NCBI RefSeq assembly: GCF_003097495.1
Contig: NZ_QEOP01000002.1
Location: 744,001-808,000 of the forward strand
Direction: 5' to 3'
Origin: Amnibacterium flavum
GTDB taxonomy: Bacteria; Actinomycetota; Actinomycetes; Actinomycetales; Microbacteriaceae
DNA: 64,000 nucleotides
Shown here: one piece after another, positions 1-64,000 of the stretch
Layout of the letters: every line of letters begins with the position of its first letter
Position numbering within the stretch: position 1 is the stretch's first letter
Made by a program: the position numbers and the translations under genes
The notes under the pieces: generated by a model
Seen by the model: only the letters and a program-made list of their open reading frames with translations
Databases searched by the model: none
Told to the model about the DNA's origin: nothing

Positions 1-1215
1 GATGACCTGGATGACCTCGTCGATGTCGAGGATCGCGGTGAGCAGTCCCTCGACGAGGTGCAGACGTTCGCGGCGCCGGGCGAGACGGTAGCTGGTGCGA
101 CGGGTGACCACCTCGACGCGGTGCTTGATGTAGACCTGCAGCAGTTCGAGCAGACCGAGGGTGCGGGGTCCGCCGTCGACGAGGGCGACGTTGTTGATGC
201 CCATCGACTCCTCGAGCGGCGTGAGGCGGTAGAGCTGCTCGAGCACGGCCTCAGGACTGAAACCTGTCTTGATGCCGATGACGAGGCGGAGACCGTTCTT
301 CCGGTCGGTGAGGTCGTTGACGTCCGAGATCCCCTGGATCTTCTTCGACTGGACGCCGTCCTTGATCTTCTCGATGACCCGCTCGGGACCGACGAGATAG
401 GGCAGCTCGGTGACGACGAGTCCGGACTTGCGCGGGGTGATGTTCTCGATCGAGACCCGCGCGCGGGTGCGGAAGCTTCCGCGACCCGTCGCATAGGCGT
501 CTCGGATGCCGTCGAGACCTGAGATGGTGCCGCCGGTGGGCAGATCGGGACCCGGGATGAAGCGCATGATGTCGTCGAGGGTCGCCGCGGGGTTCTCGAT
601 CAGGTGGCGAGCTCCGGCCACGACCTCGATGAGGTTGTGCGGTGCCATGTTGGTGGCCATGCCCACGGCGATACCGCTCGCGCCGTTGACGAGCAGGTTC
701 GGGAACGCGGCAGGCAGCACCTCGGGCTGGGTCAGTTGGTTGTCGTAGTTCGGCACGAAGTCGACGACGTCCTCGTCGAGGTTCTCGACCATGGCCATGG
801 CGGCGGGCGCGAGCCGGGCCTCGGTGTACCGGGAGGCGGCGGGGCCGTCGTCGAGGGAGCCGAAGTTGCCGTGCCCGTCGATCAGGGGGAGTCGCATCAC
901 GAACGGCTGCGCCAGGCGCACCATCGCGTCGTAGATCGCCGAGTCGCCGTGCGGGTGCAGCTTGCCCATGACCTCGCCGACCACGCGTGCCGACTTGACG
1001 TGGCCGCGGTCGGGCCGCAGGCCCATGTCGGCCATCTGGTAAAGGATCCGGCGCTGCACCGGCTTCAGTCCGTCCCGGGCGTCGGGGAGTGCTCGCGAGT
1101 AGATGACGGAGTAGGCGTACTCGAGGAACGAACCCTGCATCTCGACCGAGACGTCGATGTCCTCGATGCGCTCGACGATCGCGTCGGCGTCGGGGGTGCG
1201 GCCGTCGGGGCTCAC
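1..1215 (-). CDS. parC: Type II topoisomerase subunit A (topoisomerase IV / gyrase A-like), partial
   Basis: This is the N-terminal 405 codons of a type II DNA topoisomerase A subunit, which cuts and rejoins DNA to relax or decatenate it; the gene runs off the window's left edge. The GTG start at 1215 is chosen because GGAG lies 6 nt upstream and the protein begins at the usual point. The breakage-reunion domain is clear. The catalytic tyrosine is Tyr130 in [10 protein letters not shown], and the quinolone pocket reads [10 protein letters not shown] with Ser92 and Asp96, the drug-sensitive residues. True actinobacterial gyrA normally sits beside gyrB near oriC. This copy, next to a phosphodiesterase and the sepH cluster, is placed like the second A subunit (ParC-like) of other actinobacteria. 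The gyrase versus topo IV assignment is inferred from context, because the C-terminal domain is outside the window. Confidence 0.93.
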
Positions 1216-1384
1216 CGGACGCTCCGGGCGGGGCGGGGGGAGGTGAGGGCTTGCTGGGGCACGGCGGTACTCGCGGCCTTCCTGATCTCGGGGGAAGCGG
1301 GCGGCTCGTCTGGCGACTGCCCGGTGTCTGGGGCCGGTGGGCGCGCGGCCCGTCCGGTGTCGGGGCCGCGCCAAGGCGCTGTGA

Positions 1385-1390
1385 GAGACT
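1385..1390 (+). promoter_or_regulatory. Candidate leaderless -10 element (GAGACT)
   Basis: GAGACT ends 7 nt before the ATG at 1398 and no ribosome binding site lies between them, so the transcript may begin at or next to the start codon. It is a weak match, judged by analogy with the many clearer cases in this window. Confidence 0.35.
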
Positions 1391-1397
1391 GGCCCCG

Positions 1398-2537
1398 ATG
1401 CCCATCATGGTACCCACGGGTCTCGGCGATGGCCCCCATCTGGCCGCGGTTCTCACCAGTTCGCTCGCCGCGATGCGCTCGGAGCAGAACGAGCTGCGGC
1501 TGCCGCCCGCGCGTTCGTTCGTGGTCGTGCTGGTCGACGGGCTCGGCATGTCGAGTCTTCGGGCACGATCGGGCCATGCTCGCGTCCTCTCCTCGGCCAT
1601 CGGCAAATGGTCGACGGCCCGCACGGGCGGCCCCACCACGACGGCGGCTGCGATCACCTCGCTGACGACAGGTGCCGCTCCCGGCCGGCACGGTGTCGTC
1701 GGCTACTCGGTCCTCGACCCCGCCACCGACAGACTTGTGAATCAGCTCAGCGGCTGGGGCGGCACCGTCGATCCGGCCGTCTGGCAGCGCTGTCCGACGC
1801 TGTTCGAGACAGCGGATGTCCGCTCCGTGGTGGTCGGCGGGCGTCGCTACTCGGATTCCGGATTCACCGCCGCCGCGCTGCGAGGGGCGGAGTACGTGCC
1901 CGTCGACGGCATCGCGGAGAGGTTCGGGGCGGCGGCGGAGTTGACGAGCTCAGCCGATCCGACGGTCGTCTACCTCTACGTCCCCGAGCTCGATATGGCG
2001 GCGCACGCCGGCGGAACGCAGTCCGACCGATATCTCGCGGGCCTCGAGGCCGTCGACGCCGCCGTCGCTTCGGGCGATCGGGCTCTCGCGCCGGGAGTGG
2101 GGATGCTGGTCACAGCCGACCACGGAATGGTCGATGTGTCGGCCGATCGGCATGTGCTGATCGACGAACGCCCCGGGCTCGTCGACGGCGTCCGGCACGT
2201 GGGAGGCGACCCTCGCCTGCTGCACCTGTACCTCGAGCCCGACCTCCCCCTTCACGCAGCGGAGGGGCTCGCGGAGCGCTGGCGTGATGCGGAAGGGCAT
2301 CGAGCTTGGGTCTTCACCCGCGCGGAAGCCGTGGCGGCGGGTGTCTTCGGCCCCGTCGACGACGAGGTGCTCCCGCGGATCGGCGACATCCTCGTCGGCG
2401 CACGCGAGCCGATCGCCTACTACGATGCGCGAACGGCGAGCGCGTCGTCGCGGGCGATGGTCGGTCAGCACGGCTCCTTCACGGCGGCGGAGCGCGAAGT
2501 GCCTCTTCTGCGGTTCGGGGCGGCGCGGCGCGGGTGA
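1398..2537 (+). CDS. Alkaline phosphatase / nucleotide pyrophosphatase family protein
   Basis: A 379-residue member of the type I phosphodiesterase/nucleotide pyrophosphatase superfamily, zinc enzymes that hydrolyse phosphate mono- or diesters. The first metal aspartate sits in [10 protein letters not shown] (Asp47). The threonine nucleophile region is [13 protein letters not shown] (about residues 77-89). Later metal ligands are in [13 protein letters not shown] and [10 protein letters not shown]. No signal peptide is visible, so it is probably cytoplasmic. I start at ATG 1398 because the open frame upstream shows no family similarity. It is divergent from the topoisomerase gene, with which it is commonly paired in actinobacteria, and convergent with the FAD monooxygenase. 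The substrate is unknown. Confidence 0.88.
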
Positions 2538-2574
2538 TCCCGCACCCTCGCGAGGCTGCGCCCTCCCGGTCCGG

Positions 2575-3861
2575 TCAGGGAACCGCCGGTGGGATCCGCT
2601 CGGGGCGGATTCCGTAGAGCAGCAGTCGCACGATGAGTCGGGCGACCAGGCCGTTGTTCCTGAGGTCGGCGGCGAGCAGGAAGGGCAGCCGCACGGTGCC
2701 GTTCGTCAGCACACGGTCGATGACGCGTGCCTGGGCGGTCCTCTGAATCCTCTGCACCAGCACTGCCGGGGGAAGTCGACGTCGCTGGACCCGCGCGAGC
2801 GGGCGCGGGTTCAGGGTGCGGCGGAATCGAGACGGATCGTCCTGAGCCCGCAGGAGGACGGGCGCGAGGATCCGCGCCGCGGCGACCGCATCCTGAACCG
2901 CCAGGTTGATGCCGACACCGCCGATCGGCGACATCGTGTGCGCCGCGTCGCCGATGGCGAGCACGCCCGGCGAGTACCACCGCTGCAGCCGGCTCAGTCC
3001 CACCTCGAGCATCTTGACGTCGTCCCAGTCGACAGCGGCGACGCGATCGACCAGGAACGGCAGCAGCGCGACGAGACGCGTGCGGAGCACGTCGATCCCG
3101 CGTGCGCGCACCGCAGCGAACGACCCCTTCGGGATCAGGTAGGCCAGCTGCCAGTAGTCGCCCCGATCGATCGCAACGGCGAGGTCGCCGCTGCCGAGCA
3201 CCCCTCGCAGGCCCGCCCCGTCGGAGTCGCGACGCGGGAGCCGCAGCCAGAGCACGTCCATGGGAGCGCCCAGGTCGATCAGCGGCGAGTCGACGGCGCT
3301 CCTGATGGTGGAGCGGCGGCCGTCGGCCGCCACCGTCAGCACCGCCGGGAGTTCGTGGTCGCCCGCCTCATCGCGGTAGCGGACACCGGTCACCGCTCCT
3401 GTCCTCGCAGAGCGGAGGACTCCTGTGCATTCCGCGCCCAGCCGGAGATCGAAGCCGGGGTAGTGCGAGGCGTGCTCGGTGAGGAGGTCGAGGAAGTCCC
3501 ATTGCGGCGCGAGTGCGATCGACCGGAACCGCGCCCAGGGTGCGGCGCCGGCGATCCTCGCATTCAGGATGACGCTGTCGGCCGTGCCCATGGTGACGCT
3601 GTCGACCCTGCCGCGCACGATGCGTTCGAACGCGGCGGTCAGCCCGAGCTCGTCGAGGATGCCCTGGGTCGTGGGGTGGACGGTGTCACCACGGAAGTCG
3701 CGCAGGAAGTCGAGGTGCTTCTCGAGGACGGTGACACGGATGCCGGATCGGGCCAGGAGCAGCCCCAGCATGATCCCCGCCGGTCCGCCGCCCGCGATGA
3801 CGCAGGTCGTCCCCTCGTTCCGGGGATCAACCGGTGTCGGAGTCGGCTCAGGCCTCGTCAT
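2575..3861 (-). CDS. FAD-dependent monooxygenase/oxidoreductase
   Basis: A 428-residue flavoprotein of the aromatic hydroxylase (UbiH/PHBH) class, which uses NAD(P)H and O2 to hydroxylate an organic substrate. The FAD Rossmann motif AGGGPAGIMLGLLLARSG begins at residue 23 and is followed by the ribose-binding acidic strand ending VTVLEKH. The second FAD motif, GDAAHTMSPIGGVGINL, lies around residues 290-310. ATG 3861 gives the usual short lead-in before the Rossmann fold. The start overlaps the end of sepH by 14 nt, so the two are probably co-transcribed and translationally coupled. The pairing with a cell-division gene gives no direct clue to the substrate. Confidence 0.9.
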   Translation of the reverse strand: MTRPEPTPTPVDPRNEGTTCVIAGGGPAGIMLGLLLARSGIRVTVLEKHLDFLRDFRGDTVHPTTQGILDELGLTAAFERIVRGRVDSVTMGTADSVILNARIAGAAPWARFRSIALAPQWDFLDLLTEHASHYPGFDLRLGAECTGVLRSARTGAVTGVRYRDEAGDHELPAVLTVAADGRRSTIRSAVDSPLIDLGAPMDVLWLRLPRRDSDGAGLRGVLGSGDLAVAIDRGDYWQLAYLIPKGSFAAVRARGIDVLRTRLVALLPFLVDRVAAVDWDDVKMLEVGLSRLQRWYSPGVLAIGDAAHTMSPIGGVGINLAVQDAVAAARILAPVLLRAQDDPSRFRRTLNPRPLARVQRRRLPPAVLVQRIQRTAQARVIDRVLTNGTVRLPFLLAADLRNNGLVARLIVRLLLYGIRPERIPPAVP

Positions 3862-4984
3862 CGGGTCGCGCGCCGAAGACGATCTCGTCCCAGCTCGGCA
3901 TCGAGGTGCGCCCGCGGCGCGCGGGGCGCACCGGCATCGTCTCGGACGACGGCGACTGCCTCTCGGGCGCGGCGACCTGGGTGCGACGTTCCGCGACCTT
4001 GCGCTCGGGCGCCCGACGTTCGGGCTGCGGTTCGCGCTCGGCGGTCTTGGGGCGGTCGAGGAGCCGGATCGAGGCCGTCGTGGTGGCCGACTTCTCCTCC
4101 TGCGGCGACTCGTCGAATCCGGCGGCCTCGCGTTCGCCGCGCCGACGGCGCAGGGCCTCGAGCAGGTCGGCGGTGCCGCCGTGCTCGGACGACGACGACT
4201 CGGGAGTGACGGAGATGGCGCCGGTCCTCGCCTCCATGACCCGACCGCGGCCGTAGGCGATGGGTTCGAGGTGGGGGGCGGGAGCCGCCTCCGACGCCGC
4301 GGGAGTCTCGGCCGGCGCCGAGGGGGGCATCTCAGGGAGCTCGAAGACGGCCGAGTCGAAGCGCGATGCATCGCGGGTCGCGAGATCGTTCGGGAGGGCG
4401 CGCAGACGGGGGAGCAGCTGCCCTCCGATCTCGGACTGCTGGGACAGCGCGATCGCCTCGGCGTTGAGGGGGGCGAGCGTCAGCTTCTTCGGATCGAAGC
4501 GCCACCGCGCGTCGTGGTCGATGGAGTCGGCGGTGAAGGACAGCTTGAGCACCCAGCCGCCCGACTGCTCCTTCCAGCTGACCCAGAGCGTGCCCCGAGC
4601 GGAGAGCTGCGCGAGCCTCTCCCCGATGACGGCTCCGAAAGTGGGGTGAGGCCCATCGACCTCGCCGTCGGGCAGCGTGTTGACCGTTACGCCGAGAGCG
4701 GATTCGACCACGTACTCGCGCTCGGCGAGAACGGGACCCTCGTAGCGCTGGATGTAGTCGAGGGGCGCACCCGTGAGCGACGCGACCTCCTCGGCCGACA
4801 GGCCGGCCCGGATGTGGGTCTGGATCTCGCGCGGCGAGAGCTTGCGGGAAGAACCGCTGGCTGCGGCGCCATCGCGCAGCCGGAGCCTGATCTGGTCGTC
4901 GATCTCGATGTGGAATTGGGTGCCGTGCGCATCCGTCGCGACGACTCCGCTGCCTTCGATCGCGACGGCTCTCAGAGTGTGCAT
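3848..4984 (-). CDS. sepH: Septation protein SepH (DUF3071)
   Basis: A 378-residue actinobacterial cell-division protein. SepH was characterised in Streptomyces and Mycobacterium as binding FtsZ and stimulating its assembly at septa. The N-terminal DUF3071 domain is present, with a helix-turn-helix at about residues 49-90 (LSPREIQTHIRAGLSAEEVA and following). The middle is acidic/proline-rich. The C-terminal third is charged, Arg-rich and probably disordered, ending in a conserved tail with RRGRTSMPSWDEIVFGARPD. ATG 4984 has a GAGGGG ribosome site about 9 nt upstream. It is divergent from the DUF4193 gene and overlaps the downstream FAD monooxygenase by 14 nt. Family assignment is firm; function is inferred from homologues. 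Confidence 0.93.
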   Translation of the reverse strand: MHTLRAVAIEGSGVVATDAHGTQFHIEIDDQIRLRLRDGAAASGSSRKLSPREIQTHIRAGLSAEEVASLTGAPLDYIQRYEGPVLAEREYVVESALGVTVNTLPDGEVDGPHPTFGAVIGERLAQLSARGTLWVSWKEQSGGWVLKLSFTADSIDHDARWRFDPKKLTLAPLNAEAIALSQQSEIGGQLLPRLRALPNDLATRDASRFDSAVFELPEMPPSAPAETPAASEAAPAPHLEPIAYGRGRVMEARTGAISVTPESSSSEHGGTADLLEALRRRRGEREAAGFDESPQEEKSATTTASIRLLDRPKTAEREPQPERRAPERKVAERRTQVAAPERQSPSSETMPVRPARRGRTSMPSWDEIVFGARPDDEA

Positions 4985-5171
4985 GCCGCTTGTCCCCTCG
5001 CGTTAACCAGTGGCCCAAGGATGCCACCGAGACGACTTCTATCCGCGGAATACCCTGGGCGCGCCGGAAGTTCCATGAACGGCAGTAAAGAAGACGGTTT
5101 CCGGTTTGCGCTTCGACAGGCGATCATGCAGACTGTCGCCGCCGATCAGGCGATGTAACAGAAGGATGGGA

Positions 5172-5465
5172 ATGGCGACCGATTACGACGCGCCCCGCAA
5201 GACCGATGACGACTCCGAGTCGATCGAGGCTCTGAAGGAGCGGGTGCCCGACAAGCTCTCGGGTGTTGTCGACGTCGACGACGCCGATAACCCCGGCAGC
5301 TTCGACCTTCCCGGCGCGGATCTCTCCGACGTCGAGATGGACGTGGTGGTGCTCCCGCCGCAGGCCGACGAGTTCACCTGCGTGTCCTGCTTCCTCGTGA
5401 AGCACCGCTCGCAGATCGATCACGAAGAGAAGATCGGTGCGATCTGCTTGGAGTGCGCTGCCTGA
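5172..5465 (+). CDS. DUF4193 family small Cys4 protein
   Basis: A 97-residue acidic actinobacterial protein of unknown function, family DUF4193, always close to dut/sepH in this phylum. Two CxxC pairs near the C-terminus (Cys70/Cys73 and Cys92/Cys95) form a likely zinc-ribbon site. The N-terminal 60 residues are rich in Asp and Glu and look disordered. I choose ATG 5172 rather than the in-frame ATG at 5166 because the AGAAGGA site is correctly spaced only from 5172. A strong intrinsic terminator follows 16 nt after the stop, so it is probably transcribed alone. A nucleic-acid or RNA-polymerase-associated role is possible but not shown. Confidence 0.9.
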   Translation: MATDYDAPRKTDDDSESIEALKERVPDKLSGVVDVDDADNPGSFDLPGADLSDVEMDVVVLPPQADEFTCVSCFLVKHRSQIDHEEKIGAICLECAA

Positions 5466-5481
5466 TCCAGGCAGTGTTCGA

Positions 5482-5526
5482 AAGGCCCGGCGTTCCTCAT
5501 TCGAGGAGCACCGGGCCTTCGTCTTT
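5482..5526 (+). terminator. Intrinsic terminator after the DUF4193 gene
   Basis: A strong hairpin with arms AAGGCCCGG and CCGGGCCTT, and an inner stem TTCCTC/GAGGAG, is followed by a T-rich run (CGTCTTT). It lies just after the DUF4193 stop. Confidence 0.9.
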
Positions 5527-5532
5527 GGCCCG

Positions 5533-5592
5533 GCCGCCGCTCACTGAGCCGGTCAAAGTGGAGGTGCTCGTTTCGGCGGGCTCAACGGGCGG
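5533..5592 (+). repeat. REP-like intergenic repeat, copy 1
   Basis: A roughly 60-bp unit starting GCCGCCGCTCACTGAGCC and ending at CAACGGGCGG. It is about 90% identical to the unit 67 bp downstream. Its two halves (GAGCCGGTC... and ...GTTTCGGCGGGCTC) form an imperfect inverted repeat, as in REP/BIME-type elements. It lies between the DUF4193 terminator and the convergent DUF3093 gene. Confidence 0.75.
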
Positions 5593-5599
5593 GTGCGTT

Positions 5600-5660
5600 G
5601 CCGCCGCTCACTGAGCCGGTCGAAGTGGACATGCTCGTTTCGACGTGCTCAACGGGCGGC
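5600..5660 (+). repeat. REP-like intergenic repeat, copy 2
   Basis: Second copy of the 60-bp unit. The arms GAGCCGGTCGAAG and CGTTTCGACGTGCTC are near-complementary, so RNA or single-stranded DNA could fold into a hairpin. It ends 10 bp before the DUF3093 stop codon. Confidence 0.75.
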
Positions 5661-5670
5661 GGTGGGATGC

Positions 5671-6105
5671 TCAGCGACCCGCCGTGATCGCCGCGACGAG
5701 CTCGTCGGGCCGCCGCGACGACACGATCCAGTACGGCGCCGGATCGTCGGGGTCGGCCAGCTCCACCTTGACGATCGGGTCGACCCACCCTCGGATGCAC
5801 AGGTAGGCGCGCGCATCGAGTCGAACACCGCGTTCCGCCGTCGCCTCCTCCTTGCGGTGGGCGGTCGCGCCCGCGATCAGATCGAGGGGGATGCGAGCCC
5901 GGCCGGCTCGGAGCATCCCGTCGCGGACCTCGACGACCGGCGCGAGGAGCAGCAGCGCGGCGCACGCGCCGCCGAAGAAGACGACTGCGGCACCGATGGC
6001 GACACCGATCGAGACGGGCAGGAAGACGAGGAGTCCGGCGGGGATCAGCAGCGCGCATGCCACGAACACCCAGGGCGACGGGACGAGGCGCTCCGAGAAG
6101 GTCAT
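5671..6105 (-). CDS. DUF3093 membrane protein
   Basis: A 144-residue actinobacterial membrane protein of family DUF3093. Two hydrophobic segments at about residues 12-29 and 34-56 form a helical hairpin, followed by a soluble, probably cytoplasmic domain of about 85 residues ending in the conserved PAPYWIVSSRRPDELVAAI. ATG 6105 places a short basic/acidic lead before the first helix. It is divergent from dut with only 39 bp between starts, so the two promoters must overlap. The function of the family is unknown; position next to dut is conserved across actinobacteria including mycobacteria. Confidence 0.88.
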   Translation of the reverse strand: MTFSERLVPSPWVFVACALLIPAGLLVFLPVSIGVAIGAAVVFFGGACAALLLLAPVVEVRDGMLRAGRARIPLDLIAGATAHRKEEATAERGVRLDARAYLCIRGWVDPIVKVELADPDDPAPYWIVSSRRPDELVAAITAGR

Positions 6106-6132
6106 GTCCCTATTGCACCAGCTTCGGTGGGC

Positions 6133-6138
6133 TAGCCT
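6133..6138 (+). promoter_or_regulatory. Leaderless -10 element of dut (TAGCCT)
   Basis: TAGCCT ends 6 nt before the GTG start of dut and no Shine-Dalgarno sequence is present. The transcript should therefore start at the G of the initiation codon. Confidence 0.7.
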
Positions 6139-6144
6139 CGACAC

Positions 6145-6627
6145 GTGCCGCAGACAGTTCCCGTTCTGACCGCAGGCGCCGAGGCGCCGACCTACGCGCA
6201 CCCCGGTGACGGGGGAGCCGATCTCGTCTCCGCCGAAGAGGTGGTCCTGGCCCCCGGGGAGCGCGCGCTCGTCGGTACGGGCCTGCGGATCGCGCTGCCG
6301 TCCGGGTACGCCGCCCTGGTGCTGCCGCGCAGTGGACTCGCGGCGAAGCACGGCATCACGATCGTGAACGCGCCGGGCCTGGTCGATGCCGGTTATCGCG
6401 GTGAGATCAAGGTCAACCTCCTCAACACCGACCCGTCCGAGAGTTACACGATCTCGGTCGGCGACCGTATCGCCCAGCTGTTCGTGACCGCCGTCGTCCC
6501 GGTCGAGTTCATCCCGGTCGAGAGCCTGCCGGGCTCCGAGCGGGGCGAGTCCGGCCACGGGTCGACCGGCTATGCTTCGGGCGCGACCGACCGGGTCGCA
6601 GCCCCCGTGGAAGGAATCGTGCCGTGA
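6145..6627 (+). CDS. dut: Deoxyuridine 5'-triphosphate nucleotidohydrolase (dUTPase)
   Basis: A 160-residue trimeric dUTPase that hydrolyses dUTP to dUMP and pyrophosphate, keeping uracil out of DNA and supplying dTMP synthesis. All five family motifs are visible: HPGDGGADL (residues 19-27), [10 protein letters not shown] (61-70), [13 protein letters not shown] (75-87) with the catalytic Asp81, GDRIAQL (106-112), and the flexible C-terminal [11 protein letters not shown] (133-143). The GTG start at 6145 sits 6 nt after a -10 hexamer, suggesting a leaderless mRNA. The stop overlaps the next start by 4 nt (GTGA), so dut, the DUF3710 gene and the DUF3159 gene form an operon. Confidence 0.97.
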
Positions 6628-7265
6628 CCGACGAGGAACTCCTGCCTGACGCAGACGACATCCAGCCCAAATCGGCTCCCGAGGACCGGGACATCAACGG
6701 TCCCCTCGACGTGAGCGAGGCCAATGCGGTCCGCCCGTACGTCGACCTCGGCGGGGTGAAGATCGTTCCCCGCGAGGGGCTGCATCTGCGCCTCGAGGTG
6801 GAGGAGGCGACCAAGCGCGTCGTCGCCGTCGGTCTCGACTACGCCGGGTCCACGCTTCAGGTGCAGCCGTTCGCGGCGCCCCGATCGAGCGGACTCTGGC
6901 ACGAGATCCGCGCGCAGATCGTCGAGCAGATCCAGAAGCAGGGTGGCCAGACGCGCGAGGTCGACGGTCCGTTCGGACCCGAGCTCGTCGCGACCATTCC
7001 CGTGTCCGCGGGTGCCGGTACCCCGCAGACGACGCGGATCGCCCGCTTCATCGGGGTCGACGGTCCCCGCTGGTTCCTGCGAGGTGTCATCGCCGGCGAA
7101 GGCGCGGTCAACCCCGACGCTGCGGCCGCGGTCGAGGACCTGTTCCGCAGCGTGGTCGTCGTGCGCGGCAACACGCCGATGCCCCCTCGTGACCTCATTC
7201 CTCTGCACGTTCCCGCGGGCGGCCCCGCCGGCCCTCAGGTCGGAGCACCGATCACCGGTGTCTGA
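6624..7265 (+). CDS. DUF3710 family protein
   Basis: A 213-residue soluble actinobacterial protein of family DUF3710, with no signal peptide or membrane segment. The acidic N-terminus is followed by a conserved core (about residues 35-195) that includes [34 protein letters not shown] and [17 protein letters not shown]. It starts at GTG 6624, sharing 4 nt with the dut stop, and its own stop overlaps the next start by 8 nt. The conserved location after dut (as in M. tuberculosis Rv2696c) is known, but the function is not. Confidence 0.9.
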
Positions 7266-8058
7266 CTCCTCCGTTCCCGGGTCGGCAGGATCCGACCGTC
7301 CCGACGAGCGCGCAGGTGGCGAACCCTCGCCTGCCGCGGATCGCACGTCCGACGAGGTCCCCGAGACGTTCCGGCAGAGTCTGGCTGAGGCGGCCCGGCG
7401 AGCGGGCTTCGGTCAGGTCGCCGATGGGGGAGCGGTCACGGGGCGCGGACTCCTCTCGGCCATCGGCGGAGTGCGCGGTGTGCTCGAGGCCGTGCTGCCC
7501 GGAGTGCTCTTCGTCGTGCTCTTCAGCGTCACCCGGTCGCTCCCGCTCTCCCTCGGTATCTCGGTCGGTGCGGCCGCGGTGTTCACCGTCGTGCGGATCG
7601 CGCAGCGCACGCCTGTCACACAGGCCATCGGCGGACTGTTCGCGGCGCTCGCGTCGGCCGGCCTCTCCCTCTTCACGGGTCGAGCCGAGGACAACTTCGT
7701 GCTCGGCCTCATCACCAACGGCGCCTACGGGGCGGGCCTTCTCATCTCCGTGCTCGTGGGGTGGCCGCTGATCGGTGTCGCGGTCGGCTACCTGTTCGGC
7801 GAGGGCACCGCGTGGCGCAAGGATCGCCGCAAGTTCCGGGCCATGCAGGGCCTCACTCTGGCCTGGGTCGCGCTGTTCGCCGCCCGCCTCGCGGTCCAGC
7901 TGCCGCTCTACCTCTCCGGGTCGATCGAACTCCTCGGCACCCTGAAGCTCGTGATGGGCCTGCCCCTGTACGCGCCCCTCCTCGTCCTCTCCTGGCTGGT
8001 CGCGCGAGCGGTGTTCCGCACGTCGCCGACGCAGGAGCGTCCCGGAGTTGTGAGCTAA
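7258..8058 (+). CDS. DUF3159 multi-pass membrane protein
   Basis: A 266-residue integral membrane protein of family DUF3159. About 55 polar N-terminal residues precede a likely amphipathic segment (TFRQSLAEAARRAGFG). Then come about six hydrophobic helices, paired as VLPGVLFVVLFSVTRSLPLS/LGISVGAAAVFTVVRIA, the ALASAGLSLF region, YGAGLLISVLVGWPLIGVAV, LTLAWVALFAARLAVQLPLY and LYAPLLVLSWLVARAVF. GTG 7258 is chosen because it overlaps the DUF3710 stop by 8 nt, typical for this operon. The role is unknown; the family resembles intracellular septation or transporter-like membrane proteins only loosely. Confidence 0.88.
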   Translation: MSDSSVPGSAGSDRPDERAGGEPSPAADRTSDEVPETFRQSLAEAARRAGFGQVADGGAVTGRGLLSAIGGVRGVLEAVLPGVLFVVLFSVTRSLPLSLGISVGAAAVFTVVRIAQRTPVTQAIGGLFAALASAGLSLFTGRAEDNFVLGLITNGAYGAGLLISVLVGWPLIGVAVGYLFGEGTAWRKDRRKFRAMQGLTLAWVALFAARLAVQLPLYLSGSIELLGTLKLVMGLPLYAPLLVLSWLVARAVFRTSPTQERPGVVS

Positions 8059-8064
8059 GATTCC

Positions 8065-8088
8065 ATTTATCTCGACGTCGAGATAAAT
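8065..8088. promoter_or_regulatory. 24-bp perfect palindrome upstream of acnA (probable operator)
   Basis: The half-site ATTTATCTCGAC at 8065-8076 is followed at once by its exact reverse complement GTCGAGATAAAT at 8077-8088. It lies 7 bp after the DUF3159 stop and about 130 bp before the acnA start. It is AT-rich in its outer arms, unlike the surroundings. The form is that of a binding site for a dimeric repressor; I cannot name the protein. Confidence 0.75.
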
Positions 8089-8215
8089 TCGCCGGTCGGC
8101 GTCTCCGAGTAAGGGTCCCCTTGCTGGTCCTGGCCCGCACCTGGCGAGCAAGATGGCTGAGGGGTGGCCGGCGGGCAGTTCGCACCGCGTGGCCTCGAAC
8201 GCGGAGGAGATCGTC

Positions 8216-11071
<2,856 letters not shown>

Positions 11072-11079
11072 CATCGCCG

Positions 11080-11106
11080 GCTGCGCCGCCGATCCGGCGG
11101 CGCAGC
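11080..11106 (+). terminator. Hairpin after acnA
   Basis: A perfect 12-bp stem GCTGCGCCGCCG/CGGCGGCGCAGC with a 3-nt ATC loop begins 9 nt after the acnA stop. There is no U-tract, so it may be a high-GC terminator or an mRNA 3'-end stabiliser. Confidence 0.55.
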
Positions 11107-11156
11107 TCGCCGACCGGGTGCACCCGTGATTGATCTCATCCGAAGGATCGCCGACC

Positions 11157-11162
11157 TAGACT
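11157..11162 (+). promoter_or_regulatory. -10 element of dxs (TAGACT), probably leaderless
   Basis: TAGACT ends 7 nt before the ATG at 11170, leaving room for a transcript that begins at or one base before the start codon. No usable ribosome binding site lies in the gap. Confidence 0.65.
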
Positions 11163-11169
11163 CGGGATC

Positions 11170-13137
11170 ATGAGTCTTCTCGAGAACATCCGCGGCCCCC
11201 GCGACCTCGACTCGCTCTCGAAGGACCAGCTCGTCGAGCTCGCGGCCGAGGTGCGGGCATTCCTGGTGGCCAACGTGTCGAAGACCGGCGGTCATCTCGG
11301 CCCCAACCTCGGCGTCGTGGAACTCACCATCGCCATGCACCGGGTGTTCGACTCGCCGCGCGACGCCATCGTCTTCGACACCGGTCACCAGAGCTACGTG
11401 CACAAGCTCCTCACGGGGCGTCAAGACTTCGACCGCCTGCGCAGCAGTGACGGTCTGGCCGGCTATCCTCAGCGCTCGGAGTCGGAGCACGACATCGTCG
11501 AGAGCTCCCACGCGTCGAGCTCGTTGTCCTGGGCTGACGGCATCTCCCGCGCCTTCACGGTCACCGGACAGGCGGACCGCCATGTGGTCGCCGTCGTCGG
11601 CGACGGCGCTCTCACGGGCGGTATGACCTGGGAAGCCCTCAACAACATCAGCGACGACAACAACCGCCGGCTGGTCATCGTCGTCAATGACAACGGCCGC
11701 TCCTACGCGCCGACGATCGGCGGCCTCGCCCGGTTCCTCAACGAGGTCCGCACCCGTCCCGCCTACCGCGATCTACACGTCTCATCGCGTCGTCTCTTCA
11801 ACAGGTTCGGGCGTCCGGGTCGCGCCATCTACCGTGCCACCCGCGGCGCGCTGCACGGGTTCCTCAGTCGCTTCGCCGGTAACGAGGGCCTCTACTCGGA
11901 CCTGGACATCAAGTACATCGGTCCGGTTCACGGACATGACGTCGTCGCACTGGAGGAGGCGCTGCGGCAGGCCAAGAACTACGACCTGCCCGTGATCGTG
12001 CACGCGATCACGCAGAAGGGCCGCGGGTACGAGCCGGCCCTGCGCGATGCGGCCGACCAGTTCCACGCGGTCGGACAGATCGACCCCGAGACGGGCGAGC
12101 CGCTCGAGTCGAGTGCGGGCCCGTCCTGGACCTCCGTGTTCGCCGACGAACTCGTCGCACTCGCGGACCGCGACCCGCGCATCATCGGCATCACGGCCGC
12201 CATGCTGCGGCCGACCGGCCTCTCCAAGCTCGCCGACCGGTATCCCGATCGCGTGATCGACGTCGGCATCGCCGAACAGCATGCGATCGCCTCCTCCGCG
12301 GGCCTCGCCTTCGGCGGTCTGCACCCCGTCGTCGCGATCTACGCCACCTTCGTGAACCGCGCATTCGACCAGGTCATGATGGACGTCGCGCTGCACAAGG
12401 CGGGGGTCACCCTCGTCCTCGACCGGGCGGGCATCACCGGGCCCGACGGCCCGAGTCATCACGGCATGTGGGACCTCGCCATCCTCCAGGTCGTTCCCGG
12501 CATCCGGCTCGCCGCCCCCCGCGACGCCGTCCGGCTTCGCGAAGAGCTCGCCGAGGCTGTGGCGATCGACGACGGTCCCACGGTCATCCGTTTCCCCAAG
12601 GGGGCCGCGGTCCCCGAGCTGCCGGCGCTGCGACGCACCGACGACGGTGTCGACGTGCTTCGGGAATCGGCGAACGACGACGTGCTCATCGTCGCCGTCG
12701 GTGTCTTCGCCGGTCTGGGGCTCGCCGTCGCCGACCGTCTCGCAGCTCAGGGCATCGGCGCGACGGTCGTCGACCCACGCTGGGTCGTCCCCGTGCCGCA
12801 GAGCATCATCTCCCTCGCCGCCAGCCACCGCATCGTCGTCACCCTCGAGGACGGCATCCGAGTCGGCGGCATCGGCACGCGGGTCCGTCAGGACATGCGC
12901 GCGGCCGGAGTCGACACCGCGCTCACCGAGCTCGGCCTGCCCGATGAGTTCCTCGGGCACGGTTCGCGGGACGAGATCCTCGATCAGGCGGGCCTCACTC
13001 CGCAGAAGATCGCCCGCGATCTCGTCGCCCAGGTGCTCGGCTCCAAGGTGCCGATCGCACGGCCGCTGAGCGACGGCGAAGACCACGCGCTCGCCGAGCG
13101 CGCGTCCGAGAACGACACGGCCGGCGATCACAAGTAG
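11170..13137 (+). CDS. dxs: 1-deoxy-D-xylulose-5-phosphate synthase
   Basis: A 655-residue thiamine-diphosphate enzyme that condenses pyruvate with glyceraldehyde 3-phosphate, the first step of the MEP isoprenoid pathway. The ThDP motif is [18 protein letters not shown], at about residues 142-159. The substrate histidine lies in [14 protein letters not shown]. The transketolase-type pyrimidine domain has [20 protein letters not shown], and [13 protein letters not shown] is also typical. The C-terminal transketolase domain is complete, followed by an extra polar tail of about 35 residues ([20 protein letters not shown]...). A -10 hexamer 7 nt upstream points to a leaderless transcript. The aldo/keto reductase gene starts 25 nt downstream and may be co-transcribed. 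Confidence 0.98.
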
Positions 13138-13162
13138 CGTCCGGCCAGAGAGGGACCTCCCC

Positions 13163-14140
<978 letters not shown>

Positions 14141-14155
14141 CCCGGCGGAGGCCGC

Positions 14156-15094
14156 TCACCCGGCGCGGTAGTCGCTGGGGGTGACCCCGTAGCGTTCGCG
14201 GAACGTCCGCGAGAAGTGCGCGTGATCGGCGAAACCCCAGCGGTGGGCGATCGTCGAGATGGATGCGGTGCGCCACGCCGGGTCCACGAGCATGGCGGCG
14301 GCCGCCCTCAGGCGCCGCTCGCGCAGCCAGCGGCGCAGCCCGATCCCGTTCCGGGCGAGTGAGGCGTAGAGCGTGCGCTCGGAGATGCCGTGAGCCGCGG
14401 CGAGTTCGGCCGCCGAGAGATCCTGCCGCGCGAAATGCCGCTCGAGGTAGGCGAGCAGGCGAGCGTCGAGCGATTGGCTGTCGTCAGCCCGGTGCGTCCC
14501 CGATGTCTCGAGGAGAAGGGCGCGTGTCATCGCGATCGCGGCCGGTCCCATGATTCGCTGCTGATCGAGGGTCATCGTCCGCGCCGAGACGGCCAGTCCG
14601 TGGAGGAACGCGGTGACGGAGGCGACGACGGGGTCGCGTCGGTCGAGATGCTCGGCGTGATGGGCGCCGAACGCTCTCTCCGGGAGGTCGAGAACGGAGC
14701 GGGAGACGGTCAGCGAGTGGCGCGCTGATCCCGATTCGAAGGTGATGGCGTAGGGGGTCGAGGTCTCGTAGATCACGAGCTCTCCCGGGCGCTGCAGCAC
14801 CGCACTGCCGCCCTGCGCGACCGTGGACCGGCCCCCGGTCAGGAGACTGAGGACGACCGCGGGCTCCGCGTCGGCGCGTGCCATGGCCGCGGTGCGATGG
14901 ACCGCCGCGCCGCTGCCCGCGGTCGAGAGAAGAGAAACTTCGTCGCTGAGAGGTGTCGCGCGTGCCCGCACCACGACCGACTCCGCACCGTTCGGCCGCA
15001 ACTCGAGGGGTGTTCGTGCCGCGAGCATGTGCTGCCGTAGAAACTCGACTCGGTCGGTCCTCGGTAGATCATCGATCTCGATCGATGCCGTCAT
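14156..15094 (-). CDS. AraC family transcriptional regulator
   Basis: A 312-residue regulator. The N-terminal about 190 residues match the AraC-binding-like cupin sensor seen in AraC/FeaR-type regulators (VVLSLLTGGRSTVAQGGSAV, then RPGELVIYETSTPYAITF). The C-terminus carries two helix-turn-helix units (about residues 215-310): LSAAELAAAHGISERTLYASL and ISTIAHRWGFADHAHFSRTF, ending in RYGVTPSDYR. ATG 15094 follows a TAGCGT hexamer by 8 nt. It is divergent from the alpha/beta hydrolase gene (142 bp between starts), which is the natural target, and convergent with the aldo/keto reductase. The inducer is not evident. Confidence 0.93.
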   Translation of the reverse strand: MTASIEIDDLPRTDRVEFLRQHMLAARTPLELRPNGAESVVVRARATPLSDEVSLLSTAGSGAAVHRTAAMARADAEPAVVLSLLTGGRSTVAQGGSAVLQRPGELVIYETSTPYAITFESGSARHSLTVSRSVLDLPERAFGAHHAEHLDRRDPVVASVTAFLHGLAVSARTMTLDQQRIMGPAAIAMTRALLLETSGTHRADDSQSLDARLLAYLERHFARQDLSAAELAAAHGISERTLYASLARNGIGLRRWLRERRLRAAAAMLVDPAWRTASISTIAHRWGFADHAHFSRTFRERYGVTPSDYRAG

Positions 15095-15101
15095 GAGCGC
15101 A

Positions 15102-15107
15102 CACGCT
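15102..15107 (-). promoter_or_regulatory. -10 element of the AraC regulator gene (TAGCGT)
   Basis: Reading on the minus strand, TAGCGT ends 7 nt before the ATG at 15094, with no ribosome binding site in between. Confidence 0.5.
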
Positions 15108-15178
15108 AGTGCACGAGATCGTTGCGGGTACAGCACAGTCGTCGCGGATTGTGACAAGCCGTCGGGGCCGCCCTGTCT

Positions 15179-15184
15179 TAGCGT
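15179..15184 (+). promoter_or_regulatory. -10 element of the alpha/beta hydrolase gene (TAGCGT)
   Basis: TAGCGT predicts transcription from about 15191, giving a leader of about 46 nt that carries the ribosome site. The AraC regulator is transcribed the other way from the same intergenic region. Confidence 0.45.
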
Positions 15185-15236
15185 GACGGATCAGCGGCGC
15201 ATCGCGCCCGCAGAGCCGACGGAACGGAGCAGGGAC

Positions 15237-16094
15237 ATGGCCACATTGACCGAGTGGGAGCTCGCCGAGATCGAGCGCGCCAATGCGACGGGATTACGAC
15301 CCGTCGTCTTCGTGCACGGCCTCTGGCTTCTGGCGAGCAGCTGGCAGCAGTGGCGGACGCTCTTCGAGGAGGCGGGGTTCGCCACGATCGCGCCGGGTTG
15401 GCCCGATGATCCCGACAGCGTCGCCGAAGCTCTCGCCGACCCGGAGGTGTTCGCACACAAGATGGTCGGCCAGGTCACGGATCACTATCTCGAGGCGATC
15501 GCGGCGCTGGACGTCGGGCCCGCGGTCATCGGCCACTCGTTCGGCGGTCTCATCGCGCAGAAGATCGCGGGGACGGGATCGTCCGTCGCGACGGTCGCCA
15601 TCGACCCGGCACCTTTCCAGGGCGTGCTCGCGCTGCCCGTCTCGTCTCTCAAGTCGGCTGCACCGGTTCTCAGCAACCCTGCGAATCTGGGTCGTGCGGT
15701 GGCGCTGACGTTCGAGCAGTTCAGTTACGGCTGGACGAACAATCTCTCGGAGGAGGAGGGACGTCACCTCTACGAGACGTATCACGTGCCCACGTCAGGG
15801 GTTCCGCTGTTCCAGGCCGCGACAGCGAACCTGAATCCGTTCTCGGAGACCAAGGTGGACACGAAGAACCCGGAGCGCGGTCCACTGCTGATCATCAACG
15901 GCACGAACGACAACACGGTGCCGTTGGCCATCGGGCAGTCCAGTTATCGGCTTCAGGCGCGCAACCCGGGTGTCACCGAACTGGTCGAGGTGCCGGATCG
16001 GGGGCATTCGCTGACTCTGGACTCGGGATGGCGTGAGGTCGCCGACATCGCGTTGAACTTCGTCGAGACGCACGCGCCCAACCCGGTCGCCTAG
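15237..16094 (+). CDS. Alpha/beta hydrolase
   Basis: A 285-residue alpha/beta-hydrolase. The oxyanion region FVHGLWLLASSW starts at residue 25. The nucleophile is Ser101 in GHSFGG, the acid is probably Asp225 in NGTNDNTVP, and the histidine is His257 in PDRGHSLTL. No signal peptide is visible, so it is probably cytoplasmic. ATG 15237 has GGAGCAGGGA just upstream. It is divergent from the AraC regulator, which probably controls it. Its stop codon overlaps the stop of the convergent RibD-like gene by three bases. The pattern resembles small esterase or haloperoxidase-like hydrolases, but the substrate is unknown. Confidence 0.92.
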   Translation: MATLTEWELAEIERANATGLRPVVFVHGLWLLASSWQQWRTLFEEAGFATIAPGWPDDPDSVAEALADPEVFAHKMVGQVTDHYLEAIAALDVGPAVIGHSFGGLIAQKIAGTGSSVATVAIDPAPFQGVLALPVSSLKSAAPVLSNPANLGRAVALTFEQFSYGWTNNLSEEEGRHLYETYHVPTSGVPLFQAATANLNPFSETKVDTKNPERGPLLIINGTNDNTVPLAIGQSSYRLQARNPGVTELVEVPDRGHSLTLDSGWREVADIALNFVETHAPNPVA

Positions 16095-16639
16095 CCCGCG
16101 GCCCGCGCCGCTACCTCGTAGACCAGCTCGACGGCGCCGCTCGGGAACGCGGTGGTGCCGGTCAGGTTCAATGGGCCGAGTCGGTCGCGGACGGGCAGCA
16201 GGGGGCTGCCGGCCCCCAGGACCACGGGCATGAGCGTCACGTGCAGCTCGTCGAGCAGACCGGCCTCCGCGGCTTGCGCGGCGACCAGTCCGCCGCCGAC
16301 GACCCAGACGTTGCGCCCGGCTGCGGCGTCGGCCGCAGCGGCGAGCACCGGGCCGATCTCACCGGTCGCGAACCGGATATCGGCGCCCTCGATTCCGGGG
16401 AGATCGCGGGAGGTCATGACCCAGGACGGCGTCGTCCCGTAGGTCCAGGACTCGGCGCCCTGGTCGACGATGAAGGCGTACGTCGACGAGCCCATCACGA
16501 TCGCACCGACGTCGGCGATGAAGGCGTCGTAGTGGTCCTGGAACTCGGCCATGCCGAAAGAGATCAACCAGTCGATATCATCGTCGGGGGCGGCGATGAA
16601 TCCGTCGAGCGAGCTTGCGACGTAGTACTGGATGGCCAT
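16091..16639 (-). CDS. Dihydrofolate reductase-like (RibD C-terminal domain) protein
   Basis: A 182-residue protein of the RibD-C/DHFR-like fold (YyaP/YwjB type). It has the N-terminal IQYYVASSLDGFIAAPDDDIDWL, the central GAIVMGSSTYAFI and the glycine-rich NWVVGGG-like NADPH loop (NVWVVGGGLVAAQAAEAGLLDELHV). Such proteins are predicted NAD(P)H-dependent reductases of unknown substrate, distinct from true folA. ATG 16639 follows a TAGCGT hexamer by 6 nt, so the mRNA is probably leaderless. It is convergent with the alpha/beta hydrolase, sharing the bases of the two stop codons. Confidence 0.9.
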   Translation of the reverse strand: MAIQYYVASSLDGFIAAPDDDIDWLISFGMAEFQDHYDAFIADVGAIVMGSSTYAFIVDQGAESWTYGTTPSWVMTSRDLPGIEGADIRFATGEIGPVLAAAADAAAGRNVWVVGGGLVAAQAAEAGLLDELHVTLMPVVLGAGSPLLPVRDRLGPLNLTGTTAFPSGAVELVYEVAARAAG

Positions 16640-16645
16640 GCGGCG

Positions 16646-16651
16646 ACGCTA
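16646..16651 (-). promoter_or_regulatory. Leaderless -10 element of the RibD-like gene (TAGCGT)
   Basis: On the minus strand TAGCGT ends exactly 6 nt before the ATG at 16639 and no Shine-Dalgarno sequence is present. Confidence 0.65.
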
Positions 16652-16688
16652 TCCGGACCCTCCGACAGGGAGGGCCCGGACAGCGCGA

Positions 16689-18851
16689 TCAGTTGACGCC
16701 GCGGAGCGGGGGAGTGTGGAACGTGCTCCCGAAGACGCGCTCGGATGCGCCGACCCGGTCGAGGTAGGGGGTGAGCCCTCCCATGTGGAACGGATATCCG
16801 GCACCGAGGATCAGGCAGAGGTCGATGTCCTCTGCGGCCTCGACGACCTTGTCGTCGAGCATACGCTTGACCTCGTCGGCGAGGCCGTCCTCGATCCGGC
16901 GGCGCAGCTCCTCGGCGGTCATCGGCGAGCCCTTGCCGTCGAACTGCTTCTCCACGATCGCCAGCGCCTGCTTGTCGACTCCCTTGATGCCGCCCTTGCC
17001 GTCGCGCTCGTAGATGCGACCGAGGTCGGCGAGTTCGTGCAGGCTCTCGGATCGGAAGAACCGCTCGGGGAAGGCGCTGTGATGCGTGTCGAGCACGTGA
17101 GCTCCGACCTTGAGGCCGACCAGCTCGAGCAGCACGAACGGCGTCATCGGAAGCCCGAAGGGCTTGACCGCGTCGTCGACGACCGAGAACGGCGTGCCGG
17201 TGTCGACCGCGTGCATCGCCTCGCCGAGCACCTTGGCCAGGATGCGGTTCACGACGAAGCCGGGGGTGTCGCGAGTGATGACCGCGTTCTTCTTAAGCTT
17301 CGCCGCGGTGGCCATGGCGGTGGCGAGGGTCTCGTCGTTCGTGAACGGGGTCTTCACGACCTCGATCAGCGGCATGACCGCGACGGGGTTGAAGAAGTGG
17401 AAGCCGACGAGTCGCTCGGGGTGCTCCAGGCCGGCGCCGATCTGCTCGACCGACAGCGACGAGGTGTTGGTGGCCAGGATGGCCTCGGGGGAGACGATCC
17501 TCTCGATCTCGCCGAAGACCTGCTGCTTCACGCCGAGCTCTTCGAAGACGGCCTCGATCACCCAGTCGCAGTCGGCGAAGAGGGATCGGTCGGTCGTGCC
17601 GGTCAGCAGCGCGTTCAGACGGTTCGATTCGTCCTGCGAGATGCGCCCCTTGCCCAGCAGGGTGGCGATCTCACCGCGGATGTAGTCGAGTCCCTTGTCG
17701 ACGCGCGCCTGATCGATGTCGGTGATGACCACCGGCACCTGGAGGCGACGCAGGAACAGCAGGGCGAACTGGCTGGCCATCAGACCGGCTCCGACGACTC
17801 CGACCTTGCCGATCCGGCGGGCGAGCTTCTTGTCGGGCGCCCCGGCCGGCCGCTTGGCGCGCTTCTGCACGAGGTTGAATGCGTAGATGCTCGCCTGGAA
17901 CTGGTCCCCGGAGATGAGCTCCGACAGGGCGTCGTCCTCGGCGGCGAAGCCCTCGGCCTTGGAGCTGCTCTTCGCGGCCTTGAGCAGTTCGAGGGCCGCG
18001 TACGGCGACTTCGGGATCGTGCCGATCTTCGACTCGAGGCTCTTCCGGGCGATGCCGATCGCGATGTCCCACTTGGCGAGGCGTTCGAGCTTGCCGGGGG
18101 CGTTCGGGCGCTTGACCTTGATCTTGCCGTTCAGTACCGCATCGGCCCAGGCGATCGAGTTCTCGAGGAACGCGGCGGAGGGGAACAGCGCGTCGGCGAT
18201 GCCCAGCTCGAGCACATCCGAGGCCTTCAGCATGCGGTTCTGCTTCAGAGGGTTCTCGACGACGACCTTGAGGGCGTTCTCGATGCCGATCAGGTTGGGC
18301 AGGAGGTAGGCGCCGCCCCATCCGGGGATGATGCCCAGGAAGACCTCGGGGAGCGCGAACGCCGGTGTCGACGCGTCGATGGTGCGGTAGTCGGCGTTCA
18401 ACCCGATCTCGACACCGCCGCCGAGCGCGAGTCCGTTGATGAACACGAACGAGGGAACGCCGAAGTCCGCCTGCTTGCCGAGCACGTAGTGGCCGAGCTG
18501 CGCGAGCTTCTTGGCGACCGCCTTCGACGGGATGTCGCTGACCTTGCTCAGGTCGGCACCCGCCGCGAGGATGAACGGCTTGCCGGTCGTCGCGACGGCG
18601 TGGATCTCGCCGCGGGCCGCGCGGGCGGTCAACTCGTCGTAGACGCGTCCGAGCTCGGTGAGCGAGGCGGGGCCGAGCGTGTTGGGGCGGGTATGGTCGC
18701 GACCGTTGTCGAGCGTGACCAGGGCGAGGACCTTGCCGCTGCGCAGCGGAACGTCGCGTGCGTAGGCGTGCGTGACGACCTCGTCGTCGGACAGCGCGAG
18801 CAGGTCGGAGAAGTCGATCGAGGCGTAGTCGGTGCCGTTCTTGTCGCTCAC
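16689..18851 (-). CDS. fadB: Fatty-acid oxidation multifunctional protein (enoyl-CoA hydratase / 3-hydroxyacyl-CoA dehydrogenase)
   Basis: A 720-residue trifunctional-type beta-oxidation subunit. The N-terminal crotonase domain (about residues 1-310) hydrates enoyl-CoA. Its oxyanion loop is seen in FILAAGADLSKV and its catalytic glutamate region in LPEVFLGIIPGWGGAYLLP. A Rossmann domain starts near residue 345 (VGVVGAGLMASQFALLFLRR), with the dehydrogenase histidine near residue 485 in VGFHFFNPVAVMPL. Two C-terminal dehydrogenase repeats follow. GTG 18851 overlaps the fadA stop by 4 nt, so the two subunits are coupled and probably form an alpha2beta2 complex. The third Gly of the usual GxGxMG is replaced by Ala (GAGLMAS), a common FadB variant. 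Confidence 0.96.
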   Translation of the reverse strand: MSDKNGTDYASIDFSDLLALSDDEVVTHAYARDVPLRSGKVLALVTLDNGRDHTRPNTLGPASLTELGRVYDELTARAARGEIHAVATTGKPFILAAGADLSKVSDIPSKAVAKKLAQLGHYVLGKQADFGVPSFVFINGLALGGGVEIGLNADYRTIDASTPAFALPEVFLGIIPGWGGAYLLPNLIGIENALKVVVENPLKQNRMLKASDVLELGIADALFPSAAFLENSIAWADAVLNGKIKVKRPNAPGKLERLAKWDIAIGIARKSLESKIGTIPKSPYAALELLKAAKSSSKAEGFAAEDDALSELISGDQFQASIYAFNLVQKRAKRPAGAPDKKLARRIGKVGVVGAGLMASQFALLFLRRLQVPVVITDIDQARVDKGLDYIRGEIATLLGKGRISQDESNRLNALLTGTTDRSLFADCDWVIEAVFEELGVKQQVFGEIERIVSPEAILATNTSSLSVEQIGAGLEHPERLVGFHFFNPVAVMPLIEVVKTPFTNDETLATAMATAAKLKKNAVITRDTPGFVVNRILAKVLGEAMHAVDTGTPFSVVDDAVKPFGLPMTPFVLLELVGLKVGAHVLDTHHSAFPERFFRSESLHELADLGRIYERDGKGGIKGVDKQALAIVEKQFDGKGSPMTAEELRRRIEDGLADEVKRMLDDKVVEAAEDIDLCLILGAGYPFHMGGLTPYLDRVGASERVFGSTFHTPPLRGVN

Positions 18852-20122
18852 TTGCCTGCCGCCTTCGCTTCGTCCTTGCGCCGCTTGGCCAGCTCCTTGG
18901 CCTCCTTGCCGAGCGACCCGCTGTCCCACTTCTTGCCGTTCCAGTTGGGGTTCTCCCAGATGACGCTGCCGCCCTGACCGAGTCCGACGCACATCGCGGT
19001 GAGGCCGTAGCGCACCTCGGGATGCTCGGCGAACTGCGCGGCGAGCTGGATCATGAGCCGGACTCCCGACGCTGCGAGCGGGTGGCCGATCGAGATGGCA
19101 CCGCCCCACCGGTTGACCCGCGGGTCGTCGTCGTCGATGCCGAAGTGATCGAGCAGGGAGAGGACCTGCACGGCGAACGCCTCGTTGAGCTCGAACAGCC
19201 CGATGTCCTCGATCGACATGCCGGCCTTCGCGAGAGCCTTCTCGGTGGACGGGACAGGACCGATTCCCATGATCTCCGGGGCAACCCCGGCGAAAGCGAA
19301 GCTGACGAGCTTCATCTTGGGGGTGAGACCGAGCTCCTTCGCCGCCTTGGCGCTGGCGAGCAGGGAGACGGTGGCGCCGTCGGTCAGCGGCGAGGAGTTG
19401 CCGGCCGTGACGCGCCCGTGCGGGCGGAACGGGGTCTTGAGGGTGGCGAGACCCTCCATGTTGGTCTCGGGGCGCATGCCCTGGTCCTCGGTGACGAGGT
19501 TCCATCCCTCGGGTGTCGCGGCCGCGACGGGGACGAGGTCGGGCTGGATCTTGCCGGCGGCGTAGGCGGCGGCGAGCTTCTGCTGGCTCCGCATCGCGAA
19601 GTGGTCCGAGCGCTCCTTCGTGAGCTGCGGGAACCGGTCGTGGATCCGCTCCGCGGTGTTGCCCATGTTCAGCGCGTCCTCGCTGACGAGCTTCTCGGCG
19701 ATGAAGCGCGGGTTCGGGTCGGCGTCGAAGCCCATCGGGTGCCGGCCCATGTGCTCGACCCCGCCGGCGATGACCACGTCGTAGGCGCCGAATGCGATAC
19801 CGCCCGCCGTCGTCGTGACCGAGGTCATGGCGCCGGCGCACATGCGGTCGATGGCGTATCCCGGGACGGAGCGGGGGAGACCCGCCAGGAGGGCGGCGGT
19901 GCGGCCCAGGGTGAGGCCCTGGTCGCCGACCTGCGTCGTCGCCGCGATGGCGACGTCGTCGACGCGCTCCTTGGGCAGTGACGGGTTGCGCTCGAGGAGA
20001 CCGATCATCGCTTTGACGATCAGGTCGTCGGACCGGGTTCCCCAGTACACGCCCTTCTCGCCCGCACGACCGAACGGGGTTCGCACCCCGTCCACGAAAA
20101 CGACTTCATTGCCTTCGGCCAC
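18848..20122 (-). CDS. fadA: Acetyl-CoA acetyltransferase (3-ketoacyl-CoA thiolase)
   Basis: A 424-residue thiolase that cleaves 3-ketoacyl-CoA in the last step of beta-oxidation. The nucleophilic cysteine is Cys95 (DRMCAGAM). The thiolase signature NEAFAVQVLSLL, the histidine motif GHPLAASG and the second cysteine loop AMCVGLGQGG are all present. The C-terminus is extended by a Lys/Arg/Ala-rich tail of about 30 residues after the normal family end, unusual for thiolases. GTG 20122 has a strong GAGGAGG site 6 nt upstream, and TAGCAT on the minus strand near 20158-20163 is a likely -10. It heads the fadA-fadB operon. Confidence 0.96.
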   Translation of the reverse strand: MAEGNEVVFVDGVRTPFGRAGEKGVYWGTRSDDLIVKAMIGLLERNPSLPKERVDDVAIAATTQVGDQGLTLGRTAALLAGLPRSVPGYAIDRMCAGAMTSVTTTAGGIAFGAYDVVIAGGVEHMGRHPMGFDADPNPRFIAEKLVSEDALNMGNTAERIHDRFPQLTKERSDHFAMRSQQKLAAAYAAGKIQPDLVPVAAATPEGWNLVTEDQGMRPETNMEGLATLKTPFRPHGRVTAGNSSPLTDGATVSLLASAKAAKELGLTPKMKLVSFAFAGVAPEIMGIGPVPSTEKALAKAGMSIEDIGLFELNEAFAVQVLSLLDHFGIDDDDPRVNRWGGAISIGHPLAASGVRLMIQLAAQFAEHPEVRYGLTAMCVGLGQGGSVIWENPNWNGKKWDSGSLGKEAKELAKRRKDEAKAAGK

Positions 20123-20157
20123 GTCTGCCTCCTCGCATATCGAACAACCGCAACGAT

Positions 20158-20163
20158 GCTATG
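20158..20163 (-). promoter_or_regulatory. -10 element of fadA-fadB (TAGCAT)
   Basis: TAGCAT on the minus strand predicts a start near 20150 and a leader of about 30 nt that contains the GAGGAGG ribosome site. The region is 38 bp downstream of the RNase D stop, so fadA has its own promoter. Confidence 0.45.
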
Positions 20164-20200
20164 CGGGCCGCTGATTCGCCCCGGAATCCTTTGACTCTTC

Positions 20201-21487
20201 CTACGAAGCCGCATCCTCGGGCTCGACAGCCTCTTGGCTACCAGCGACAAAGGCTTCGCTGATCGTTTGTGCAGTCGCGTCTATCTGCCAGGGCCGCGCT
20301 CCGAGGGCGCCGAGAGCCGACGCGATCCATTCGGGCGCGATGTCGGCGGGCGGCTGCCAGGCGACGCGGCGCAGAGTGTCGGGAGTGAGCAGGTTCTCGA
20401 CCGGCATATCGAGCCGTTCCGCCACGTCGGCGACGGCGGACTTTGCGGCCTTGAGTCGCTTGTCGGCGTCCGGGTTGCGGTCGGCCCACGCGCGCGGCGG
20501 CGGCATGGCGTCTCCGGGGATCCGCAGCTGGGGCAGGTCTTCGGTGGCGAGCCCGCGTTCGATGGCCGCCCACCAGCGGTCGAGCTCGGTTCGGCTGGCC
20601 CGGCCGGAGAACTCCCGCAGGGCGGCGAGCTCGCGCTTGCTGCGGGGCAGAACGCGAGCCGCGGCGACGAGGGACGCATCGGGGACGAGTCGGCCGGGGG
20701 ACACGTCGAGTTCCTGCGCGAGGTCGTCACGGGCGGTCCAGAGCTCGCGGGCGACGGCCAGGGCGCGGACGCCCTTGACGGTGTGCAGGCCGGAGAGCCG
20801 ACGCCACGGGTCGGCGCGGGTGACGACGAGCTCTTTGCCGAGCACCGCGTCGAACTCCTGCTCCGCGATGTCGCGCTTGCCGGACTCGTCGAGGAGCGCG
20901 GCGACCCGGTCCCGCAGCTCGGGGAGGAGCTGGACGTCGAGTGCCGCGTAGTCGAGCCAGGAGGACGGCAGCGGACGGGTCGACCAGTCGGCCGCGGAGT
21001 GCTCCTTGGCCAGGTGCAGGCCGAGCAGGCTCTCGACGACCGATGCGAGGCCGACCCGGGGCAGACCGAGCAGGCGGGCGGCGAGTTCGGTGTCGAAGAT
21101 GCTGGAGGGGTCGAGTCCGACCTCCCGGAGGCAGGTCAGGTCCTGGCTGGCGGCGTGCAGGATCCACTCGACATCGCCGATGGCGGCCTGCAGCTCCTCG
21201 AACCCGCCGATCGCCGGTGGGTCGAACAGGAAAGTGCCGGATCCGCGGCGGTGGAGCTGGATCAGGTAGGCGCGCTGGGAGTAGCGGAACCCGCTGGCCC
21301 TCTCGGCGTCGACGGCGACCGGGCCGACACCCGAGGCGATCGACTCGACGGCGCGCAGGTAGTCGTCGCGCGTCTCGACGAGCTGGAAGCCGTCGATGAC
21401 CCGCGCGCTCGGCAACGGCGCGGCCGAGGGCTCGCCGGAGCCGGTGCTGTCTGCGGTCGCGGCTGAGCCCGTTGGGGCGTCAGGCAC
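20201..21487 (-). CDS. rnd: Ribonuclease D family protein with HRDC domain
   Basis: A 428-residue DEDD-type 3'-5' exonuclease (RNase D family) for tRNA or other RNA 3'-end trimming. Exo I has Asp60 and Glu62 (VAVDAERASG), Exo II is WILHAASQDL, and Exo III is LDYAALDVQLLP with the YxxxD pattern. The HRDC nucleic-acid-binding domain follows (about residues 210-290, containing VKGVRALAVARELWTARDDLA). GTG 21487 overlaps the stop of the DUF3000 gene by 8 nt, so the two are translationally coupled. This pair, followed by dxs in other actinobacteria, is conserved (compare Rv2680-Rv2681 in M. tuberculosis). Confidence 0.93.
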   Translation of the reverse strand: MPDAPTGSAATADSTGSGEPSAAPLPSARVIDGFQLVETRDDYLRAVESIASGVGPVAVDAERASGFRYSQRAYLIQLHRRGSGTFLFDPPAIGGFEELQAAIGDVEWILHAASQDLTCLREVGLDPSSIFDTELAARLLGLPRVGLASVVESLLGLHLAKEHSAADWSTRPLPSSWLDYAALDVQLLPELRDRVAALLDESGKRDIAEQEFDAVLGKELVVTRADPWRRLSGLHTVKGVRALAVARELWTARDDLAQELDVSPGRLVPDASLVAAARVLPRSKRELAALREFSGRASRTELDRWWAAIERGLATEDLPQLRIPGDAMPPPRAWADRNPDADKRLKAAKSAVADVAERLDMPVENLLTPDTLRRVAWQPPADIAPEWIASALGALGARPWQIDATAQTISEAFVAGSQEAVEPEDAAS

Positions 21488-22073
21488 GCCCGGCTCGTCG
21501 CGCTGAGAGCAAGGTGACTCCTTCGGTGACGGGAGGCAGTCCCGCCAGCATGCACACCAGCTCGATCCAGGCTTCCACGTGAGCGGAGATGTCCGCTTCC
21601 AGTGGCGTCCACGAGGCGCGCAGTTCGATCTTGGCACCATCGCCCTGCTCAGCCAACTCGCCGAATCCCGTGGAGATGATCTTGGTGGCCGTTCCGGACG
21701 CCGCCGTGTAGTCGGCCATGCGCTCGTCGAGTGCGTCGGTGAGCCACGACCAGGCCACATCGGCGAGGAAGGGATCGACTCCGATCTCGGTCTCCAGAGG
21801 GGCCTGCGCGAAGCAGACGACGCGGAACCGACCGCCCCACGCCTCGGGCGCCGCGGGGTCGAAGAGAAGGACGAATCGGCCCGCCCCGAGGTCGAGCTCG
21901 CTGCCGTGGGACGCGGAGTCGATCTCGGCGGCCAGGGCGATGGACCAGGGCGCGAGACCGTCGGGAGCGGGAATGCTGCGCACGATCAAGTCGTTGCGCG
22001 TCGAGGCCTGCTCGATGGACTCGAGCGCGAAGGCGAACTCGTCAGGAGTTCGCTCGCTGGGCTCGCCGTTCAT
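21480..22073 (-). CDS. DUF3000 family protein
   Basis: A 197-residue soluble actinobacterial protein of family DUF3000, unknown function. Conserved blocks include PAPDGLAPWSIALAAEI, FVLLFDPAAPEAWGGRFRVVCFAQAPLE and DPFLADVAWSWLTDAL. ATG 22073 is preceded 6 nt upstream by TATTCT, an excellent -10 with no ribosome site, so the mRNA is probably leaderless. It is the first gene of a two-gene operon with RNase D. The adjacency is conserved in actinobacteria, which hints at a role in RNA metabolism, but nothing in the sequence proves it. Confidence 0.9.
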   Translation of the reverse strand: MNGEPSERTPDEFAFALESIEQASTRNDLIVRSIPAPDGLAPWSIALAAEIDSASHGSELDLGAGRFVLLFDPAAPEAWGGRFRVVCFAQAPLETEIGVDPFLADVAWSWLTDALDERMADYTAASGTATKIISTGFGELAEQGDGAKIELRASWTPLEADISAHVEAWIELVCMLAGLPPVTEGVTLLSARRAGRA

Positions 22074-22079
22074 GGGTTG

Positions 22080-22085
22080 AGAATA
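22080..22085 (-). promoter_or_regulatory. Leaderless -10 element of the DUF3000-rnd operon (TATTCT)
   Basis: On the minus strand TATTCT ends exactly 6 nt before the ATG at 22073. It is one of the best -10 matches in the window. Confidence 0.7.
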
Positions 22086-22164
22086 GGCCAGGAATATGAG
22101 AAAGTCCGCGATCGCACGCCGGTGGGTCGGTCACCGCGCACGATGGCCGAACCCTGTTGTTTGG

Positions 22165-22170
22165 TAGCGT
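22165..22170 (+). promoter_or_regulatory. -10 element upstream of the membrane-anchored hydrolase (TAGCGT)
   Basis: TAGCGT predicts transcription from about 22177 and a leader of about 45 nt ending in the GAGGAGG ribosome site. Confidence 0.45.
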
Positions 22171-22222
22171 GACACTCCCGACGTGCAGGTTCACGTCGAC
22201 GGTTCCGAGGAGGCGGGTGAGC

Positions 22223-23386
22223 GTGGCGCGCAAGTCTCGGTCCGCGCTGGGTCTGCTGGTCGCTCTCGGCGGGGTCGCCACAGCGGGCGCGCTCTTCGCC
22301 GGCGCGGTCACGACCACGGTGGCCCGCACGGTCGTCAAGCCCCCGCGCAAGCGCACCGAGGACACCCGGGTCCTCTCCTACGACGAGGTCGCGGGCACCA
22401 TCGTGCTCAGCGCGAGCGAGGACGCACTGCTGCCCGGCGACTACAGCTTCTGGTTCTCCGGCGGGGCGGGCCACGCTCGTCTCGGGTCGATCGTCGGACG
22501 CACGCCGGGGACCGTCACGCGCCGCGTCATCGGGGTCGACTTCGGTGAGCTGTCCGATGCCCGGCAGGGTCGTTTCAACGGCTGGTACTACCTGAGTCCG
22601 CGCGAACTCGACGTCCCCTTCGAGAACGTCCGCGTCCAGACCACTCTCGGCCCGGCACCGGCCTGGCTGGTCCCCGCCGACGGCGGGGAGTCGACCCGGT
22701 GGGTCATCCAGGTGCACGGCCGTGCGACGGTCCGTCAGGAGGTGCTGCGCGCCATCCCCGTCTTCCGGGACGTCGGGTACACCTCGCTCCTCATCTCGTA
22801 CCGCAACGACGGTGAGGCGCCTCCGAGCGAGGACAACCGGTACTCCCTCGGAGACATCGAATGGCTCGACGTCGAGGCCGCAATGCTCTACGCACTCGAC
22901 CACGGGGCGCAGCAGATCGTGCTCATGGGCTGGTCGATGGGCGGGGCGACGGTGCTGCAGGCGGCGACCCGATCCCGGGTCTCGTCCGTCATCACCGGAG
23001 TGGTGCTCGATTCCCCGGTCGTCAACTGGGTTGACACCCTGCTCTACCAGGGTGAGGCGATGTCGCTGCCCGGGCCGGTCAAGTCGGGCATCCTCGCGCT
23101 GATCAGCAAGCCCTGGGGGCGCCCTTTCACCGGTCAGGCGCAGCCGATCGACCTGAAGCGCCTCGACTTCGTCCGTCGGGCCGCTGACCTTCAGGTGCCG
23201 ATCCTGGTGCTGCACAGCGACGACGACGGCTTCGTCCCGGCGAGCGGATCCCGGGAGCTGGCCGCCGCCCGGCCCGACATCGTCACCTTCGTGCCCTTCG
23301 AGACCGCCCGGCACACCAAGCTGTGGAACTTCGACCGCGATCGCTGGAACGGCGTGATCGCGAAGTGGCTCGCCGAACGCCCCTGA
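22223..23386 (+). CDS. Membrane-anchored alpha/beta hydrolase
   Basis: A 387-residue alpha/beta-hydrolase with an N-terminal basic stretch (ARKSRS) and a hydrophobic segment at about residues 8-30 (LGLLVALGGVATAGALFAG), probably a signal anchor. The catalytic domain has the nucleophile elbow GWSMGG, the acid in HSDDDGFVP and the histidine in TARHTKLW. GAGGAGG is 9 nt before GTG 22223 and only 3 nt before the in-frame GTG 22217, so 22223 is preferred. It has its own promoter and stands divergent from DUF3000. The pattern is that of dienelactone-hydrolase/BAAT-like or prolyl-oligopeptidase-like serine hydrolases; substrate unknown. Confidence 0.9.
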   Translation: MARKSRSALGLLVALGGVATAGALFAGAVTTTVARTVVKPPRKRTEDTRVLSYDEVAGTIVLSASEDALLPGDYSFWFSGGAGHARLGSIVGRTPGTVTRRVIGVDFGELSDARQGRFNGWYYLSPRELDVPFENVRVQTTLGPAPAWLVPADGGESTRWVIQVHGRATVRQEVLRAIPVFRDVGYTSLLISYRNDGEAPPSEDNRYSLGDIEWLDVEAAMLYALDHGAQQIVLMGWSMGGATVLQAATRSRVSSVITGVVLDSPVVNWVDTLLYQGEAMSLPGPVKSGILALISKPWGRPFTGQAQPIDLKRLDFVRRAADLQVPILVLHSDDDGFVPASGSRELAAARPDIVTFVPFETARHTKLWNFDRDRWNGVIAKWLAERP

Positions 23387-23432
23387 GCCCAGGCGGGGCG
23401 TCGTGGCCGTGCCGGTTCAGTCGGCTCCGAGC

Positions 23433-24140
23433 TCAGTCGGCCCCGAGCGCCCATCGCGCATAGAGGGTGCTGGCGTCGTCGATGATCAGCTGGGTGAGTC
23501 GCGCCGGGATGGTGGTTCCGAGCGGACCGAGCAGCGGAACTCCGGGGGAGTGCAGTCGCGCCGCCGTGGTCAGGCAGAGCTCGTCGACGACTCCGGCACT
23601 GAGGAACGTTCCGGCGAGGGTCGGTCCGCCCTCGCAGACGATCGACCGCGCCCCGTTGGCCCTCAGTACGCGCACGATCTCGGTCGCGTCGAGCGCCGGG
23701 GAGTCGAGGGCCGCGAACTCGTGGGGGATCCCCGTCAATTCGGACTCGACGCGCTCACGCGCCGTCTCGGGGCCCAGAACGATCGGCGGCTGCGGCGCGC
23801 TGTCGAGACGGTGGCCCGCGAGGTCGCCTGATCGGGTGATGATCGCGAGGCGACTGCGGGCGGGCGCGAGATAGCCCTCCTGACGCACCGTGCTCGCCCC
23901 GACGACGACGGCATCCGATGCGTCGCGGATGACGCCGAGGATGCGGCGGTCGAGCCGGTTGCTGAGCGACTCCGACGTCACGTCGTCTCCCACCGCCGAG
24001 CCGTTGATGCTCTCGATCATGTTGACGCGGACGGTCTCGGCCGATGCCGGAGCGTAGAGCTCGACGAGGACCTCGCGCGATGCGTCGCTGCGCTCGTCGT
24101 GCGGTCCGGATGGTTCGGGGTGGACGACGCGGAAGCTCAT
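23433..24140 (-). CDS. Pyrimidine reductase family protein (RibD C-terminal type)
   Basis: A 235-residue member of the RibD reductase-domain family. Typical motifs are VRVNMIESINGSAVG, the DAVVVGASTVRQEGY substrate/NADPH strand and the GARSIVCEGGPTLAGTFL loop, ending with the conserved LYARWAL. Such proteins reduce the ribosyl group of a pyrimidine in riboflavin synthesis or act on unknown substrates; M. tuberculosis Rv2671 is a close relative by context. ATG 24140 overlaps the SufE stop (ATGA, 4 nt), so the genes are coupled. A short duplication of CAGTCGGCYCCGAG lies at the 3' end (about 23418-23447). Confidence 0.9.
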   Translation of the reverse strand: MSFRVVHPEPSGPHDERSDASREVLVELYAPASAETVRVNMIESINGSAVGDDVTSESLSNRLDRRILGVIRDASDAVVVGASTVRQEGYLAPARSRLAIITRSGDLAGHRLDSAPQPPIVLGPETARERVESELTGIPHEFAALDSPALDATEIVRVLRANGARSIVCEGGPTLAGTFLSAGVVDELCLTTAARLHSPGVPLLGPLGTTIPARLTQLIIDDASTLYARWALGAD

Positions 24141-24571
24141 GCGCCGAGCTTGGCGTTGACCTGGCGCTTGGCCCGCGCCAGCATCCCCGTCATGCCTCTG
24201 ACCCGCAGCGGTGAGACGAGCTCGTTGAGACCGAGCATCTGCGGATAGTCGGAGGGGACCGCGAGCACCTCGTCGGTGCTCAGACCACTCAGACCCTGCA
24301 CGAGGATCGACGCGAACCCGCGGGTCGTGGGCGCCTCGCGGGGAGCTGTCGCGTGCATCTGCACCACTCCATCGGCGACCTCGAGTGCGATGTACACCGG
24401 CGCCTGGCATTCCTCCACCCGTTCGGTGAGTGCGGGATCGTCGCGCAGCCGTTCGGGGAGCGCCGGCAGGTCGTTGGCGAACTCGAGGAGGAGTTCGAGT
24501 CGATCCTTGCCCTCAAGTTCGAGGAACTCGTCGCGGATCTCGGCGAGCTGGGCGGGGAGCGTCGTGGTCAC
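24137..24571 (-). CDS. sufE: SufE family protein (cysteine desulfurase sulfur acceptor)
   Basis: A 144-residue SufE-fold protein that accepts persulfide sulfur from a cysteine desulfurase for Fe-S cluster assembly. The acceptor cysteine is Cys55 in RVEECQAPVYIALE, and the family helix SILVQGLSGLSTDEVLAVP is present. The C-terminus GMTGMLARAKRQVNAKL is typical. GTG 24571 lies 6 nt after a GATAAT hexamer, the clearest leaderless promoter on this strand. It is followed by the pyrimidine reductase in the same operon. The neighbouring rhodanese (24599-25498) suggests a sulfur-transfer pair. Confidence 0.94.
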   Translation of the reverse strand: MTTTLPAQLAEIRDEFLELEGKDRLELLLEFANDLPALPERLRDDPALTERVEECQAPVYIALEVADGVVQMHATAPREAPTTRGFASILVQGLSGLSTDEVLAVPSDYPQMLGLNELVSPLRVRGMTGMLARAKRQVNAKLGA

Positions 24572-24577
24572 TCCACG

Positions 24578-24583
24578 ATTATC
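24578..24583 (-). promoter_or_regulatory. Leaderless -10 element of sufE (GATAAT)
   Basis: GATAAT on the minus strand ends 6 nt before the GTG at 24571. There is no Shine-Dalgarno sequence. It lies in the 27-bp gap after the rhodanese stop, so sufE has its own promoter. Confidence 0.65.
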
Positions 24584-24598
24584 CCCGCCCAGGACGAC

Positions 24599-25498
24599 TC
24601 AGCGGCCGGGGACCTCGCCCGGCTCGGCGCCCTTGACGATGGGAACGCGCACGGCGCTTCCCCACTCGGTCCAGGAACCGTCGTAGTTGCGGACCTCGTC
24701 GAAGCCGAGCAGGTGGGTGAGCACGAACCAGGTGTGGCTCGAACGCTCTCCGATGCGGCAGTACGCGATGACGCTGTCGTCGGGCTTGAGTCCGGCGCCG
24801 TCGATGTAGATCGCCTCGAGCTCGGCCCGCGTGCGGAATGTTCCGTCATCCGCTGCGGCCTTCGCCCACGGCACGTTCTGCGCACTGGGGATGTGGCCGG
24901 CGCGGAGGGCGCCCTCCTCGGGGTACGCCGGGGCGGTGGTGCGTTCGCCCGAGAACTCCTCGGGGCTGCGCACGTCGATCAGCGGGTTGCCGAGGTGGAG
25001 GAGCACGTCGTCCTTGAAGGCGCGGACGGCCAGGTCGTCCCGCTCGACGACGGGGTAGTCGGACGGGGTGACCGAGGGGGCGTCGGTCGTGAACTCACGG
25101 CCCTCGGCCTCCCACTTGGCGCGGCCGCCGTCGAGGAGACGGACGTCCTCGTGGCCGAACAGGGTGAAGACCCACAGGGCGTATGCGGCCCACCAGTTGC
25201 TCTTGTCGCCGTAGAAGACGACCGTGCTGTCGCGCGAGATGCCCTTGCTGCGCAGGAGTTCGGCGAATCCCTCACCGTCGATGTAGTCGCGGGAGACCGG
25301 GTCGTTGAGCTCGGTGTGCCAGTCGATCTTCACGGCGCCGGGGATGTGGCCGACCTCGTAGAGGAGGACGTCCTCATCGGACTCGACGACGACGAGTCCG
25401 GGTTCGCCGAGGTGCTCTGCCAGCCACTCGGTGCTGACGAGACGCTCGGGGTGGGCGTACTCCTTGAACTCTGCTGCGGTGTCGGTCTGGACCGCCAT
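24599..25498 (-). CDS. Thiosulfate sulfurtransferase (rhodanese, CysA/SseA-like)
   Basis: A 299-residue two-domain rhodanese that moves sulfane sulfur from thiosulfate to an acceptor. The N-terminal inactive domain has [10 protein letters not shown] and the interdomain CYGDKSNWW-like region ([18 protein letters not shown]). The catalytic domain has [22 protein letters not shown] and the active loop CRIGERS with the nucleophile Cys247, the CRxGx[R/T] pattern of thiosulfate rather than mercaptopyruvate enzymes. ATG 25498 has GAGAGGA 8 nt upstream. It is a near match to the mycobacterial CysA2 pattern. Neighbouring sufE supports a role in sulfur supply. Confidence 0.95.
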
Positions 25499-25666
25499 CT
25501 TGATTTCCTCTCATTGCCGGGCGCGGAGCTTGTGGATCGCGCCCGTCTAGGCTGAACGGGCGCGGAGTGCTCGACTCGCGCCCCCAGCGAGATTACGCCG
25601 GTAAGGGGCACCGCCGCCCGGTTCGCTGAAACACATCGACATGAACTCCGTCAGCCGGGAAGCACC

Positions 25667-26701
25667 GTGACCTCACCTCTCAGTTCGCTCACCGACCGCG
25701 CGCCGCGACTCACGGGTCCCGAGATCGCCGGCTACCTGGTGCCGCCGCGCCAATTCGATGAGGCGAGCCTCGACAACTACCGTCCCGATCCCGACTATCC
25801 GTCGCAGAGCGAGGCACTCGAGAAGATGAGGGCGTTCGCGGCCGGGTGGTCGGCATCCTCGGGCGGGGGAGGCGGCTGGTTCCGCCGGGCGAAGAAAGCT
25901 CCGGAGACGAAGCCCGGCATCTACCTCGACGGCGGGTTCGGCGTGGGGAAGACCCACCTGCTCGCGGCCCTCTGGCACCTGGCGCCCCAGCGCAAGTACT
26001 TCGGGACCTTCATCGAGTACACCGCCCTGGTCGGTGCGATGGGGTATCGCGAGGCCGTCGCCCTCCTCTCCGGCGCGAGTCTCATCGCGATCGACGAGTT
26101 CGAACTCGACGACCCCGGGGACACGATGGTGATGACCCGCCTGCTCGGCGAGCTCGTCGCGAGTGGCAGCCGCATCGCCGCCACCTCGAACACTCCGCCC
26201 AACGCGCTCGGCGAGGGCCGCTTCGCCGCGGCCGACTTCCTCCGCGAGATCCATTCGCTGTCCGCGCACTTCGAGACCGTGCGCATCGACGGGCTCGACT
26301 ACCGTCGCCGCGATGTCGAGGGCAACGCCCGGGTCACCGACGAGGACGACTTCGATTCACGTCTGGCGACGGTCTCGTCGGGCCGTCCCACCACCGTCGA
26401 CGATTTCTCCTCGGTGATCCAGCACCTGTCCAAGGTGCACCCCGCGAGCTACGTGCGTCTCGTCGACGGGCTGGGTGCGGTGGGACTCCGCGATGTCAGC
26501 ACGTTCTCCAGCCAGACCGATGCATTGCGATTCGTGGCGCTCGTCGACCGGTTATACGACGGGGGAGTCCGCGTGGTGTCGACGGGTGCGCCGCTCGATT
26601 CCGTCTTCGGCGAGGACATGCTCGCGGGCGGTTACCGCAAGAAGTACCTGCGCGCGATGTCGCGGCTCATCTCTCTGACGACCGGCGGACCTGAGCTTTA
26701 G
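25667..26701 (+). CDS. zapE: Cell division protein ZapE (AFG1-type ATPase)
   Basis: A 344-residue AFG1/ZapE AAA+ ATPase. The Walker A motif is DGGFGVGKTHLLAALW (about residues 88-103) and Walker B is LIAIDEFELDDPGD (about 139-152). The sensor region AATSNTPPNALGEGRF and the C-terminal Arg-rich RRRDVE segment fit the family. In E. coli ZapE affects the Z-ring; in actinobacteria the role is unproven. GTG 25667 is chosen for the GGGAAG site 6-7 nt upstream. Next to the pyrimidine reductase/SufE group this order matches M. tuberculosis Rv2670c-Rv2671. A short GCCGCA/TGCGGC hairpin follows the stop. Confidence 0.93.
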   Translation: MTSPLSSLTDRAPRLTGPEIAGYLVPPRQFDEASLDNYRPDPDYPSQSEALEKMRAFAAGWSASSGGGGGWFRRAKKAPETKPGIYLDGGFGVGKTHLLAALWHLAPQRKYFGTFIEYTALVGAMGYREAVALLSGASLIAIDEFELDDPGDTMVMTRLLGELVASGSRIAATSNTPPNALGEGRFAAADFLREIHSLSAHFETVRIDGLDYRRRDVEGNARVTDEDDFDSRLATVSSGRPTTVDDFSSVIQHLSKVHPASYVRLVDGLGAVGLRDVSTFSSQTDALRFVALVDRLYDGGVRVVSTGAPLDSVFGEDMLAGGYRKKYLRAMSRLISLTTGGPEL

Positions 26702-26749
26702 CCGCATCTGCGGCCTCTGAAACACGATGTTTACCGCGCGGCAAGCTGC

Positions 26750-26787
26750 GTAACACTCCCGAAACACGGGTTAAGTCCTCCGGAAAC
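26750..26787 (+). promoter_or_regulatory. Tandem GlnR box upstream of amtB
   Basis: GTAAC (26750-26754), six bases, then GAAAC (26761-26765) is an exact match to the actinobacterial GlnR consensus GTnAC-n6-GAAAC. Six bases later a weaker left half TAAGT (26772-26776), six bases, then GAAAC (26783-26787) forms a second box. The two GAAAC elements are exactly 22 bp apart, two helical turns, as in known tandem GlnR sites. This predicts nitrogen-responsive control of the downstream ammonium transporter. Confidence 0.85.
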
Positions 26788-26893
26788 GTCCGACCGCCAA
26801 GATTGGCGCGTACCCGCAGCGTGCACCGTGGTCGACAGCCGACCGAAGCCCGCCGGGTCCATTCCCCCCTTGCAATTTCTAGAGAGGTAATCA

Positions 26894-28174
26894 ATGGATC
26901 AGGGCAATACGGCCTTCTTGTTGATCTCAGCCGCACTCGTGCTGCTGATGACTCCCGGTCTCGCATTCTTCTACGGTGGCCTCGTCAAGGCCAAGAGCGT
27001 CGTCAGCATGATGATGATGAGCTTCGGCGCTCTCGGTCTGATCGGTGTCCTGTGGGTCATCTACGGCTACGCGATCGCGTTCCCCGGCGCGGAGGGCACC
27101 CTCTTCCCCTGGATGATCGACTGGTCCGCCGTCGGGCTCGAGAGCCTCGTGCTCGATGCCGCCGACCCTGCCGGCGACTACCCGGTCCTCGCCTTCGCCG
27201 CCTTCCAGGCGACGTTCGCGATCATCACCGTCGCTCTCATCTCGGGCGCCATCGCCGACCGTGCCAAGTTCGGCGCGTGGATGGTGTTCGCCGGAATCTG
27301 GGCCACGGTCGTCTACTTCCCCGTCGCCAGCTGGGTCTTCAACTTCGGCCTCGCCGATGACGGATCGTTCGCCTACGGCGGTTGGATCACGCACGGTCTG
27401 CAGGACGCGTTCGGCGTCGGCGTCATCGACTTCGCCGGTGGTACCGCGGTCCACATCAACGCCGGTGCTGCGGCTCTCGCCCTCGCCCTGGTGCTCGGCA
27501 AGCGCGTCGGCTTCCAGAAGGGCGCCTACACGCCTCACAACCCGCCGTTCGTCCTGCTCGGCGCAGGTCTCCTGTGGTTCGGCTGGTTCGGCTTCAACGC
27601 CGGTTCCGAGCTCGCTGCTGACGGCACGGCCTCGCTCGTGTTCATCAACACGATCGCCGCTCCCGCCGCAGCACTGCTCGCCTGGCTGGTCGTCGAGAAG
27701 CTCCGCAACGGCAAGGCCACCTCGGTCGGTGCCGCGTCGGGTGCCGTCGCCGGTCTCGTCGCGATCACCCCGGCCTGTGGCGCCCTGACCCCGATGTTCG
27801 CCATCCTCCTGGGCCTCATCGCCGGTGCCGTCTGCGCCGTGGCGATCGACCTGAAGTTCGCACTCGGCTTCGACGACTCGCTCGACGTGGTGGGCATCCA
27901 CCTCGTGGGTGGTCTCATCGGCACCCTGTACCTGGGCTTCTTCGCGAACAACACCGGCCTCTTCATGTCGGGCTTCGACCCCGCGCAGCTCGGTGTCCAG
28001 GCGATCGCCGCGTTCGCCGTCCTCATCTACTCGTTCGTGCTGGCGTACGTCATCGGCTTCGCGATCGAGAAGACGATGGGCTTCCGCGTGAAGAACGAGG
28101 ACGAGATCGCCGGCATCGACACGGTTGTTCACGGCGAAGAGGCGTACCTCTTCGAGGACAAGGCTCGCGCCTGA
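26894..28174 (+). CDS. amtB: Ammonium transporter (Amt family), first copy
   Basis: A 426-residue Amt/MEP/Rh channel for ammonium uptake, with about 11 hydrophobic helices and a short cytoplasmic tail (about 30 residues, GFRVKNEDEIAGID...). Key residues are visible: the twin pore histidines in GGTAVHINAGAAALALALVLGKR and VVGIHLVGGLIGTLYLG, the aromatic gate region in FATFAIITVALI-like AAFQATFAIITVALISGAIADR, and GLLWFGWFGFNAGSE. ATG 26894 has an AGAGAGG site. A tandem GlnR box lies 107-144 bp upstream, so expression should rise under nitrogen limitation. No glnK gene follows; a hairpin and a second amt gene do. Confidence 0.97.
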   Translation: MDQGNTAFLLISAALVLLMTPGLAFFYGGLVKAKSVVSMMMMSFGALGLIGVLWVIYGYAIAFPGAEGTLFPWMIDWSAVGLESLVLDAADPAGDYPVLAFAAFQATFAIITVALISGAIADRAKFGAWMVFAGIWATVVYFPVASWVFNFGLADDGSFAYGGWITHGLQDAFGVGVIDFAGGTAVHINAGAAALALALVLGKRVGFQKGAYTPHNPPFVLLGAGLLWFGWFGFNAGSELAADGTASLVFINTIAAPAAALLAWLVVEKLRNGKATSVGAASGAVAGLVAITPACGALTPMFAILLGLIAGAVCAVAIDLKFALGFDDSLDVVGIHLVGGLIGTLYLGFFANNTGLFMSGFDPAQLGVQAIAAFAVLIYSFVLAYVIGFAIEKTMGFRVKNEDEIAGIDTVVHGEEAYLFEDKARA

Positions 28175-28197
28175 CCCTCGGCTCATCGCCAGCGCCG

Positions 28198-28231
28198 ACA
28201 GGGCGTCGCCTCTCACGAGGCGGCGCCCTGT
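28198..28231 (+). terminator. Probable terminator after amtB
   Basis: A long stem with arms ACAGGGCG-TCGCCTC and GAGGCGG-CGCCCTGT around a TCAC loop begins 24 nt after the amtB stop. The U-tract is poor, as is common in high-GC genomes. Confidence 0.6.
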
Positions 28232-28239
28232 CGCCGTCC

Positions 28240-28268
28240 GCCCGGGTGTGAAACCCGGGCCTGTTTCA
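28240..28268. promoter_or_regulatory. Overlapping palindromes before the second amt gene
   Basis: Two inverted repeats overlap: GCCCGGGT/ACCCGGGC with a GTGAA loop (28240-28260), and TGAAAC-n8-GTTTCA (28249-28268). The second contains GAAAC and GTTTC, the GlnR half-element in opposing orientation, but without the standard GTnAC-n6 partner. A GlnR or other regulator site is possible, not proven. Confidence 0.4.
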
Positions 28269-28292
28269 ACCCGCTGTGACGGCTGCTCCGCC

Positions 28293-28298
28293 ATAGGC
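28293..28298 (+). promoter_or_regulatory. -10 element of the second amt gene (TAGGCT)
   Basis: TAGGCT predicts transcription from about 28305 and a 38-nt leader carrying the GGGGGAG ribosome site before the TTG start. Confidence 0.5.
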
Positions 28299-28342
28299 TG
28301 AGAGCTCCCGTTACGTTGTGCCGTGTTCGAGTTGGGGGAGAG

Positions 28343-29638
28343 TTGGACCAGGGCAACATCGCCTTCGTCTTGATCTGCGCCGCGCTGGCGCTCATCATGA
28401 CGCCGGGCCTGGCGTTCCTGTACGGCGGAGTCGTCCGCGCGCAGAGCGCCATCAGCATGATGATGCTCAGCTTCGGCGCGATGGGGCTCGTCGGGGTCCT
28501 CTGGATCCTCTACGGGTACGCGGTCGTCTACTCGGGGGCGGGGTCGCCCACCTACTTCGGCATCGACGGGGTCTTTGGAATCGAGTTCGCCCACCTCGGA
28601 TTCGCGGGACTCTTCGGAGATGACCCCGCCGATGCGCTGAAGCTCGCCGAGGCGGCGTTCCAGGGCATGTTCGCGATCATCACGGTCGCCCTCGTGTCGG
28701 GCGCGATCGCCGACCGTGCCAGGTTCGGCGCGTGGATGGTCTTCGCCGGCGTCTGGTCGACGCTCGTGTACTTCCCGGTCGCGTCCTGGATCTTCAACAT
28801 GACGTGGGGTGCGGAGGGGATCGTCGACGGCGGCTGGATCGTCTACGGTCTCCAATCCGTCGTCGGCGCCGGTGTGCTCGACTTCGCGGGCGGAACCGCC
28901 GTCCACATCAACGCCGGCGCGGCGGCCCTCGCGCTGGCGCTCGTGCTCGGAAAGCGGATCGGGTTCGCGAAGGGAATCCAGAAGCCCCACAGCATCCCGT
29001 TCGTCCTGCTCGGCGCCTCGCTTCTCTGGTTCGGCTGGTTCGGTTTCAACGCGGGCTCCGAAGGAGCCGCCGACGGCTTCGCGGCGCTGGCCGTCATGAA
29101 CACGATCGTCGCGCCGGCGGCCTCGCTTCTGACCTGGCTGATCGTCGAGACCATCCGGGGCGGGAAGGCGACGGCGGTCGGGGCCGCGCTCGGCGCGGTG
29201 TCGGGACTGGTGGCGATCACCCCCGGCTGCGCCTACCTGACTCCCGTCTGGGCCGTCGTCCTGGGTCTTCTGTCCGGGGTTGTCTGCGCCCTCGCGGTCG
29301 ACCTGAAATTCGTGCTCGGGTTCGACGATTCGCTCGACGTCGTGGGGGTGCACCTGGTCGGCGGACTCATCGGCACCCTCTACCTCGGCGTCTTCGCGCT
29401 CGGGGACGGATTGCTCTACTCGGGGCGGGCGAACCAGCTCGCCGCCCAGTCGATCGCCGCATTCGCGGTGATGATCTACTCGTTCCTCGTCACCTATGCG
29501 ATCGGCTTCGTGATCGAACGGACGATGGGCTTCCGAGTTCGCGAGTCGGATGACGTCGCCGGGCTCGACGCCGTCCAGCACGGCGAGTCGGCGCTGACCA
29601 TCGAAGGCCGCCGTCCAGGCGGTTCACGGCTCGCTTAG
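28343..29638 (+). CDS. amt: Ammonium transporter (Amt family), second copy
   Basis: A 431-residue Amt paralogue, similar to the first copy over its whole length. The start is TTG 28343: alignment with the first copy (MDQGNTAFLL versus TTG-DQGNIAFVL) fixes the residue, GGGGGAG lies just upstream, and no ATG or GTG exists in frame near it. The pore histidines are in GGTAVHINAGAAALALALVLGKR and VVGVHLVGGLIGTLYLG. It differs by a longer loop after helix 2 (SGAGSPTYFGIDGVFGIEF and following). The TTG start suggests lower expression. It has its own promoter and lacks the canonical GlnR box of the first copy. Confidence 0.96.
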   Translation: MDQGNIAFVLICAALALIMTPGLAFLYGGVVRAQSAISMMMLSFGAMGLVGVLWILYGYAVVYSGAGSPTYFGIDGVFGIEFAHLGFAGLFGDDPADALKLAEAAFQGMFAIITVALVSGAIADRARFGAWMVFAGVWSTLVYFPVASWIFNMTWGAEGIVDGGWIVYGLQSVVGAGVLDFAGGTAVHINAGAAALALALVLGKRIGFAKGIQKPHSIPFVLLGASLLWFGWFGFNAGSEGAADGFAALAVMNTIVAPAASLLTWLIVETIRGGKATAVGAALGAVSGLVAITPGCAYLTPVWAVVLGLLSGVVCALAVDLKFVLGFDDSLDVVGVHLVGGLIGTLYLGVFALGDGLLYSGRANQLAAQSIAAFAVMIYSFLVTYAIGFVIERTMGFRVRESDDVAGLDAVQHGESALTIEGRRPGGSRLA

Positions 29639-29650
29639 GCGCATCGTGGG

Positions 29651-29656
29651 TAGCCT
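29651..29656 (+). promoter_or_regulatory. Leaderless -10 element of the 66-aa protein gene (TAGCCT)
   Basis: TAGCCT ends 6 nt before the ATG at 29663; no ribosome site is present. Confidence 0.6.
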
Positions 29657-29662
29657 CACCGC

Positions 29663-29863
29663 ATGGACGACGTGGAATTCGAGAAGAACCGCCGCGATCA
29701 GCTGACGTCGGCGCCCGGCGACAAATGGGACGACGAAGCGGCGGCGGAGTCGATCGCCCCGCGCATCGAGGTCACGGAGACCGAGTCGGGGGCGAAGCGC
29801 ATCGATGTCGCCGACACCGCGGCCGTGCGCCCCGGTGCGGGCGACGCGGCCGACGAGGTCTGA
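29663..29863 (+). CDS. Small acidic hypothetical protein
   Basis: A 66-residue, hydrophilic, acidic protein that I do not recognise. It begins MDDVEFEKNRRDQLTSAPGD and ends DAADEV, with no cysteines, membrane helix or signal peptide; it looks largely disordered. Support for coding comes from a -10 hexamer (TAGCCT) placed exactly 6 nt before the ATG, as for many leaderless genes here, and from high third-position GC in this frame. It lies between the second amt gene and the convergent MFS transporter. A regulator of the transporter is conceivable but there is no sequence evidence. Confidence 0.6.
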   Translation: MDDVEFEKNRRDQLTSAPGDKWDDEAAAESIAPRIEVTETESGAKRIDVADTAAVRPGAGDAADEV

Positions 29864-29884
29864 TCGGGTCTCCCGACACGGATC

Positions 29885-29906
29885 AAAGAGACCGGCGGTC
29901 TTTCTG
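29885..29906. terminator. Weak hairpin between convergent genes
   Basis: AAAGAGACC-GGC-GGTCTTTCT gives a short imperfect stem with A and T flanks, 21 nt after the small protein stop and before the convergent MFS gene end. It may work in both directions. Confidence 0.35.
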
Positions 29907-29961
29907 CTGCTTCTCGGTCCAATCCGGCTGATCTGACACCCGATCTCCTCGATTCGTGCCG

Positions 29962-31176
29962 TCAGCCGGCTGAGATCGACTCGCGTGCGGGGCGCGCCGG
30001 TCGCGTACGGCGCCAGACGAGGAAGCTGGCGACGGACCCGATCACCGCGAGCAGGACGATCCAGCTGGTGATCGCCGCGGGCAGCGAGATGTCGGCGATC
30101 GCCCCGAGCGCCAGGGCGAGCACGCCCTGCACCGCGTATCCGGTGGCGTAGAGGCGCGACATCGTCACCGCTTTGGCTTCGGGAGGAGTCTCGGCAACGA
30201 CCACGCCCAGCGCGGTCGACAGGAACGCGGCGAACGCGGCCCCCGCGAGCAGTGAACTGACGGAGAAGAGCAGCAGGTCCCGTTGGGTGGACGCGATCAG
30301 CAGGACGCCCAGTGAGACGACCGCGGCGACGGTGCCGAGCACCGCGAGGCGGTGGACGGGGAAGTGGCCGAGAGTCAACCCGCCCGCGCCGATCGCGAGC
30401 GAGAAGAGCGCGATGACGGCTCCTGCGAGGAACGCGTCGTCGGTGCCGAGCAGGTCGCGCGCGATATCGGCCCCGAGCGACAGCACGAGGGCGCCCATTG
30501 CGTAAGCGGCGATCAGAGCGGAAGCACCGGTGGCGATGGCCTTGCGGGGCAGCCGCGGCCGTGACGAGGCACTGTCCGCCTTGCGCACGCGAGCCTCGGG
30601 GTGATCGGGCAGGCGCAGCACCAGGAAGGCGATCCCGATCGCGAGCGCGAAGCCGAGCCAGAACGTCAGGTGCAGGGGGAGCGGCGCGTACTCGATGAGG
30701 GCGCCCGCGATGAGGGAGGCGATCACGAGTCCCGTCGCCGTCGCCAGGATCGTCACCCGGGACACCCGCGCCGCACGACGCTGCGGCTCGAACTCGACCA
30801 GGGCGGCCGTCGCCGCGCTCAGTGCCGTCGCGGTGCCGATCGCCTGGAACAGGCGACCCACGTAGAGGAACGGGAGCGCGGGGGCGAGAGCGAACACGAG
30901 GGACCCGACGGCCAACGAGCTCAGACCGATGAGCATGGTGCGCCGCCGGCCGAGCCGGTCCGACAGGCCGCCCAGGATCAGCATGAGGAACGCGACCGTG
31001 AACGGGTACGCGGCGAAGACCGTCTCGATCTCCTCAGGGTCGAGATGCCACTGCTCGAGGTACAGCGGGAACACCATCGACGGAGAGGCGCTGCCCCACA
31101 GGCAGATGGCGACGACCGAGGCGGACACCCAGAAGGCGGCCGATCCGCTCAACGGCCGAGCAGACGAGCGAACCAT
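29962..31176 (-). CDS. MFS transporter
   Basis: A 404-residue major facilitator superfamily transporter with 12 predicted helices in two halves separated by a polar central loop (EARVRKADSASSRPRLPRKA, about residues 205-225). The loop 2-3 motif GGLSDRLGRRRTMLIG matches the MFS motif A (GxxxDxxGRR). The pattern resembles drug/proton antiporters of the DHA type, but substrate is unknown. ATG 31176 has a GGTGGGG site 5-6 nt upstream; the open frame continues further upstream into the tRNA gene and is not coding there. It lies 100 bp downstream of tRNA-Val(CAC) on the same strand and could receive read-through. Confidence 0.92.
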   Translation of the reverse strand: MVRSSARPLSGSAAFWVSASVVAICLWGSASPSMVFPLYLEQWHLDPEEIETVFAAYPFTVAFLMLILGGLSDRLGRRRTMLIGLSSLAVGSLVFALAPALPFLYVGRLFQAIGTATALSAATAALVEFEPQRRAARVSRVTILATATGLVIASLIAGALIEYAPLPLHLTFWLGFALAIGIAFLVLRLPDHPEARVRKADSASSRPRLPRKAIATGASALIAAYAMGALVLSLGADIARDLLGTDDAFLAGAVIALFSLAIGAGGLTLGHFPVHRLAVLGTVAAVVSLGVLLIASTQRDLLLFSVSSLLAGAAFAAFLSTALGVVVAETPPEAKAVTMSRLYATGYAVQGVLALALGAIADISLPAAITSWIVLLAVIGSVASFLVWRRTRPARPARESISAG

Positions 31177-31276
31177 GGAAACCCCACCCACCAGACTCCG
31201 CGGCGCAAGCCTCAGCGGACTCAGCCTCCGAAACCCCGGAATCAACGAAGGCGGAACAACTGCACAACCAAACGAG

Positions 31277-31349
31277 TGGGCGATACCGGACTCGAACCGA
31301 TGACCTCTTCCGTGTGAAGGAAGCGCGCTACCAACTGCGCCAATCGCCC
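31277..31349 (-). tRNA. tRNA-Val (CAC)
   Basis: A 73-nt cloverleaf on the minus strand. The acceptor arm is GGGCGAT/ATCGCCC with A73, and the anticodon stem is CTTCC/GGAAG around the loop TTCACAC, giving anticodon CAC for GTG codons. The T-arm contains GGTTCGAGTCC. The 3' CCA is not encoded. It is highly similar to the tRNA-Val(GAC) about 350 bp away on the other strand. Confidence 0.97.
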
Positions 31350-31416
31350 GCGCGGACACAATCCTGCCACACCGGCGCACCTCGTCCACGCAGACGACAC
31401 TCCGTCGCGCCTCAAG

Positions 31417-31446
31417 TTGGTGATGGCGCGAAGCATCCGTTAGAGT
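31417..31446 (+). promoter_or_regulatory. Promoter of the tRNA-Gly/Cys/Val cluster
   Basis: TTGGTG (31417-31422) and TAGAGT (31441-31446) are separated by 18 bp, a good housekeeping sigma promoter. Transcription would begin about 24 nt before mature tRNA-Gly. Confidence 0.7.
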
Positions 31447-31476
31447 CGGTGGGCGGTCAGAGATGGCCGATGAAAT

Positions 31477-31548
31477 GCGGATGTGGCGCAGTGGTAGCGC
31501 ATCACCTTGCCAAGGTGAGGGTCGCGAGTTCGAATCTCGTCATCCGCT
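31477..31548 (+). tRNA. tRNA-Gly (GCC)
   Basis: A 72-nt cloverleaf. The acceptor arm is GCGGATG/CATCCGC with U73, and the anticodon loop TTGCCAA gives GCC for GGC codons. The T-loop is GTTCGAATC. It is the first of three plus-strand tRNAs read from the promoter at 31417-31446. CCA is not encoded. Confidence 0.98.
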
Positions 31549-31586
31549 CGAGTGAAGTCTCACGGGACACGTGGGGAACCACACAT

Positions 31587-31657
31587 GGTGGCGTGGCCGA
31601 GAGGCTAGGCAGCGGCCTGCAAAGCCGTCCACACGGGTTCGAATCCCGTCGCCACCT
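31587..31657 (+). tRNA. tRNA-Cys (GCA)
   Basis: A 71-nt cloverleaf with acceptor GGTGGCG/CGCCACC and U73, and anticodon loop CTGCAAA giving GCA. It follows tRNA-Gly by 38 nt. Confidence 0.97.
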
Positions 31658-31699
31658 CACTCACCGAGACAGGCAGTGCTGAGAAGCGCAGTCTCAAAC

Positions 31700-31771
31700 G
31701 GGCGATTGGCGCAGCGGTAGCGCGCTTCCCTGACACGGAAGAGGTCACTGGTTCGATCCCAGTATCGCCCA
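31700..31771 (+). tRNA. tRNA-Val (GAC)
   Basis: A 72-nt cloverleaf with acceptor GGGCGAT/ATCGCCC and A73, anticodon loop CTGACAC giving GAC for GTC codons, and T-arm CTGGTTCGATCCCAG. Its last 24 nt (31748-31771) begin a 111-bp tandem repeat that recurs twice downstream. Confidence 0.98.
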
Positions 31772-31775
31772 CTCG

Positions 31776-31802
31776 AAAAGCCCCGCCATGCGGGGCTTTT
31801 TT
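31776..31802 (+). terminator. Intrinsic terminator of the tRNA cluster (repeat unit 1)
   Basis: A GC-rich stem AAAAGCCCCGC/GCGGGGCTTTT with a CAT loop and T6 run starts 4 nt after tRNA-Val. Confidence 0.95.
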
Positions 31803-31886
31803 GTGTCCGCTACGGGGGATCGAGCAGTGACCTCGCGACGGCATGCGCCGCCGTCGCGCTGGTTCGATCCCAGTATCGCCCACTCG

Positions 31887-31913
31887 AAAAGCCCCGCCGT
31901 GCGGGGCTTTTTT
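31887..31913 (+). terminator. Intrinsic terminator (repeat unit 2)
   Basis: Second copy of the tRNA terminator; the loop is CGT instead of CAT. Confidence 0.9.
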
Positions 31914-31997
31914 CGTGTCCGCTACCGGGATGGAGCAGTGACCTCGCGACGGCATGCGCCGCCGTCGCGCTGGTTCGATCCCAGTATCGCCCACTCG

Positions 31998-32024
31998 AAA
32001 AGCCCCGCCATGCGGGGCTTTTTT
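31998..32024 (+). terminator. Intrinsic terminator (repeat unit 3)
   Basis: Third copy, 8 bp from the stop codon of the convergent membrane protein. A-rich on the left and T-rich on the right, it can serve both strands. Confidence 0.9.
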
Positions 32025-32031
32025 CGTGCAG

Positions 32032-32658
32032 CTAAGCGCGCCACCGGTCGGCGCGCAGCGCTGCCGGAACCACCAAGCCCGCGGCCGCCGCGCCGAGGCC
32101 GCCGACAGCCATGTCGAGGATCGAATCGTCGTAACCGACCAGCACCGAGTCGTCGAGCCTGTTCCCGGCCCACTCTCCGATCTCCCACACGGCCGCAAGA
32201 GCGAGACCGACCGTCAGCGTCGCGACGACCAGCACGACTCGCCGCGGGGGCAGATGCAGGCCCGCACGGTCGGCCGCGACGACCGCGAGCAACGCGAGAA
32301 GTCCGTTGAGGGCGAAATGGACCGGGATATCGATCCAGGGCAGCGAGCGGTACAGGTCGAGCACACTGCACCACGCCGCTAGGAGAAGCACCACCTGCGA
32401 CGAGAGATCGAGTGATGCACGGACGCCGAGGAAACGCGGCGCCACCAGACCCAGCAACGTCAGAGCGAGCACGGCCCCGGCGAGGGGTCCCCAGCCGATG
32501 AGGCCGACGACGAACAGCACCACTCCGAGGGCTCTGATCGCATCCGCCGCCCACTCGAGAGGAGTCCCCGGCGGCACCAGAAAAGTCGACACGAGGGAGG
32601 TGTGGCCGGGTCGGAGAGAGCGATCCGTCTCCGACTCGGACGTCTGGGGTGCATTCAT
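32032..32658 (-). CDS. Multi-pass membrane protein (DUF2238/YjdF-like)
   Basis: A 208-residue integral membrane protein with about six hydrophobic helices. After a polar N-terminus of about 30 residues come paired helices (AIRALGVVLFVVGLIGWGP, AVLALTLLGLVAPRFLG). Then follow YRSLPWIDIPVHFALNGLLA with a membrane His, VVLVVATLTVGLALAAVWEIGEW with conserved Glu residues, and DDSILDMAVGGLGAAAAGLVV. The order His...WEIxEW...D-x2-DM is that of the DUF2238/YjdF family, which I assign with moderate confidence. ATG 32658 overlaps the stop of the upstream phosphatase-fold gene by 4 nt, so the two are an operon. Confidence 0.75.
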   Translation of the reverse strand: MNAPQTSESETDRSLRPGHTSLVSTFLVPPGTPLEWAADAIRALGVVLFVVGLIGWGPLAGAVLALTLLGLVAPRFLGVRASLDLSSQVVLLLAAWCSVLDLYRSLPWIDIPVHFALNGLLALLAVVAADRAGLHLPPRRVVLVVATLTVGLALAAVWEIGEWAGNRLDDSVLVGYDDSILDMAVGGLGAAAAGLVVPAALRADRWRA

Positions 32659-33491
32659 GGAATGTCGGCGCTCCCGGTCGTCGGTTCGAGCACGGCGATG
32701 ACGGGTTCATGGTCCGAGGCGGCCTTGCCCTCGAACCGGCGGCCGAGCACGGCCGCCTCCCGGACTCGAAGCGCGGAGCCGACGAATATCCAATCGATCC
32801 GCGCCCCGAGGCGCGGGCGACCATAGTTCGATAGCGTGCGGTAGGCCGGCGAGGTTCGCCGGTCGGCAGCCGACCACGAGTCGCGCAGCGCCCCACCATC
32901 GAGCAGCGCGCGAACAGCAGCGGATCCTCCGCGCGCGTTCAGGTCGCCCATCACGACCACCGATGGCCCGAGCGAGAGTGCCACCTCCCGCAGCCGGTGG
33001 GCGGATGCGAGACGCGACCTGGGAGAGAACGGGTCGAGATGCGTGTTGACGACGGAGAGCTGACCGCCGTTGGTCTGGTCCGCGAATGTCGCCACGGTGG
33101 CGATGCGCGGGAACACATTGCCCCAGCTCCGAGAACCGGGAACATTGGGGTGGTCGGACAGAGCCGTCTGATGCCAGTGCAGGAGCTCGAGGCGGGACGA
33201 GTCGAAGTAGATGGTGCACCGCTCATCCGACCCGTCGGCGTTGCGTCCGTTTCCGATTCGTCGGTAGGTGCTTCCGAGGCCTTCGAGCACGGCGTCGTCC
33301 TGGTCGGGAAGAGCCTCCTGCACGCCCAGGACACTGGGTGCTGCCTCTGCAACCAGCTGCTGCACGAGAGGCGCCCTCCGGCTCCAGCTCTCGAGGCGGG
33401 GTCGGAGGGTCGGCACGTGCTGCCGGCGCAGGTTGAACGACATCACACGGATGCCTCGCCGGCGTGCGTCCGGAGACTCGGAGGTCGGCAT
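32655..33491 (-). CDS. Endonuclease/exonuclease/phosphatase family protein (soluble)
   Basis: A 278-residue EEP-fold metal-dependent phosphodiesterase. Family motifs are VMSFNLRRQ near the N-terminus, GVQEALPDQ with the metal Glu, VVNTHLDPFSPRSR, VVMGDLNARGG and the final SDHEPVIAVL with the catalytic Asp-His. No signal peptide is seen. ATG 33491 lies 6 nt after TAACGT, a leaderless arrangement, and is preferred to the in-frame TTG at 33497. It is coupled to the downstream membrane protein by a 4-nt overlap. Such proteins act on DNA, lipids or phosphoesters; the substrate cannot be read from the sequence. Confidence 0.88.
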   Translation of the reverse strand: MPTSESPDARRRGIRVMSFNLRRQHVPTLRPRLESWSRRAPLVQQLVAEAAPSVLGVQEALPDQDDAVLEGLGSTYRRIGNGRNADGSDERCTIYFDSSRLELLHWHQTALSDHPNVPGSRSWGNVFPRIATVATFADQTNGGQLSVVNTHLDPFSPRSRLASAHRLREVALSLGPSVVVMGDLNARGGSAAVRALLDGGALRDSWSAADRRTSPAYRTLSNYGRPRLGARIDWIFVGSALRVREAAVLGRRFEGKAASDHEPVIAVLEPTTGSADIP

Positions 33492-33497
33492 GCCCAA

Positions 33498-33503
33498 ACG
33501 TTA
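33498..33503 (-). promoter_or_regulatory. Leaderless -10 element of the EEP operon (TAACGT)
   Basis: On the minus strand TAACGT ends 6 nt before the ATG at 33491, with no ribosome site. Confidence 0.65.
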
Positions 33504-33604
33504 ACAAATCGACCTCCCGGGGTCGCTGGATGCCCGCCGCTGCTCACCTCCGGCCTTTCGCAGGCTGCCAGTCGTCGCGTTGGGCGTCCGTGCCGCAGTG
33601 ATGG

Positions 33605-33610
33605 TAGGAA
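33605..33610 (+). promoter_or_regulatory. Leaderless -10 element of the DsrE-like gene (TAGGAA)
   Basis: TAGGAA ends 6 nt before the ATG at 33617. The last base departs from TAnnnT but the spacing matches the other leaderless genes. Confidence 0.5.
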
Positions 33611-33616
33611 CGGTGG

Positions 33617-33976
33617 ATGAGCAAGCCCAAGACTGTTGTGCACGTCTTCCACGACGACGCGGACTCGCTCCGCACGGGGACCCGGGTCGCGCAGCGCGTG
33701 CACGAGGTATCAGGCGAGAACGGGGTCGATATCGAAGTGTTCTGCTTCGGACCCGCGCAGCGTCGACTGATCCGCGCCGAGGACGAGACCTCGCGGATCT
33801 TCAACACGCAGATCGATGAGCTCATCGAAGCCGGCGTCCGCGTCGGGGCATGTGTGAATGCGGCGCGCGCCGACGGGACGGAGGATGCGTTACGGGCGCG
33901 GGGTCTGGTGCTCAGCGTGGCGCGCGACGAATTCGTGAGGTTCACCGTCGAGGGCGCGACGGTCATCACGTTCTGA
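33617..33976 (+). CDS. DsrE family protein
   Basis: A 119-residue single-domain protein of the DsrE/DsrF-like fold, a small alpha/beta protein often linked to sulfur transfer. The N-terminal strand TVVHVFHDDADSLRTGTRVAQ, the central VDIEVFCFGPAQRRLI and the GVRVGACVNAARADG region fit the family. Cys residues occur at FCFGP and GACVNA; the second is the position used in some sulfur-carrier homologues. No partner Dsr genes are nearby. Start chosen at ATG 33617, 6 nt after a -10-like hexamer. Confidence 0.8.
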   Translation: MSKPKTVVHVFHDDADSLRTGTRVAQRVHEVSGENGVDIEVFCFGPAQRRLIRAEDETSRIFNTQIDELIEAGVRVGACVNAARADGTEDALRARGLVLSVARDEFVRFTVEGATVITF

Positions 33977-34158
33977 CCTCGACAGGCGCCGCGAGGCGTC
34001 ATCGATCCGGCAGCGCGGTGGATCGACCGCCGTCACTGCGTGGTCACTGAGCAGGCGTTGAGAGTACTCCGGATGCCGACCAGATCGTGGCTGACGGGTG
34101 CGACGATCGGCTTCTGTGCGGCGCGTGGCGTCGTCACGCCACAAGCGAAGGAGTTCCC

Positions 34159-34428
34159 ATGGCCAAGTCCACTGCGAAGAAGGCGGCGGAGACCGCAGTC
34201 GAGTTCAACCCGATCGGCGCGCTCAGCGATATCGGCTTCACGAGCAACGTCGCCTTCGTCGGCGGCTTCGTCTCGATCATCGCCTCGCTCGTCACCTGGC
34301 TCGCCTCGCGCGGCAAGAAGGACGACAAGGCGCAGTCCGACCGGTGGGGGATCTTCATCGGCCACTGGGCGCCCACGTTCTTCGCCCTCGGCATCGCGCT
34401 GAAGCTCGAGGAGAGCAAGAAGGTCTGA
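34159..34428 (+). CDS. Small membrane protein, hypothetical
   Basis: An 89-residue protein of unknown function. A basic, Ala/Lys-rich N-terminus (MAKSTAKKAAETAVE) is followed by a hydrophobic helix (NVAFVGGFVSIIASLVTWLA, about residues 28-47), a charged loop (SRGKKDDKAQSDR) and a second helix (GIFIGHWAPTFFALGIALKL). It is probably a two-helix inner-membrane protein. AAGGAG lies 6 nt before the ATG, a strong ribosome site that fixes the start. A terminator follows. I see no family beyond actinobacterial conserved hypotheticals. Confidence 0.78.
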   Translation: MAKSTAKKAAETAVEFNPIGALSDIGFTSNVAFVGGFVSIIASLVTWLASRGKKDDKAQSDRWGIFIGHWAPTFFALGIALKLEESKKV

Positions 34429-34440
34429 CTCGGATCACTT

Positions 34441-34475
34441 CGAGAGCCCGGATGCCTGTCGGCACCGGGCTCTCG
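34441..34475. terminator. Bidirectional terminator between convergent genes
   Basis: CGAGAGCCCGG and CCGGGCTCTCG form an 11-bp stem around a 13-nt loop, 12 nt after the small membrane protein gene and directly at the end of the convergent EEP gene. Confidence 0.75.
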
Positions 34476-35537
34476 TCATTCCAAGAAGTCGCCTGAGGGA
34501 CTCAGCACGGCCAGGATCGGTCGGTGATCGCTGCCCGACGTGGACGCACCCGTCAGGACGTCGAAGGACACGACCTCCCAATCCGAACCGACCAGGATGT
34601 GGTCGATCGGCGAAGCCAGCAATTCGGGGACATTGGTCGGCCACGTGCCTCGAGCAGCCGATGACGACTCCGCGGCAGCGTCGCGGCAGCGGCCGACCGT
34701 CCCGCCATCCACACCGAGACCCGCCATGTGGTCGAGCGTCGCATTCAGGTCGCCCGCGATGACGGCGCGCGGATCCGCGCACTGCGCGACCACCCAATCC
34801 AGTCCCGCCGACCAGAGCGGAAAAGCCCAGGGCATCGGCGGGACGGTATGCACGGCGCCGACACGAGGGGCGTCCCTGTTCGTCGGTTCCCATACCGCGC
34901 TGGGCTGCCCCGGCGTCGACCCCGCCGCACCCGCGCGCTGGTAGCCCGCGGACGAGAGCTCACCGACGAAGACGACGGACGTCGGAACCGAACCGGGGAA
35001 ACCCTCGTGGTCCACGGTCTCGTGCTGCGCGGACAGTCCCGAGGCCGTGAGCTCTGCGGCGATGGCTTCGGCCGCTTCGGCGTCAGTCTCCGGCAGCATG
35101 ACGACGTCCGCTTCAACCTCGCGGATCAGGGACGCGATCGCTTCCGCGCCGGGCGCCGCATGTTCGGTGTTCCAGGACAGGACCCTCACGCCGCCGTCCG
35201 CCGGCACCGCTGCGAGCGGCTCGCCCATGCCGCGGGCGGCGATCACGATGCCGTTGAACACCGCGCCGAGCACGAGCACGACAGCGATCGGAACGAGGAT
35301 CGACCGCCGTGCGCGGCTGCGGCTCGCGAGCACGCTCGTGGTGATGGCGGCGAGAACCAAGGCGAGGAGTAGAAGCCCCCGGGAGGAGACGAGATACACG
35401 GGGAGCGGAAATCTCTCCAGGCCGACGCTCTGCGGCCAGACGATCGCTCCGACGACCAGCGCCGCAACCGTGGACACGACGAGCGGCGCGAGCGCGGCCG
35501 CGACACGGGGCCGTCTGGTCTCAGCTGCTCCCGGCAT
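34476..35537 (-). CDS. Membrane-anchored endonuclease/exonuclease/phosphatase family protein
   Basis: A 353-residue protein with three N-terminal hydrophobic helices (about residues 13-35, 48-66 and 78-100) followed by an EEP-fold catalytic domain exposed outside the membrane by prediction. Family motifs are VRVLSWNTEHAAPGAEA, VVMLPETDAEAA with the metal Glu, VIAGDLNATLDHMAG, SPIDHILVG and GSDHRPILAVL. This layout matches the actinobacterial three-helix plus EEP proteins of unknown substrate. ATG 35537 follows TAGAAA by 7 nt, so the transcript is probably leaderless. It ends at a bidirectional terminator shared with the convergent small membrane protein. Confidence 0.88.
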   Translation of the reverse strand: MPGAAETRRPRVAAALAPLVVSTVAALVVGAIVWPQSVGLERFPLPVYLVSSRGLLLLALVLAAITTSVLASRSRARRSILVPIAVVLVLGAVFNGIVIAARGMGEPLAAVPADGGVRVLSWNTEHAAPGAEAIASLIREVEADVVMLPETDAEAAEAIAAELTASGLSAQHETVDHEGFPGSVPTSVVFVGELSSAGYQRAGAAGSTPGQPSAVWEPTNRDAPRVGAVHTVPPMPWAFPLWSAGLDWVVAQCADPRAVIAGDLNATLDHMAGLGVDGGTVGRCRDAAAESSSAARGTWPTNVPELLASPIDHILVGSDWEVVSFDVLTGASTSGSDHRPILAVLSPSGDFLE

Positions 35538-35544
35538 GGCGACG

Positions 35545-35550
35545 TTTCTA
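35545..35550 (-). promoter_or_regulatory. -10 element of the membrane EEP gene (TAGAAA)
   Basis: On the minus strand TAGAAA ends 7 nt before the ATG at 35537, with no ribosome site between. Confidence 0.5.
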
Positions 35551-35596
35551 CCAGTGAACGGCGCCCGGCCACGTCAGCGGCGCGAGCTTCCGGGAC

Positions 35597-35806
35597 CTAT
35601 CGAACCATCCGGGTTCGAGCGATCCGGCCCTCGCGTGGAATCAGGATCCACATCGCGATGTAGACGATGACCTGCGGGCCGGGCAGCAGGCACGACAGGA
35701 CCGCGAGTATGCGGATCACGCCAACGGACCAGCCGAACCGGTTCGCGAGCGCCGCGCAGACGCCGGCGATCATCTTGCCGTGGACCGGTCTCACAAGTGT
35801 GCTCAT
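35597..35806 (-). CDS. PspC domain protein
   Basis: A 69-residue protein made of a single PspC domain. The signature GKMIAGVCAALANRFGWSVGVIRI is followed by one hydrophobic helix (LAVLSCLLPGPQVIVYIAMWILIP) and a basic tail (REGRIARTRMVR). In other bacteria PspC domains occur in phage-shock and envelope-stress regulators; this stand-alone form is common in actinobacteria with no defined role. I start at ATG 35806, which gives the normal family length and lies 6 nt after CAGACT, a likely leaderless promoter; an upstream in-frame ATG would add 12 residues not typical of the family. Confidence 0.88.
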   Translation of the reverse strand: MSTLVRPVHGKMIAGVCAALANRFGWSVGVIRILAVLSCLLPGPQVIVYIAMWILIPREGRIARTRMVR

Positions 35807-35812
35807 GAGTCC

Positions 35813-35818
35813 AGTCTG
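35813..35818 (-). promoter_or_regulatory. Leaderless -10 element of the PspC gene (CAGACT)
   Basis: On the minus strand CAGACT ends 6 nt before the ATG at 35806. The same hexamer and spacing precede the GntR gene at 38866. Confidence 0.5.
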
Positions 35819-36004
35819 AGCCGAAGCGTCTGACCATCCCATACGGATAACCCCCGAGTCGCGACGGGAGGGCGGCGCTGCACGGCTGTTCCCGGATGAG
35901 CGATCCGCTCGGCCGCGGCCGCTGGTGCACCGGCTCTCGTCGTCTTCGTGCGGCCGGCTGCCCAGCCGGGCGCCTACTTCCCACCGGAATGAAGGGCGTG
36001 CGGG

Positions 36005-36748
36005 CTACAGGTGGACGGGCGTCTCGCACAGCATGTGCAGCACGTGCTCGTCGCCGGAACGATCGAAGCGGTGGCCGAGGAGCCACGGGTCGGCACGCTC
36101 CCACAGCATCAGCGCCAGATCTGCGGTCGAGGCTCGCAGTGCGGCCGAGGAGTCCTCACCCGCTGCATCGCGCCGTACGGTCCAGTCCGGTTCGACGAGC
36201 CATGATCGGTCGGAATCCGTCGCCTGCAGCAGCACGCTTCCCTGCAGAGGAGCGATCCCGTTCCGGCGGGCGCGGGCGATGAAGACCTCGTCGAACTCGT
36301 CGATGATCGCCGCGGCGGTGGTCGGTTCGATCTCGGCCGGCATCGGCGGGTCGGGGACCACGGCCGTCCTGATGTCCCACAGATGCTTCGTCGCCTCGTG
36401 CACCATCCGCCGACCCCAGAACGCATTCGTCCCCGGCCCGACGAATGTCCAGCACCTCGAGGTCGGATCCGCCGAGTCGATCTCACGGACGAGCGCCTCG
36501 GCACCCTCGACGAACCATTCGACGCGGTCGCGGCCCGTGGGGCGCTCGTGCCGAGCCTCGTCGACGGTCCGTCCCGTTCGGAGAACCTCGGCGGCCCAGC
36601 GTTGGATTGTGCCGAGATGGTCGACCATCTCGCCAGCTGTCGGCCAGATCCGAGAGGCGATCCGGGCTGTGGGATCGGTTCGTGCGGCCGCCTCGGAGAA
36701 GGCGAGCGATACCCGTTCCAGTTCGGGAGCGTTTTTCATGGAAGTCAT
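36005..36748 (-). CDS. Maleylpyruvate isomerase N-terminal domain protein
   Basis: A 247-residue protein of the DinB-like/maleylpyruvate isomerase family (TIGR03083 type). The N-terminal helix bundle contains the metal-type histidine in TAGEMVDHLGTIQRWAAEVL, and the characteristic RRMVHEATKHLWDI provides further histidines. The C-terminal part (LLQATDSDRSWLVEPDWTV..., ending DRSGDEHVLHMLCETPVHL) matches the usual C-terminal domain. Mycothiol-dependent isomerases or transferases belong here, but most members are uncharacterised. The start is uncertain: ATG 36748 or ATG 36739, neither with a ribosome site. It is divergent from the LigD-type gene. Confidence 0.8.
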   Translation of the reverse strand: MTSMKNAPELERVSLAFSEAAARTDPTARIASRIWPTAGEMVDHLGTIQRWAAEVLRTGRTVDEARHERPTGRDRVEWFVEGAEALVREIDSADPTSRCWTFVGPGTNAFWGRRMVHEATKHLWDIRTAVVPDPPMPAEIEPTTAAAIIDEFDEVFIARARRNGIAPLQGSVLLQATDSDRSWLVEPDWTVRRDAAGEDSSAALRASTADLALMLWERADPWLLGHRFDRSGDEHVLHMLCETPVHL

Positions 36749-36947
36749 CGTGCAACGACGCACTCCGCTGCCGATACAGCGCGAACGACGCCGAGCCCAC
36801 TATGGCGGAATTCCCGCGACGAATGACGCTCGGTTCTCATCCTCGGCGCGCAGCAGCTTCCCGCCAGCTCTGAAGCAGGCAGCACCGTCTTCGGATCCGT
36901 CCGATACGGCCGGGCGCGACGAGCATCGCACGCTCGGGCTCGAATGC

Positions 36948-36953
36948 GATACT
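36948..36953 (+). promoter_or_regulatory. -10 element of the LigD-type polymerase gene (GATACT)
   Basis: GATACT ends 7 nt before the ATG at 36961 and no ribosome site is present, consistent with a leaderless mRNA. Confidence 0.55.
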
Positions 36954-36960
36954 CGCCGCC

Positions 36961-37920
36961 ATGGCGAAGCGGGAATCGGGCGCGATCGAAATTCCGGTGG
37001 GCGGGCGGATGGTCCGGTTGAGCAATCCGGACCGCGTCTACTTCCCCGAGATCGGCGCGACCAAGCGCGATCTCCTCGACTACTACCTGTCGGTCGGTGA
37101 CGGCATCGTCCGGGCCCTGCGCGACCGGCCCTGCATGCTGCATCGGTATCCGACGGGGATCGGCGGCGAGAAGGTCCATCAGAAACGGCTGCCCGCGGGC
37201 GCGCCCGAGTGGATGGAAACGGTACGGGTCTTCTTCCCGCGTCACAATCGCAGCGCAGACGAGCTGTGCGTGACCGAGCTGGCGCAGGTCGCGTGGGCCG
37301 TCCAGATGTCTACCGTCGAGTTCCATCCCTGGAACAGCAGGAGGGCCGACACCGAGGCTCCGGATGAGTGGCGCATCGACCTCGACCCCGGTCCGCTCGC
37401 GACCTTCGACGGTGTCCGCCGAGTCGCTCATGTCGCCCAGGAGGTGCTCGACGAGCTCGGAGCGACCGGCTGGCCCAAGACATCGGGAGGGAGCGGCATG
37501 CACATCTATGTGCGCATCCGACCCGATCATGGTTTCGATGACGTCCGCCGGGCCGCCTACGCCTTCGCCCGCGAGGTCGAGCGCCGAGCTCCCCGTGACG
37601 CGACCACAGCCTGGTGGCGCCGGGACCGTGACCCCTCCGCCGTCTTCGTGGACTACAACCAGAACGCACGCGATCACACCATCGCCGCCGCGTACTCGGT
37701 GCGGGGGACACCGCGCGCCACGGTGTCGACGCCCGTCGGCTGGGACGAGGTCGACGACATCGAACCCGATGACTTCACCATCGCGACCGTGCCCGCCCGC
37801 TACGCGCGATTCGGCGACCTGCATGCCGGGATCGACGATGCCGTCTTCGACATCGCACCGCTGCTCGAGTGGGCGGAGCGCGACGGGGCGTCACCTCCCG
37901 ACCCCGAGGACACCGACTGA
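36961..37920 (+). CDS. Stand-alone LigD-type polymerase/primase domain protein
   Basis: A 319-residue archaeo-eukaryotic primase-like polymerase domain (LigD PolDom), which adds nucleotides at DNA ends during non-homologous end joining. The metal aspartates are Asp140 and Asp142 in WRIDLDPGP, with the third acidic residue at Asp231 in VFVDYNQN. The nucleotide-binding histidine is His181 in KTSGGSGMHIYV. There is no ligase or nuclease domain, and no ku gene in the window, so it corresponds to the separately encoded PolDom found in many actinobacteria. ATG 36961 follows a -10 hexamer by 7 nt. A C-terminal acidic tail (DGASPPDPEDTD) ends the protein. Confidence 0.93.
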   Translation: MAKRESGAIEIPVGGRMVRLSNPDRVYFPEIGATKRDLLDYYLSVGDGIVRALRDRPCMLHRYPTGIGGEKVHQKRLPAGAPEWMETVRVFFPRHNRSADELCVTELAQVAWAVQMSTVEFHPWNSRRADTEAPDEWRIDLDPGPLATFDGVRRVAHVAQEVLDELGATGWPKTSGGSGMHIYVRIRPDHGFDDVRRAAYAFAREVERRAPRDATTAWWRRDRDPSAVFVDYNQNARDHTIAAAYSVRGTPRATVSTPVGWDEVDDIEPDDFTIATVPARYARFGDLHAGIDDAVFDIAPLLEWAERDGASPPDPEDTD

Positions 37921-38026
37921 CCGGCGCGACGAACAGACCCTGATCGATGACACTGACCGGTGACCCTGACCGGTGACATCGGCGACGAACCCGGCGCCAC
38001 GCAGACATCGGTCGGTTCGCATCCAC

Positions 38027-38032
38027 CAAGAT
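38027..38032 (+). promoter_or_regulatory. Candidate leaderless -10 element (CAAGAT)
   Basis: CAAGAT ends 6 nt before the ATG at 38039. A GAGG lies too close to the start to act as a normal ribosome site. Confidence 0.35.
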
Positions 38033-38038
38033 CGAGGT

Positions 38039-38497
38039 ATGAGCGACAACAACCCGCACGACGCCGCGGCCTGGAAGCGGCTGTGTTCCCTGATCGACGA
38101 CGATCCCGCGCTCTGGCCGTCGGTCGAAGACGCTCTGACTGAGGGCGACGATGCGTGGGAGGCGCTCATCGGAGGCCTCGACGAGGCCGGGGCCCTCGCC
38201 TACCTCGACGTCTCCGACACCGGAATGGAACTCGTCGACGCACTCGCCGGCCTTCCGCGCGTCTTCGCGATCCAACCCGAGTTCGGTGCGGTCAACGACA
38301 CCGACGACCTCGCCGACGCGATGTCCGCGGCCGACGCAATCCTCGCCGAGTCGGAACTCAGGCTCATCGAGCTCGAAGACGACGACGAAGACGCCCATGC
38401 GCTCGTCGTCGTTCCCGCTGCCGCGGTCGACGAGATCCGCTCCCTCGCCGTCGACCTGGAGAAGGAGGTCGTCGCCATGGATCGGGGGAGCAGCTAG
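38039..38497 (+). CDS. Conserved hypothetical protein (possibly DUF6630)
   Basis: A 152-residue acidic, soluble protein. Conserved-looking blocks are WKRLCSLIDDDPALWPSVEDAL, then DEAGALAYLDVSDTGMELVDAL and the Asp/Glu-rich ELRLIELEDDDEDAHALVVV. The sequence recalls the uncharacterised DUF6630 family, but I cannot confirm this. It has no membrane segment or signal peptide. The start at ATG 38039 is supported by the N-terminal similarity pattern and a -10-like hexamer 6 nt upstream. It is convergent with the GntR regulator, only 3 nt between stop codons. No function can be assigned. Confidence 0.7.
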   Translation: MSDNNPHDAAAWKRLCSLIDDDPALWPSVEDALTEGDDAWEALIGGLDEAGALAYLDVSDTGMELVDALAGLPRVFAIQPEFGAVNDTDDLADAMSAADAILAESELRLIELEDDDEDAHALVVVPAAAVDEIRSLAVDLEKEVVAMDRGSS

Positions 38498-38500
38498 ATC

Positions 38501-38866
38501 TCAGGGGGCCGCGCGAAGAGCGGCTGAGACGAATCTCTCCGCATCCTCTGCCGTGATCCCGAGTCGATGCATCCGCTGCGCATAGGCGAGCGCCGCCGCC
38601 TGGGCCTCACGCTCGGCCGCATCACCGCGAGCGATCACGAAGGAGCCGTTCCGACCGCGCGTGTCGATGAATCCGTCCGTCTCGAGCTCCCGATAGGCCT
38701 TGGCGACGGTGTTCGTCGCGAGCCCCAGCTGCTCGGCGAGACCCCTCACCGTCGGAAGCTTCGACCCGCCCGACAGCTCCCCACCGGCTATGCGCTGGGC
38801 GAACCAGGCGCGCACCTGCTCCGACGGCGGGATGGAACTGCTGCTGTCGATCGCGAACGACGTCAT
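38501..38866 (-). CDS. GntR family transcriptional regulator (YtrA-type)
   Basis: A 121-residue GntR-type regulator with an N-terminal winged helix-turn-helix (about residues 12-78: PPSEQVRAWFAQRIAGGELS, KLPTVRGLAEQLGLATNTVA and the wing DGFIDTRGRNGSFV) and a short C-terminal helical tail typical of the YtrA subfamily. ATG 38866 gives the standard FxIDxxSxxPPxEQ opening and lies 6 nt after CAGACT. An in-frame ATG at about 38957 would add 30 unrelated residues and is rejected. It is divergent from the thioredoxin-like/DUF4395 pair with 129 bp between starts, a natural target. YtrA-type regulators often control membrane or transporter genes. Confidence 0.92.
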   Translation of the reverse strand: MTSFAIDSSSSIPPSEQVRAWFAQRIAGGELSGGSKLPTVRGLAEQLGLATNTVAKAYRELETDGFIDTRGRNGSFVIARGDAAEREAQAAALAYAQRMHRLGITAEDAERFVSAALRAAP

Positions 38867-38872
38867 CCGCCC

Positions 38873-38878
38873 AGTCTG
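38873..38878 (-). promoter_or_regulatory. Leaderless -10 element of the GntR gene (CAGACT)
   Basis: On the minus strand CAGACT ends 6 nt before the ATG at 38866. Confidence 0.55.
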
Positions 38879-38983
38879 CCCCGCCGCGCGCACCCGCGGA
38901 ACCGGCTGCGGCGTGCCGGATGCCATCAGGCGTTCCGCGTCGTAACAGTCGGTCATGGATGCCTCGGTTCGGTGGGTTCGCCC

Positions 38984-38989
38984 TAGATT
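38984..38989 (+). promoter_or_regulatory. Leaderless -10 element of the thioredoxin-like gene (TAGATT)
   Basis: TAGATT ends 6 nt before the ATG at 38996, with no ribosome site. Confidence 0.65.
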
Positions 38990-38995
38990 GCTGCG

Positions 38996-39418
38996 ATGGA
39001 ACCCGTCAGCGCGATCCTCGTGATCGTCGGCCTGGTCGTCGCCACGACCGCCGCCGGTGTGCTCTGGCAGGCGCGGACGGGGCGCGCACGGGCCGCCCGA
39101 GCCGATCTCGTCGTCGCGGCGGAGCTCGGCGTCGACGGCGGATTCGGGGCACGGGGCACCCTGCTTCAGTTCTCGGGAGAGTTCTGCTCGACCTGCGGCC
39201 CGACCCGTCGTGTGCTCCGTGAGCTCGCCGAGGGCATCGACGGGGTGGTTCACGTCGATGTCGATGTGACGGCCCGTCCGGACCTCGCCGCACGCTTCAA
39301 CATCCTGCAGACGCCGACCACGTTCGTTCTCGACGCCGACGGGGTCGTGCGCTCGCGCTTCGGAGGCGCGCCCCGGCGCAGCGATGTCGCCGCGAAGCTC
39401 GACGAGCTCGTCAGCTGA
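38996..39418 (+). CDS. Membrane-anchored thioredoxin-like protein
   Basis: A 140-residue protein with an N-terminal hydrophobic helix (ILVIVGLVVATTAAGVLW, about residues 7-24) and a thioredoxin fold. The active site is CSTC (Cys64 and Cys67 in FSGEFCSTCGPTRRVL). The cis-proline loop is seen in ILQTPTTFVLDADG. It should catalyse thiol-disulfide exchange at the membrane face. The next gene, DUF4395, carries its own CLGC motif, and this pair is widely conserved in actinobacteria. That suggests electron transfer across the membrane between them. It starts 6 nt after TAGATT and is divergent from a GntR regulator. Confidence 0.9.
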   Translation: MEPVSAILVIVGLVVATTAAGVLWQARTGRARAARADLVVAAELGVDGGFGARGTLLQFSGEFCSTCGPTRRVLRELAEGIDGVVHVDVDVTARPDLAARFNILQTPTTFVLDADGVVRSRFGGAPRRSDVAAKLDELVS

Positions 39419-39452
39419 CCCCCACCCGTTACCGATCACGAGGAGTCCCGAT

Positions 39453-39947
39453 ATGTCGCAGCAGACGGATTCGACCACGAGGCCGACGACGGGCGAGGGC
39501 ATCGACCCGAGAAGTCCGCGATTCGGTGCCGGCATCACCGCGTTGCTTCTGCTGGCCGACGTATTCCTGGGCCTGGTCGGCGCCGACACGGCGGCGACAC
39601 TCCTCCTCGCCGCGATCGTCGCCCTCTTCGCCTGGGGTGCCTTCGCCGGCGTTCGGCGGCACCCCTACGGAGTGCTCTTCAAATCACTCGTCCGACCTCG
39701 TCTGGCCGCTCCGGCCGAACTGGAGGACCCGGCCCTGCCGACCTTCGCCCAGGGCGTCGGACTCCTGGTGACAGGTGTCGGTCTTGTGCTCGCGCTCATC
39801 GGAGTGCCGTATGCACTCGTCGTCGGTGCAGCCGCGGCGTTCGTCGCCGCTTTCCTCAACTCGGTGTTCGGGTACTGCCTCGGCTGCCAGCTCTACATCC
39901 TGCTGGTCAGGGCCGGCGTCATCCGGGTCAGGACAGTCCGCGCCTGA
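39453..39947 (+). CDS. DUF4395 membrane protein
   Basis: A 164-residue integral membrane protein of family DUF4395 with four helices in two pairs (about residues 26-42, 46-62, 95-117 and 120-150). The last helix holds a CxxC pair in FGYCLGCQLYILLVR, which fits a membrane thiol/disulfide carrier working with the upstream thioredoxin-like protein. ATG 39453 has GAGGAG 8 nt upstream. The gap to the thioredoxin gene is 34 nt, so the two are co-transcribed. A strong bidirectional terminator follows. The redox role is inferred from the cysteines and the conserved pairing. Confidence 0.9.
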   Translation: MSQQTDSTTRPTTGEGIDPRSPRFGAGITALLLLADVFLGLVGADTAATLLLAAIVALFAWGAFAGVRRHPYGVLFKSLVRPRLAAPAELEDPALPTFAQGVGLLVTGVGLVLALIGVPYALVVGAAAAFVAAFLNSVFGYCLGCQLYILLVRAGVIRVRTVRA

Positions 39948-39956
39948 GCGGACGCG

Positions 39957-39994
39957 AAAAAGGCGGGCGACCCTTTCGGGTTGCCCGCCTTTCG
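39957..39994. terminator. Bidirectional intrinsic terminator
   Basis: GGCGGGCGACCC and GGGTTGCCCGCC form a 12-bp stem (one G-U pair) with a TTTC loop, flanked by A5 on the left and T3 on the right. It separates DUF4395 from the convergent CsbD gene. Confidence 0.88.
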
Positions 39995-40010
39995 CGTACT
40001 TCGGCCGGTT

Positions 40011-40181
40011 CTATTTGAAGGCGTCCTTGACCTTCTCGCCGGCCTGCTTGAGGTCCGCCTTGGTCTGGTCGTTGCGTCCTTCGGCAGCGAGGTTCTCGTC
40101 GCCGCGGTGTTCTCCGACCGCTTCCTTGGCCTTGCCCGCGATGTCCTGCGCGGCGTTCTCGATCTTGTCTCCGATGCCCAT
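40011..40181 (-). CDS. CsbD family stress protein
   Basis: A 56-residue CsbD-like protein. It is small, charged and predicted to form helices, with the family pattern KIENAAQDIAGKAKEAVGE and DQTKADLKQAGEKVKDAF. CsbD is a general stress protein in Bacillus subtilis; its biochemical role is unknown. ATG 40181 is chosen because GAGGAGG lies about 5 nt upstream and the product has the usual length. It ends at the bidirectional terminator shared with DUF4395. Confidence 0.93.
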   Translation of the reverse strand: MGIGDKIENAAQDIAGKAKEAVGEHRGDENLAAEGRNDQTKADLKQAGEKVKDAFK

Positions 40182-40498
40182 GGCGCCTCCTCTGTCTCGG
40201 TCCGTCATGCAACGGGTCGATCGTGCTCTCCGGCCCTGAGCGCTCCGTGGGCGAGAAGTGAGAGAAATATGAGAACGACCGCTACCGGCTCCGGCGTGTT
40301 GAATGCGAAAGCCCGCCCTGACCAGGGAGTATGCCGGACATTACCGCGAAATGAGCATTCGGCGCCTATTCAGGAAAGTGCCTCTCATTAGGTGTTCTGC
40401 GCAATCGGTCCTCATAATGGGGGACTGCCACCCGAAGTGCGCAAACACCCGGTTACAACTCTGTGTCCTTCGGCTCTGGCTCATCCGAGGAGGCATCC
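40182..40498. other. Intergenic region of lower GC between CsbD and TM2 genes
   Basis: This 317-bp stretch holds no convincing gene. Its central part (about 40260-40440) is clearly poorer in GC than the rest of the window. A -10-like CATAAT at 40413-40418 may belong to the TM2 gene, and the region upstream of 40181 must hold the CsbD promoter. No perfect palindrome or repeat stands out. Confidence 0.6.
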
Positions 40499-40795
40499 GT
40501 GACCCAGACGGTCGAAGAATTCGCACCAGCGCTCGAGCGCTTCTATCCCCACCAGACCACCCACCCGTTCGACTCGTGGCTCCCGGCCAAGTCGCTGGGT
40601 GTCTCGTACGCACTCATGCTGTTCGGCCTCGTCGGCCTCTTCGGCATCCAGCACTTCTACCTCGGCCGTCCTGTTCGCGGCATCGTCTACCTGTTGACCT
40701 TGGGCGTCTTCGGAATCGGCACCATCGTCGACCTCATCACCATGTACTGGCAGGTGCGCGACATCAACATGCGTCACGCCATCGGCGTCCGCTGA
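40499..40795 (+). CDS. TM2 domain-containing protein
   Basis: A 98-residue membrane protein with a TM2 domain: two helices (about residues 37-55, ALMLFGLVGLFGIQHFYLG, and 60-80, GIVYLLTLGVFGIGTIVDLI) joined by the short GRPVRG turn, with the family signature FGIQHFYLGR...GIVYLLTLGVFGIGTIVDL. The N-terminal about 34 residues are polar and end with the conserved WLPAKSLGVSY. GTG 40499 has a strong GAGGAGG site 6 nt upstream. TM2 proteins have no defined biochemical role. It is upstream of thrS but a separate -10 (TAAAGT at 40853-40858) serves thrS. Confidence 0.92.
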   Translation: MTQTVEEFAPALERFYPHQTTHPFDSWLPAKSLGVSYALMLFGLVGLFGIQHFYLGRPVRGIVYLLTLGVFGIGTIVDLITMYWQVRDINMRHAIGVR

Positions 40796-40852
40796 GACCT
40801 TCCCGGCTCGTTTCACGGGCCTGACCCCGACGGGCGTCCCGACTCCGCGCGG

Positions 40853-40858
40853 CTAAAG
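40853..40858 (+). promoter_or_regulatory. -10 element of thrS (TAAAGT)
   Basis: TAAAGT predicts transcription from about 40865, giving a leader of about 34 nt that contains AAGGAG. No room is left for a T-box. Confidence 0.5.
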
Positions 40859-40898
40859 TGGGGGAGTCCCACCGCGAGCCTCAAGGAGCAGCCGACCC

Positions 40899-42920
40899 GT
40901 GTCCGAAATCGTCAGTCCCTCGCCCGCACCGGTGACCGCGAGCGAGGCGACGACCGGCGCCCAGCTCTTCGAAGGGCAGCGCTCCATCGTGGCGATGCGC
41001 GTCGACGGCGCGCTCCTCGATCTGAGCCGTGAAATCCGAGCCGGAGCGGTGGTGACCCCTGTCACCATCGAGTCGCCCGACGGCCTCTACATCCTGCGGC
41101 ACTCCACCGCCCACGTCCTCGCGCAGGCCGTGCAGTCGATCAACCCCGAAGCCAAGCTCGGCATCGGGCCGCCGATCACCGACGGCTTCTACTTCGACTT
41201 CGACGTGGAAGAGCCCTTCACGCCCGAAGACCTCAAGGCCTTCGCGAAGGAGATGGAGCGCATCCAGCGCGCCGGGCAGCGGTTCGAACGTCGGGTCGTC
41301 TCCGAGACCGAGGCGCGCGACCTCTTCGCTGCCGAGCCGTACAAGCTCGAACTGATCGGTCTCAAGGGCTCGGCCGACGACGGCGACAACGGCGAATCCG
41401 TCGAGGTCGGCGGGGGAGAGCTCACCGTCTACGAGAACGTCGACCCCAAGACGGGCGACGTGATCTGGCGGGACCTCTGCCGTGGTCCCCACCTGCCGAG
41501 CACCCGCCTCATCCAGAACGGCTGGGCTCTCAACCGTGTGGCCGCCGCATACTGGCGCGGATCCGAGAAGAACAAGCAGCTCCAGCGCATCTACGGCACC
41601 GCCTGGGCGACCAAGGACGACCTGCGGGCCTATCAGGCGCGCATCGAAGAGGCGCTGAAGCGCGACCATCGCAAGCTGGGAGCAGAGCTCGACCTCTTCT
41701 CGTTCCCCGACGAGATCGGTTCGGGCCTGGCGGTCTTCCACCCCAACGGCGGCATCATCCGCAAGGAGATGGAGGACCACTCGCGCCGACGGCACGAGGA
41801 GGAGGGGTACGACTTCGTCTGGACCCCCCACATCACGAAGTCGACCCTGTACGAGATCTCGGGCCACCTCGACTGGTACGCCGACGGCATGTTCCCCCCG
41901 ATGCACCTCGACGAGGTCGTCCACCCCGACGGTCAGGTCACCCGGCAGGGCGCCGACTACTACCTCAAGCCCATGAACTGCCCGATGCACATCCTCATCT
42001 ACCGGTCGCGGTCGCGCAGCTACCGCGAGCTCCCGATGCGGGCATTCGAGTTCGGCTCCGTCTACCGGTACGAGAAGTCGGGCGTGATCCACGGGCTGAC
42101 CCGTGTCCGCGGCATGACCCAGGACGACGCTCACATCTTCACCTCTCAGGAGGACATGAAGACGGAGCTGACCCGCACGCTGAACTTCGTGCTGTCGCTC
42201 CTGCGCGACTACGGCCTCACCGACTTCTACCTCGAGCTGTCCACCAAGGACCCGGACAAGTACGTCGGATCCGACGAGGTCTGGGAGCAGGCCACCGAGA
42301 CGCTCGCGCAGGTCGCGGCCGAATCGGGTCTCGAGCTGGTCCCCGATCCCGGTGGAGCCGCCTTCTACGGTCCGAAGATCTCGGTGCAGGCCCGCGACGC
42401 GATCGGACGCACCTGGCAGATGTCGACCGTGCAGCTCGACTTCAACCTGCCGGAGCGCTTCGGGCTCGAGTACGCAGCGGCGGACGGCACGCGCCAGCGC
42501 CCCGTCATGATCCATCGTGCGCTGTTCGGCTCCATCGAACGCTTCTTCGGGGTTCTGCTCGAGCACTACGCGGGGGCGTTCCCGGTTTGGTTGTCCCCGG
42601 TGCAGGTCGTCGGCATCCCCGTCGCCGAGGAGTACGCCGACTACCTGAACGACGTCATCCGCGCCTTGAAGAAGTCCGGAGTGCGCGCCGAACTCGACGC
42701 GAGCGACGACCGCATGCAGAAGAAGATCCGCACGCACACCAAGGCCAAGGTCCCGTTCCAGCTCATCGCGGGCGAGGACGACCGAGCAGCCGGCGCCGTC
42801 AGCTTCCGCTTCCGCGACGGCACCCAGCGCAACGGCGTTCCCGTCGACGAGGCCATCGCCCTGATCCGCTCGTCGATCGATTCACACGTTCTCGTGAACG
42901 GGGTTGACGACCTGTCATGA
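40899..42920 (+). CDS. thrS: Threonine--tRNA ligase
   Basis: A 673-residue class II aminoacyl-tRNA synthetase charging tRNA-Thr. The order is a degenerate TGS domain (about residues 15-60), the editing/SAD domain beginning with [12 protein letters not shown] (about residue 68), the catalytic core, and the C-terminal anticodon-binding domain ([18 protein letters not shown] and following). The zinc cysteine is in [13 protein letters not shown] (about residue 361), with motif 2 in [25 protein letters not shown] 40899 has AAGGAG 10 nt upstream. The stop overlaps the HIT gene start (ATGA), forming the thrS-HIT pair seen in mycobacteria (Rv2614c-Rv2613c). Confidence 0.98.
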
Positions 42921-43492
42921 GCGACGAGCTGCCCGACGAGTTCGCGGGAGTCGATGCGCGCCCGACGTCGAGCTATGCGGCAGCGCCCGACGCGTTCCAG
43001 CGGCTCTGGACGCCGCACCGTATGGCCTACATCGCCGCCGGCGGCCAGCCGCCGAGCGACGAGTGCCCCTTCTGCATAGCTCCCACCCTGTCCGATGAGG
43101 ACGCCCTCATCGTCCATCGCGGTACCCACGCGTTCGTTCTGCTCAACCTGTTCCCCTACAACTCCGGGCACTTGCTCGTGTGCCCGTACCGGCATGTTGC
43201 GTTGTATGACGACGCCACCGAGGCCGAGATCGACGAGATCGCGCGGCTCACCCAGACCGCGATGCGGGTCGTGCGGGAGACCGCGAAGACCGACGGGTTC
43301 AACATCGGGATGAACCAGGGACGCGTGGCGGGCGCGGGGATTGCGGACCACCTGCACCAGCACGTCGTGCCCCGGTGGGCGACCGATGCCAACTTCTTCC
43401 CGATCATCGCCGAGACGAAGGCACTGCCTCAGCTGCTCGGCGACGTCCGTCGCGCGGTCGCCGACGCATGGCCGGTCGGCGACCCGGCGTAG
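42917..43492 (+). CDS. HIT family hydrolase
   Basis: A 191-residue histidine-triad protein. The catalytic triad HLHQH is His145, His147 and His149, and zinc-binding CPFC (Cys50, Cys53) precedes the core. Relatives are diadenosine tetraphosphate phosphorylase-type enzymes such as M. tuberculosis Rv2613c, which phosphorolyses Ap4A; coupling with thrS (a source of Ap4A) supports this, but the reaction here is inferred. ATG 42917 overlaps the thrS stop by 4 nt. The TAG stop at 43490-43492 falls inside a -10 hexamer for pdxS. Confidence 0.93.
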
Positions 43493-43495
43493 AAT
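43490..43495 (+). promoter_or_regulatory. -10 element of pdxS-pdxT (TAGAAT)
   Basis: TAGAAT, overlapping the HIT stop codon, predicts transcription from about 43502 and an untranslated leader of about 135 nt. Confidence 0.55.
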
Positions 43496-43636
43496 AGCAA
43501 GCCGCGTGGGAACACCGCGCGAGCCGGTCCTCTCCGAGCGTGACGGGGCCGGCGAGACGTCCCGCTCGCGGGACGATTCTCCGTGTGGCCCATCGCCTCG
43601 CGGATGACACCTCATTTCAAGGACAGGCGAAGAACA

Positions 43637-44536
43637 GTGACGGACAGCACCGAGGGTTCGATCGGCACCAGCAGGGTCAAGCGCGGCCTGGCGGAGATGC
43701 TCAAGGGCGGCGTGATCATGGACGTCGTCACCGCCGATCAGGCCAAGATCGCCGAGGAGGCCGGCGCCGTCGCAGTCATGGCGCTCGAGCGCGTCCCCGC
43801 CGACATCCGCGCCCAGGGCGGCGTCGCGCGCATGAGCGACCCCAGCCTCATCGATGACATCGTCGCTTCCGTGTCGATCCCTGTCATGGCGAAGGCCCGC
43901 ATCGGTCACTTCGTCGAGGCGCAGGTGCTCCAGGAGCTGGGCGTCGACTACATCGACGAGTCCGAGGTCCTGTCGCCCGCCGACTACGTGAACCACATCG
44001 ACAAGTGGCCCTTCACCGTGCCGTTCGTGTGCGGTGCGACCAACCTCGGCGAGGCGCTTCGCCGCATCACCGAGGGTGCCGCGATGATCCGGTCGAAGGG
44101 CGAGGCCGGCACCGGGGACGTCTCCGAGGCGACCAAGCACATCCGCACCATCCTCGGCGAGATCCGCACGCTCGCTGCGAAGACCGACGACGAGCTCTTC
44201 GTTGCAGCGAAGGAGCTCCAGGCTCCCTACGACCTCGTCGTCGAGGTGGCGCGCAGCGGCAAGCTCCCCGTCGTCCTGTTCACCGCCGGCGGCGTCGCGA
44301 CCCCGGCCGATGCCGCGCTGATGATGCAGCTCGGCGCCGACGGCGTCTTCGTCGGATCCGGCATCTTCAAGTCGGGCGACCCCGCCAAGCGCGCTGCGGC
44401 GATCGTCAAGGCCACCACGTTCTACGACGACCCCAAGGTCATCGCCGAGGCATCGCGTGGCCTGGGGGAGGCGATGGTCGGCATCAACGTCGCCGACGTC
44501 CCCGCTCCGCACCGCCTCGCCACCCGTGGCTGGTAG
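43637..44536 (+). CDS. pdxS: Pyridoxal 5'-phosphate synthase subunit PdxS
   Basis: A 299-residue PdxS, the synthase barrel that makes pyridoxal 5'-phosphate from ribose 5-phosphate, glyceraldehyde 3-phosphate and ammonia. The Schiff-base lysine is Lys86 in [10 protein letters not shown], with the acidic partner Asp29 in [19 protein letters not shown]. Family motifs [21 protein letters not shown] and [13 protein letters not shown] are intact. GTG 43637 gives the usual N-terminus; the nearest ribosome-like site (AAGGA) is further away than normal. The stop overlaps pdxT by 11 nt, so the two subunits are coupled. Confidence 0.98.
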
Positions 44537-45146
44537 CACGGCCGACGCATCGGCGGCTCCCACGGTCGGAGTCCTCGCCCTCCAGGGCGACTTCCGCGAG
44601 CACATCGCGGTCATCCGCGGCCTGGGTGCGGAGGCGCGACCGGTGCGCCGCGTCGAGGAACTCGCAGAGGTCGACGGCCTGATCATCCCGGGCGGCGAGT
44701 CGAGCGTCATGGACAAGCTGTCCCGGGCATTCGGGCTCGCCGACCCGCTGAAGGCGGCGATCGCCGGTGGGCTCCCGGTGTACGGGACTTGCGCGGGCCT
44801 CATCATGCTGGCCGATACCGTCCTCGACGCGATCGAAGGCCAGCAGAGTCTCGGCGGACTCGACGTCTCCGTGCGTCGCAATGCCTTCGGCAATCAGCTC
44901 GACTCGTTCGAGACCGATCTCGAGATTCCCGAGTTCGGCGATCCGCCGGTGCACGCCGTGTTCATCCGTGCCCCGATCGTGGAAGAGCTCGGCCCGAAGG
45001 CGACAGCTCTGGCCACGCTCGACGACGGACGAGTCGTCGCAGTGCGCCAGGGCAACCTGATCGGCACCTCGTTCCACCCCGAGATCACGGGCGAGATCCG
45101 CTTCCACCGCCATTTCCTCGACATCGTGCGCGGCGCCTCCGCCTGA
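44526..45146 (+). CDS. pdxT: Pyridoxal 5'-phosphate synthase glutaminase subunit PdxT
   Basis: A 206-residue class I glutamine amidotransferase that feeds ammonia to PdxS. The triad is Cys89 (GTCAGLI), His184 and Glu186 ([10 protein letters not shown]). The oxyanion loop IPGGESS is also present. GTG 44526 is chosen because it overlaps the pdxS stop by 11 nt and gives the standard lead-in before [13 protein letters not shown]. It forms a 12+12 complex with PdxS in characterised species. Confidence 0.97.
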
Positions 45147-45161
45147 GGGGTCTTCGTCCGG

Positions 45162-45167
45162 CACGCT
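45162..45167 (+). promoter_or_regulatory. Candidate leaderless -10 element (CACGCT)
   Basis: CACGCT ends 6 nt before the ATG at 45174. The hexamer is weak but spacing matches the other cases and no ribosome site is present. Confidence 0.4.
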
Positions 45168-45173
45168 GGACCG

Positions 45174-45782
45174 ATGAGGCTCTACTCGGATTTCCCCCGC
45201 GCACGCACGATTCAGATCGTCGGCGATCTGATCGCACTCGCCTTCCTCGCCGGTGCCGTCGTGGTCGCCGTGACGGTGCATGCCGCGATCGCCGCCCTGG
45301 CCGACTTCGGCCGCCAGTTGCAGGAGAGCGGCAGCGGATTCGCGAGCAGCATGACCGACATCGGGGCGACCCTCGGTGACGTCCCGTTGATCGGCGGCAC
45401 GATCCGCGCACCGTTCACCGGTGCGAGCGAGGCGGGCGGTGCGCTCGAGTCGGTGGGGCGCGACGCTCAGGAGTCGGTCCTCGGCATCGCCTCCGCGGTC
45501 GGCTGGACCATCGCCGTCCTCGCGATCCTGCTGGTCCTGGTCGCGCGAGTGCTGCCGCGACTGCGCTGGTCGCGGCGAGCAGGGACCGCGGCGGCCCTGT
45601 CCCGCACCCCGGGCGGCATCGACCTGCTCGCGCTCCGCGCCCTGACGGGTGCGGACTCCCGGGCCGTGCTGAAGGTCGTTCCCGCGGGAGCCGATGCCTG
45701 GCGCACCGCGGATCCCGCCGCCCTCCGAGCGCTGGCGGCGCTCGGCGCCCGCGACGCCGGAGTGCGCATCCCCGCGCCCTGA
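45174..45782 (+). CDS. Two-helix membrane protein, hypothetical
   Basis: A 202-residue protein of unknown function, recurrent between pdxT and yebC in Microbacteriaceae by my recollection of the gene order, not checked. It has an N-terminal hydrophobic helix (about residues 14-37, IVGDLIALAFLAGAVVVAVTV), an extracytoplasmic region of about 65 residues, and a second helix (about 105-122, AVGWTIAVLAILLVLVARVL). A cytoplasmic tail of about 80 residues is rich in Ala and Arg. It contains no recognised domain. The frame has strong actinobacterial codon bias, so it is a real gene. Confidence 0.75.
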   Translation: MRLYSDFPRARTIQIVGDLIALAFLAGAVVVAVTVHAAIAALADFGRQLQESGSGFASSMTDIGATLGDVPLIGGTIRAPFTGASEAGGALESVGRDAQESVLGIASAVGWTIAVLAILLVLVARVLPRLRWSRRAGTAAALSRTPGGIDLLALRALTGADSRAVLKVVPAGADAWRTADPAALRALAALGARDAGVRIPAP

Positions 45783-45804
45783 ACCTCCTGACCGGGGCAG
45801 CCTG

Positions 45805-45810
45805 ATCTAG
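45805..45810 (+). promoter_or_regulatory. -10 element of the yebC-ruvC operon (TAGACT)
   Basis: TAGACT predicts transcription from about 45817 and a leader of about 29 nt carrying GAGGAG. Confidence 0.55.
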
Positions 45811-45845
45811 ACTGTCGGGGCACGATCGTCGCACCGAGGAGAGAC

Positions 45846-46604
45846 GTGTCCGGACATTCCAAGTGGGCAACCACCAAGCACAAGAAGGCCGTCATCGACA
45901 GCCGACGTGCCAAGTCGTTCGCCAAGCTGATCAAGAACATCGAAGTCGCCGCCAAGATGGGCGGGGCCGACCTGTCGGGCAACCCGACGCTCGTCGACGC
46001 GGTTCAGAAGGCGAAGAAGACCTCTGTTCCCAACGACAACATCGACCGGGCGATCAAGCGCGGTGCCGGTCTGTCCGGCGAGAGCATCGACTACCAGACG
46101 ATCATGTACGAGGGCTACGCCGCCGGCGGGGTCGCGCTGCTGATCGAGTGCCTCACCGACAACCGCAACCGCGCGGCCGCTGAGGTGCGCACGGCTATGA
46201 CCCGCAACGGCGGCACCATGGCCGACCCGGGAAGCGTCGCCTACAACTTCAGCCGCAAGGGCGTCATCGCGGTCAGCAAGGTCGACGGCCTGACCGAGGA
46301 CGACGTGCTCGCAGCGGTCCTCGACGCCGGAGTCGAAGACGTCAACGACCGCGGCGAGGGCTTCGAGATCGTGACCGAACCGGCCGACCTCGTCGCAGCC
46401 CGCACGGCGCTGCAGGACGCCGGCATCGACTACGACTCTGCCGACGCCGAGTTCGTCCCCGGAATCACGGTCGACGCCGACGCCGACACGGCCCGCAAGG
46501 TGTTCCGTCTGATCGACGCTCTCGAAGACAGCGACGACGTGCAGAACGTCTTCGCGAACATCGACGTCTCGCCCGAGGTCCTCGCCGAGCTCGAGAACGA
46601 CTGA
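45846..46604 (+). CDS. yebC: YebC/PmpR family DNA-binding regulatory protein
   Basis: A 252-residue YebC family protein. The N-terminus [25 protein letters not shown]-type signature is intact, followed by the conserved [22 protein letters not shown] and the [18 protein letters not shown] segment. Homologues act as DNA-binding regulators, and a role in relieving ribosome stalling has been reported for YebC-type proteins, so the function here is open. GTG 45846 has GAGGAG upstream. It precedes ruvC by 6 nt, the usual actinobacterial yebC-ruvCAB order. Confidence 0.96.
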
Positions 46605-46610
46605 CCCGCT

Positions 46611-47180
46611 GTGGCCCTCCGTGTGCTGGGGATCGACCCCGGACTCACGCGCTGCGGCTACGGCGTGATCGATGTCGAACCGGGTCGCAGGGCTCGGCTC
46701 GTGACGGTGGGCGTCGTCCGCACCGAGCTCGACCTGCCCGTCGAGCAGCGCGTGCACGGGGTGGCGGTCGGTCTCGAGCGGGTACTCGATGAGTTCACGC
46801 CCGAAGTGGTCGCCCTCGAGCGCGTTTTCGCGCAGCAGAATCTGAGCACGGTGATGGGCACGGCGCAGGCGAGCGGTGTCGTCATGTACCTGTCCGCCGC
46901 GCGCGGTCTGCCCGTCACCCTCCACACGCCGAGCGAGGTCAAGGCAGCCGTCACGGGATACGGTTCCGCCGACAAGAAGCAGGTCGCGAACATGGTGGCC
47001 CGGGTGCTCGGGCTCGACTCGCCGCCGACGCCCGCCGACGCAGCGGATGCTCTGGCTCTCGCGATCTGCCACGCCTGGCGCGGGCCAGCCCGGGTGGCGC
47101 CCGTCGCGGGTGCCGGGGGAGCGGCGCTCACGCCCGCGCAGCGCGCCTGGGCTGAAGCCGAGCGGGCCAGCCGGCGCTGA
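46611..47180 (+). CDS. ruvC: Holliday junction endodeoxyribonuclease RuvC
   Basis: A 189-residue resolvase that cuts Holliday junctions as part of RuvABC. The acidic active site is visible as Asp9 ([15 protein letters not shown]), Glu70 ([12 protein letters not shown]) and the C-terminal pair in [19 protein letters not shown] 46611 lies 6 nt after the yebC stop, so the two are in one operon. The C-terminal about 25 residues ([11 protein letters not shown] and following) are variable, as in relatives. Unusually, a 412-bp non-coding gap separates it from ruvA. Confidence 0.97.
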
Positions 47181-47592
47181 CGCCCATCCGCCCGGGGCCG
47201 CGGTTCGTGGGTGTTGTCGCGCGGATCAGGAGTTCTGCGCGGATCAGGGCGATTTGTGCACGGATCAGGACCGATCCGGGATTTGTCCGGAACCGCGCAC
47301 CACCCCCTGATCCGTGCAGGTGGTGGAGGGTCGGGCGGAGGTCGTGGGCGCCGATCGCGGGTTTCGATCCGCTCTCGCCCATTCGAGCCGAGTTCGGGTG
47401 CTTTCCGGCTGGATCACCTGATCCGTGCGCAATCTCCGTGAACCTTGTCCGTCCGGCCGCGCGCACGTTGCAGCGTGCGGGGCCGGCCGGAACGTGCGCG
47501 CTCGCCCGGAACGCCCAGCTCGGGTCGAACGTGTATTCGACTCGCCGTGGCTCCTCGGCGGGGATGTCCGGGGTCCGATCTAGCGTTGCCGC
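47181..47592. other. Intergenic region with GGATCAGG repeats before ruvA
   Basis: This 412-bp gap interrupts the ruvC-ruvA operon. A motif close to TGCRCGGATCAGG occurs three times forward (about 47218-47230, 47236-47248, 47256-47269) and twice inverted (47306-47318, 47417-47430). Opposed copies can pair, so the region could form a large stem. Other inverted stretches include CCGGCCGC/GGCCGGCCGG around 47453-47490. I see no coding frame with support. The ruvA promoter is at its right end. Confidence 0.75.
47581..47586 (+). promoter_or_regulatory. Leaderless -10 element of ruvA-ruvB (TAGCGT)
   Basis: TAGCGT ends exactly 6 nt before the ATG of ruvA at 47593. There is no ribosome site, so ruvAB has its own leaderless promoter separate from ruvC. 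Confidence 0.7.
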
Positions 47593-48222
47593 ATGATCTC
47601 GTCGCTTCGAGGAACCGTGCTCGCCATCGGCGGGAACCATATCGCCGTCGACGTGCACGGCATCGGCTACTCCGTCTCCGTCACCCCGCAGCATGCCCTC
47701 GAGGTCCGGACCGGCTCCGAGATCACCCTCCACACGGCGCTCATCGTCCGCGAGGACGACATGTCGCTGTTCGGCTTCCACGACGTCGATGAACTGCGGG
47801 TCTTCGACCTCCTCCGCGGCGTCACCGGCGTCGGCCCGAAATCAGCGCTCGGCGTGCTGGGCGTCATGTCTCCCGCTCAGATCGCGATCGCCGTGACCAT
47901 GGAGGACGACGCCGCCTTCCGCAAGGTCTCCGGCATCGGCCCCAAGACCGCGAAGCTCATCGTGCTTCAGCTCACCGGCAAGCTGGTCGCTCCCGCGGCC
48001 GCCGCCCACACCGAGGCCGTCGTCCCCGTCGTCAGCGCCGCGAACGATGTCGTCATCGCGCTCGTCGGACTCGGGTGGCCCGAGCGCACGGCTCAGCAGA
48101 CCGTCGACGACGTTCTCGCGGAGCAGCCCGAGGAGCGCAACACGCAGGCGCTGCTCCGGGCCGCCCTTCAGCTCCTCGGTCCGCGCCAGCCTCTCGGCGC
48201 CGGGTCGGCGGGCCGCCCGTGA
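47593..48222 (+). CDS. ruvA: Holliday junction branch migration protein RuvA
   Basis: A 209-residue RuvA, the tetrameric junction-binding clamp. Domain I is an OB fold ([19 protein letters not shown] and following), domain II has two helix-hairpin-helix motifs ([17 protein letters not shown] and [17 protein letters not shown]), and the RuvB-contacting domain III is at the C-terminus ([24 protein letters not shown]). The start is fixed by the conserved N-terminus and the -10 hexamer 6 nt upstream. The stop overlaps ruvB by 4 nt (GTGA). Confidence 0.98.
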
Positions 48223-49241
48223 CCGAGCCCGCCCTCCAGCCGTCGCCCGAATCCGAGGCGGAGCTCGCCTTCGAGGGCGCGCTGCGGCCCAAGTCCCTCG
48301 GCGAGTTCGTCGGCCAGCCCAAGGTGCGGGGCCAGCTGCAGCTCCTGCTGCGCGCGGCCGCGATGCAGAACCGCGCCCCCGACCACATCCTCCTCGCGGG
48401 CCCTCCCGGTCTCGGCAAGACGACGCTCGCGATGATCGTCGCTCACGAGAGCGGCCGCCCGCTCCGCATGTCCAGCGGTCCGGCCATCCAGCACGCCGGC
48501 GACCTGGCGGCGGTCCTCTCGTCTCTGGTGCCCGGTGAGGTCCTGTTCATCGACGAGATCCACCGCATGGCACGCGCCGCGGAGGAGATGCTCTATCTGG
48601 CGATGGAGGACTTCCGCATCGACATCATGGTCGGCAAGGGAGCCGGCGCCACGTCGATCCCGCTCGACCTGGCGCCCTTCACGCTCGTCGGCGCGACGAC
48701 GCGATCGGGCATGCTGCCCAACCCTCTGCGCGACCGGTTCGGCTTCACCGCCCACCTCGAGTTCTACGAGACGGACGAGCTGCAGCAGGTCCTCGAGCGC
48801 GCCGCGCATCTGCTCGAACTCGACATCGACCCCGTCGCCCTCCGCGAGATCGCCGGTCGCAGTCGGGGAACACCGCGCATCGCGAATCGTCTGCTCCGTC
48901 GTGTGCGCGACTATGCGCTCGTGCACGGCACCAACGCGGGGCACGACGCCGTCGACGCCGCCCTCGAGCTCTACGACGTCGACGCGGTCGGCCTCGACCG
49001 GCTCGACCGCGCGGTCATGCTCGCGATCCTCGAACGGTTCGACGGCGGCCCCGTCGGCCTCGGCACTCTCGCCGTCTCGGTGGGGGAGGAGGCCGACACC
49101 ATCGAGTCGGTCGTCGAACCCTTCCTGGTCCGCATCGGACTCCTCGGCCGCACCCCGCGCGGCCGCATCGCGACTCACGCGGCCTGGCAGCATTTCGGCG
49201 TCACTCCGCGTGCGCCCCAGAACGCGCTCTGGACCGACTGA
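48219..49241 (+). CDS. ruvB: Holliday junction branch migration ATPase RuvB
   Basis: A 340-residue AAA+ motor of branch migration. Walker A is [16 protein letters not shown], Walker [10 protein letters not shown], sensor 1 [11 protein letters not shown], and the arginine finger NPLRDRFGF. The C-terminal winged helix includes [16 protein letters not shown] and [20 protein letters not shown] 48219 overlaps the ruvA stop by 4 nt. The N-terminal extension of about 25 residues before EFVGQ is normal. Confidence 0.98.
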
Positions 49242-49335
49242 CCACTGTTCCGATCGCCGCGGCGTCCTCGTCCGCAGCGGATCGGCTCGTCGCGAGACCT
49301 GCGCCCCCACGGGAGCGGTCATAGCGGGCAGCGGC

Positions 49336-49341
49336 TAGGAT
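49336..49341 (+). promoter_or_regulatory. -10 element of yajC-secD-secF (TAGGAT)
   Basis: TAGGAT predicts a start near 49348 and a leader of about 85 nt before yajC. Confidence 0.45.
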
Positions 49342-49432
49342 GCCAACAGTCACAGGGGTGGCGCAGACGCGCCCACACCCCATCCGTGAGCCGTAGCCGG
49401 CCCGGATCAACTTCACTCGGAAGGCTTTCAGC

Positions 49433-49846
49433 GTGCCAATCGATCCGTTGACCATCATCATGGTCCTGGTCCTCGCCGTCCTCATCTTCTTCACATTCCG
49501 CAACGGACGCAAGCGTTCACGCGACATGGCGGCGATGCAGGACCGTACCCGCGTCGGTGCGGAGATCATGACCAACTTCGGCCTGTTCGGAACCATCGTC
49601 GCCATCGACGACGAGGAGAACCAGGTCCAGGTCGAGACCAGCCCGGGAACCATCCTCACCGTGCACCGTCAGACCATCGCCAAGATCATCACGCCCGACG
49701 AGGTCGTCAGCGACGATGAGGCCGAGGCCGTCGAAGAGGGCGAGATCGAGAGCGCCGAGGAGCTGGCCGCGCGCGAGCCCCAGTTCGGTGAGCGAGTCGA
49801 CGGCACGCCCGCCGAATCGAACGCCCAGAAGAAGGCCGACGACTAA
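49433..49846 (+). CDS. yajC: Preprotein translocase subunit YajC
   Basis: A 137-residue single-span membrane protein that associates with SecDF. The N-terminal helix is ILTIIMVLVLAVLIFFTF-like (residues about 6-22, LTIIMVLVLAVLIFFTFRN), followed by the conserved RNGRKRSRDMAAMQDRTRVGAEIMTNFGLFGTI beta-barrel-like core. The C-terminal 60 residues are strongly acidic and Glu/Asp/Ala-rich, longer than in E. coli YajC but usual for actinobacteria. GTG 49433 has GGAAGG 7 nt upstream. A terminator-like hairpin separates it from secD. Confidence 0.95.
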   Translation: MPIDPLTIIMVLVLAVLIFFTFRNGRKRSRDMAAMQDRTRVGAEIMTNFGLFGTIVAIDDEENQVQVETSPGTILTVHRQTIAKIITPDEVVSDDEAEAVEEGEIESAEELAAREPQFGERVDGTPAESNAQKKADD

Positions 49847-49859
49847 CCTTCGATTCGTG

Positions 49860-49892
49860 GATCGCCCGCCCCGACCGGCGGGCGATCGTTTT
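49860..49892 (+). terminator. Terminator-like hairpin between yajC and secD
   Basis: GATCGCCCGCC and GGCGGGCGATC form a perfect 11-bp stem around CCGACC, followed by GTTTTG. It starts 14 nt after the yajC stop and ends about 40 nt before secD, so it could attenuate secDF relative to yajC. Confidence 0.85.
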
Positions 49893-49933
49893 GTCCCCGC
49901 GAGGCTTCCGTCTCCTCGAGAAAGCTGTACTCC

Positions 49934-51706
49934 TTGGCCAAGTCGAACACCCCGGTGCGCAAAGCACGTCGCGCACTCATCGGGCTCGCCGCCATCTTCG
50001 TCGTCCTCATCGGCCTGAACACAGCGGGAGCGCTGTTCGCCGGTTGGAACTGGACACCGAAACTCGCCCTCGACCTCGAAGGCGGCACCGAGATCCGGCT
50101 CGCCCCCGTCGTCGAAGGCGATGGCGAGGTCTCGAGCGAGCAGCTCAGCCAGGCCGTCTCGATCATCCGTCAGCGCATCGACGCGGCCGGCGTCTCCGAG
50201 TCCGAGATCACGACGGAGGGCGGCAGCAACATCGTCGTCTCCATCCCCGGCCAGCCCGACGAGCAGACCCTGGAGCGCATCGAGGCCTCCGCGAAGCTCG
50301 ACTTCCGCCCGGTCCTCCTGGCCGGTACCCCGGCGACGAGCGAGGTGGGCGCCGAGGGCACGACCCCCACCCCGGACGCGACTCCGGCCCCCGAGCCGAC
50401 GGACCCCAGCGACCTCAGCCAGGTGACGCCCGCCCTGCAGACCGCGTACGACAACTTCGATTGCGCGAGCATCGACGAGACCGTCGTACCGCCCGCCGAC
50501 GAGCCCTTCCTCACCTGCGAGGTCGACAGCAGCGCCAAGTACCTCCTCGGCCCCGTGGAGGTGACGGGCGAGAACCTGAGCGACGCCACCAGCGGCGTCG
50601 TCACCACTTCCACCGGAGCGAGCACCGGCACCTGGGCGGTCAACCTCCAGTTCGACGGCAAGGGCACCGAGGAGTTCGCCGCCGTCACGACGCGCCTCAC
50701 GGGGCTCGAATCGCCGCGCAACCAGTTCGCCGTCGTGGTCGACAACAAGGTGATCATCGCGCCGGCATCGAACGCGGTCATCACCGACGGCCGCGCGCAG
50801 ATCACCGGGTCGTTCGACCAGGAGACCTCGAAGTCACTCGCCGATCAGCTGAAGTACGGCGCGCTGCCGATCAGCTTCACCGTGCAGAGCTCCGACACGA
50901 TCTCCGCGACGCTGGGTTCCGAGCAGCTGCGCAGCGGTCTCATCGCAGGAGCGATCGGTCTGCTCCTCGTCGTCGTGTACTCGCTCTTCCAGTACCGCAC
51001 CCTGGGCCTCGTGACCGTCGCATCGCTCGTGGTCGCGGCCGCGATCACCTACCTCGTGATCACGATCCTGTCCTGGCGAGAGGGCTACCGTCTGTCGCTC
51101 GCCGGTGTCGCCGGTCTGATCGTGGCTATCGGTATCACCGCCGACTCGTTCATCGTCTACTTCGAACGAATACGAGACGAGCTCCGCGACGGTCGAGGGC
51201 TCGAAGGAGCCGTCGAGTCGGGATGGAAGCGCGCACTGCGCACGATCCTCGCCTCCGACACGGTCAACTTCCTCGCGGCGATCGTGCTCTTCGTGGTCGC
51301 GATCGGCAACGTCCGCGGCTTCGCCCTGACGCTCGGCATCACGACCATCATCGACATCATCGTCGTCACCCTGTTCACCCACCCCGTCCTGCAACTGCTG
51401 GCGAAGACGAGATTCTTCTCCGAAGGCCACCGGGCGTCGGGACTCGACCCCAAGGCTCTCGGCGCGGTCTACCGCGGCCGCGCCGTGTTCAAGGCGCCCA
51501 CCGTGGTCGCGGGCAAGACCGCAGCCAGCCGTGGGGAGGCGGTGCGCCGCCAGACCATCGCCGAACGCAAGGCCGCGGAGTCCAGTGGGTCCACCACGAC
51601 CGCGACGCTCGAACCGCCCGCGACGCCTTCGAGCGACAGCACATCGAGCAGCACGGGATCGACCTCGGCCCGCAAACCGTCGAACAGCAAGAAGGGCAAG
51701 CGCTGA
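49934..51706 (+). CDS. secD: Protein translocase subunit SecD
   Basis: A 590-residue RND-type membrane protein that, with SecF, uses the proton gradient to help release exported proteins. A first helix (about residues 12-32) is followed by the large P1 periplasmic-type domain (KLALDLEGGTEIRL at its start), with a Pro/Thr-rich actinobacterial insert (about residues 135-160). Five helices follow (SGLIAGAIGLLLVVVYSLF, GLVTVASLVVAAAITYLVI, LAGVAGLIVAIGITADSFIV with the conserved Asp, and others). The C-terminal tail is Ser/Thr-rich. The start is TTG 49934: no ATG or GTG in frame fits. The stop shares one base with secF. Confidence 0.97.
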   Translation: MAKSNTPVRKARRALIGLAAIFVVLIGLNTAGALFAGWNWTPKLALDLEGGTEIRLAPVVEGDGEVSSEQLSQAVSIIRQRIDAAGVSESEITTEGGSNIVVSIPGQPDEQTLERIEASAKLDFRPVLLAGTPATSEVGAEGTTPTPDATPAPEPTDPSDLSQVTPALQTAYDNFDCASIDETVVPPADEPFLTCEVDSSAKYLLGPVEVTGENLSDATSGVVTTSTGASTGTWAVNLQFDGKGTEEFAAVTTRLTGLESPRNQFAVVVDNKVIIAPASNAVITDGRAQITGSFDQETSKSLADQLKYGALPISFTVQSSDTISATLGSEQLRSGLIAGAIGLLLVVVYSLFQYRTLGLVTVASLVVAAAITYLVITILSWREGYRLSLAGVAGLIVAIGITADSFIVYFERIRDELRDGRGLEGAVESGWKRALRTILASDTVNFLAAIVLFVVAIGNVRGFALTLGITTIIDIIVVTLFTHPVLQLLAKTRFFSEGHRASGLDPKALGAVYRGRAVFKAPTVVAGKTAASRGEAVRRQTIAERKAAESSGSTTTATLEPPATPSSDSTSSSTGSTSARKPSNSKKGKR

Positions 51707-52692
51707 TGGCCAGCTTCTCCGAGTTCGGAAACGCCCTCTACACCGGTGCGCGCTCGATCAACATCGTCGGTCGCCGTCGCACCTGGTTCATCATCTCGGC
51801 CGTGGCCGTGCTGCTCTCGATCCTCATCCCCGTCGCCCGCGGCGGGTTCGTCTTCGGCATCGAGTTCACCGGCGGGTCCGAGTACCAGATCTCGAACCTC
51901 GACAACCCCGACCAGAGCATCGCGACCGACGCGGTGACCTCGGTCGTCCCGACGGCCGTCCCCAAGGTCACGACGGTGAGCGGCGACGGCATCCGGGTGC
52001 AGACCGACCAGCTCGGCGACGACGAGAGCACGGCGGTCCGCCAGGCCCTCGCCGACGGCTACGACGTGCCCGTCACCGACGTGACCGAGTCGTTCATCGG
52101 CCCGTCATGGGGTGCGGACATCACCGGCCAGGCGATCCGCGGCTTGATCATCTTCCTGGCGGCGGCCTTCGTCTTCATGGCGATCTACTTCCGGACCTGG
52201 AAAATGTCGATCGCCGCGATGGTCGCGCTGCTCCACGACCTCGTCATCACGGCCGGCGTGTACGGCATCGTCGGCTTCGAGGTCACTCCGGCGGCGGTGA
52301 TCGGATTCCTGACGATCCTCGGCTACTCGCTCTACGACACCGTCGTGGTCTTCGACAAGATCCGCGAGAACACCCGGGGCGGTGACGCGAGCTCGGCTCG
52401 CACCTTTGCCGAATCGGTGAACCTCGCGGTCAACCAGACGCTCGTGCGATCGATCAACACCTCCGTCGTGGCCATCCTGCCCGTCGCCGGCATCCTCTTC
52501 ATCGGCGCGTTCGTGCTCGGTGCGGGCACGCTGCGCGACATCGCACTCGCCCTGTTCATCGGAATCCTGGTCGGCACCTACTCGACGATCTTCGTCGCGG
52601 CGCCGCTGTACTCCCTTCTCCGCGAGCGCGAGCCGGCGGTTCAGAAGGAGACCAAGCGGGCCATCGAACTCCGGGAGAAGAGCCTCTCGTGA
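51706..52692 (+). CDS. secF: Protein translocase subunit SecF
   Basis: A 328-residue SecF with six helices. After a short N-terminal segment, helix 1 (WFIISAVAVLLSILIPVA) precedes the GIEFTGGSEYQI domain. Helices 2-6 follow with GLIIFLAAAFVFMAIYF, the motif LLHDLVITAGVYGI, FLTILGYSLYDTVVVFDKIREN and VVAILPVAGILFIGA. The Asp of LYDTVVVFDKI is the proton-coupling position. ATG 51706 overlaps the secD stop by one base. A basic C-terminal tail follows the last helix. Confidence 0.98.
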   Translation: MASFSEFGNALYTGARSINIVGRRRTWFIISAVAVLLSILIPVARGGFVFGIEFTGGSEYQISNLDNPDQSIATDAVTSVVPTAVPKVTTVSGDGIRVQTDQLGDDESTAVRQALADGYDVPVTDVTESFIGPSWGADITGQAIRGLIIFLAAAFVFMAIYFRTWKMSIAAMVALLHDLVITAGVYGIVGFEVTPAAVIGFLTILGYSLYDTVVVFDKIRENTRGGDASSARTFAESVNLAVNQTLVRSINTSVVAILPVAGILFIGAFVLGAGTLRDIALALFIGILVGTYSTIFVAAPLYSLLREREPAVQKETKRAIELREKSLS

Positions 52693-52766
52693 TGGCGGCG
52701 TCCCCGGACCGCGCAGAATAGACAGGCGCTCTCGCGCGTTGTCAGTGACAGGGAGGTGACGAAACG

Positions 52767-55025
52767 ATGACCGAGGTCCAGCAGACCAGCACGTCGTTGC
52801 GGCGCCTCGTGCCGCGCATCTTCTCGCGAGCACAGCCGCAGGGCGCCGTCGAGATGCTGTTGCGCACCCTGCGCACCCACCATCCCAAGGCCGACCTGTC
52901 GATCATCGAGCGGGCCTACACCGCCGCTGAGAAGGCGCACCGCGGTCAGAAGCGCGACAGCGGCGAGCCCTACATCACCCACCCCGTGGCGGTCGCGCAG
53001 ATCCTCGCGGATCTCGGCATCGGGCCGAAGACGGTGGCCGCTGCGCTGCTGCACGACACCGTCGAGGACACCGGGTACACCCTCGAGCAGATCCACGGCG
53101 AGTTCGGCGACGAGGTCGCTATGCTCGTCGACGGCGTCACCAAGCTCGACAAGCTGAAGTACGGCGACAGCGCGCAGGCCGAGACGGTCCGCAAGATGGT
53201 CGTCGCGATGTCGAAGGACATCCGGGTGCTCGTCATCAAGCTCGCGGACCGGCTGCACAACGCCCGCACCTGGGGCTTCGTCTCGCACGAGCGGGCCGCC
53301 CGCAAGGCGCAGGAGACGCTCGAGATCTACGCGCCCCTCGCGCATCGTCTCGGAATCCAGGCCATCAAGCTCGAGCTCGAGGACCTGTCGTTCGCGGTGC
53401 TCTACCCCAAGCTGTACGCCGAGATCGAGAGCCTCGTCCGTCAGCGCACCCCTCAGCGCGAGGGATTCGTGCAGGAGGTCATCGAGGCGGTCCAGGACGA
53501 CCTGCGCGTCGCGAAGATCAAGGGCAAGGTCGCCGGTCGACCGAAGCAGTACTACTCGATCTATCAGAAGATGATCGTGCGCGGCCGCGACTTCGACGAG
53601 ATCTACGACCTCGTCGGCATCCGTGTGCTCGTCGACTCCGTTCGCGACTGCTACGCCGTGCTCGGTGCGATCCACGCGCGCTGGACTCCCGTGCCGGGCC
53701 GCTTCAAGGACTACATCGCCACCCCCAAGTTCAACCTGTACCAGTCGCTGCACACGACTGTCATCGGTCCCGACGGTCGACCCGTCGAGATCCAGATCCG
53801 CACCCACGAGATGCACCAGCGCGCCGAGTTCGGTGTTGCCGCGCACTGGAAGTACAAGGAGCGGATGGCGGGAGGCCGCGGTTCGTCGAAGGTGGCGACC
53901 GCTCCGCAGGACGAGACCGACATGGCCTGGCTGGCCCACCTGTCCGACTGGCAGGCGGAGACCGCCGACCCGGGTGAGTTCCTGGACTCTCTCCGCTTCG
54001 AGATCGGAGCGAAGGAGGTCTACGTCTTCACGCCGAAGGGTCGGGTGATCGGCCTGCCCTCGGGGGCGACGCCCGTCGACTTCGCCTACGCGGTGCACAC
54101 CGACATCGGTCACCGCACCATGGGCGCCAAGGTGAACGGCCGGCTCGTACCGCTCGAGAGCTCTCTTCAGAGCGGTGACGTCGTCGAGATCTTCACCTCG
54201 AAGAACCCCGACTCGGGGCCCAGCCAGGACTGGTTGAGCTTCGTCAAGAGCCCTCGGGCGCGCAACAAGATCCGTCAGTGGTTCACGAAGGAGCGCCGCG
54301 ACGAGGCGATCGAGCAGGGCAAGGACGCGATCACGCGGGCGATGCGCAAGCAGAACCTGCCGCTCCAGCGCCTGATGAGCCAGGACGTGTTCGCCGGGGT
54401 GGCGGCCCAGATGCGTTACGACGACGTATCTGCCCTCTACGCGGCTCTCGGCGAGGGACACGTCTCGACCCAGTCGGTCATCGAGAAGGTGCTCGCGAAC
54501 GTTCAGGGCGAGGAGGAGAGCGAAGAGGTCGAGCCGGCTCTGCCGTCGCGGCCCCGCCGCCCATTGCGCAACAGCGACTCCGGTGTGCTCGTGCGCGGTG
54601 CGCCCGACATCCTCGTCAAGCTGGCCAAGTGCTGCACGCCCGTCCCGGGCGACGACATCGTGGGCTTCATCACCCGCGGCTCGGGTGTCTCCGTCCACCG
54701 CACCGACTGCAACAACGTGCAGGAGCTGCGCACCCAGCCCGAGCGGATGATCGATGTCGAGTGGGCGCCCTCGTCGAAGAGCGTCTTCCTCGTGCAGATC
54801 CAGGTCGAGGCTCTCGATCGGGCGGGCCTGCTGTCGGACGTCACACGGGTGCTGTCCGAGCACCACGTCAACATCCTCTCCGCAACGGTGTCGACATCGA
54901 CGGACAGGCTCGCGCTCAGTCGCTTCGTGTTCGAGATGGGCGATACGACCCACCTCGACCGGGTGCTCAACGCCGTGCGGCGCATCGACGCCGTCTACGA
55001 CGTGTACCGGGTCTCCGCGGGATGA
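52767..55025 (+). CDS. relA: Bifunctional (p)ppGpp synthetase/hydrolase Rel
   Basis: A 752-residue long RelA/SpoT protein that makes and degrades (p)ppGpp in the stringent response. The HD hydrolase domain is intact ([32 protein letters not shown]). The synthetase domain has [13 protein letters not shown] and DLVGIRVLV, then the G-loop region [20 protein letters not shown] and [28 protein letters not shown] domain ([27 protein letters not shown]) and a C-terminal ACT domain complete it. The conserved cysteine pair near residue 620 ([17 protein letters not shown]) is present. GGGAGGTGA precedes ATG 52767. It follows secF and is read from TAGACA near 52720. Confidence 0.98.
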
Positions 55026-55043
55026 CATCTTCGTTCTGATCGA

Positions 55044-55589
55044 TCAGTCGGGTATCGGCAGGTCGAGGATCCTCCGGGTGCCGCGGATTCGCTCCCTCTG
55101 GAACCGGCGGTCGGCCAAGAGGGCGAGAACGGCTGCCGTGCCGATGCCCTCGTTCCGAAGCAGAGCGGCCACCATCGTCGCCGTGGCGGGGGAGTAGCTC
55201 CGCATCCGGACGAGGTCGACCGCGGTTCTGAGCGGCGAGGTCACGCGGAGGCCGCCGATGCCGATGACCTCGTCGTCGCGGAGGACCGATTCGCGCACCC
55301 GGACACCGCGCATCGCTTCGGTGGACTGCGATTTGCCGGCCGGCACGATCACCTCGATGGGGCGCGGGCACTCGTCGGTGGCTCCGAAGACCCAGGATGC
55401 GGTCTCACGTGCGGCGATCCGCGGGCCGCGCAGGGAGTCGGCGATCGAACCGATCCGCACCGCGGCATCCTCGAAGGTGTCGGCGCAGACATAGCCATCG
55501 CCGACGGCGAAGAGGTCGCCGTCCAGCCGGAGAGCGCACAGTTCAGCGGACGAGAAGTCGTGAGGGGTCAGTACCGCCGGAAGAGCCAT
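55044..55589 (-). CDS. AbiEi-like protein (type IV antitoxin-related), orphan
   Basis: A 181-residue soluble protein resembling a family common in Microbacteriaceae, annotated as AbiEi-type antitoxin-related. The pattern MALPAVLTPHDFSSAELCALRLDGDL at the N-terminus, ARETASWVFGA, GLRVTSPLRTAVDLVRM in the middle and a basic C-terminus (RFQRERIRGTRRILDLPIPD) fit it, though I cannot confirm membership. No AbiEii nucleotidyltransferase partner lies nearby, so it is unlikely to be half of a toxin-antitoxin pair here. ATG 55589 lies 6 nt after CAGTCT, a likely leaderless promoter. It is convergent with relA, only 18 bp apart. Confidence 0.65.
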   Translation of the reverse strand: MALPAVLTPHDFSSAELCALRLDGDLFAVGDGYVCADTFEDAAVRIGSIADSLRGPRIAARETASWVFGATDECPRPIEVIVPAGKSQSTEAMRGVRVRESVLRDDEVIGIGGLRVTSPLRTAVDLVRMRSYSPATATMVAALLRNEGIGTAAVLALLADRRFQRERIRGTRRILDLPIPD

Positions 55590-55595
55590 GACCGA

Positions 55596-55601
55596 AGACT
55601 G
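55596..55601 (-). promoter_or_regulatory. Leaderless -10 element of the AbiEi-like gene (CAGTCT)
   Basis: On the minus strand CAGTCT ends 6 nt before the ATG at 55589. Confidence 0.45.
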
Positions 55602-55720
55602 CCGCAGTGCAGTCCGATGCAGTCCGCTGTTCCGCCCGTCTGTGGAGAACTCCCCGCCGAGCGCAGCTGTGCAGTCCGCGGCGGGACCGCGGGGTCAGCG
55701 CCGGGAGAGCCCCGCCGGGA

Positions 55721-56950
55721 TCAGCCGAGAGCGTCGAGCCAGACGCGGCGAGCCGCGAGCGCCTCTTCCGCCTCGGCGATCTTGCGCTGGTCACCGGCTT
55801 CGCGCGCGGTGGCCAGCTCGGACTCGAGCTTGCCGATCGCGGCTTCGAGCTGCGCGGCGAGGCCCTCGGAGCGGGCCTTCTTCTCGGGGTTGTTGCGCTG
55901 CCAGTGCTCGTCCTCGAGCGCCTTCACGGCGAGCTCCACCTTGCGAAGGCGATCGCTGACCGTGCGCATCTGCTCCTTGGGCACCTTGCCGATCTCGTCC
56001 CAGCGACGCTGGATGCCGGTGAGCTTGTCGCGCGCGGCGATGCGATCGGTGGCGGTGAGCAGCGGCTCCGCCTCGTCGAGGAGCGCGAGCTTCTGCTCGA
56101 GGTTCGCGGCGTACTCCTCGTTCTCGACGGCGTCGACCGCGGCCTTGGCGGCGAAGAGAGCGTCCCCGGCGGCCTTGAAGCGCGCCCAGAGCGCGTCGTC
56201 CTGCTTCTTCCCCGCGCGGCCGGCGTTCTTCCAGTCGTCGAGGAGGTCGCGGTAGGCGGGGATGCCCTGCGCGCCCTTGGGGGCGAGCGCCTCGGCCCGT
56301 TCGACGAGCTCGGCCTTGCGGGTGCGCACCTCACGGTGCTGCGTGTCGAGCTCGGCGAAGAACGCTCGGCGGTGGTGGTCGATCGTCGAGCGGGCGGCGC
56401 GGAAACGCTTCCACAGGGCGTCGGCGGTCGACTTCGGGAGACGCGGACCGTCGTGCTGGGCAGCCTGCCACTGGGCGAACAGCTCGTCGAGCTTCGTCGT
56501 CGTCTGCTTCCACTGGGTGGTCGCGGGGTCCGTCGCCGCGAGCGCCTCGGCCTTGGCGACCAGCTCCTCGCGCTCCGCCACAGCCTTCTCGAGCTGGGCC
56601 TTGGCTTCAGCGCTCTGCTTCTCGGTGAGGTCGGCGACGCCCTCGTCGAGCTTCTTCAGACGTGCCAGCAGGCCCTCGAGGTCGCCGACCGCCGAGGCGG
56701 TGCGAACGGTGTCGGCGAGCTTGCGCACACCCTTGGCGAGATCGGTCGCCGAGGCGCCGGCGCGCGAACGCTGCTCGAGCAGCTTCACCTGGCCTTCGAG
56801 GTCCAGGAACTTGCGCTCGTAGTACTGGAGAGCCTCTTCGGGCGTGGCGTCGGGATACTGTCCGACGAGCCTTTCGCCTTCAGCCTCGCGGACGTAGACG
56901 TTGCCGTCGGGGTCGACGCGGCCCCATGGTGCGGAGTCGGTGGTGGTCAC
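55721..56950 (-). CDS. DUF349 domain-containing protein
   Basis: A 409-residue soluble helical protein of the DUF349 family. Four to five repeats of the DUF349 type are seen, for example LDELFAQWQAAQHDGPRLPKSTADALWKRF, YRDLLDDWKNAGRAGKKQDDALWARF and IQRRWDEIGKVPKEQMRTVSDRL, each with the W...LW.RF pattern. Most of the chain is coiled coil. The N-terminus SAPWGRVDPDGNVYVREAEGERLVGQYPD is the family's beta region. GTG 56950 has GAGGA 6 nt upstream. Function is unknown; a role in ribosome or chromosome-associated complexes has been proposed elsewhere. Confidence 0.94.
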   Translation of the reverse strand: MTTTDSAPWGRVDPDGNVYVREAEGERLVGQYPDATPEEALQYYERKFLDLEGQVKLLEQRSRAGASATDLAKGVRKLADTVRTASAVGDLEGLLARLKKLDEGVADLTEKQSAEAKAQLEKAVAEREELVAKAEALAATDPATTQWKQTTTKLDELFAQWQAAQHDGPRLPKSTADALWKRFRAARSTIDHHRRAFFAELDTQHREVRTRKAELVERAEALAPKGAQGIPAYRDLLDDWKNAGRAGKKQDDALWARFKAAGDALFAAKAAVDAVENEEYAANLEQKLALLDEAEPLLTATDRIAARDKLTGIQRRWDEIGKVPKEQMRTVSDRLRKVELAVKALEDEHWQRNNPEKKARSEGLAAQLEAAIGKLESELATAREAGDQRKIAEAEEALAARRVWLDALG

Positions 56951-57088
56951 GATGTTCCTCGAGAGAGCCGTTGAGCAAAAGAGCACGCCGAATCGCCCCG
57001 GCGCGCGGCCAAGCCTATTGCACCCGCCCCGCAGAGCACGGGCCGGTTACCGGACCGTGACGAACGCGTCGCGGCCGGGCCGCACGCC

Positions 57089-57883
57089 TCACTGGAGGGT
57101 GAACGAGCCGATCGTGGTCGCGACGGCGGGTGCACCGTCGTTCGAGCCGTCCGCGACCCCGGCGTCGGTGATCTGCGCGGCGAGCTGATCGAGTCCGCTC
57201 GTGACCGTTCCGACCACGCTGTATCCGCCCGCCTCGTCGGCGGGGATGGTGGTGTCCTCGTAGACGATGAAGAACTGCGTGCTCTGGCTGTAGGCGTTGC
57301 CGCCCTGACGCGCCATCGCGATGGTTCCGGCGGGGTAGACATCGTCGGCCGGCGCGTTCTCGATCGGGCCGTACTGGAATCCTGTGTCGCCGGTGCCGTC
57401 GCCGTTGACCGAGCCGCACTGCAGCACGAAGAAGCCGCCGTTGGTGAGGCGATGACAGGTCTTGCCGTCGTAGAAGCCCTCGTCGGCCAGGCTGATCAGG
57501 GCCGAGACCGCCTGGGGAGCGGTGGCGCCGTCGAGCGAGACGCCGAGATCGACCCCGTTCAGGACCAGCGAGCCCGTCCAGGTGCGCCCCTCGGCGATGT
57601 CGGCACTCGGCACGTCGCCGGTGTTCGCGCCGGCCTCGGGGGAAGCCGATGCGGACGGCGTCGGTGTGGGGGTCGGCTCGGGCACGCCCGGTCCGATGGA
57701 GAAGAAGAGCAGCTGGGCGACGGTCGCGAGCGCCAGGACCACGACGACGGCGACCACGGCGACGATGTTGTCCCGGCGACGACGGCGGGCCTGTTCGACA
57801 TGCACGGTCTGCTTCGCGTGGTAGTCGCGCAGCCTCTGCCGCGTCTCTCTCTCGAAGCGGTCGTCGCGCTTGCCGGATGCCAC
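57089..57883 (-). CDS. Membrane-anchored cyclophilin-type peptidyl-prolyl isomerase
   Basis: A 264-residue protein with a basic cytoplasmic N-terminus, one helix (about residues 40-66, [23 protein letters not shown]) and an extracytoplasmic linker rich in Pro/Thr/Ser ([17 protein letters not shown]). The cyclophilin domain follows from about residue 100, with the family strands [28 protein letters not shown] and [10 protein letters not shown]. It catalyses cis/trans proline isomerisation of exported proteins. The active-site Arg in FHR is kept as CHR. GTG 57883 has GGGAGGA 9 nt upstream. It is divergent from rarA. The position after rel (compare Rv2582 in M. tuberculosis) is conserved. Confidence 0.94.
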
Positions 57884-58025
57884 TTCAGTCGTCCTCCCCG
57901 CTCCGCGGGTCGCGGATGCCGGACCAGCATACGGCGAGGGCGGCGGCCGACCGCGTCGTGCCGCGCGGCTGAGACGGAGAGCGCCGTCGAGTCGTCGGGG
58001 GCGCCCGATGTCGGAGGCGAGTGCC

Positions 58026-58031
58026 TACGAT
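58026..58031 (+). promoter_or_regulatory. Leaderless -10 element of rarA (TACGAT)
   Basis: TACGAT ends exactly 6 nt before the GTG at 58038, with no ribosome site. Confidence 0.7.
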
Positions 58032-58037
58032 TGGCCG

Positions 58038-59507
58038 GTGACGAGTCAGCAGGGTCTGCGATCAGGGGCCACCCCTCTCGCGGTCCGCATGCGGCCCCGC
58101 AGCCTCGACGAGGTCGCGGGCCAGCGTCACCTCCTCCGACCCGGCTCCCCTCTCGTCGCCCTCGCCGGCGACGTCACGGGGGAGTCCGGCGCCGTCTCCG
58201 TGATCCTCTGGGGCCCGCCGGGCACGGGCAAGACAACGCTGGCTCAGGCGATCGCGCACAGCTCCGGTCGGCGTTTCGTCGAGCTCTCGGCGGTGACCGC
58301 CGGCGTCAAGGATGTGCGCCAGGTCATGGAGGAGGCGAGGTCGCAGCGCGACCTCTACGGCGTCTCGACGGTCCTCTTCCTCGACGAGATCCACCGCTTC
58401 ACCAAGGCGCAGCAGGACGCCCTGCTCCCGGGCGTCGAGAACGGATGGGTGATCCTGGTCGCCGCGACCACGGAGAACCCGTCGTTCTCCGTCATCTCGC
58501 CGCTGCTCAGCCGCTCACTCCTCCTCACCCTCCAGGTCCTGAGCGATGACGACCTGGGGCTCCTCGTCGACCGCGCCGTGTCCGACGAGCGCGGCCTCGA
58601 CGGCAAGGTCGTCCTCGACCCCGAGGCCCGGGCCTCGCTGATCCGGCTGGCATCCGGCGACGCCCGCCGCGCTCTCACCGCGCTCGAGGCCGCCGCGTTC
58701 TCGGCGGTGTCGATCGCCAAGACGGGGGATGACACCACCGACATCGAGGATCTCGACGAGGTCGACGGGCTCCTCGCCTTGGACGAGGACGAGGACGACG
58801 ATGACGACGACGACGAGCCGTTCGATGCGGCGCCTGCCGCCGACAGCGTTCCCACCGGCGACCTTCCCGTCATCACGGCCGAACTGGTCGCCCGCGCAGT
58901 CGACCGGGCACTGCTGCGCTACGACCGTCAGGGCGACGAGCACTACGACGTCATCAGCGCGTTCATCAAGTCGGTGCGGGGGAGCGACGCCGACGCCGCC
59001 ATCCACTACCTGGCCCGCATGATCGAGGCCGGCGAGGATCCGCGTTTCATCGCGCGCCGCATCATCGTGTCAGCCTCGGAGGACGTCGGAATGGCCGACC
59101 CGCAGGCCCTCGTCATCGCGATCGCCGCAGCAGACGCAGTCCAGTTCATCGGCATGCCGGAAGGGCGCATCCCACTCGCCGAAGCCGTCATCTACCTCGC
59201 CACGGCACCCAAGTCCAACGCGGCCTACACCGCCATCGACAAAGCCATCGCCGATGTCAAGGCGGGCCGGATGGGCCGCGTACCCAAACACCTGCGCGAC
59301 GCCCACTACCCGGGCGCCAAGCGCCTCGGACACGGCCAGGGCTACAAGTACGCGCATGACTACGAGCACGGTGTCGCGGCGCAGCAGTACCCGCCCGACG
59401 AGCTCCGCGGGGTCGACTACTACCGACCGACGGGCAACGGCTACGAGCGCGACGTGTCAGCGCGGCTCGAACGTCTGCGACGCATCGTGCGCGGGGACGG
59501 CTCGTGA
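58038..59507 (+). CDS. rarA: Replication-associated recombination protein RarA (MgsA)
   Basis: A 489-residue AAA+ ATPase acting at stalled forks. Walker A is [16 protein letters not shown] (about residues 57-72), Walker [11 protein letters not shown], and the sensor region [13 protein letters not shown]. The C-terminal tetramerisation domain includes [26 protein letters not shown] and the [14 protein letters not shown] region, ending [19 protein letters not shown]-like [18 protein letters not shown]. An unusual acidic insert lies between ATPase and C-terminal domains, with twelve consecutive Asp/Glu at residues 249-260. GTG 58038 sits 6 nt after TACGAT; an upstream in-frame ATG (about 58008) adds unrelated residues. 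Confidence 0.96.
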
Positions 59508-59513
59508 TAGAGT
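59508..59513 (+). promoter_or_regulatory. -10 element of rpsD (TAGAGT)
   Basis: TAGAGT overlaps the rarA stop and predicts transcription from about 59520, giving a leader of about 148 nt before rpsD. Confidence 0.55.
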
Positions 59514-59519
59514 TTCCGA

Positions 59520-59667
59520 CGGCCTGAAACCAGTCTCGAGCGAGCGGCTCCGCAACGGACACGGAAGAGGGATCGAAGCCTGTAGCCGGCCGATCCCGTG
59601 GCGACACTCTCTAGTTCTTTTCCCGGCACGCTCACGCGTGCATTGCTTCATGTTCTCGAAGGGAATC
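59520..59667 (+). promoter_or_regulatory. Long leader of rpsD, possible autoregulatory element
   Basis: The predicted 148-nt untranslated leader contains a hairpin with arms GGGATCG (59569-59575) and CGATCCC (59591-59597) plus a CTTCC-rich 3' end. Ribosomal protein S4 represses its own mRNA in several bacteria, so a binding site is plausible; no known S4 leader motif is identified. Confidence 0.4.
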
Positions 59668-60297
59668 ATGGTTACCAAGTCACAGGACCGCCGCAAGGTG
59701 CGTCTCTCGCGTGCCCTCGGCATCGCACTCACCCCGAAGGCCGCCCGCTACCTGGAGAAGCGTCCTTACGCTCCCGGCGAGCACGGCCGCACCAAGCGCA
59801 AGGCCGATTCCGACTACGCGGTCCGTCTGCGCGAGAAGCAGCGTCTGCGCGAGCAGTACGGCATCCGCGAGAAGCAGCTCCGCCGCGTCTTCAACGAGGC
59901 ACGCCGCACCGACGGCCTGACCGGTGAGAACCTGGTCGAGCTCCTCGAGCAGCGTCTCGACGCCCTCGTGCTCCGCGCCGGTTTCGCCCGCACGACCGCG
60001 CAGGCCCGCCAGCTCGTCGTGCACCGTCACATCCAGGTCGACGGCCAGCTCGTCGACCGCCCGTCGTTCCGTGTGAAGCCGGGTCAGCTGATCCACGTCA
60101 AGCAGCGCAGCGAGGGCCTCGAGCCCTTCCAGGTCGCCGCTGCCGGTGGTCACGCCGAGGTCCTGCCCAAGGTTCCGGGCTACCTCGAGGTCGAGCTCGA
60201 CAAGCTCCAGGCGCGTCTCATCCGTCGTCCGCTGCGCGCAGAGGTCCCCGTGACCGCTGAGGTGCAGCTCGTCGTCGAGTACTACGCAGCTCGCTAG
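59668..60297 (+). CDS. rpsD: 30S ribosomal protein S4
   Basis: A 209-residue uS4 protein that binds 16S rRNA early in 30S assembly and can bind its own mRNA. The N-terminus MVTKSQDRRKVRLSRALGI is typical of the zinc-free C-minus form (no CxxC pairs). The S4 RNA-binding domain spans about residues 98-160 (RLDALVLRAGFARTTAQARQLVVHRHIQVDGQ). ATG 59668 has a GAAGGGA site about 5 nt upstream; the in-frame ATG 18 nt earlier lacks one. It stands alone here, away from the rpsM-rpsK-rpoA cluster, as in many actinobacteria. Confidence 0.98.
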   Translation: MVTKSQDRRKVRLSRALGIALTPKAARYLEKRPYAPGEHGRTKRKADSDYAVRLREKQRLREQYGIREKQLRRVFNEARRTDGLTGENLVELLEQRLDALVLRAGFARTTAQARQLVVHRHIQVDGQLVDRPSFRVKPGQLIHVKQRSEGLEPFQVAAAGGHAEVLPKVPGYLEVELDKLQARLIRRPLRAEVPVTAEVQLVVEYYAAR

Positions 60298-60309
60298 CAC
60301 GGCGGCTTT

Positions 60310-60332
60310 CGGAAGGCCCGGTGGGCCTTCCG
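60310..60332 (+). terminator. Hairpin after rpsD
   Basis: CGGAAGGCCC and GGGCCTTCCG form a perfect 10-bp stem with a GGT loop, 13 nt after the rpsD stop. The following T-run is absent, so termination may rely on the stem. Confidence 0.55.
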
Positions 60333-60437
60333 GAAGTCGACGGGCGCGAGCTGTCGTAGGCCGCAGGCCGTACGCGCATGCGGTAGCCGACCATCCCGGG
60401 AACGGACGGTCGAACGCAGATGCTCCTGTAAGTCCGT

Positions 60438-60493
60438 GAACTGCCCAGTTCGGTTGGAAATCCGCCTCGCGGAACCGTCGAACTGGGCAGTTC
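60438..60493. repeat. 56-bp inverted repeat between rpsD and the DUF948 gene
   Basis: GAACTGCCCAGTTCG (60438-60452) and CGAACTGGGCAGTTC (60479-60493) are exact reverse complements; each arm is itself nearly palindromic around ACTG...CAGT. The inner edges CGGTT and AACCG also pair. The whole can form a long hairpin. No gene or terminator function is clear. Confidence 0.75.
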
Positions 60494-60542
60494 GCGTTTC
60501 CGGGCGGCGGGTCCGTCGGAACCGCCCGTCCGCACGGGTCGG

Positions 60543-60548
60543 TAGGGT
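60543..60548 (+). promoter_or_regulatory. -10 element of the DUF948 gene (TAGGGT)
   Basis: TAGGGT predicts a start near 60555 and a 21-nt leader with the GGAGGTGG ribosome site. Confidence 0.5.
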
Positions 60549-60575
60549 TGAGTGACTTTTGTGGAGGTGGGCGTC

Positions 60576-60971
60576 ATGACCGGTGGAGACATCGCGGGGC
60601 TGATCGCGGCGGGTGTGTTCGCGATCCTGGTGGCGCTGCTGGCAGTGCCGCTGCTCAAGCTGGGGAAGGTGCTCGATCAGACGACGGCATCCATCAAGGA
60701 GGCCACTGACGGCATCACGCCGATCCTCGACGAGACGACCGAGACGATCAGGCAGGCGAACCACCAGCTGACGCGTGTCGACACGATCACCTCGAACGTC
60801 GCCGAGGTGTCCGGCAACGTCTCCGCCCTCGTCGCTCTGTTCGCCGCATCGGTCGGCGGCCCACTGATCAAGCTCGCCGGCTTCAGCGCCGCGGTGCGGG
60901 CCGGCATCGTCGGACTGCGCGGTGCGAAGAAGGCCGAGAAGGTCGTCAAGGGCAAGGCACGCGCGAAGTAG
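60576..60971 (+). CDS. DUF948 family membrane-anchored protein
   Basis: A 131-residue protein of family DUF948, with an N-terminal hydrophobic helix (about residues 5-28, IAGLIAAGVFAILVALLAVPLLKL) followed by a helical, coiled-coil-like region (LDQTTASIKEATDGITPILDETTETI, then TITSNVAEVSGNVSALVAL) and a basic Lys/Arg-rich C-terminus. This is typical of the DUF948 proteins found beside alaS in actinobacteria; function unknown. ATG 60576 has GGAGGTGG 5 nt upstream, so the in-frame codon 24 nt earlier is rejected. The next gene follows after 73 nt. Confidence 0.9.
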   Translation: MTGGDIAGLIAAGVFAILVALLAVPLLKLGKVLDQTTASIKEATDGITPILDETTETIRQANHQLTRVDTITSNVAEVSGNVSALVALFAASVGGPLIKLAGFSAAVRAGIVGLRGAKKAEKVVKGKARAK

Positions 60972-61044
60972 TCGCCACGGCCTACGCTTGACCGACGCGT
61001 CACACGACGAACATCTCCGCACCTCGCATCCGAAGGGCACGACC

Positions 61045-61254
61045 ATGAAGAAGCTCCTGTGGCTCATCGCCGGTGCGGGCATCGGTTTCCTCGCAGCGCG
61101 ACGCTTCGCATCGACTTCGCAGGGCAGGGCGTTCTTCGACGCCGTGGATGCCCGCACGAGCGAGTTCCGCGCCACCGTCGTGGACAGCTACCACCAGCGT
61201 CAGGCCGATCTCCGGGCCGCCATCGGAGAATCCGACAAGGGTCCGCGCAAGTAG
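61045..61254 (+). CDS. Small membrane-linked protein, hypothetical
   Basis: A 69-residue protein with one N-terminal hydrophobic segment (about residues 3-18, LLWLIAGAGIGFLAARRF) followed by a polar helical tail ending DKGPRK. The pattern MKKLLWLIAGAGIGFLAARR is frequent between the DUF948 gene and alaS in Microbacteriaceae by my recollection, unchecked. The segment resembles the YtxH-like anchored small proteins. ATG 61045 has GAAGGG about 8 nt upstream. A separate -10 (TACGCT near 60983) may drive it. Role unknown; it may be a partner of the DUF948 protein. Confidence 0.75.
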   Translation: MKKLLWLIAGAGIGFLAARRFASTSQGRAFFDAVDARTSEFRATVVDSYHQRQADLRAAIGESDKGPRK

Positions 61255-61365
61255 ACTCCTTGCGGTCCGCGGTGATCTGATCGGTCGCCGCGCTCGACAC
61301 GTCACCCGTGCTCGGGGCGGTGTGCATCGCATTCCGTTCCGGGACTCAAGAATCGACAAGGTCCC

Positions 61366-64000
61366 ATGCAGACTGCCGAAATCCGCCGCCGTTGGCTCGA
61401 CTTCTTCGGTGAGCGCGGCCACACCATCGTCCCGTCGGCGTCCCTCGTCAGCGACGACCCGTCGCTGCTGTTCACCGTCGCGGGCATGGTGCCCTTCATC
61501 CCGTACCTGACCGGCGTGGTCCCGGCACCGTACCCGAGGGCGACGAGCGTCCAGAAGTGCATCCGCACCCTCGACATCGAAGAGGTCGGCAAGACCACCC
61601 GGCACGGCACGTTCTTCCAGATGAACGGCAACTTCTCCTTCGGCGACTACTTCAAAGAGGGCGCGATCGGCTACGCCTGGGAGCTGCTGACGACTCCCGA
61701 GTCCGCCGGCGGGCTCGGTTTCGACGAGAAGGACCTCTGGGTCACCGTCTACGAGGACGACCAGGACGCGTTCGACCTGTGGCGCAAGCAGGGAGTCCCC
61801 GCGAGCCGCATCCAGCACCGCGGCAAGGCGGACAACTACTGGAACACCGGCCAGCCGGGGCCGGGCGGCCCCTGCTCCGAGATCTACTTCGACCGCGGCC
61901 CCGGCTACGGCATCGAGGGCGGGCCCGAAGCCGACGAGGACAGGTACATCGAGATCTGGAACCTCGTCTTCATGCAGTACCTGCTGAGCGAGGTCCGGTC
62001 GAAGACCGACTTCGACATCGCGGGCGACCTGCCGCGCAAGAACATCGACACCGGCATGGGGCTCGAGCGCGTCGCGTTCCTCAAGCAGGGTGTCGACAAC
62101 CTGTACGAGATCGACCAGGTGCGCCCCGTCCTCGACCTGGCCTCGGAGCTCTCGGGCCGCCGTTACGGCGCCGATCACGGCGATGACGTCCGCATGCGGG
62201 TCGTCGCGGACCACGTGCGCAGTGCGCTCATGCTGATGGCCGACGGCGTCGCGCCGGGCAACGAGGGGCGCGGCTACGTGCTCCGCCGTCTCATGCGCCG
62301 CACCGTGCGTGCGATGCGTCTCCTCGGCGTCGAGGACCCGACGTTCCCCGCGCTCTTCGCGGCGTCGCGCGACGCGATGCGGACCGCCTACCCCGAGGTG
62401 CAGACCGACTACGCGCGGATCGAGCGCACCGCCGTCGGAGAGGAGGAGACCTTCCTGCGCACCCTCGCGGGCGGAACCACCATCCTCGACGTCGCCGTCG
62501 GCCGCACCAAGGGCGCGGGAGCGTCCCAGCTGCCGGGTGACACCGCCTTCCAGCTGCACGACACCTACGGGTTCCCGATCGACCTGACGGTCGAGATGGC
62601 GGAGGAGGCCGGCCTCAGCGTCGATCGCGGCGCGTTCGACCGACTCATGGCGGAGCAGCGCGCCCGCGCGAAGGCCGACGCGAAGTCGAAGAAGAAGGCG
62701 ATCGCCGACCTCTCCGTGTACGGCCAGTTCCGCGCGATCGGGGAGACCGAGTTCCGCGGCTACGACTACCTGCAGGCCGAGGCCCGGGTGCTCGGCATCC
62801 TGCGCGACGGCGGTTCCGTCGACTCCGCGCGTGCCGGCGACACCGTCGAGGTCATCCTGTCCGAGACCTCGCTGTACCCCGAGTCCGGTGGTCAGGAGGC
62901 CGACGCCGGAAGCATCCTCGGGGTCGGGTTCGAGCTCGAGGTCCAGGACGTCCAGCGACCCGTCAAGGGGCTGATCTCCCACCGCGTGCTCGTGCGCTCG
63001 GGCGAGGTCGCCGTCGGCGATGCTGCCACCACCGTCGTCGATCCTGTCTGGCGCCGCGGCGCGACCCAGGCCCACTCCGCCACGCACCTCGTGCACGCAG
63101 CCCTGAGGCAGGTCCTCGGGCCCGAGGCCCACCAGTCCGGGTCGTACAATAAGGCCGGGTACATGCGCCTCGACTTCAGCTGGAACAAGGCCCTGTCGCC
63201 CGAGACGCGCAGCGAGATCGAGGGCGTCGCGAACGACGCCATCCAGCAGGACTACGACGTCGTCACGCGCGTCATCCCGCTCGACGAGGCGAAGGCCCTC
63301 GGCGCTATGGCGCTGTTCGGCGAGAAGTACGGCGACACGGTCCGCATGGTGGACATCGGGGGCCCGTGGTCCCGCGAGCTGTGCGGTGGAACCCACGTGG
63401 GGTCCAGTGCGCAGATCGGGCTCATCAACCTCGTGGGCGAGTCGTCCGTCGGATCGACGAACCGCCGTGTGGAGTCCCTCGTCGGGCCCGACGCCTTCCG
63501 CGACTTCGCGACCGAGCGGGCCATCGTCTCGCAGCTCACGAACGAGCTCAAGACCCCGCGTGATCAGATCCCTGCGCGCATCGCCGATCTGCTGGCGAGC
63601 CTCAAGTCGGCCGAGAAGCGGATCGCCGAGTTCGAGCAGCAGGCGCTGTCGAGTCGGGTCCCCGCGCTCGTGGCATCGGCCGGCACGGTGGGCGAGCTCA
63701 CCGTCGTCGCCCAGCAGATCGGATCGGTCCGCAGCGGAGACGAGCTGCGCGCACTCGCGACCACCGTGCGCGAGCGTCTCGGCGGTCGAACCGTCGTGGC
63801 CCTCGCGGCCGATGTGGCGGGCAAGCCCTCGGTGATCGTCGCGACGACGCCGGGTGCCCGTGAGGCGGGTGCCAAGGCCGGCGTGCTGGCGAAAGCGGCG
63901 GCGTCGGTTCTCGGCGGTGGCGGCGGCGGCAAGGACGACATCGCTCAGGGCGGTGGTTCCGACCTGTCGGCCATCCCCGCCGCCCTCGACGCGGTCGTCG
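61366..64000 (+). CDS. alaS: Alanine--tRNA ligase, partial
   Basis: The first 878 codons of alanyl-tRNA synthetase; the rest lies beyond the window's right edge, so the stop is not seen. The catalytic core opens with IRRRWLDFFGERGHTIVPSASL, motif 2 is RHGTFFQMNGNFSFGDYFKEG and the G-rich motif 3 region is PRKNIDTGMGLERVAFLKQG. The editing domain has its zinc ligands in AHSATHLVHAALRQVL and ELCGGTHVG. The C-Ala domain ends in GGGGGGKDDIAQGGG. ATG 61366 with AAGGT upstream gives the standard N-terminus. Full length should be about 885-900 residues, so little is missing. Confidence 0.98.
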   Translation, partial: MQTAEIRRRWLDFFGERGHTIVPSASLVSDDPSLLFTVAGMVPFIPYLTGVVPAPYPRATSVQKCIRTLDIEEVGKTTRHGTFFQMNGNFSFGDYFKEGAIGYAWELLTTPESAGGLGFDEKDLWVTVYEDDQDAFDLWRKQGVPASRIQHRGKADNYWNTGQPGPGGPCSEIYFDRGPGYGIEGGPEADEDRYIEIWNLVFMQYLLSEVRSKTDFDIAGDLPRKNIDTGMGLERVAFLKQGVDNLYEIDQVRPVLDLASELSGRRYGADHGDDVRMRVVADHVRSALMLMADGVAPGNEGRGYVLRRLMRRTVRAMRLLGVEDPTFPALFAASRDAMRTAYPEVQTDYARIERTAVGEEETFLRTLAGGTTILDVAVGRTKGAGASQLPGDTAFQLHDTYGFPIDLTVEMAEEAGLSVDRGAFDRLMAEQRARAKADAKSKKKAIADLSVYGQFRAIGETEFRGYDYLQAEARVLGILRDGGSVDSARAGDTVEVILSETSLYPESGGQEADAGSILGVGFELEVQDVQRPVKGLISHRVLVRSGEVAVGDAATTVVDPVWRRGATQAHSATHLVHAALRQVLGPEAHQSGSYNKAGYMRLDFSWNKALSPETRSEIEGVANDAIQQDYDVVTRVIPLDEAKALGAMALFGEKYGDTVRMVDIGGPWSRELCGGTHVGSSAQIGLINLVGESSVGSTNRRVESLVGPDAFRDFATERAIVSQLTNELKTPRDQIPARIADLLASLKSAEKRIAEFEQQALSSRVPALVASAGTVGELTVVAQQIGSVRSGDELRALATTVRERLGGRTVVALAADVAGKPSVIVATTPGAREAGAKAGVLAKAAASVLGGGGGGKDDIAQGGGSDLSAIPAALDAVV

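Follow-up and report, generated by a model that had tools for sequence, protein, structure and literature searches.

A two-unit array of tRNA-Val(GAC) 3' ends in Amnibacterium flavum resembles in plan the tRNA-linked repeats of Escherichia coli

In the 64,000-nucleotide stretch of the Amnibacterium flavum genome analyzed here (the window), the tRNA-Val(GAC) gene is followed by two further copies of its own 3' end, which raises the question of what kind of element repeats the end of a tRNA gene and how it is kept. Tandem Repeats Finder reports a tandem repeat at positions 31748 to 32028, with a period of 111, 2.5 copies and 96% matches, and the 24-nt tRNA-Val tail, CTGGTTCGATCCCAGTATCGCCCA, is present as exact copies that start at 31748, 31859 and 31970; there were no further matches to this tail elsewhere in the 64-kb window at up to 3 mismatches, and none in 100 shuffles. 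ARAGORN calls a single full tRNA-Val(GAC), at 31700-31772, as part of a Gly-Cys-Val cluster, and a divergent tRNA-Val(CAC) gene, whose tail was not found again in the window when up to 3 mismatches were allowed. A sequence-only reading of this DNA had described a 111-bp array that repeats the tRNA-Val(GAC) tail and its terminator, of which only the first copy is a full tRNA, together with a hairpin in the spacer; the repeat analysis and the exact tails bore out the first point, ARAGORN the second, and the terminators and the hairpin are present as they were described. The features of the locus are as follows.

31276..31349, minus strand: tRNA-Val(CAC), the divergent neighbor (ARAGORN)
31700..31772, plus strand: tRNA-Val(GAC), the one complete tRNA in the array (ARAGORN; Rfam RF00005, 69.2 bits); its tail is 31748-31771
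31776..31802, plus strand: intrinsic terminator 1, AAAAGCCCCGC-CAT-GCGGGGCTTTTTT (sequence and fold)
31807..31833, plus strand: unit 1, tRNA 3' end in inverted orientation, diverged, covering acceptor, T-arm and variable loop
31834..31858, plus strand: unit 1 hairpin, a 9-bp stem CGCGACGGC/GCCGTCGCG with the 7-nt loop ATGCGCC, abutting the tail (sequence, fold and covariation)
31859..31882, plus strand: unit 1 copy of the tRNA-Val tail, identical at 24/24 nt (exact match)
31887..31913, plus strand: terminator 2 (sequence)
31920..31944, plus strand: unit 2, tRNA 3' end in inverted orientation (local score of 30 versus a mean of 11.3 in shuffles; 0/500 as high)
31945..31969, plus strand: unit 2 hairpin, the same sequence as the unit 1 hairpin (sequence)
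31970..31993, plus strand: unit 2 copy of the tRNA-Val tail (exact match)
31998..32024, plus strand: terminator 3, the end of the array, just before a convergent open reading frame at 32032-32658 on the minus strand (sequence)

We have shown that each unit consists of a terminator-bearing 3' flank, an inverted tRNA 3' end, a base-paired hairpin block and a copy of the tail. The second of these parts goes beyond the sequence-only reading: in each spacer, the 5' half corresponds to the tRNA 3' end in inverted orientation, and its local score in unit 1 was 30, compared to a shuffle mean of 11.2, with none of 500 shuffles as high. Both inverted copies terminate in GTGACCT (31827-31833 and 31938-31944). 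When one strand is folded, the inverted T-arm, the hairpin and the T-arm of the following tail form a single long bulged hairpin. After each of the three tails there is a hairpin plus T run that resembles a terminator, and the earlier suggestion of a local duplication that stacks terminators fits the array. A consensus terminator scanner called no terminators in the array; therefore, the terminator calls rest on sequence and fold. Elsewhere in the window, at 5533-5659, there is a 67-bp tandem repeat of about 1.9 copies with GTTTCGACGGGCTCAACGGGCGG, which resembles another palindromic repeat family.

Tail repeats are also present at several other tRNAs of this genome, a second feature beyond the sequence-only reading, as shown by a scan behind 46 Rfam tRNA matches that aimed at 600 bp (four calls had less, the minimum being the 76 bp behind tRNA-Val(CAC)). 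At up to 2 mismatches, 8 of the 46 ARAGORN tRNA calls, one of which is spurious, had their own tail repeated downstream, namely Val-GAC, Ala-TGC, Arg-TCT, Gly-CCC, Val-TAC, Arg-CCG, Leu-CAA and Leu-TAG; at up to 4 mismatches Ala-GGC was added, with 4 mismatches (9/46). The cross-tRNA control gave 1/2040 and 10/2040 at these two thresholds. In Leucobacter edaphi the corresponding figures were 2/45 and 3/45 tRNAs, with 0/1954 in the control for both. The repeat units can yield false tRNA calls, which is a hazard for annotation: ARAGORN placed a spurious tRNA-Phe(GAA) within the unit behind tRNA-Arg(CCG) (L208; C1:1534450-1535200 of the A. flavum genome).

The anatomy of the unit recurs behind tRNA-Val in many genera of the Microbacteriaceae. 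At up to 1 mismatch, 374 of 398 family genomes contained the tail pattern, and 81 contained it two or more times, the latter a figure that was counted by hand and that includes 11 genomes that were not fetched, their tails being more than 300 bp apart or on separate contigs (G127, G181, G203, G215, G241, G270, G275, G287, G388, G391 and G393). The second copies were mostly of three kinds: full second tRNAs, the far ends of inserts, and tails 69 to 138 bp away. One exception, in G216 (L103), has its hairpin-tail unit 1.16 kb away from the tRNA, with repeated sequence between them. Close tails of the third kind were present behind tRNA-Val in at least 31 of the 398 genomes and in 16 of 85 genera, the genera having been tallied by hand. 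A fixed stem test, which called for an 8-bp stem abutting the tail with at most 1 mismatch, was passed by 40 of 47 close tails, defined as lying within 140 bp of the previous tail (46 were distinct, since G314 was fetched twice), and by 0 of 118 other tails, the one extra pass being a run of N. By genome, 26 of the 31 had a passing unit and G075, G087, G175, G325 and G396 did not; the close pairs in G346 and G148 are full second tRNAs, not units. Named carriers are L. edaphi, Leucobacter salsicius, Leucobacter chromiireducens, Leucobacter chironomi, Gulosibacter chungangensis and Salinibacterium sedimenticola. A unit lies behind tRNA-Val(CAC) in L. salsicius, in addition to the Val-GAC locus there, and in G259 (L089 and L112). 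In L083, L088 and L089, both of two tRNA-Val loci have hairpin-tail units of their own, and in L083 and L088 the entire Gly-Cys-Val cluster is duplicated. A search of 396 genomes of the order with covariance model R1 matched three, the A. flavum genome and two of the same family; with 12 candidates scored per genome, this result says little on absence elsewhere. The copies within the A. flavum array are not identical, differing by A/G in the terminator loop and by changes in the spacer, which argues against a pure assembly duplication; with arrays recurring across many independent assemblies, that candidate was ruled out.

The sequence-only reading had also proposed that the array might be the scar of an integrative element or a landing pad. 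In that case an integrase acting on the tail would have left the units behind as a series of attR sites. Integrative elements do use this tRNA in relatives, and tRNA-Val(GAC) is a hotspot for integration across the family: in 10 cases an insert of about 5 to 19 kb, with a Phage_integrase gene next to one of its ends, separates the tRNA from a far copy of its tail (L114, L115, L117, L118 and L120 to L125), and in four other inserts (L108, L109, L113 and L119) a motif screen found no integrase. The hairpin, however, is absent there, since none of the far tails of the 10 integrase-bearing inserts passed the stem test. Similarly, among the 64 viral contigs with the tail, one of which was cut at its edge, the 9-bp stem was found at up to 1 mismatch in 0 of 63, and two of these 63 had a stem with 2 mismatches; in many viral contigs the tails are tRNA genes rather than att sites, and many others, in favor of the att reading, carry a longer tRNA-Val 3' core and no tRNA. 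When the unit was compared with phages and plasmids by BLAST, the matches were weak or confined to the tRNA tail.

Two further loci might appear to link units with insertion, since a hairpin unit lies 132 bp past the far tail of the G314 insert (L120, 8865-9020) and a degraded hairpin-tail unit lies just past that of the G225 insert (L109, near 3304 on the minus strand); however, this arrangement is expected if an element entered a tRNA that already bore a unit. The A. flavum genome has two tyrosine recombinases, of which one passes the XerD model and the other has XerC as its best match, below the XerC cutoff; neither of these points to a resident or relic integrase, and the hairpin-tail junction of the array is not shared by the far tails of real elements. 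The array shares with att sites at tRNA genes a full tRNA on one side and a tail copy on the other, but the units of this kind are 69 to 138 bp apart, mostly with a hairpin before the tail, which the far tails of the integrase inserts do not have, and the same arrangement is seen at several different tRNAs. The att scar was rejected as a candidate on the hairpin-free far tails of real elements and on the two tyrosine recombinases of the genome, both of Xer type; we consider an integrative origin of the array very improbable and the att reading largely refuted.

Within the genus, the array is present in one of nine genomes, that of A. flavum alone. In G008 a decayed spacer and the hairpin are kept and the tail copy is absent; therefore, the array is a trait subject to gain or loss. 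An equal unit number in all strains, which the sequence-only reading had named as counting against it, was not what these genomes showed. The window hairpin was found in none of the eight other genus genomes at up to 3 mismatches and at two places in its own genome, both within the array.

Across the family, the hairpin block takes two shapes. The S type, as in the window, has a 9-bp stem and a short loop, often ATGCNYC. The L type, held mainly by Leucobacter, Gulosibacter and some others, has an outer stem of 10 bp enclosing an inner stem of 7 to 10 bp with a 3- to 4-nt loop and, on the 3' side, a 4- to 6-nt bulge with a final A in all patterns but one (CTCAT); the lengths of its stem, bulge and loop are nearly constant. 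We have shown that pairing is maintained while the sequence of the stem changes between species. In the L type, 13 of 17 pairs have changed on both sides (score, 0.647; shuffle mean, 0.199; 0/500), as have 7 of 9 pairs in the S type (0.425; shuffle mean, 0.087; 0/500), and both scores also exceed slid controls; two of the five measures are weak for the L type, double-change pairs being reached by 17/500 shuffles and further pair types by 209/500. These alignments held 13 of 15 distinct S-type units and 15 of 30 distinct L-type units, the L set excluding near-duplicates and rows that MAFFT had displaced by one base. An inverted T-arm lies to the left of the hairpin in 38 of 48 units, at no more than 2 of 200 shuffles.

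Pairing that is conserved through compensatory change, in units that lie downstream of tRNA genes and between terminators, would suit a structured small RNA expressed by read-through of terminator 1, in the manner of RrA, RrB, RrF or RttR of E. coli. A precedent is provided by three rRNA-operon tRNA-linked repeats (TLRs) of E. coli, for which PMC8144298 describes transcription, processing, binding to Hfq and CsrA, and conservation as small RNAs in Enterobacteriales; as presented in that report, TLRs had no known function until this protein binding was reported (PMC8144298). The imperfect pairs point the other way. From 56 hairpin-tail rows, 8 were dropped (two N runs, two att sites, one real tRNA and three degraded units, including the one past the far tail in G225), so that the pair counts cover 48 rows, 45 of them distinct. 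On the tRNA-coding strand these units have 23 A.C and 5 G.T pairs, the opposite of what is expected of an RNA that tolerates G.U, compared to 15 A.C and 31 G.T pairs in 97 terminator-like control stems of the fetched loci, which were scanned on both strands under a loose rule (Fisher P = 3.9e-5); the rows are related rather than independent, and a mutational strand bias could produce the same pattern. Collapsing the hairpin events by species, by hand, left 19 versus 5 (binomial P = 0.007). This excess suggests that the hairpin is maintained through the opposite strand or by a process at the DNA level, rather than through an RNA from the tRNA promoter. The distribution, moreover, is patchy even inside one genus. 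We therefore regard a tRNA-derived small RNA as possible but unlikely, and as less favored than the DNA-level reading; nevertheless, the nearly constant architecture of the L type over several genera could instead reflect a functional RNA or DNA site.

Evidence on how such a hairpin may come to lie at a tRNA end was obtained from another hairpin type of the genus. One block, GTGGGCCCCTGGCGCAYGCTTGCGCC(A/G)GGGATCGA, in which GTGGGCC is followed by a 10-bp hairpin and GGGATCGA, is common to the Ala-TGC, Arg-TCT and Val-TAC units and runs on into the own tail of each tRNA. The intact tRNA-Arg(TCT) gene is preceded, about 80 bp on its 5' side, by a second copy of this tRNA with a degraded acceptor end, in which a variant of the block (CCGG for CTGG) lies between the T-stem and TCGA and replaces GT; this interrupted copy, at C2:359578-359678 (L200:1979-2079, minus strand), contains a 30-nt hairpin and has an Infernal tRNA score of 32.9 bits. 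In G001 a tRNA-Val(TAC) copy has the same block inserted in its T-loop. We have thus shown T-loop insertion into a tRNA copy for this hairpin type. In 13 of the 15 tRNA-adjacent blocks of the genus, read by eye and with four of the 15 belonging to one array, the left 4 nt are the end of the T-stem strand of the tRNA (the exceptions are L204 and L240). Together, the left-flank match and the T-loop copies indicate that this block type resembles an insertion into the T-arm; the Val-GAC units are of the inverted type, without the T-loop geometry, and the insertion evidence would extend to them by analogy alone. The block is also found away from tRNAs: in G005, a sister species in which 10 places were found, all eight fetched loci with the block have no tRNA, and at seven of them it is in a repeated CTCGA-rich context. 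The dispersed repeats at these tRNA-free places have the form TCTCGATGCGCTTCGCTTACTCGACCCTGGGCCC-hairpin-AGGGACTCGATACGC (L232 and L234 to L239). Mobility is suggested for this hairpin type, not for that of the window, which is confined to the array. In G001 an array of four hairpin blocks, the first three about 122 bp apart, lies behind tRNA-Arg(TCT) (L244).

It can also be envisioned that fold-back (quasi-palindrome) template switching alone produced the units, with self-templated correction keeping the stems paired and with neither a mobile element nor a function. The inverted T-arm to the left of most units is what such copying would leave, and stems that differ between genera yet stay paired, as well as inner stems that differ between the units of one array (L061), are in keeping with it. 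However, a single hairpin block common to several tRNAs and to non-tRNA loci of the genus, and the near constancy of stem, bulge and loop lengths in the L type, are hard to reconcile with fold-back copying as the sole process, which in our estimation has a low probability.

TLRs of E. coli were first described in 1978. They are spread over ten loci with one to five units each, 22 in all, and a unit ends in 18 to 19 bp equal to the 3' end of the tRNA or rRNA gene that precedes it, as set out in PMC8144298, according to which a function claimed for one tyrT unit was later withdrawn. In our analysis, DNA resembling one tyrT unit was found in 4695 of 5426 E. coli genomes, at a median of 3 places and a maximum of 14. 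In E. coli K-12 a tail repeat lies behind 7 of 29 tRNA genes (argQ, argZ, argY, argV, lysV, proK and tyrV) at nine chosen loci, when an 18-nt tail is sought at up to 2 mismatches within 700 bp, the arg matches partly sharing targets. The A. flavum array is similar to these elements (the 178-bp tyrT/tyrV repeats; rttR; RF00391) in that copies of the tRNA 3' end lie downstream of the gene, here 24 nt long and two in number beyond the original; in having from one to five units per locus, here two; in involving several tRNAs of one genome; and, by eye, in the inverted tail on the left and the structured block before the tail, which the E. coli repeats also show. Unlike the TLRs, the array belongs to a distant phylum, its block is shorter, its hairpin sequence differs by genus, and each unit in the window has its own terminator. 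Moreover, the Rfam RtT model RF00391 had no match in the window from 31000 to 33000 at E values up to 5, or in ten loci from this genome and genus at E values up to 1, and gave four matches in the E. coli control; therefore, the likeness to E. coli TLRs is one of plan, not of demonstrated homology or descent, and RtT homology was rejected for the units tested. Our literature search, in which the phrase "tRNA-linked repeats" was not itself a query, found no TLRs outside the Enterobacterales.

Other known systems are less similar. REP/REPIN sequences and the Rickettsia palindromic elements share with our units a short tagged palindrome (GTGGGCC or GTGACC plus a hairpin), and the dispersal of another hairpin block of the genus at non-tRNA places in G005 is REP-like; however, the REP tag is given as GTAG or CGTC in PMC3733652, the hairpin of the window is preceded by GTGACCT, and it lacks many dispersed copies. 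The Y1 (RAYT) transposase domain PF01797 was found in none of four genomes (G000, G005, G001 and L. edaphi G164), with 5 of 14 controls positive, and mobilization by a resident RAYT/IS200 enzyme was ruled out on this basis. In Enterobacteria, rtT-like elements are described as dispersed and as members of BIMEs (PMC2965389); thus, both E. coli and the Microbacteriaceae have tRNA-linked units together with related dispersed palindromes. The anatomy of our units also invites comparison with integrons. The attC arrays of integrons are made of folded sites with a conserved shape and a variable sequence, as are our arrays, but the units described here are tied to tRNA tails and have no cassette genes, and neither of the two tyrosine recombinases of the A. 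flavum genome is an integron integrase at the curated cutoff.

With moderate confidence, we favor the view that the array is a two-unit element of TLR type that originated as a palindrome at the T-arm, changed its unit number by unequal exchange, offers the cell at most extra terminators and is kept up at the DNA level or through the opposite strand. The process would start with a short palindrome that inserts at the T-arm of a tRNA 3' end, or is made there by fold-back copying; unequal exchange between the repeated tails and terminators would then add or remove units. Any role for the cell may go no further than additional terminators shielding the tRNA cluster from the convergent gene, and extra termination is plausibly a side effect of the array. 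As for the hairpin, its maintenance probably depends on a process at the level of DNA or on an opposite-strand transcript, rather than on an RNA from the tRNA promoter.

In conclusion, by analogy of its parts, the closest known counterpart of the array is the TLR plan, of which it would be a variant in a distant bacterial group, with any function putative. A broader suggestion, which we put forward tentatively and with some doubt, is that tRNA-parasitic palindromes are widespread: hairpins of 25 to 50 nt might enter bacterial T-arms as folded bottom-strand DNA, capture the tail and the terminator and multiply as arrays. If such a class exists, E. coli TLRs would be one lineage of it. The same plan in the Microbacteriaceae, together with a block inside a T-loop and the same block elsewhere in the genus, would provide a testable origin for TLRs.
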